The translations under genes and the position numbers were made by a program. A stretch of 15,740 nt of DNA from Gemmatimonadota bacterium (GTDB taxonomy: Bacteria > 4572-55 > J002), in NCBI GenBank assembly GCA_003697105.1, contig RFFQ01000061.1:1-15740 (forward strand), written 5' to 3'. Each line of letters starts with the position of its first letter. The stretch's first letter is position 1. The notes beneath the pieces were generated by a model that was not told where the DNA came from, ran no database searches, and saw nothing but the letters and a program-made list of their open reading frames with translations. Shown here one piece after another: positions 1 to 15,740 of this stretch.

Positions 1-1
1 T

Positions 2-546
2 GTTGGAAATACGTTTCTGAATTATGAGGAGGGTATCTTTGATGGAGAGGGCAGTGCTTTACTCATCGCCTATAACCATTTTATCCGAACAGCTACCGGC
101 ATATTTTACACTGAGGGTGGTCGTCCAACCTATATTTATCGCAATCACTTTGAATCTGAAGATACTGGAATTGAGGCTCATTTTAGCACTGTCGATGTGG
201 TCGACAATTATTTGGTCAACTATCAAATAGAGGTGCAAAGTTTACAGAGAAAAGCTCACTATTACCTGTTCACTATTCACTATCCAACTATCCCAATCCG
301 TTTAATGCCGCAACAACGATCCAATATGAACTTCCCACCCCTTCTCATGTGTCTATTAATGTCTATGATGTAATGGGGCGACGAGTTACTACATTGGTCA
401 ATGAAAATAAAGAAGCAGGATTTCATACGGTGACATGGAACGGTCGAAACGATCAGCAGAAATTCGTCCCTTCCGGTATTTATATCTATCGTTTGGAGAA
501 TGAATCCGGTCTAAACCTGAGTAAACCAATGGTTTTGTTGAAATAA
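2..546 (+). pseudogene. Secreted parallel beta-helix protein, 3' part, split by a frameshift
   Basis: The 5' end lies outside the window. The frame starting at base 2 is open to 373 and reads as right-handed beta-helix repeats: GNTFLNYEEGIFDGEG, then AYNHFIRTATGIFY, then YIYRNHFESEDTGIEAHF. These have the spaced N/G/I pattern of NosD/pectate-lyase-like surface proteins. The T9SS sorting domain that should follow is in another frame, open from 187 to 546. Joining them needs the equivalent of one lost base between about 187 and 262; the A-run at 250-253 is a candidate site. Whether this is a true pseudogene or a sequence/assembly error cannot be told here. If intact, the product would be exported through Sec and T9SS and displayed on, or released from, the cell surface. 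It converges on the minus-strand transglutaminase-like gene with only 7 bases between stops. Confidence 0.7.
187..546 (+). CDS. T9SS type A C-terminal sorting domain (fragment of the beta-helix gene)
   Basis: This open stretch encodes a C-terminal domain of about 85-90 residues. It begins near LPVHYSLSNYPNPFNAATT, continues through INVYDVMGRRVTTLVNE and GFHTVTWNGRN, and ends with PSGIYIYRLE and a final MVLLK. It is the FlgD-Ig-like sorting signal recognised and removed by the type IX secretion machinery. The NYPNPFN box, the YD/N-V-x-GR-x-V strand and the terminal K-x-V-L-L-K are all present. A GTG at 349 would give a 65-residue ORF, but that start lies inside the domain and is not believable as a gene start. 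The real N-terminus is the beta-helix part in the other frame. The domain also places the organism in the T9SS-bearing FCB group. Confidence 0.85.
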   Translation, partial: HCRCGRQLFGQLSNRGAKFTEKSSLLPVHYSLSNYPNPFNAATTIQYELPTPSHVSINVYDVMGRRVTTLVNENKEAGFHTVTWNGRNDQQKFVPSGIYIYRLENESGLNLSKPMVLLK

Positions 547-567
547 ACTGGGATCATTGATAGTTTA
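544..567 (-). terminator. Possible weak bidirectional terminator hairpin between convergent genes
   Basis: Inverted repeat TAAACT (544-549) and AGTTTA (562-567), with an inner ATC/GAT pairing, spans the two convergent stop codons. Read on the minus strand it is followed by a T-rich TTTATTTC. The stem is AT-rich and short, so this is only a suggestion for the end of the long minus-strand operon. Confidence 0.3.
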
Positions 568-2062
568 GGACATGAATCTTCATTTTGCCAATGAGGGGCA
601 GTAATTTCGGGTACTGGTCAAATTCACCTTCCAGCAATTTAAGATGGGTAGCATCGGCGATCATATCGCCGAACGTGGGGTCCATCGCCACCCATCGTGT
701 GCCTGTCCAAACCTCGGGCCACGCATGGTAATAAAAGGCATTGTCCAAATAGACAACGCCGAGCGCAATTCGGGTCGGAATACCCACCGCCCGGGCAAGA
801 GCGGTGAACAGCGTGGTGTGTTCGTTACAATCACCTTGCATTGTGCGGAGAACCTCAATTGCCGAAGGGATGCTCATGGTGGGCACTTTTTCCACGTGTT
901 TAAACACCCATTTTCCCAACCGATTTGCGGCAGACCAAGCCTGCGGATGGTCTTCTCCCAGAATCTGCCGGGCTAAATGGCGAATGGTATCAGCATCGGC
1001 TTGAATGAAATCGGTCGGCATTAGCCACGAGTCCAACCCGTGGGTATCTAACGGAAGGCAAAGGCTATCATTTAGGTCAGGGCGGGTTTGGCTTATTTTC
1101 ACCGTCACCGAACTATCTGTTCGGGCAAGGATCGTCTGCCGCTCTGTTTCCAGTAAAAATTGAGACCAATCAACCCCTTTTGAAACCAACCGGAGTGTCA
1201 CTGAGCGAGTAAAGCGGGAATCGGGAATGAGGCGGCTCACCGGAATAGACACATCCACCAACAAATCACTGGTAGTCGCTACAATTTCCGGTGGCGGGGC
1301 TATTTTCATCGCCGCTTCTTTGCTTTCCCGCAACATGACCAAGCCTAGCAAGGTTTCTTCCCGTTTGACACTCTGTCCGGTAGGGTCAATCCAGGTGTAA
1401 GAATCCATGCCATTCAGGGTCATGCGGATTTTAGTGGCATAAATGGTCTCTCCCAGGACGGTTAAAAGTGTCCGTTCAACCAATTCGACTTCCACGGGAG
1501 CGGTTTTCTGCGACAGCGGATCAAACATATCAAAGGTGTAGGTTTTACCGGGTTTTAGATCGAGATTGGGCACCATGTGTTCAAAAGCCAGTGGCATCGT
1601 AAATTTCCCTTTAATGGGAATATGCCGTTGGCTGTGTTGTCCGGCGGCATTGATGTCCAGCCGCAACATCTTTTCGCTAACATGACCCTCAAACTCCATC
1701 GTTTGACCGGCGGAAACCACTGTCATGGAAAAGTCAAGGGGGCGAAAATCCGGGCGAGTGTTGATGTAGCCTTCAATGCGGGTATCAAGGAGGTGTTGCA
1801 TTACCGGTAACCGCATGAACCAATTTTGCTCAAAGCGATAATTTCCATCCGGCAAAATATAAGTCGATGAACCGACAAAACCGATTTTGACTCCATCTTT
1901 GTAAACCCCCATCCACTCTTCGCGGGCTTCTAGTTGTGCGATCACGTTTTGGATATCCAGACGTTCATGTTTACCGCTATAAAATCGCTGGAGCAGCATC
2001 CCGATCAATACCAGCCAGATCAGGATGAACAGAACGTTGAGGAGTTTAAACGCCAGTTTCAT
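554..2062 (-). CDS. Membrane-anchored transglutaminase-like (papain-fold) protein
   Basis: A 502-residue protein with one N-terminal membrane segment (about residues 7-26, LLNVLFILIWLVLIGMLLQ), so probably anchored facing the periplasm. The middle (about 45-340) is beta-rich and I cannot assign it. The C-terminal domain (about 370-480) is a transglutaminase-core fold: GDCNEHTTLFTALARAVGIP, then HAWPEVW, then WVAMDPTFG, giving the likely triad Cys412, His446, Asp461. Bacterial members are usually proteases, amidases or peptide-crosslinking enzymes; the substrate here is unknown. The start lies 4 bases after the fabZ-like stop with no clear Shine-Dalgarno, suggesting translational coupling. It is the last gene of the long minus-strand run, so it may act on envelope components linked to the lipid product, but that is inference from position. 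Confidence 0.85.
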   Translation of the reverse strand: MKLAFKLLNVLFILIWLVLIGMLLQRFYSGKHERLDIQNVIAQLEAREEWMGVYKDGVKIGFVGSSTYILPDGNYRFEQNWFMRLPVMQHLLDTRIEGYINTRPDFRPLDFSMTVVSAGQTMEFEGHVSEKMLRLDINAAGQHSQRHIPIKGKFTMPLAFEHMVPNLDLKPGKTYTFDMFDPLSQKTAPVEVELVERTLLTVLGETIYATKIRMTLNGMDSYTWIDPTGQSVKREETLLGLVMLRESKEAAMKIAPPPEIVATTSDLLVDVSIPVSRLIPDSRFTRSVTLRLVSKGVDWSQFLLETERQTILARTDSSVTVKISQTRPDLNDSLCLPLDTHGLDSWLMPTDFIQADADTIRHLARQILGEDHPQAWSAANRLGKWVFKHVEKVPTMSIPSAIEVLRTMQGDCNEHTTLFTALARAVGIPTRIALGVVYLDNAFYYHAWPEVWTGTRWVAMDPTFGDMIADATHLKLLEGEFDQYPKLLPLIGKMKIHVLNYQ

Positions 2063-2066
2063 GAGC

Positions 2067-2489
2067 TTATGGTTCGACTAGGGTACAACTAAATTCAACG
2101 CTGGCAACACGCTTTCCGGCTACCCGAACAGTGCCTTTCATAAAGTAAGCACCGCCGATGGTTTCGACCAGCTCGACCGTCATTTCCATCGTATCCCCCG
2201 GGCGAAGAAACCGTTTAAACTTGGCATTTTGGAGCCGGGTCAGGGCGGGGATTCCTGCTTTTTGATCCGGCAAGGCTTTTTTGAGGAAAATCGCACCGGA
2301 TTGAGCAACTGCCTCGCAAATTAATACGCCGGGCATGATCGGATTACCGGGCATGTGACCCTTAAAGAAAGGTTCATCCTGCCGCAAGGTGCGCCGGGTG
2401 CGGATCGAATTCCCGGTCAGTTCAACAATTTCATCCACAAATAGAAACGGTTCGCGCTGCGGGATGGCGTCGTAAATATCGGTGTTCAC
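2067..2489 (-). CDS. fabZ: FabZ-type 3-hydroxyacyl-ACP dehydratase (hotdog fold)
   Basis: A 140-residue single-hotdog dehydratase, normal FabZ length. It would remove water from 3-hydroxyacyl-ACP to give trans-2-enoyl-ACP. Recognisable FabZ features in order: IPQREPFLFVDEI (9-21) in place of the usual LPHRYPFLLVDRV, then FFKGHMPGNPIMPGVLICEA (41-60) with catalytic His45 and Glu59, then FKRFLRPGDTM. The start is GTG at 2487-2489. It is supported by a Shine-Dalgarno GAGGA about 7-8 bases upstream on the minus strand. It lies 31 bases after the FabG-like gene and 4 bases before the transglutaminase-like gene. The setting beside a ketosynthase, ACP and ketoreductase suggests a dedicated copy for the cluster's product rather than the housekeeping enzyme (inference). 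Confidence 0.9.
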   Translation of the reverse strand: MNTDIYDAIPQREPFLFVDEIVELTGNSIRTRRTLRQDEPFFKGHMPGNPIMPGVLICEAVAQSGAIFLKKALPDQKAGIPALTRLQNAKFKRFLRPGDTMEMTVELVETIGGAYFMKGTVRVAGKRVASVEFSCTLVEP

Positions 2490-2520
2490 AGGTTATCCTC
2501 ACTTAATAGAGTGAATAATA

Positions 2521-3261
2521 TCAAAGCCCACCGGTAATCTCTAAGACCGTACCAGTGATGTAACTCGCCTCTTGAGAGGCTAAAAAGAGTACACCCGCGG
2601 CAATTTCCGCCGGTGTACCGAATCGTTTCAGCGGGACTTGGTTTTTATATAATTTTTTTTGTTCCGTGGAAAGATCGGCAATCAATTCAGTCTCAACAAA
2701 GCCTGGAGAGACACAATTGACCGTGATGTTGCGCTTGGCAACTTCCTTAGCAAGGGACTTGGTTAAGGCAACCTGCCCCGCTTTGGAAGCGGCATAATTC
2801 GCTTGTCCCGCAAAACCATGCTCGCCAGAAGGCGACGTAATATTAATAATCCGCCCGTAGCGATGTTTCATCATCGCCTGCACCGCAAATTTACACATGT
2901 GATAGGTACCGGTCAAATTGGTGTCGATGACCTGTTGCCATTGTTCTGGGGGCATCATGGCGAGCACCGCATCTTGACGAATACCGGCATTGTTAATGCA
3001 GATATGAATTTGGTTATACTCGGTTTCGATTTTTTCAAAGAAGCTTTTGACGCTTTTGTAGTGGGTAATATCAAAATTATGTAAATTTAGATTATCAGCT
3101 TGACTCCCCTGCGCTGCTTTGAACGCTGTTGCCGCCGCGTGATTGCGGGCGTAGGTTGCCAATACCGTCGCACCGGCACTTAAAAACGCGGCCGTGATGG
3201 CGCCCCCAATCCCGCGCGTACCGCCGGTGACAATAACAACTTGATCCGTAAAATTGAACAT
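2521..3261 (-). CDS. fabG: FabG-type 3-oxoacyl-ACP reductase (short-chain dehydrogenase)
   Basis: A 246-residue classical SDR, standard FabG length. It would use NADPH to reduce 3-oxoacyl-ACP to the 3-hydroxy form. The cofactor motif TGGTRGIG is at residues 12-19, NNAG at 90-93, catalytic Asn115 in DTNLTG, Ser143 in ITSPSGEHG, and Tyr156/Lys160 in GQANYAASKAG. VNCVSPGFVETEL and the C-terminal YITGTVLEITGGL also match FabG closely. The ATG has a good Shine-Dalgarno (AAAGGA) upstream. The gene stands 47 bases after the first CrtI-like gene and 31 before the dehydratase. General SDR activity on another substrate cannot be excluded, but the neighbours and the FabG-specific motifs favour acyl-ACP. 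Confidence 0.9.
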   Translation of the reverse strand: MFNFTDQVVIVTGGTRGIGGAITAAFLSAGATVLATYARNHAAATAFKAAQGSQADNLNLHNFDITHYKSVKSFFEKIETEYNQIHICINNAGIRQDAVLAMMPPEQWQQVIDTNLTGTYHMCKFAVQAMMKHRYGRIINITSPSGEHGFAGQANYAASKAGQVALTKSLAKEVAKRNITVNCVSPGFVETELIADLSTEQKKLYKNQVPLKRFGTPAEIAAGVLFLASQEASYITGTVLEITGGL

Positions 3262-3308
3262 AACTGATCCTTTAGATTAAAATGGAAGGGATATACCGAT
3301 AGACACCC

Positions 3309-4712
3309 CTACGCGCGAAGATATTTATCGACGTTATTACTGGTGATCACCCCGTAGTTGATCGCCCCCAACCAGCCAGACATGATGATCGCCACCGAAC
3401 CGGCATGATATAAGCCGGGCACTTGTTCCGGCAAACCCTGACTGATTTTAAGCCCTTCAAACTTAGTACCAAAAGAGGTTCCCGCGGGGTGAAGGGTATA
3501 GTGCTTAAAGGTACAGGGTGTGGAGGCTTCGAGGTGGTCCACTTTGGCACGAATATCCGGCAAATACTTCTCCAGACAATTTAGCGTATCTTCAATCAGA
3601 TGGTCTTTTGCCTGTTGATATTCCGCTTTGCTAAGCCGGTTCCAATCGTCAAAACGGGCGTTGGTGGACGAGACAATCGAAAACTTTCCCGACCGAAGGG
3701 TATCATAATAGACCGAAAATGTCCGGCTGGTGACCTTCATATCCAGCATAGCATCCGTGTTATATTCTGGAGCCGTGGAAGTGAAAATCAAGTCGCCAAT
3801 GTATGGAATAGATTCGCCTTGCCGGATACCAATATACACCTGACAGGAGCTGGTATTAACCCGTACCTTGCGGGCTTCTTCAATAAAATCAGGCGAAAAA
3901 TATTCCTCTCCGGTGAGCTTAAAAATGGTGGATAACACGTTGGCGTTGGAGAGTACCGCTTTGCATTTAATAACCCGTCCATTTGCCGCAATACCGGCCA
4001 CTTTACCCCCCTCTACAATCACTCGTTCCACCCGAACATTTTTCCGCAGGTCAACCCCGTTGGATTTGAGCACCTTGACCATCTCTCCGATAAGCTGATC
4101 CGTGCCATAATCAAAGGTAAATACCCCTTTATTCATAAAATTGGAAAAGACAATTCCGTACGATATAGCGGGATCGTCCAGTGTTGAGCCGTTGGCATAG
4201 GTGATCGGCTCCATCAGCAATCGCCAGACATCCGTACGTCCGGGGAAAAATTGTTGGAATAACTCGCGCGTGGTCATTTGCTGGTCATCATAAAAATTCA
4301 TGCTCCGGGCGGTATCAAAAAAATTTTCGACCGTTTGGGGGTCTATCCCAAATTTATCAACCATAATCCGGGAGAAGTCTTTCCGATCAAACGTCGTTTC
4401 CAGTTTGAATTGCGGGTTATCAAAAATCACACCTTTCAGTTGATGAATATGACTGGCAATCTCCTTCGTCCAATATTTCCGGCACGATTTGACCATCCCA
4501 TACGGGAATCCGTGCAAGGAAATATCAAAAATATGCCCACCCTTACGGTGAAACCACGTCGCTAAACCACCAAATTGGTAATGATGCTCCAATAAGAGGA
4601 CACTATGCCCGGCTTTCGCTAAAATATTAGCAGAAGTCAAGCCTCCAAGCCCACTACCGATGACCACCACGTCATAATAATCCTTTGCACCTTTTAAAAA
4701 ATCTTTTGCCAT
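3309..4712 (-). CDS. CrtI / retinol-saturase-like FAD oxidoreductase (copy 1)
   Basis: A 467-residue flavin-dependent oxidoreductase of the phytoene desaturase / retinol saturase superfamily. The N-terminal Rossmann fold is [19 protein letters not shown] with GSGLGG at 19-24 and the ribose-binding acidic residue at Glu42 ([12 protein letters not shown]). The C-terminal FAD-binding segment is [22 protein letters not shown]. These enzymes add or remove hydrogens, or isomerise double bonds, along long conjugated chains. No phytoene synthase or other carotenoid gene is visible, so the substrate may be the acyl chain made by the neighbouring ketosynthase set (inference). Shine-Dalgarno AAAGGA lies about 8 bases before the ATG. 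The protein clearly differs from the other copy just upstream, so this is not a recent duplication. Confidence 0.85.
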
Positions 4713-4726
4713 TCGTGAATTCCTTT

Positions 4727-4770
4727 GAGTTTTACGAGTTTTACGAGTTTTATGAGTTTAGAAGTTTGAT
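4727..4770. repeat. Degenerate 9-bp tandem repeat (GAGTTTTAC units) between the two FAD genes
   Basis: GAGTTTTAC at 4727-4735 and 4736-4744, GAGTTTTAT at 4745-4753 and GAGTTTAGA at 4754-4762 form four adjacent 9-base units that decay through the following bases. The array fills most of the 69-base gap between the two CrtI-like genes and abuts the Shine-Dalgarno of the downstream gene. No protein reading of it is convincing. Confidence 0.75.
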
Positions 4771-4781
4771 GCGTTTGGGAG

Positions 4782-6173
4782 TTATTGTAGTACATGCAAA
4801 TTTGCCATAGAGATACCACTAAGCATTGCGCCGACAATACCCAAAAAGCCTTGATCCGTCCCAATGATAAAGAGATTCTTAAAAGGTGTTCGACCGTCTT
4901 TGACCTTATCGGGGGCACCATAAACCGCTCCGTTGATATGACCCGTATACCGCTGGATGGTTAGCGGAGTGAATGCATCTGTATAAATAACATGGTCACG
5001 AAAAGGAGGGATCAGTTGCTCTACCGCGTCGATCATCTGGCGGATGACCCGCTCTTTGGCGGCATAATAAGCTTCTGAATCTGATTGAAGTGATTGCCAC
5101 ACCTCAAAATTGGAGATACAGGTTAATCGTAGCAAATTATCCTTTAAGGGACGGTCATACTGGTAATTATTGGGCGAACAAATCACCCCACTTTTAACAT
5201 CTACTAAACCCTCGGCTTTGCGATACCGGAATTGTTCCCCCAAATTATAAAAGGTAATCGTTGCGTCATGTCCCCAATCCGCCGGAGGTTGGTCTAGCAC
5301 AAAAATCGTCTCGATAAATGTCATTACTCCGGCATTGGATTGAGGGTTCGTCACCGGCAAGGGGTCGATCAACGCCAATGTTTCATAATAACCGGCGGAG
5401 GAAAGAATTTTATCCGCGGTTAATATCTCACCATCTTCAAGTTCAACAGCTTGGATCCGGTCATCGGTGCATTTTAAAGATCGAACTCCGGCACGCATCC
5501 GCATTTCACCACCCTGTTTCCGATACTGGCGGACAAGCGCACTCGTTATTTGCCGGACACCCTGCCACGGCCGTGCAAATCCTTCATTAAAAATACTTTT
5601 GAACATGATTACAAACTGCCCGAATTCCATATCATCTTCTATTGCGCTGCCATAGTACATTAGCGGGCAAAAAAGCATATCGATCAATAGCGGATTGGAT
5701 AAATAGCGGGATACGATGTTCCGTGCCGATACCGGTTTGCGTTGTAGGTTTAGTTCGTCATAACTTAAAATTATGTCAACTAAATTATGGAAACCTTCCA
5801 TCTGATCCGGAAAGTGTAACCGTACCTGAGCCACCAATTCATCAAAATTATTGGTAAAGCGCAACCGGCAATTTGGAAAGAGAATCTCTGAATAATTCTG
5901 CTCCCGAAGATCAAACGCTTCATAAGGAAGTTTAAGTTGGCGCAACAGTTTATTCAACGGGGCACGGCGTGCGGTTTTGGGAACGAAATTCGTCATTGCG
6001 TGCAACCCCACATCAAACGAATAGCCATCTTTTGTGTAAAACGAATTAAGCCCGCCGTACATGTAATGCTTTTCCAGAATCAGGACGGTTTTATCGTAGT
6101 AGGCACAACGGACACCCGCCGCCAAACCAGACATCCCTGCCCCAATGATAATGACATCATAATGGTTTGCCAT
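4782..6173 (-). CDS. CrtI / retinol-saturase-like FAD oxidoreductase (copy 2)
   Basis: A 463-residue member of the same superfamily as the next gene downstream. The Rossmann motif YDVIIIGAGMSGLAAG has GAGMSG at 11-16, Glu34 follows in LILEKHY, and GGL is at 40-42. The C-terminal segment NLFIIGTDQGFLGIVGAMLSG resembles the retinol-saturase type (NLF-x-x-G-x-D...G-x-V-G-A). The first ~60 residues carry SFDVGLHAMTNFV, a pattern also seen in phytoene desaturases. The ATG overlaps the end of the CNNM gene by 17 bases and has a Shine-Dalgarno-like AAGGGAGA in front, so the two are probably translated from one message. Its reaction (desaturation, saturation or isomerisation of a polyunsaturated chain) cannot be read from the sequence. 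Confidence 0.85.
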   Translation of the reverse strand: MANHYDVIIIGAGMSGLAAGVRCAYYDKTVLILEKHYMYGGLNSFYTKDGYSFDVGLHAMTNFVPKTARRAPLNKLLRQLKLPYEAFDLREQNYSEILFPNCRLRFTNNFDELVAQVRLHFPDQMEGFHNLVDIILSYDELNLQRKPVSARNIVSRYLSNPLLIDMLFCPLMYYGSAIEDDMEFGQFVIMFKSIFNEGFARPWQGVRQITSALVRQYRKQGGEMRMRAGVRSLKCTDDRIQAVELEDGEILTADKILSSAGYYETLALIDPLPVTNPQSNAGVMTFIETIFVLDQPPADWGHDATITFYNLGEQFRYRKAEGLVDVKSGVICSPNNYQYDRPLKDNLLRLTCISNFEVWQSLQSDSEAYYAAKERVIRQMIDAVEQLIPPFRDHVIYTDAFTPLTIQRYTGHINGAVYGAPDKVKDGRTPFKNLFIIGTDQGFLGIVGAMLSGISMANLHVLQ

Positions 6174-7383
6174 CTCGGTCTCCCTTCGCTTCTGCCGATA
6201 AACGAGAATTCAAACCAAGTGCGGCGGCGCGTTTTTCCCATTGCTTGCGCGCAAGTGCTTGCATATCTTCAACTTCATCCATTTCATCGACAATTTCCAT
6301 ACCAAGTAACGTTTCAACCACATCTTCTAAGGTCACCAACCCCTCCGTTCCCCCATATTCATTGATCACCAAAGCAATATGCTGGCGTTGATCCAGCAAA
6401 AATTCCAACAAATTGGAGAGCCGCATCTCTGCTGGAACGGGTGGTAAATGCCGCTTCAAGTGAGCCAGCGGAATCTGATCCCGGTTTTGGACTTTTGCCA
6501 ACAGCATATCCCGTTTTAGGACAAAACCGGTCATATCATCGATATGTTTGCCATAGACCAAAACTCGGGAAAATGGATTTTCCGGATCGGCTGCCCATGC
6601 TTGCGCAACGGTTATATCCTCCTGAAAGGCATGAATTACCGTCCGCGGGGTCATAATATCTTTTGCCCTTATAAGACCAAAGCGAAATAAATTAGAAATA
6701 ATACGCGACTCATGTTCATGGATTTTACCCGTCTCCTTACCCATACCTGCCATAGCGAGAAATTCATCCCGGCTGAACACCTGAACGGGGTCATTTCGGG
6801 AAATCCAGCGGGTGAGTCGCTCTGAAATCCAGATTAACGGGTACAATACCCAAATTAATCCTTGCACAAAATACGCTGTTGGACGCGCCAGCGCCCGCCA
6901 ATAAACGGCACCTAACGTTTTGGGGATAATTTCAGATAAAAATAGAATGGCAAGCGTCATCAACGCTGAAAATAGGCCGAACCAAGCGTTACCAAACACG
7001 ATGGTTGCTTTCGCTCCGGCACCGATAGCACCGACCGTATGAGCAATGGTGTTCAATGTTAGAATCGCCGCAAGAGAGCGGTCAACATTCGCCAGTTTTA
7101 ACTGCTTCAGTTTTGCCGCCAAATGGGGTTGGTGAGTATCCAAACCGGCGATATAAGATGGGGTAATACTTAACAACACCGCCTCTGAAACCGAACAGAG
7201 AAACGAAAAGATCAAGGCTAACAGAATGTAAAGAACCAACATCACAACATCCCAGCGGGTGTAATCTGCGGCATTACCATCGCCCAGATTACCGGTACCC
7301 ACAGCAAAAGTACTGCTGGCGATGATCACCCCCACCACGACAAACCATGCTTGGATCGAGTATTGCCTCACACTTAGCCTCAC
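6157..7383 (-). CDS. CNNM (DUF21) membrane protein with CBS pair, hemolysin/CorC-like
   Basis: A 408-residue inner-membrane protein of the CNNM/CorC group, linked in characterised members to magnesium or other cation export. Order: an N-terminal hydrophobic segment (12-28); the CNNM domain with hydrophobic stretches around 45-65, 105-130, 134-155 and 168-188, containing SEAVLLS and LSEIIPKTLGA; then two CBS motifs (about 243-300 and 312-362; MTPRTVI and VINEYGGTEGLVTLEDVVE). The usual C-terminal CorC_HlyC transporter-associated domain is missing; after the CBS pair come only about 45 charged residues. The annotated start is GTG with no clear Shine-Dalgarno. A start at Met48, directly before the CNNM domain, is an alternative. 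Its place between the ACP and the FAD enzymes is odd and may be chance or a membrane support role. Confidence 0.85.
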   Translation of the reverse strand: MRLSVRQYSIQAWFVVVGVIIASSTFAVGTGNLGDGNAADYTRWDVVMLVLYILLALIFSFLCSVSEAVLLSITPSYIAGLDTHQPHLAAKLKQLKLANVDRSLAAILTLNTIAHTVGAIGAGAKATIVFGNAWFGLFSALMTLAILFLSEIIPKTLGAVYWRALARPTAYFVQGLIWVLYPLIWISERLTRWISRNDPVQVFSRDEFLAMAGMGKETGKIHEHESRIISNLFRFGLIRAKDIMTPRTVIHAFQEDITVAQAWAADPENPFSRVLVYGKHIDDMTGFVLKRDMLLAKVQNRDQIPLAHLKRHLPPVPAEMRLSNLLEFLLDQRQHIALVINEYGGTEGLVTLEDVVETLLGMEIVDEMDEVEDMQALARKQWEKRAAALGLNSRLSAEAKGDRDGKPL

Positions 7384-7417
7384 CGGTATAACGTGCTAAA
7401 AATCACAGCATAAATAA

Positions 7418-7459
7418 TGATTAAACCTTGCAAAGGTCAATTTCTGCAAGGTTTAATCA
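7418..7459 (-). terminator. 15-bp perfect inverted repeat: terminator, attenuator or processing hairpin
   Basis: TGATTAAACCTTGCA (7418-7432) and its exact reverse complement (7445-7459) surround a 12-base loop in the 102-base gap downstream of the ACP gene. On the minus strand the hairpin is followed by TTATTTATGCT, a moderately T-rich tail rather than a strong U-tract. It may end or reduce transcription after the ketosynthase-ACP genes, stabilise the 3' end of that part of the message, or bind a regulator. Confidence 0.6.
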
Positions 7460-7485
7460 AAAGTAGATCATATTGAGATGCCGGT

Positions 7486-7755
7486 TTACCGGTCACCTTC
7501 ATAAGGAACATCTTTTAATTTATCATAAAGATATTCTGCACTGCTGTTTAGTGTTGCTAATTCCATGTAATCGTCCTCTGGAACTTCAATTTTATAGCGT
7601 TTCCGAAGTTCCATCACAATATCCAGAAAGTCCATAGAATCGAGGTCCATTTGCTCCCGCAGGCGCACATCCGGATCGATATTACTTAAATCTTCGTCGG
7701 GGACAATATCCTCTACAATGTCTAGCACCAATTTTTTGATTTCCTCTTTACTCAT
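7486..7755 (-). CDS. Acyl carrier protein
   Basis: An 89-residue acidic carrier protein. The phosphopantetheine site is in MDLDSMDFLDIVMEL, with Ser40 as the attachment residue (DSMD instead of the common DSLD). Four-helix ACP spacing and length are normal. A strong Shine-Dalgarno (GAGAGGG) precedes the ATG. It sits 59 bases downstream of the ketosynthase gene, the usual ketosynthase-ACP pairing, and probably carries the growing chain for the ketosynthase, FabG and FabZ of this cluster. The ELRKRYKIEVPEDD segment is seen in ACPs of specialised pathways, but I would not name the pathway from it alone. The genome presumably has a separate housekeeping acpP. Confidence 0.92.
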   Translation of the reverse strand: MSKEEIKKLVLDIVEDIVPDEDLSNIDPDVRLREQMDLDSMDFLDIVMELRKRYKIEVPEDDYMELATLNSSAEYLYDKLKDVPYEGDR

Positions 7756-7814
7756 TACACCCTCTCTAAACTGAAAATGATAAAGTAAATCGCCAGTATT
7801 TAGCGGTCATAAAA

Positions 7815-9071
7815 TTAGGTTTCGTCATACTTTTTGATAATTACCACCGAATTAATTCCCATCATTCCAAATGAGCTCGCCAAAATATAATTAACGTGCC
7901 CGATCTCTTTCGGTTCGTTCAGCACTAAATTAACACCTTCACAATTTGGGTCGAGGTCATCCACATTAATGGTCGGATGAACAATTCCATCATCAAAGGA
8001 GGGCAGATTTCCCGCCAATTCCAGCGCACCGGCAGCACCCATCGCATGCCCAATATAGCTTTTTGTATTGTTAACATAAGGGCGGCGATCCGGTGAAAAG
8101 ATAGATCGAATCGCTTCACACTCCTGAATATCACCGGCGGTGGTGCCTGTAGCATGCGTATTAACAATATCGATCTGTTCGGGTTGAAGATGTGCTTTTT
8201 GGAGCGCCAATTTCATGCACTGGGCTTGCTGGATGGGATTTGGCAATACGGGATCGGTGGCATCCGAAGTGATTCCATACCCGACGAGTTCACCGTAAAT
8301 ACGGGCACCTCGTGCTTTCGCATCGCGAAGGCGTTCTAACGTATAAACACAGCCGCCTTCCGAGATTACAATCCCATTTCGATTCATGTCGAACGGGCGG
8401 CTTGCTTTTGCCGGGTCTGTATGTTTCGCTAAAGCACCTTGACTTTGAAAAGCGGCAAAAATACCAAAGGTATGGATACTTTCGGAAATTCCTCCGGCGA
8501 GCGCGAGGTCAACTTCCCCCAACCGGAGCATTTGCACCCCTTGGATCAAGCCCATATTTCCGGCGGCACATGCCGCGCCGATGGTGTAGTGCGGTCCCGT
8601 GATGCCCATATTCAAAGTAACTTCGCCTGCCGGATTATTGGCAACTGTGCGGGGGTTGTGATGGTGTGTCCAGAACCGGACATCATAATCATATTGAGAC
8701 AAATTATAAACTTCATTCTCGGTTTCGACATTGCCGTGTTCGGTGATGCCCAAATAGACACCGATTCGAGCGGTATCCAGCGTTCCGATATCCAATCCGG
8801 CATCCTTCATTGCCTCATGGGCACAATAAACCGCTACCGAACCCGCCCGTGTCCCTCGCCGGATTTCTTTTCGATTTTGATATTTGCGCGGGTCAAAATC
8901 ACATACGCCAGCGATAGTTTTGCCAATGTACCGGATTTCGTATTCTTGGACACCGGAACGGCGTTCCAGCAAGCTCCGCCGGAATGTCGTTAAATCATTA
9001 TTGGAACCGGGGGCGGTCAAGCCAACTCCGGTAATCACAATCCGTTGTATATCTGAATTCTTCTGTTCCAT
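7815..9071 (-). CDS. FabF/KAS II-type beta-ketoacyl-ACP synthase with altered gate loop
   Basis: A 418-residue condensing enzyme of normal FabF length that would join malonyl-ACP to an acyl-ACP with loss of CO2. The Cys-His-His triad is complete: Cys168 in GAACAAGNMG, His306 in NTHATGT, His342 in KSYIGHAMGAAGALE, with Lys337 also kept. So it is an active ketosynthase, not a chain-length-factor partner. The C-terminal gate loop, normally NSFGFGGTN in FabF, reads SSFGMMGIN (residues 399-407). The gating Phe is replaced by Met and a Gly is lost, which may alter the acyl pocket. No second KAS is nearby. The ATG has only a weak ribosome site. The 129-base gap upstream could hold its own promoter. 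Related enzymes occur in aryl-polyene, PUFA-like and ladderane-type sets. Confidence 0.9.
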   Translation of the reverse strand: MEQKNSDIQRIVITGVGLTAPGSNNDLTTFRRSLLERRSGVQEYEIRYIGKTIAGVCDFDPRKYQNRKEIRRGTRAGSVAVYCAHEAMKDAGLDIGTLDTARIGVYLGITEHGNVETENEVYNLSQYDYDVRFWTHHHNPRTVANNPAGEVTLNMGITGPHYTIGAACAAGNMGLIQGVQMLRLGEVDLALAGGISESIHTFGIFAAFQSQGALAKHTDPAKASRPFDMNRNGIVISEGGCVYTLERLRDAKARGARIYGELVGYGITSDATDPVLPNPIQQAQCMKLALQKAHLQPEQIDIVNTHATGTTAGDIQECEAIRSIFSPDRRPYVNNTKSYIGHAMGAAGALELAGNLPSFDDGIVHPTINVDDLDPNCEGVNLVLNEPKEIGHVNYILASSFGMMGINSVVIIKKYDET

Positions 9072-9200
9072 AAGCTATTGAAAGTAGTCTAAAAAGGTTA
9101 TTAGGTCTTTAAGTTCACTGGATTCAACATTTCAGTTACCCATTAATTGCAAAAATGCGGCGTTAATGTAATACGCCTACCGGTCTCTGGCAACAGTTTT
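9072..9200 (-). other. Intergenic gap between oleD-like and ketosynthase genes
   Basis: This is the longest non-coding gap inside the minus-strand run (129 bases). It holds a small GGCGT/ACGCC stem (9159-9163 with 9173-9177) followed on the minus strand by a T5 run. Nearer the ketosynthase is a loose TTGAAT...TAATAA promoter-like pair. Neither is strong. A break or a secondary promoter between the oleC-clpS-oleD and KAS-ACP units is possible. Confidence 0.3.
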
Positions 9201-10196
9201 TCAACGGTGCTGCCGGTAGTAGGCGAATAAGCGGTCAAGCGCCGTTTGCGGGTCAATTTTTGGCGAAAAATGAAAGTCACGCCGGGCGGCGGCGGTATTA
9301 AAATAGTGGGATTTTGCAAGTTGGGAGGCTAAAAAGCGGGTCATTTTAGGCTCTGATGAAATGCCAAACATGCGGTATATCCCTTCCATTATCTGCCCGA
9401 TCCGGTAAGCTGTTGGATAGGAAATTGTCCGCTTAATGGGTGGTAAATCTAAATTTTTTAACACATTTGCGATCCAGTCCCACAGGTTAACAGGGGTATC
9501 ATCATTGATAAAATAACACTTCCCCGCCACCGCAGAACCCGGGTATAAGGCGTCCGCCGCTTGCAGATGTCCTTCTGCCACATTTTCCACGTAAGCAATA
9601 CTGACCTGATTGGTGCCATCACCAACTTGCACCAATTGATTACGTTTTGCACGCTGAATCAAGCGCGGGATCAAATGATTATCGCGTGGACCCCAAATTA
9701 AATGTGGGCGCAGAGATACCGTCGCCAGCCCATGCTGCCCGTTCGCGGCGATCACAGCTTGTTCCGCAAGCGCTTTTGTATGGGGATAATGAGCCAGATA
9801 ACAAGCTGGGTAGGGCAAGGATTCATCACCGTTTATAATGTCATCATCACCAAAAACAACCGAAGGTGAACTGGTATATATCAGTTTGGAGACCCCGTTC
9901 TGCCAGCATCCCTCAATAACGTTTTGAGTACCCGTGACGTTGATCGAATAGAACGTATCCCATTTACCCCACACTCCCGGTAGTGCGGCGGCATGAAAGA
10001 CACAATCCATACCTTGGCACGCCGCCATAACGGCGTCACGCTGACGAATATCCGCCTGAAACGTTTCCACCCCGAGGCGTTCAAGTTCAGGATACGCCCC
10101 TCGACTCAAAGAGCGAACCTGCCATCCCCGGCTTAAACAGCCTTCCACAAGGTAGCGACCCAAAAATCCGCCGCCGCCGGTAACTAAAACATTCAT
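9201..10196 (-). CDS. oleD: OleD-like NAD(P)-dependent 2-alkyl-3-oxoalkanoate reductase (extended SDR)
   Basis: A 331-residue extended short-chain dehydrogenase. The cofactor motif TGGGGFLG is at residues 6-13, Ser110 lies in YTSSPSVVFG, and Tyr137/Lys141 in HYPHTKALAEQ form the active site. Several stretches match the OleD subgroup rather than general sugar epimerases: SLSRGAYPELERLGVE, VFHAAALPGVWG, SLRPHLIWGPRDNHLIPRL and GKCYFINDDTPV. OleD reduces the 2-alkyl-3-keto acid made by OleA to the 2-alkyl-3-hydroxy acid, the substrate of OleC. A Shine-Dalgarno GAGGAG lies about 10 bases before the ATG. The gene is in the same run as the OleC-like gene, separated by clpS. A 3-beta-hydroxysteroid dehydrogenase-like role on another bulky lipid is the main alternative. 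Confidence 0.82.
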   Translation of the reverse strand: MNVLVTGGGGFLGRYLVEGCLSRGWQVRSLSRGAYPELERLGVETFQADIRQRDAVMAACQGMDCVFHAAALPGVWGKWDTFYSINVTGTQNVIEGCWQNGVSKLIYTSSPSVVFGDDDIINGDESLPYPACYLAHYPHTKALAEQAVIAANGQHGLATVSLRPHLIWGPRDNHLIPRLIQRAKRNQLVQVGDGTNQVSIAYVENVAEGHLQAADALYPGSAVAGKCYFINDDTPVNLWDWIANVLKNLDLPPIKRTISYPTAYRIGQIMEGIYRMFGISSEPKMTRFLASQLAKSHYFNTAAARRDFHFSPKIDPQTALDRLFAYYRQHR

Positions 10197-10229
10197 GTGC
10201 GGGTCACTCCTCTGTCTCGCATCCTGAAC

Positions 10230-10583
10230 TCATTCCTCACCACCGCCATACGCGGGCTCTATGATGGCACTCATCGAGCCTTTACAGCGGGGAATCCACG
10301 GATCGGGACCATAAGCGTGGATTTGGTCACGTTTCAGTTCGGCTCGCTCTTTGGTAGTGGTATCCACAATTACCCGTCCGGTATCGTCCACTTCGCACGC
10401 CATCAAATACGCCAGTTCGGCACTATGTCCGAAAATATCCATCAGCATCACGATCACATACTCATACGTATGATCGTCATCGTCCAGCAACACCACATGG
10501 TACGGTGGGATTTGGCTTAGATCGGGACGGCGGGGCTCAATCTTCGGTTGGGTAATTTCGATGGGTTCGATAGTAGTTGGCAT
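10230..10583 (-). CDS. clpS: Divergent ClpS, ATP-dependent Clp protease adaptor
   Basis: I place the start at the ATG at 10581-10583 (protein MPTTIEPIEITQP..., 117 residues). The upstream ATG at 10622 would overlap the oleC-like gene and add an unconserved tail. The ClpS core is PPYHVVLLDDDDHTYEYVIVML followed by a helix and GRVIVDTTTKERAELKRDQI. ClpS delivers N-degron substrates to the Clp AAA+ unfoldase. Compared with E. coli ClpS, the VNDD pocket motif is LDDDD, the AVHYQG segment carrying the pocket His is CEVDDTG, and an extra loop (AYGPDPWIPRCKGSM) precedes IIEPA. Substrate choice may therefore differ. It starts 11 bases after the OleC-like stop and ends 33 before oleD, so it is embedded in the operon. 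Shine-Dalgarno is weak. Confidence 0.85.
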   Translation of the reverse strand: MPTTIEPIEITQPKIEPRRPDLSQIPPYHVVLLDDDDHTYEYVIVMLMDIFGHSAELAYLMACEVDDTGRVIVDTTTKERAELKRDQIHAYGPDPWIPRCKGSMSAIIEPAYGGGEE

Positions 10584-10594
10584 GATCGTATGAT

Positions 10595-12259
10595 TTACGC
10601 TGCCACGTGTTGGGCAGCCCAAAGGGCAAGTTTTTCACGAAAAATTTTGGCGTTATGCCGGATATCTGTTGGGAAAACACCGGGATAAATTAAAACGGTT
10701 TTGATCGATTTTGTCAACGGATTCGCCGCCGCCATCTTCTGTATGTCGTCAACCAGTTGGGTATCGCTGATATTGCGGGTGCTTTCCTTTTGCTTTTCAA
10801 TCAGGATTACCGGTTGTTGGTTTGGGCGTTCGCCAACCCCCACTAAAGCGGAACGAAATACGGCAGGATGGTCATTAAAAATGCCTTCGCACGGAACGGT
10901 AAACAGGGTTCCACTGGCGGTAATTACGCGATGGCTCTTCCGGCCGCAATACCAAATTCGACCCAGCTCGTCAAAATAGCCCACATCGCCGATGCGATGC
11001 CGGATCGTACCCTGAGCGTCATAAATTTTTGCCAACCGGGTATGGTCTGGGCGTTGATAATAAGCGGGCGTCACTATATCGCCTTTGATGACGATTTCCC
11101 CGATAGTTCCGGGCGGCACACAAAGCGACCCATTCCACGTTTCAATGGGTTCATCACTAATGCGGATAATCTTCACCTCAACATCTGGGAAGGGCATCCC
11201 GACGCATGTTCCAGCACCACGTTTGGTTTTTTCCGCCGTTTCGGTCACAACCTGACTCCCCGCAATTGAGGCGACCGGTAAGGCTTCTGTGGCGCCATAC
11301 GCCGTATGTGTATCCGCCGCCGGGGTTAAAATATGCCGGTAAAAGCGCTCCAAAATATCCGGACGAACCGGCGCGCCGAACATCAAAATCCGTTTGAGAG
11401 AAGGCAATTTTATCTGATGGTCCACACTATATTTCCCGACACGATCCCAGATGGCAGGTGAGCCTGCCGCGGAGGTAATCCCTAAATTTTCAATCGTTTC
11501 TACGATTTTATGCGGGTCCACCTCTGCCGGACGGGTCGGGTCCATATCGGGAATAACACACGTCATACCCATTGCCACATCAAATAGGGCAAATAGCGGG
11601 AATCCGGCAAGGTCGAGTTCACCTTCCTTAATCTGGTAAAAATCTCGGATATAGCGCACTTGGGCGTCAAAAATACCGTGGGTGAACATCACGCCCTTCG
11701 GTGGACCGGTTGAACCGGTAGTAAAAATGATCGCGGCGAGGTCATCCGCCTGTGTCTCCGCTAACGGGAACTCTGGACACGATGTCGGGCGGATCGAATC
11801 CAATGTGATCCCCGGTAGAATCCCCTTTTTACCGACAATCACCGCTTGTTTAACGGTCTGAAATGGTTTCCGGTAGATCAATTTTGCCACATGGGCACGT
11901 GGTATGCCGATTAAGGCGTCCGGCTGTACCTCCGCCACACAATTGAGCAGATTATCTTTACCCATACCCGGGTCAATCAAGACCGGCACCGTCCCCATTT
12001 TGAATAACGCAAATGTGAGGGCAATAAACTCTAAACTTGGCGTCACAGCCAGCAGGACTTTTGTCCCCCGTGAAATTCCAATGGAATGCAATCCGTGACA
12101 GTAGCGGTCACACTCTTGATTCAATTGCCGGTAGGTCAGGTGAGTATATGCAACCCGTCCGGTATGATCGCGCCCTTCCGGGAAGACAACGGCTCGCTGG
12201 TAAGGTAATTTTTGCGCCATTTCCGGCAGATATTTCGCAATGTTACATAATGTCGGCAT
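10595..12259 (-). CDS. oleC: OleC-like AMP-dependent beta-lactone synthetase (ANL superfamily)
   Basis: A 554-residue adenylating enzyme. ANL motifs: phosphate loop FTTGSTGPPKG (179-189), YGATE (321-325), GDVGYFDELGRIWYCGRK (424-441), and the C-terminal catalytic Lys538 in DIRHNAKIFREKLA. Features of the OleC subgroup rather than ordinary acyl-CoA ligases are FALFDVAMG, VIPDMDPTRPAEVDP (236-249), GAPVRPD, GAGTCVG and the DIRHNAKI ending. OleC activates a 2-alkyl-3-hydroxy fatty acid with ATP and closes it to a cis-beta-lactone, which OleB then decarboxylates to an olefin. No OleB or OleA is in this window. It is the first gene of the minus-strand run, about 40 bases below a strong sigma70-like promoter. 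The upstream ribosome site is weak. A fatty-acyl-AMP or CoA ligase loading the ACP is the alternative. Confidence 0.85.
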   Translation of the reverse strand: MPTLCNIAKYLPEMAQKLPYQRAVVFPEGRDHTGRVAYTHLTYRQLNQECDRYCHGLHSIGISRGTKVLLAVTPSLEFIALTFALFKMGTVPVLIDPGMGKDNLLNCVAEVQPDALIGIPRAHVAKLIYRKPFQTVKQAVIVGKKGILPGITLDSIRPTSCPEFPLAETQADDLAAIIFTTGSTGPPKGVMFTHGIFDAQVRYIRDFYQIKEGELDLAGFPLFALFDVAMGMTCVIPDMDPTRPAEVDPHKIVETIENLGITSAAGSPAIWDRVGKYSVDHQIKLPSLKRILMFGAPVRPDILERFYRHILTPAADTHTAYGATEALPVASIAGSQVVTETAEKTKRGAGTCVGMPFPDVEVKIIRISDEPIETWNGSLCVPPGTIGEIVIKGDIVTPAYYQRPDHTRLAKIYDAQGTIRHRIGDVGYFDELGRIWYCGRKSHRVITASGTLFTVPCEGIFNDHPAVFRSALVGVGERPNQQPVILIEKQKESTRNISDTQLVDDIQKMAAANPLTKSIKTVLIYPGVFPTDIRHNAKIFREKLALWAAQHVAA

Positions 12260-12304
12260 GCACGGCTCAGATTAAAAGTGGGAGTATAAATCAATTGTTC
12301 CGCG

Positions 12305-12333
12305 ATAATAACATAGATGGAGATCAACGTCAA
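12305..12333 (-). promoter_or_regulatory. Sigma70-like promoter of the oleC-led operon
   Basis: On the minus strand, TTGACG (12333-12328) and TATTAT (12310-12305) are separated by exactly 17 bases, 5/6 matches to both consensus boxes. The predicted start is near 12298, leaving a leader of about 40 bases before the ATG at 12259. Confidence 0.75.
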
Positions 12334-12354
12334 TACCTTTCCTAACCCGTTGAT
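12323..12354. promoter_or_regulatory. Candidate operator: ATCAACG-N18-CGTTGAT inverted repeat
   Basis: Perfect 7-base arms at 12323-12329 and 12348-12354 with centres 25 bases apart. The left arm overlaps the -35 box of the minus-strand promoter, so a bound regulator could block it. No regulator gene is adjacent, and a 7-base repeat could arise by chance. Confidence 0.3.
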
Positions 12355-12399
12355 ATAGAATACATTAAAAGAAAGATGAGAAAACGTTAAATTTTTAAG

Positions 12400-12428
12400 T
12401 TGACGGATGATCTTTTTTCGGGTACAAT
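12400..12428 (+). promoter_or_regulatory. Sigma70-like promoter of the HEAT-HspQ / GT87 / aminotransferase group
   Basis: TTGACG (12400-12405), a 17-base spacer and TACAAT (12423-12428), 5/6 to both consensus boxes. Transcription would start near 12435, just before a GGAGG at 12436-12440, giving a leader of about 48 bases. It uses the same -35 hexamer and spacing as the divergent oleC promoter. Confidence 0.75.
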
Positions 12429-12482
12429 GTTCACCGGAGGTAAAATTTTGCCACCTCATCATTTATTTTCGGGAAAAGAGCC

Positions 12483-13061
12483 ATGGCAGACCTGACCGAT
12501 CTACCGCATTTAATCCAGTTACTTGATGATGAATCCCCGCAGATTCGGAAAGCGGTCCTGGAAGCGCTCCACGATTTGGGTAGCCAATTAGATATCGAGC
12601 TTGAAAAAAAACCCGAATTGCTCAATCCGGTTCAGCGGGAACATTTGCAGAATGTGCTAGCACATCTAAAAGACCCTCCCCTCCCCAACATCCGGTTTGC
12701 TCCGGAAGTATCTAAAGAGATCACAAAATTTCAAATTGGAGAGATGGTGAAACATAAACGATACGGTTATCGAGGGGTTATTGTAGATTATGACCGCATC
12801 TGTCAGGCGGATGAAATCTGGTATTATGGAAATCGGTACCAGCCCCGCCGGAACCAGCCTTGGTACCATATTTTGGTACACCAATCAAACCAAACCACGT
12901 ATGCCGCGCAGAGCAGTTTAACATGGGATACGTCCCTCCAACAGATTCAACATCCGCTACTCCGGTATTTTTTCCACCATTTTGAAAATGGGCGTTACGA
13001 ACGCAACAACGAACCGTGGCCCTATCGCTGGAATATTTCCAAAAATGATCAAAATACCTGA
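12483..13061 (+). CDS. HEAT-repeat + HspQ/YccV-like fusion protein
   Basis: A 192-residue, probably cytoplasmic protein with two parts. Residues about 5-34 (LPHLIQLLDDESPQIRKAVLEALHDLG) look like a HEAT/armadillo-type helical repeat. Residues about 83-170 are an HspQ/YccV-like domain: FQIGEMVKHKRYGYRGVIVDYD, then QPWYHILVHQ and TYAAQSSL, then HPLLRYFFHHF. In enterobacteria HspQ is a small heat-shock protein reported to bind hemimethylated oriC DNA and to modulate Lon protease; it lacks the N-terminal part seen here. Promoter and start fit well; the direct ribosome site before ATG 12483 (GGGAAAAGAGCC) is poor. It is transcribed divergently from an operon carrying clpS, so two proteolysis-adaptor families sit on either side of one promoter region. 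Confidence 0.82.
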   Translation: MADLTDLPHLIQLLDDESPQIRKAVLEALHDLGSQLDIELEKKPELLNPVQREHLQNVLAHLKDPPLPNIRFAPEVSKEITKFQIGEMVKHKRYGYRGVIVDYDRICQADEIWYYGNRYQPRRNQPWYHILVHQSNQTTYAAQSSLTWDTSLQQIQHPLLRYFFHHFENGRYERNNEPWPYRWNISKNDQNT

Positions 13062-13079
13062 GTCATTCAGCCGCATTCT

Positions 13080-14333
13080 ATGAACCTTACCTCCGGTTTG
13101 AAACAGCATTATCATACGCTTTTACGGATAGCTACTGGCATGATGGCAGTGATTGCTGGACTGTGGTTAAGCTACGAAATCTGGCGTTTTTTATGGGAAC
13201 CCGATTATTTGGGACCCCTCCCTATCCATCCCGGGGCAATCGACCTCAAAATGCGATTTAACGAGGTTAATGCGTGGTTTCAAGGCACCCCGGTATATAA
13301 GACTATTGGGTCCGCGGTGTATCCCCCAGCCAGTTATGTGATCTTTTGGTTGCTATTGGGGTGGCTAAGCCTACCTTACGCCAAACTACTCTGGTTGGCC
13401 GCCTCGCTCTTCGTGGTATGGATATTCAGCCGGCAACTCATCCGGTATAGTTTAGCGTCTTCCCCGTTAGAAAAACGGTTTATCGGCTGGCTACCCTTTG
13501 CCGCCTATGCCACCGGTGCGACTATCGGAAATGGACAAGTAATTGTCTTCGTGTTGCCCCTACTCCTTGCCGGAATTTGGAATATCTGCCACTCCTCAAT
13601 TCCGGCAATACGGCGCAAGCTTGGAAACGTTGCGATTCTACTGGCATTAGTTCAACCGACCATTGCCGCGCCGTTTTTTTGGCTGATCATGTTCGTACCT
13701 AGAACCATCAAGCCGGCGGCAATCATTGTCATGAGTTACGTGCTCTTAACCGGTTTCGCCCTTATGTTTCAAACCATGGGAACCGCTAAAAAATTAGATT
13801 CAGCGTCATCGATGAAATCGATTGAGAATTGGACGTCACATGCCTCTGGCGGGATTAAAGCCGGTTCGGTTTCCGGTGGTTATAACAATATTCATACCCT
13901 TTTGACCTCCACCGGACTGGCAAAATGGAACATACCCGCTTCATTAATCATCCTACTCGCATTGGGTATCTGGATATTTCTCTACCGTCACGCAGAAATC
14001 GGGTTGCTGATTGGCATGACTGCCATCATTGCTCGTCTTTGGATATACCATCGCTGGTATAATGATTTACTAATCGTATTGCCATTGGTTACGCTTTTTC
14101 GGATCACTCACCAAGCGCATTATTCTAGCAAAGCAAAATACGTAGCCACAGTGCTATTCATCATCGGTTGGCTGGTAACATTAGCTCCGGGTGGGCTATA
14201 TCTTCTGCCGTCACCGCTCGATACCGTTTGGATGATGGCGCAGGTGGTTTTATGGCTGGGTATGTTAGTGTTCTTAATGCAACAAATCTATACTCAATAC
14301 ACCCCTCAATTTCGGATATTAAATTTAAGGTAA
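13080..14333 (+). CDS. GT87-type (DUF2029) polyprenyl-phosphate-sugar glycosyltransferase, multi-pass
   Basis: A 417-residue integral membrane protein with roughly ten hydrophobic segments. It fits the GT-C fold family GT87/DUF2029. Visible family features are an acidic residue in the first external loop (AIDLKMRFNEVNAWFQGTPV, Asp55), YPP at 81-83 followed by a long hydrophobic stretch, IGNGQVIVFVLPLL, and RWYNDLLIVLPL late in the protein. Known members transfer mannose or another sugar from a polyprenyl-phosphate donor to glycolipids outside the membrane. The acceptor here is unknown. It begins 18 bases after the HEAT-HspQ stop without a clear Shine-Dalgarno, and its stop is 5 bases before the aminotransferase ATG, so the three genes are very likely co-transcribed. 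Confidence 0.75.
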   Translation: MNLTSGLKQHYHTLLRIATGMMAVIAGLWLSYEIWRFLWEPDYLGPLPIHPGAIDLKMRFNEVNAWFQGTPVYKTIGSAVYPPASYVIFWLLLGWLSLPYAKLLWLAASLFVVWIFSRQLIRYSLASSPLEKRFIGWLPFAAYATGATIGNGQVIVFVLPLLLAGIWNICHSSIPAIRRKLGNVAILLALVQPTIAAPFFWLIMFVPRTIKPAAIIVMSYVLLTGFALMFQTMGTAKKLDSASSMKSIENWTSHASGGIKAGSVSGGYNNIHTLLTSTGLAKWNIPASLIILLALGIWIFLYRHAEIGLLIGMTAIIARLWIYHRWYNDLLIVLPLVTLFRITHQAHYSSKAKYVATVLFIIGWLVTLAPGGLYLLPSPLDTVWMMAQVVLWLGMLVFLMQQIYTQYTPQFRILNLR

Positions 14334-14338
14334 TTCTT

Positions 14339-15517
14339 ATGGACATCAAACTTTCTAAGCTAGTCTCCCCCCGAACAACATACGCCTTTGCGGAGGTCGA
14401 TAAGCAGGTTGCCGCATTAAAGGCACAAGGTGTTCAGGTCATTGATTTTGGTGTCGGTGACCCCAAAGACCCCACACCGGATTTTGTCATTCACGCCCTG
14501 AACGAGGCAAGCCGTATTTATGCCGCTTCGGGTTATCCCAGCTATATTGGCGCACCCTTTTTTCGATCCGCTGCGGCGGACTATCTCCGGCGGATGTACG
14601 GTGTCGAAATCGATCCGGAAACGGAAGTCTCCTCAACTATTGGTTCAAAAGAATCGGTGTTTCACTTTCCACGGGCATTTATTGATCCGGGAGATGTGGT
14701 CATTTGCCCCACTCCGGGCTACCCGCCGTATAAGGTCGGCACAATATACGCCGGCGGAATTCCGTATTTCGTCCCATTAACGGAAAAAACAGACTTTTTG
14801 ATCGATTTGGAGGCAATTCCGGCGGATATTTGCGCCAAAGCCAAAATCATCTGGACGAATTATCCCAACTCCCCCACCGGTAAACTCGCTCCGCGTGACT
14901 GGCTGGAAAAACTAGCAGAATGGGCACACCAGCATAATATTATTATCGCCGCAGATGAAGGCTGTTACCATGATATTTATTTTGGGGCAGAGAAACCCCT
15001 CAGCATGTTAGAGGTCACGAAAGAAGGTGTGGTAGTCTTTTACAGCCTTTCTAAAGGCTTTAACATGACGGGTTATCGGGTAGGCTTTGTCGCCGGCGAC
15101 GCCCGCATCATCGATGCCTTTCGCAAGGTCAAAACGCAAATGGACTCCGGTACACCCACCTTCATCCAACACGCCGCCATGGTAGCGTTACAAGATACGG
15201 CGTTTGTGGCTCAAAATCGCGAAATGTACCGGCAAAAGCGAGCGTTGATGCTGGAAGCGTTACAATCGGCGGGGTTGCCTGCCTGTGAAAACGAAGGTAC
15301 ATTTTACATTTGGCAAAAAGCACCCCAAGGGATGACCGGTGAAGAGCTAGCACAACGCCTGTTAAAACTCGGAATTGTGGTTACACCCGGACAATGGATT
15401 TCAGACCCCACCGCCGAGGGATTCAATCCGGGAGAGCACTACGTCCGGATTGCCCTCGTCCCAACACTCACCGAAATTGAAGAAGCATGCCAGCGACTGA
15501 AAAAAAGTACCCTGTAA
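14339..15517 (+). CDS. PLP-dependent class I/II aminotransferase, LL-diaminopimelate aminotransferase-like
   Basis: 392 residues with the start at ATG 14339, not the in-frame ATG at 14168 that would overlap the GT87 gene. AAGG lies 8 bases before the chosen start. Fold-type I motifs: YPSYIGAPFFR, GSKESVFHFPRAFIDPGD, TNYPNSPTG with Asn177, Asp206 in AADEGCYHDIYF with Tyr210, PLP Lys239 in YSLSKGFNMTGYRVGF, and the carboxylate-binding Arg370 in HYVRIALVPT. The overall pattern and the SLSK-x-x-NMTG motif resemble DapL, which makes LL-diaminopimelate from tetrahydrodipicolinate for lysine and peptidoglycan. The segment before the lysine (DEGCYHDI) differs from the usual DAAYSEI, so a DapC-like or other aminotransferase role remains possible. 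Last gene of its operon, followed by a terminator. Confidence 0.8.
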   Translation: MDIKLSKLVSPRTTYAFAEVDKQVAALKAQGVQVIDFGVGDPKDPTPDFVIHALNEASRIYAASGYPSYIGAPFFRSAAADYLRRMYGVEIDPETEVSSTIGSKESVFHFPRAFIDPGDVVICPTPGYPPYKVGTIYAGGIPYFVPLTEKTDFLIDLEAIPADICAKAKIIWTNYPNSPTGKLAPRDWLEKLAEWAHQHNIIIAADEGCYHDIYFGAEKPLSMLEVTKEGVVVFYSLSKGFNMTGYRVGFVAGDARIIDAFRKVKTQMDSGTPTFIQHAAMVALQDTAFVAQNREMYRQKRALMLEALQSAGLPACENEGTFYIWQKAPQGMTGEELAQRLLKLGIVVTPGQWISDPTAEGFNPGEHYVRIALVPTLTEIEEACQRLKKSTL

Positions 15518-15523
15518 TAATGT

Positions 15524-15568
15524 GTCTGGGGCGTCAAAGCTCGTTTTGGCGACCCAGACGTCGACTTT
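15524..15568 (+). terminator. Strong intrinsic-type terminator after the aminotransferase gene
   Basis: GTCTGGG (15524-15530) pairs with CCCAGAC (15553-15559). After one G/A mismatch, CGTCAAA (15532-15538) pairs with TTTGGCG (15545-15551), leaving the six-base loop GCTCGT. A CTTTTC tract follows at about 15563-15568. It begins 7 bases after the stop codon. Confidence 0.75.
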
Positions 15569-15740
15569 TCAATATTCCACCCGTTAATTTGTTTTTAACC
15601 ATCGAATAAATCCTTGATCATCCGCTGGCGGAGTATTATTCTAACCCAAGTTGCTACCAAAGAAAGTCTTGAAATAGGCCACTCCTTTCATGTAGACTTA
15701 TCATATCTATATCTTATTGATAACTCTAACGTCTAACGAA
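15569..15740. other. Gene-free right end
   Basis: No ORF, RNA gene or mobile element can be supported here. The only structure is the palindrome TCCGCTGGCGGA at 15621-15632. The stretch is AT-rich, as expected for an intergenic region leading to a gene outside the window. Confidence 0.5.

Follow-up and report, generated by a model that had tools for sequence, protein, structure and literature searches.

A fatty-acid synthesis module with two CrtI-fold flavoenzymes beside oleC and oleD: a probable half of a polyunsaturated-hydrocarbon pathway in a Gemmatimonadota bacterium

The oleC-oleD locus and its fatty-acid enzymes

The window, that is, the whole stretch of 15,740 nucleotides analysed here (contig RFFQ01000061.1), carries eleven co-directional ORFs on the minus strand, running from 12259 down to 554 in the window's ORF list (Table 1). 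They are the same eleven closely spaced genes that a preliminary description of this DNA had singled out; neighbours are never more than 129 bp apart, with overlaps of 28 and 17 bp and gaps of 33, 129, 59, 102, 69, 47, 31 and 4 bp. The domains found are those of an AMP-binding enzyme (OleC), a 3beta-HSD protein (OleD), a ketoacyl synthase (KAS), a PP-binding ACP, a FabA/FabZ protein, a FabG-type SDR and two Amino_oxidase/CrtI-fold proteins (Crt1 and Crt2), together with CNNM plus CBS, transglutaminase core and ClpS domains. The last three genes are not common to relatives and are probably passengers. At the relatives' loci compared, no ClpS gene was found between oleC and oleD and no CNNM/CBS gene between ACP and Crt2, and none of the clusters compared had a transglutaminase-like gene. 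The ClpS ORF is listed from a TTG codon; its true start may be internal.

Table 1. The eleven genes of the cluster, in order of transcription
Feature	Coordinates	Strand	Basis and remarks
oleC-like, olefin beta-lactone synthetase family, 554 aa	10595..12259	-	NF006754 and olefin beta-lactone synthetase models
ClpS adaptor gene, between oleC and oleD	10230..10622	-	PF02617; probable passenger
oleD-like 2-alkyl-3-oxoalkanoate reductase, 331 aa, YxxxK motif	9201..10196	-	NF042422, NF042423
Dedicated beta-ketoacyl-ACP synthase (KAS), 418 aa	7815..9071	-	FabF model; Cys168, His306, His342
Acyl carrier protein, 89 aa, Ser in DSM motif	7486..7755	-	PF00550, 44 bits
CNNM/CBS membrane protein, 408 aa	6157..7383	-	PF01595, PF00571; probable passenger
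Crt2, CrtI-fold FAD enzyme, 463 aa	4782..6173	-	PF01593
Crt1, CrtI-fold FAD enzyme, 467 aa	3309..4712	-	PF01593
FabG-type 3-oxoacyl-ACP reductase, 246 aa	2521..3261	-	TIGR01830, NF009466
FabZ-type 3-hydroxyacyl-ACP dehydratase, 140 aa	2067..2489	-	NF000582
Membrane-anchored transglutaminase-like protein, 502 aa	554..2062	-	PF01841, 79 bits; probable passenger

The KAS scores 308 bits with the FabF model, which is under the cut-off, and two separate FabF genes elsewhere in the genome both score over it. Cys168, His306 and His342 are present in an alignment with 1j3n. The protein shares 61-71% identity with its counterparts in the modules of relatives, and at most about 37% with other KAS. The ACP, placed after KAS in relatives too, is about 53-67% identical in most of them. 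FabZ exceeds the cut-off of its model (117.5 against 113 bits) and is kept after Crt1/FabG in relatives; among solved structures compared, the window ACP and FabZ are best matched by ordinary ACP and FabZ. An enoyl reductase had been described as missing from this set, which is true of the window only: the same genome has a module-type fabI, 68% identical to module FabI, at a contig edge (C147). In four relatives a PPTase gene adjoins FabI.

FabG, about 53-62% identical in relatives and kept in position, scores 286 bits with TIGR01830 (cut-off 298) and 250 bits with NF009466 (over its cut-off of 222). It also scores high with FlxB, at 255 bits under a cut-off of 340, and KAS, ACP, FabG, FabZ and CrtI-like genes do occur together in pigment clusters. 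The locus might then make a conjugated polyene pigment of the aryl-polyene or flexirubin kind, the Ole genes being there fortuitously. However, no chain-length-factor paralogue, aryl starter or outer-membrane export genes were recognised within the window, and most relatives have FabI along with the module, as would fit a chain with saturated positions. A pigment thus seems very improbable.

Crt1 and Crt2 have the FAD amine-oxidase/CrtI fold with a GxGxxG motif, and match 4rep and 4dgk in fold. For both AlphaFold2 models (pLDDT 87.8 for Crt1 and 90.4 for Crt2) the best match is 4rep, a gamma-carotenoid desaturase, with a Z score of 31.3 for Crt2. Both proteins score far under the family cut-offs for CrtI, CrtD and CrtISO, and their genomic context is one of acyl-ACP genes, not isoprenoid genes. 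They would act on acyl chains, as isomerases or desaturases. Crt1 is 62-68% and Crt2 44-58% identical in relatives. A supposed third Crt, a 44% match to Crt1 upstream of oleA in one relative, was rejected; its domains are those of a glutamate-synthase-type small subunit.

Ole enzymes on two loci

OleC scores 688 bits with NF006754, over the cut-off, and 563-574 bits with olefin beta-lactone synthetase models versus 190 for the next generic ligase; it falls below the equivalog cut-offs specific to Xanthomonas and Shewanella (900 and 850). The best models for OleD are the two OleD equivalogs (NF042422, 372 bits; NF042423, 344 bits; both under the equivalog cut-off of 580), with HpnA next at 131, and its place beside oleC is kept in Planctomycetota loci. 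These scores, with the presence of OleC homologues in module-bearing genomes, led us to reject an ordinary ligase and epimerase and agree with the Ole-family assignment first made, which for OleD is a probable one.

The genes that the window lacks, as had been noticed, are not missing from the genome. A search found oleA and oleB next to each other on contig C87. OleA scores 458 bits with NF006720 (cut-off 285) and keeps the Cys, Glu, His and Asn of the Xanthomonas campestris enzyme when aligned to 3row; OleB is an alpha/beta hydrolase of the haloalkane-dehalogenase type. An incomplete Ole pathway is thereby ruled out: to judge from its predicted proteins, the genome holds a complete pathway split over two loci.

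This bears on the end product. The window has oleC and oleD clustered without oleA and oleB, and clusters without oleB are known to make a beta-lactone (PMC7064751), so the product could in principle be a beta-lactone natural product or a ketone. However, the oleB beside oleA is 44-64% identical to the oleB of linked clusters in relatives. Since OleB is present, an olefin is expected rather than the beta-lactone proposed earlier, and a pathway stopping short of the olefin is hardly likely.

Conservation of the module and its linkage to ole genes

The block KAS-ACP-Crt2-Crt1-(FabG)-FabZ-FabI(-PPTase) recurs as a conserved unit across several phyla, in many cases with ole genes attached in varying order. 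Two Nitrospirae MAGs carry oleA-oleB-oleC-oleD-KAS-ACP-Crt2-Crt1-FabG-FabZ-FabI as a single run. The order is oleC-oleD-KAS-ACP-Crt2-Crt1-FabZ-FabI in Phycisphaerae, Crt1-FabZ-FabI-oleA-oleB in Opitutales and oleA-KAS-ACP-Crt2-Crt1-FabG-FabZ-FabI in Chloroflexota; Planctomycetota have further orders, some of them divergent. OleC homologues (42-58% identical) occur in 49 of 53 module-bearing genomes and were not found in three Chloroflexota MAGs and one deltaproteobacterial MAG. Cultured bacteria, too, combine the module with ole genes and lack pfa, among them Pelagicoccus sp. SDUM812002 and Cerasicoccus maritimus. In the single other genome of the same phylum that was searched, the module was not found. 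No report of the linkage between a KAS-ACP-Crt module and ole genes was met in the literature searched, a coverage that leaves out most subscription journals.

The relationship to OleC was followed in a sample of 195 Planctomycetota genomes. The genomes with the KAS and those with Crt1 are the same 51, all of which have OleC. A further 31 have OleC without the module, and in 30 of these the Pfa PUFA synthase is present, as represented by the multidomain protein PfaA (TIGR02813). The 51 module-bearing genomes gave one PfaA match, below the cut-off, and the window's own genome gave none at E<=1e-60. In 16 of those 30 genomes PfaA is no more than 25 kb from OleC, and in 25 of the 51 Crt1 is no more than 20 kb from it. 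Thus, in Planctomycetota the module occupies the place of the Pfa polyunsaturated-lipid synthase. Fisher p-values for the co-occurrence (1e-25 and 4e-20) overstate independence and are not proof: the module/Pfa division is a single split on the OleC tree, which means that the genomes cannot be counted as independent events and that common descent accounts for part of the pattern.

On another reading, module and Ole are separate lipid pathways inherited together, the module making membrane PUFA or another polyene and the Ole enzymes using ordinary fatty acids. The Pfa-type and module-type genomes part at one branch of the OleC tree, and in roughly half of the genomes the module and ole loci are distant from each other or do not share a contig. 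Here, too, oleA and oleB are on another contig, and their lack of linkage to the window's cluster is a counterpoint to any joint pathway. Against this, the joining of module and ole genes is repeated in different orders in several phyla, no module without OleC was found in the 195 genomes, and Pfa, a known supplier of Ole, is present where the module is absent. Separate pathways are therefore unlikely, though less so than a pigment or a beta-lactone. The core of the original proposal, a polyunsaturated chain made by the KAS, ACP and CrtI-like proteins and passed to Ole enzymes, finds strong support in the cross-phylum linkage, the co-occurrence with OleC and the complementarity with Pfa, and the conservation of gene order that it anticipated is seen across several phyla.

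A proposed pathway and its relation to known systems

The locus is probably half of a polyunsaturated-hydrocarbon pathway, in which an O2-independent dissociated synthase replaces Pfa and feeds OleABCD to give hydrocarbons of the C31:9 type. We infer its substrate, product and enzyme chemistry as follows. KAS, ACP, FabG and FabZ would together be a dedicated fatty-acid assembly line, dissociated and needing no oxygen, served by a FabI encoded elsewhere in the genome (in relatives FabI and PPTase are beside the cluster). Crt1 and Crt2 would insert or reposition double bonds to yield a polyunsaturated medium-chain acyl thioester. OleA would then join a pair of these chains head to head, after which OleD would reduce the ketone, OleC close the beta-lactone and OleB decarboxylate it to a long polyunsaturated olefin. 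C31:9 is thought to derive from two 16:4 chains via OleABCD (PMC4882568). A 16:4(4,7,10,13) chain could be built by two-carbon steps in which trans-2 to cis-3 and trans-2 to cis-2 isomerisations alternate, and this need for two kinds of isomerisation would suit two distinct flavoenzymes.

More tentatively, the module may be a new O2-independent type II polyunsaturated-acyl synthase and a non-homologous replacement of Pfa, supplying OleABCD with C31:9-type precursors. Its two CrtI-fold flavoenzymes would then introduce the cis double bonds while the chain is bound to ACP, one conceivable chemistry being the isomerisation of enoyl-ACP from trans-2 to cis-2 and from trans-2 to cis-3. This reading as a whole is a realistic possibility that falls somewhat short of probable. 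When CrtI-like and FASII genes from anammox bacteria were expressed in a heterologous host, no PUFA was obtained (PMC4790861); these were anammox genes and may not correspond to this module.

Desulfotalea psychrophila produces C31:8 and C31:9 although it has no known PUFA polyketide genes, and its FASII clusters contain adjacent phytoene-dehydrogenase-like genes; where its polyene chain comes from has been a question since at least 2009 (PMC2649909). Some Planctomycetes also make C31:9. A conserved module without Pfa that accompanies OleABCD is a concrete candidate for this source. If so, life would have a second oxygen-independent route to polyunsaturated chains, which may also clarify how ladderane synthesis is proposed to begin.

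The anammox and Desulfotalea clusters, proposed in that report to make PUFA or polyunsaturated hydrocarbons, have FabF, ACP, FabZ and CrtI-like genes in common with the module, a likeness by gene type. The similar genes of anammox bacteria, syntenic with those of D. psychrophila according to the same report, could suggest that the module makes ladderane-like or otherwise cyclised chains for processing by Ole enzymes. However, no radical-SAM, SAM methyltransferase or other SAM enzyme gene was recognised within the window, the module is widespread outside anammox groups, the window ACP and FabZ are best matched by ordinary structures, and D. psychrophila is described there as producing hydrocarbons and no ladderanes. 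The cyclised chain first envisaged is thus unsupported, the analogy being one of published gene types alone, and is a decidedly improbable product. The direct linkage to ole genes also sets the present locus apart, the accessible part of that report holding no mention of one.

For the polyunsaturated-hydrocarbon pathway favoured here, three further comparisons apply. Crt1 and Crt2 share fold and FAD-binding motif with the CrtI/carotenoid desaturase-isomerase superfamily (4rep, 4dgk), but at about 15-20% identity, and belong to two distinct subfamilies that occur alongside acyl-ACP genes. All four enzymes of the head-to-head OleABCD pathway of Xanthomonas, Shewanella and Geobacter are encoded here too, OleD as a probable assignment, with the OleA catalytic residues kept, but at two loci, where oleC and oleD are joined to a dedicated FASII-CrtI module. 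The Pfa-Ole clusters that make C31:9, such as pfaDABC-oleABCD-pfaE of Geobacter bemidjiensis (PMC4882568), likewise place a polyunsaturated-chain producer beside ole, with a PPTase as in the relatives of the present locus. In contrast to these clusters, there is no PfaA here, and the supplier would be a set of separate FASII enzymes with two CrtI-fold flavoenzymes.

A gene cluster joining Ole enzymes to a fatty-acid module

The window spans an entire contig (C128), and the genome that holds it (4.18 Mb, 97% complete) belongs to a thinly sampled phylum. ORF and domain analysis bears out the preliminary description of eleven minus-strand genes that combine OleC- and OleD-like enzymes with a KAS, an ACP, FabG, FabZ and a pair of CrtI-fold FAD enzymes, Crt1 and Crt2; intergenic gaps are at most 129 bp and the flanking genes are unrelated to the cluster. 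The fatty-acid module is a dedicated one. Its KAS is 61–71% identical to a discrete KAS subfamily of other phyla and at most about 37–38% identical to other KAS proteins, and it has an intact Cys-His-His set (alignment with 1j3n); two further FabF proteins over the family cut-off are encoded elsewhere in the genome. A module-type enoyl reductase lies at the end of contig C147, where its gene is incomplete (68% identity over the portion present), and a second, distant one lies on contig C26.

Positions and gene orders of the cluster and of related loci
Feature	Position	Strand	Genes or remarks
Window cluster	12259–554	minus	OleC-like, ClpS, OleD-like, KAS, ACP, CNNM/CBS, Crt2, Crt1, FabG, FabZ, transglutaminase-like
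ClpS adaptor gene	10230–10622	minus	between oleC and oleD, overlapping the oleC end; no ClpS at this position in relatives
Transglutaminase-like gene	554–2062	minus	membrane-anchored product; last operon gene, 4 bp from fabZ; absent from relatives' clusters
Cluster flanks		plus	HEAT/YccV protein, protein without Pfam match, aminotransferase (by eye)
Two Nitrospirae MAGs			oleA-oleB-oleC-oleD-KAS-ACP-Crt2-Crt1-FabG-FabZ-FabI
Phycisphaerae			oleC-oleD-KAS-ACP-Crt2-Crt1-FabZ-FabI
Opitutales			Crt1-FabZ-FabI-oleA-oleB
Chloroflexota			oleA-KAS-ACP-Crt2-Crt1-FabG-FabZ-FabI
Planctomycetota sample, additional layouts			module upstream of ole; downstream of ole; divergent

Named genomes scanned with the Crt1 alignment yielded 561 or more relatives. 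The 80 best matches were retained; by record titles, which may be wrong for MAGs, they fall in Planctomycetota, Nitrospinota, Nitrospirae, Verrucomicrobiota (Opitutales), Chloroflexota and one deltaproteobacterial MAG. Among these 80 the usual order is KAS-ACP-Crt2-Crt1-(FabG)-FabZ-FabI, with ole genes within about 10 kb, in varied orders, at 17 loci; a PPTase gene follows FabI in four loci looked at. The module is joined to ole genes in several phyla, and the window's oleC-oleD-KAS-ACP-Crt2-Crt1-FabG-FabZ order is the same, apart from the additional ClpS, CNNM and transglutaminase genes.

Three Chloroflexota MAGs (L076, L086, L110) have oleA immediately 5' of the module, and OleC was not found in those genomes; their pathway may end at a polyunsaturated ketone, or these small MAGs (1.6–2.2 Mb) may be incomplete. 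In Nitrospina sp. LS_NOB (L164), which carries the module, oleC stands alone: the 20 kb inspected hold no further ole gene. Crt1 and OleC also occur in two assemblies of 5.4 and 7.4 Mb labelled Candidatus Kuenenia stuttgartiensis (L113, L125); the labels are probably wrong, and these assemblies are therefore unfit as evidence on anammox bacteria.

Ole genes and their acyl-chain suppliers

The Ole set is not confined to the OleC and OleD seen in the preliminary description. A KAS III search of the genome gave two matches, an ordinary FabH on contig C81 and an OleA-type protein on contig C87 (NF006720, 458 bits, cut-off 285), whose gene is directly followed by that of an OleB-type alpha/beta hydrolase. 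The C87 protein keeps the Cys, Glu, His and Asn that serve catalysis in Xanthomonas campestris OleA, residues of established role (alignment with 3row). Since OleA, B, C and D are all encoded, at two places, an olefin is the expected end product of the 'beta-lactone or olefin' first suggested.

OleC is present in 49 of 53 module-bearing genomes. Among 195 evenly drawn Planctomycetota, OleC occurs in 82 and Crt1 and the module KAS in the same 51, every one of which has OleC (within 20 kb of Crt1 in 25). PfaA, the multidomain protein of the PUFA synthase (Pfa), is found in 30 of the 31 genomes that have OleC but lack the module, at most 25 kb from OleC in 16 of the 30, and in one of the 51 that have the module, as a match below cut-off; none of 26 module genomes outside this sample, the window's own included, has PfaA over cut-off. 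The sole sampled genome with OleC and neither supplier (L198) has an OleC placed inside the Pfa-linked group. In the OleC tree a single branch with full support has all Pfa-linked OleC sequences on the same side, and Fisher p-values should therefore not be taken at face value: the pattern is one of two Ole groups, each with its own supplier, rather than dozens of independent switches.

A proposed route and its relation to known systems

Gene content, intact KAS and OleA signature residues, conserved linkage and co-occurrence are observed, and they suggest a route in which the module would assemble a polyunsaturated acyl chain on its own ACP, independently of oxygen; OleA would couple two chains, OleD reduce the product, OleC close a beta-lactone and OleB release the olefin. 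C31:9 is thought to derive from two 16:4(4,7,10,13) chains via OleABCD (PMC4882568), and Pfa with OleA in Escherichia coli gives a 31:8 ketone (PMC6463001). Built at two carbons per cycle, 16:4 would need isomerisation of two types, used alternately: at C6 and C12 from trans-2 to cis-3, at C8 and C14 from trans-2 to cis-2. The remaining cycles would run to full reduction; two distinct flavoenzymes plus FabI could fit this proposal. The AlphaFold models are confident (pLDDT 87.8 for Crt1, 90.4 for Crt2) and most resemble carotenoid desaturases, and the Crt2 matches include the fatty-acid double-bond isomerase 2b9w (Z 23.6), so both chemistries have precedent in the superfamily.

A literature search, with most subscription journals outside its scope, found no paper tying the module to ole genes. 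Anammox candidate operons expressed in E. coli gave neither ladderanes nor PUFA (PMC4790861). The preliminary interpretation holds in part: the locus first read as an Ole, fatty-acid and CrtI hybrid probably belongs to a Pfa-free pathway to polyunsaturated hydrocarbons, with a predicted product and a putative Crt chemistry. Pfa-Ole clusters are already known (PMC4882568). The available portion of Rattray et al. (PMC2649909), which has no discussion of ole genes, describes how FASII clusters of Kuenenia and Desulfotalea psychrophila include phytoene-dehydrogenase-like genes, proposes an extended FASII pathway as a PUFA route, and reports that D. psychrophila, in which ladderanes were not detected, contains C31:8 and C31:9 hydrocarbons.
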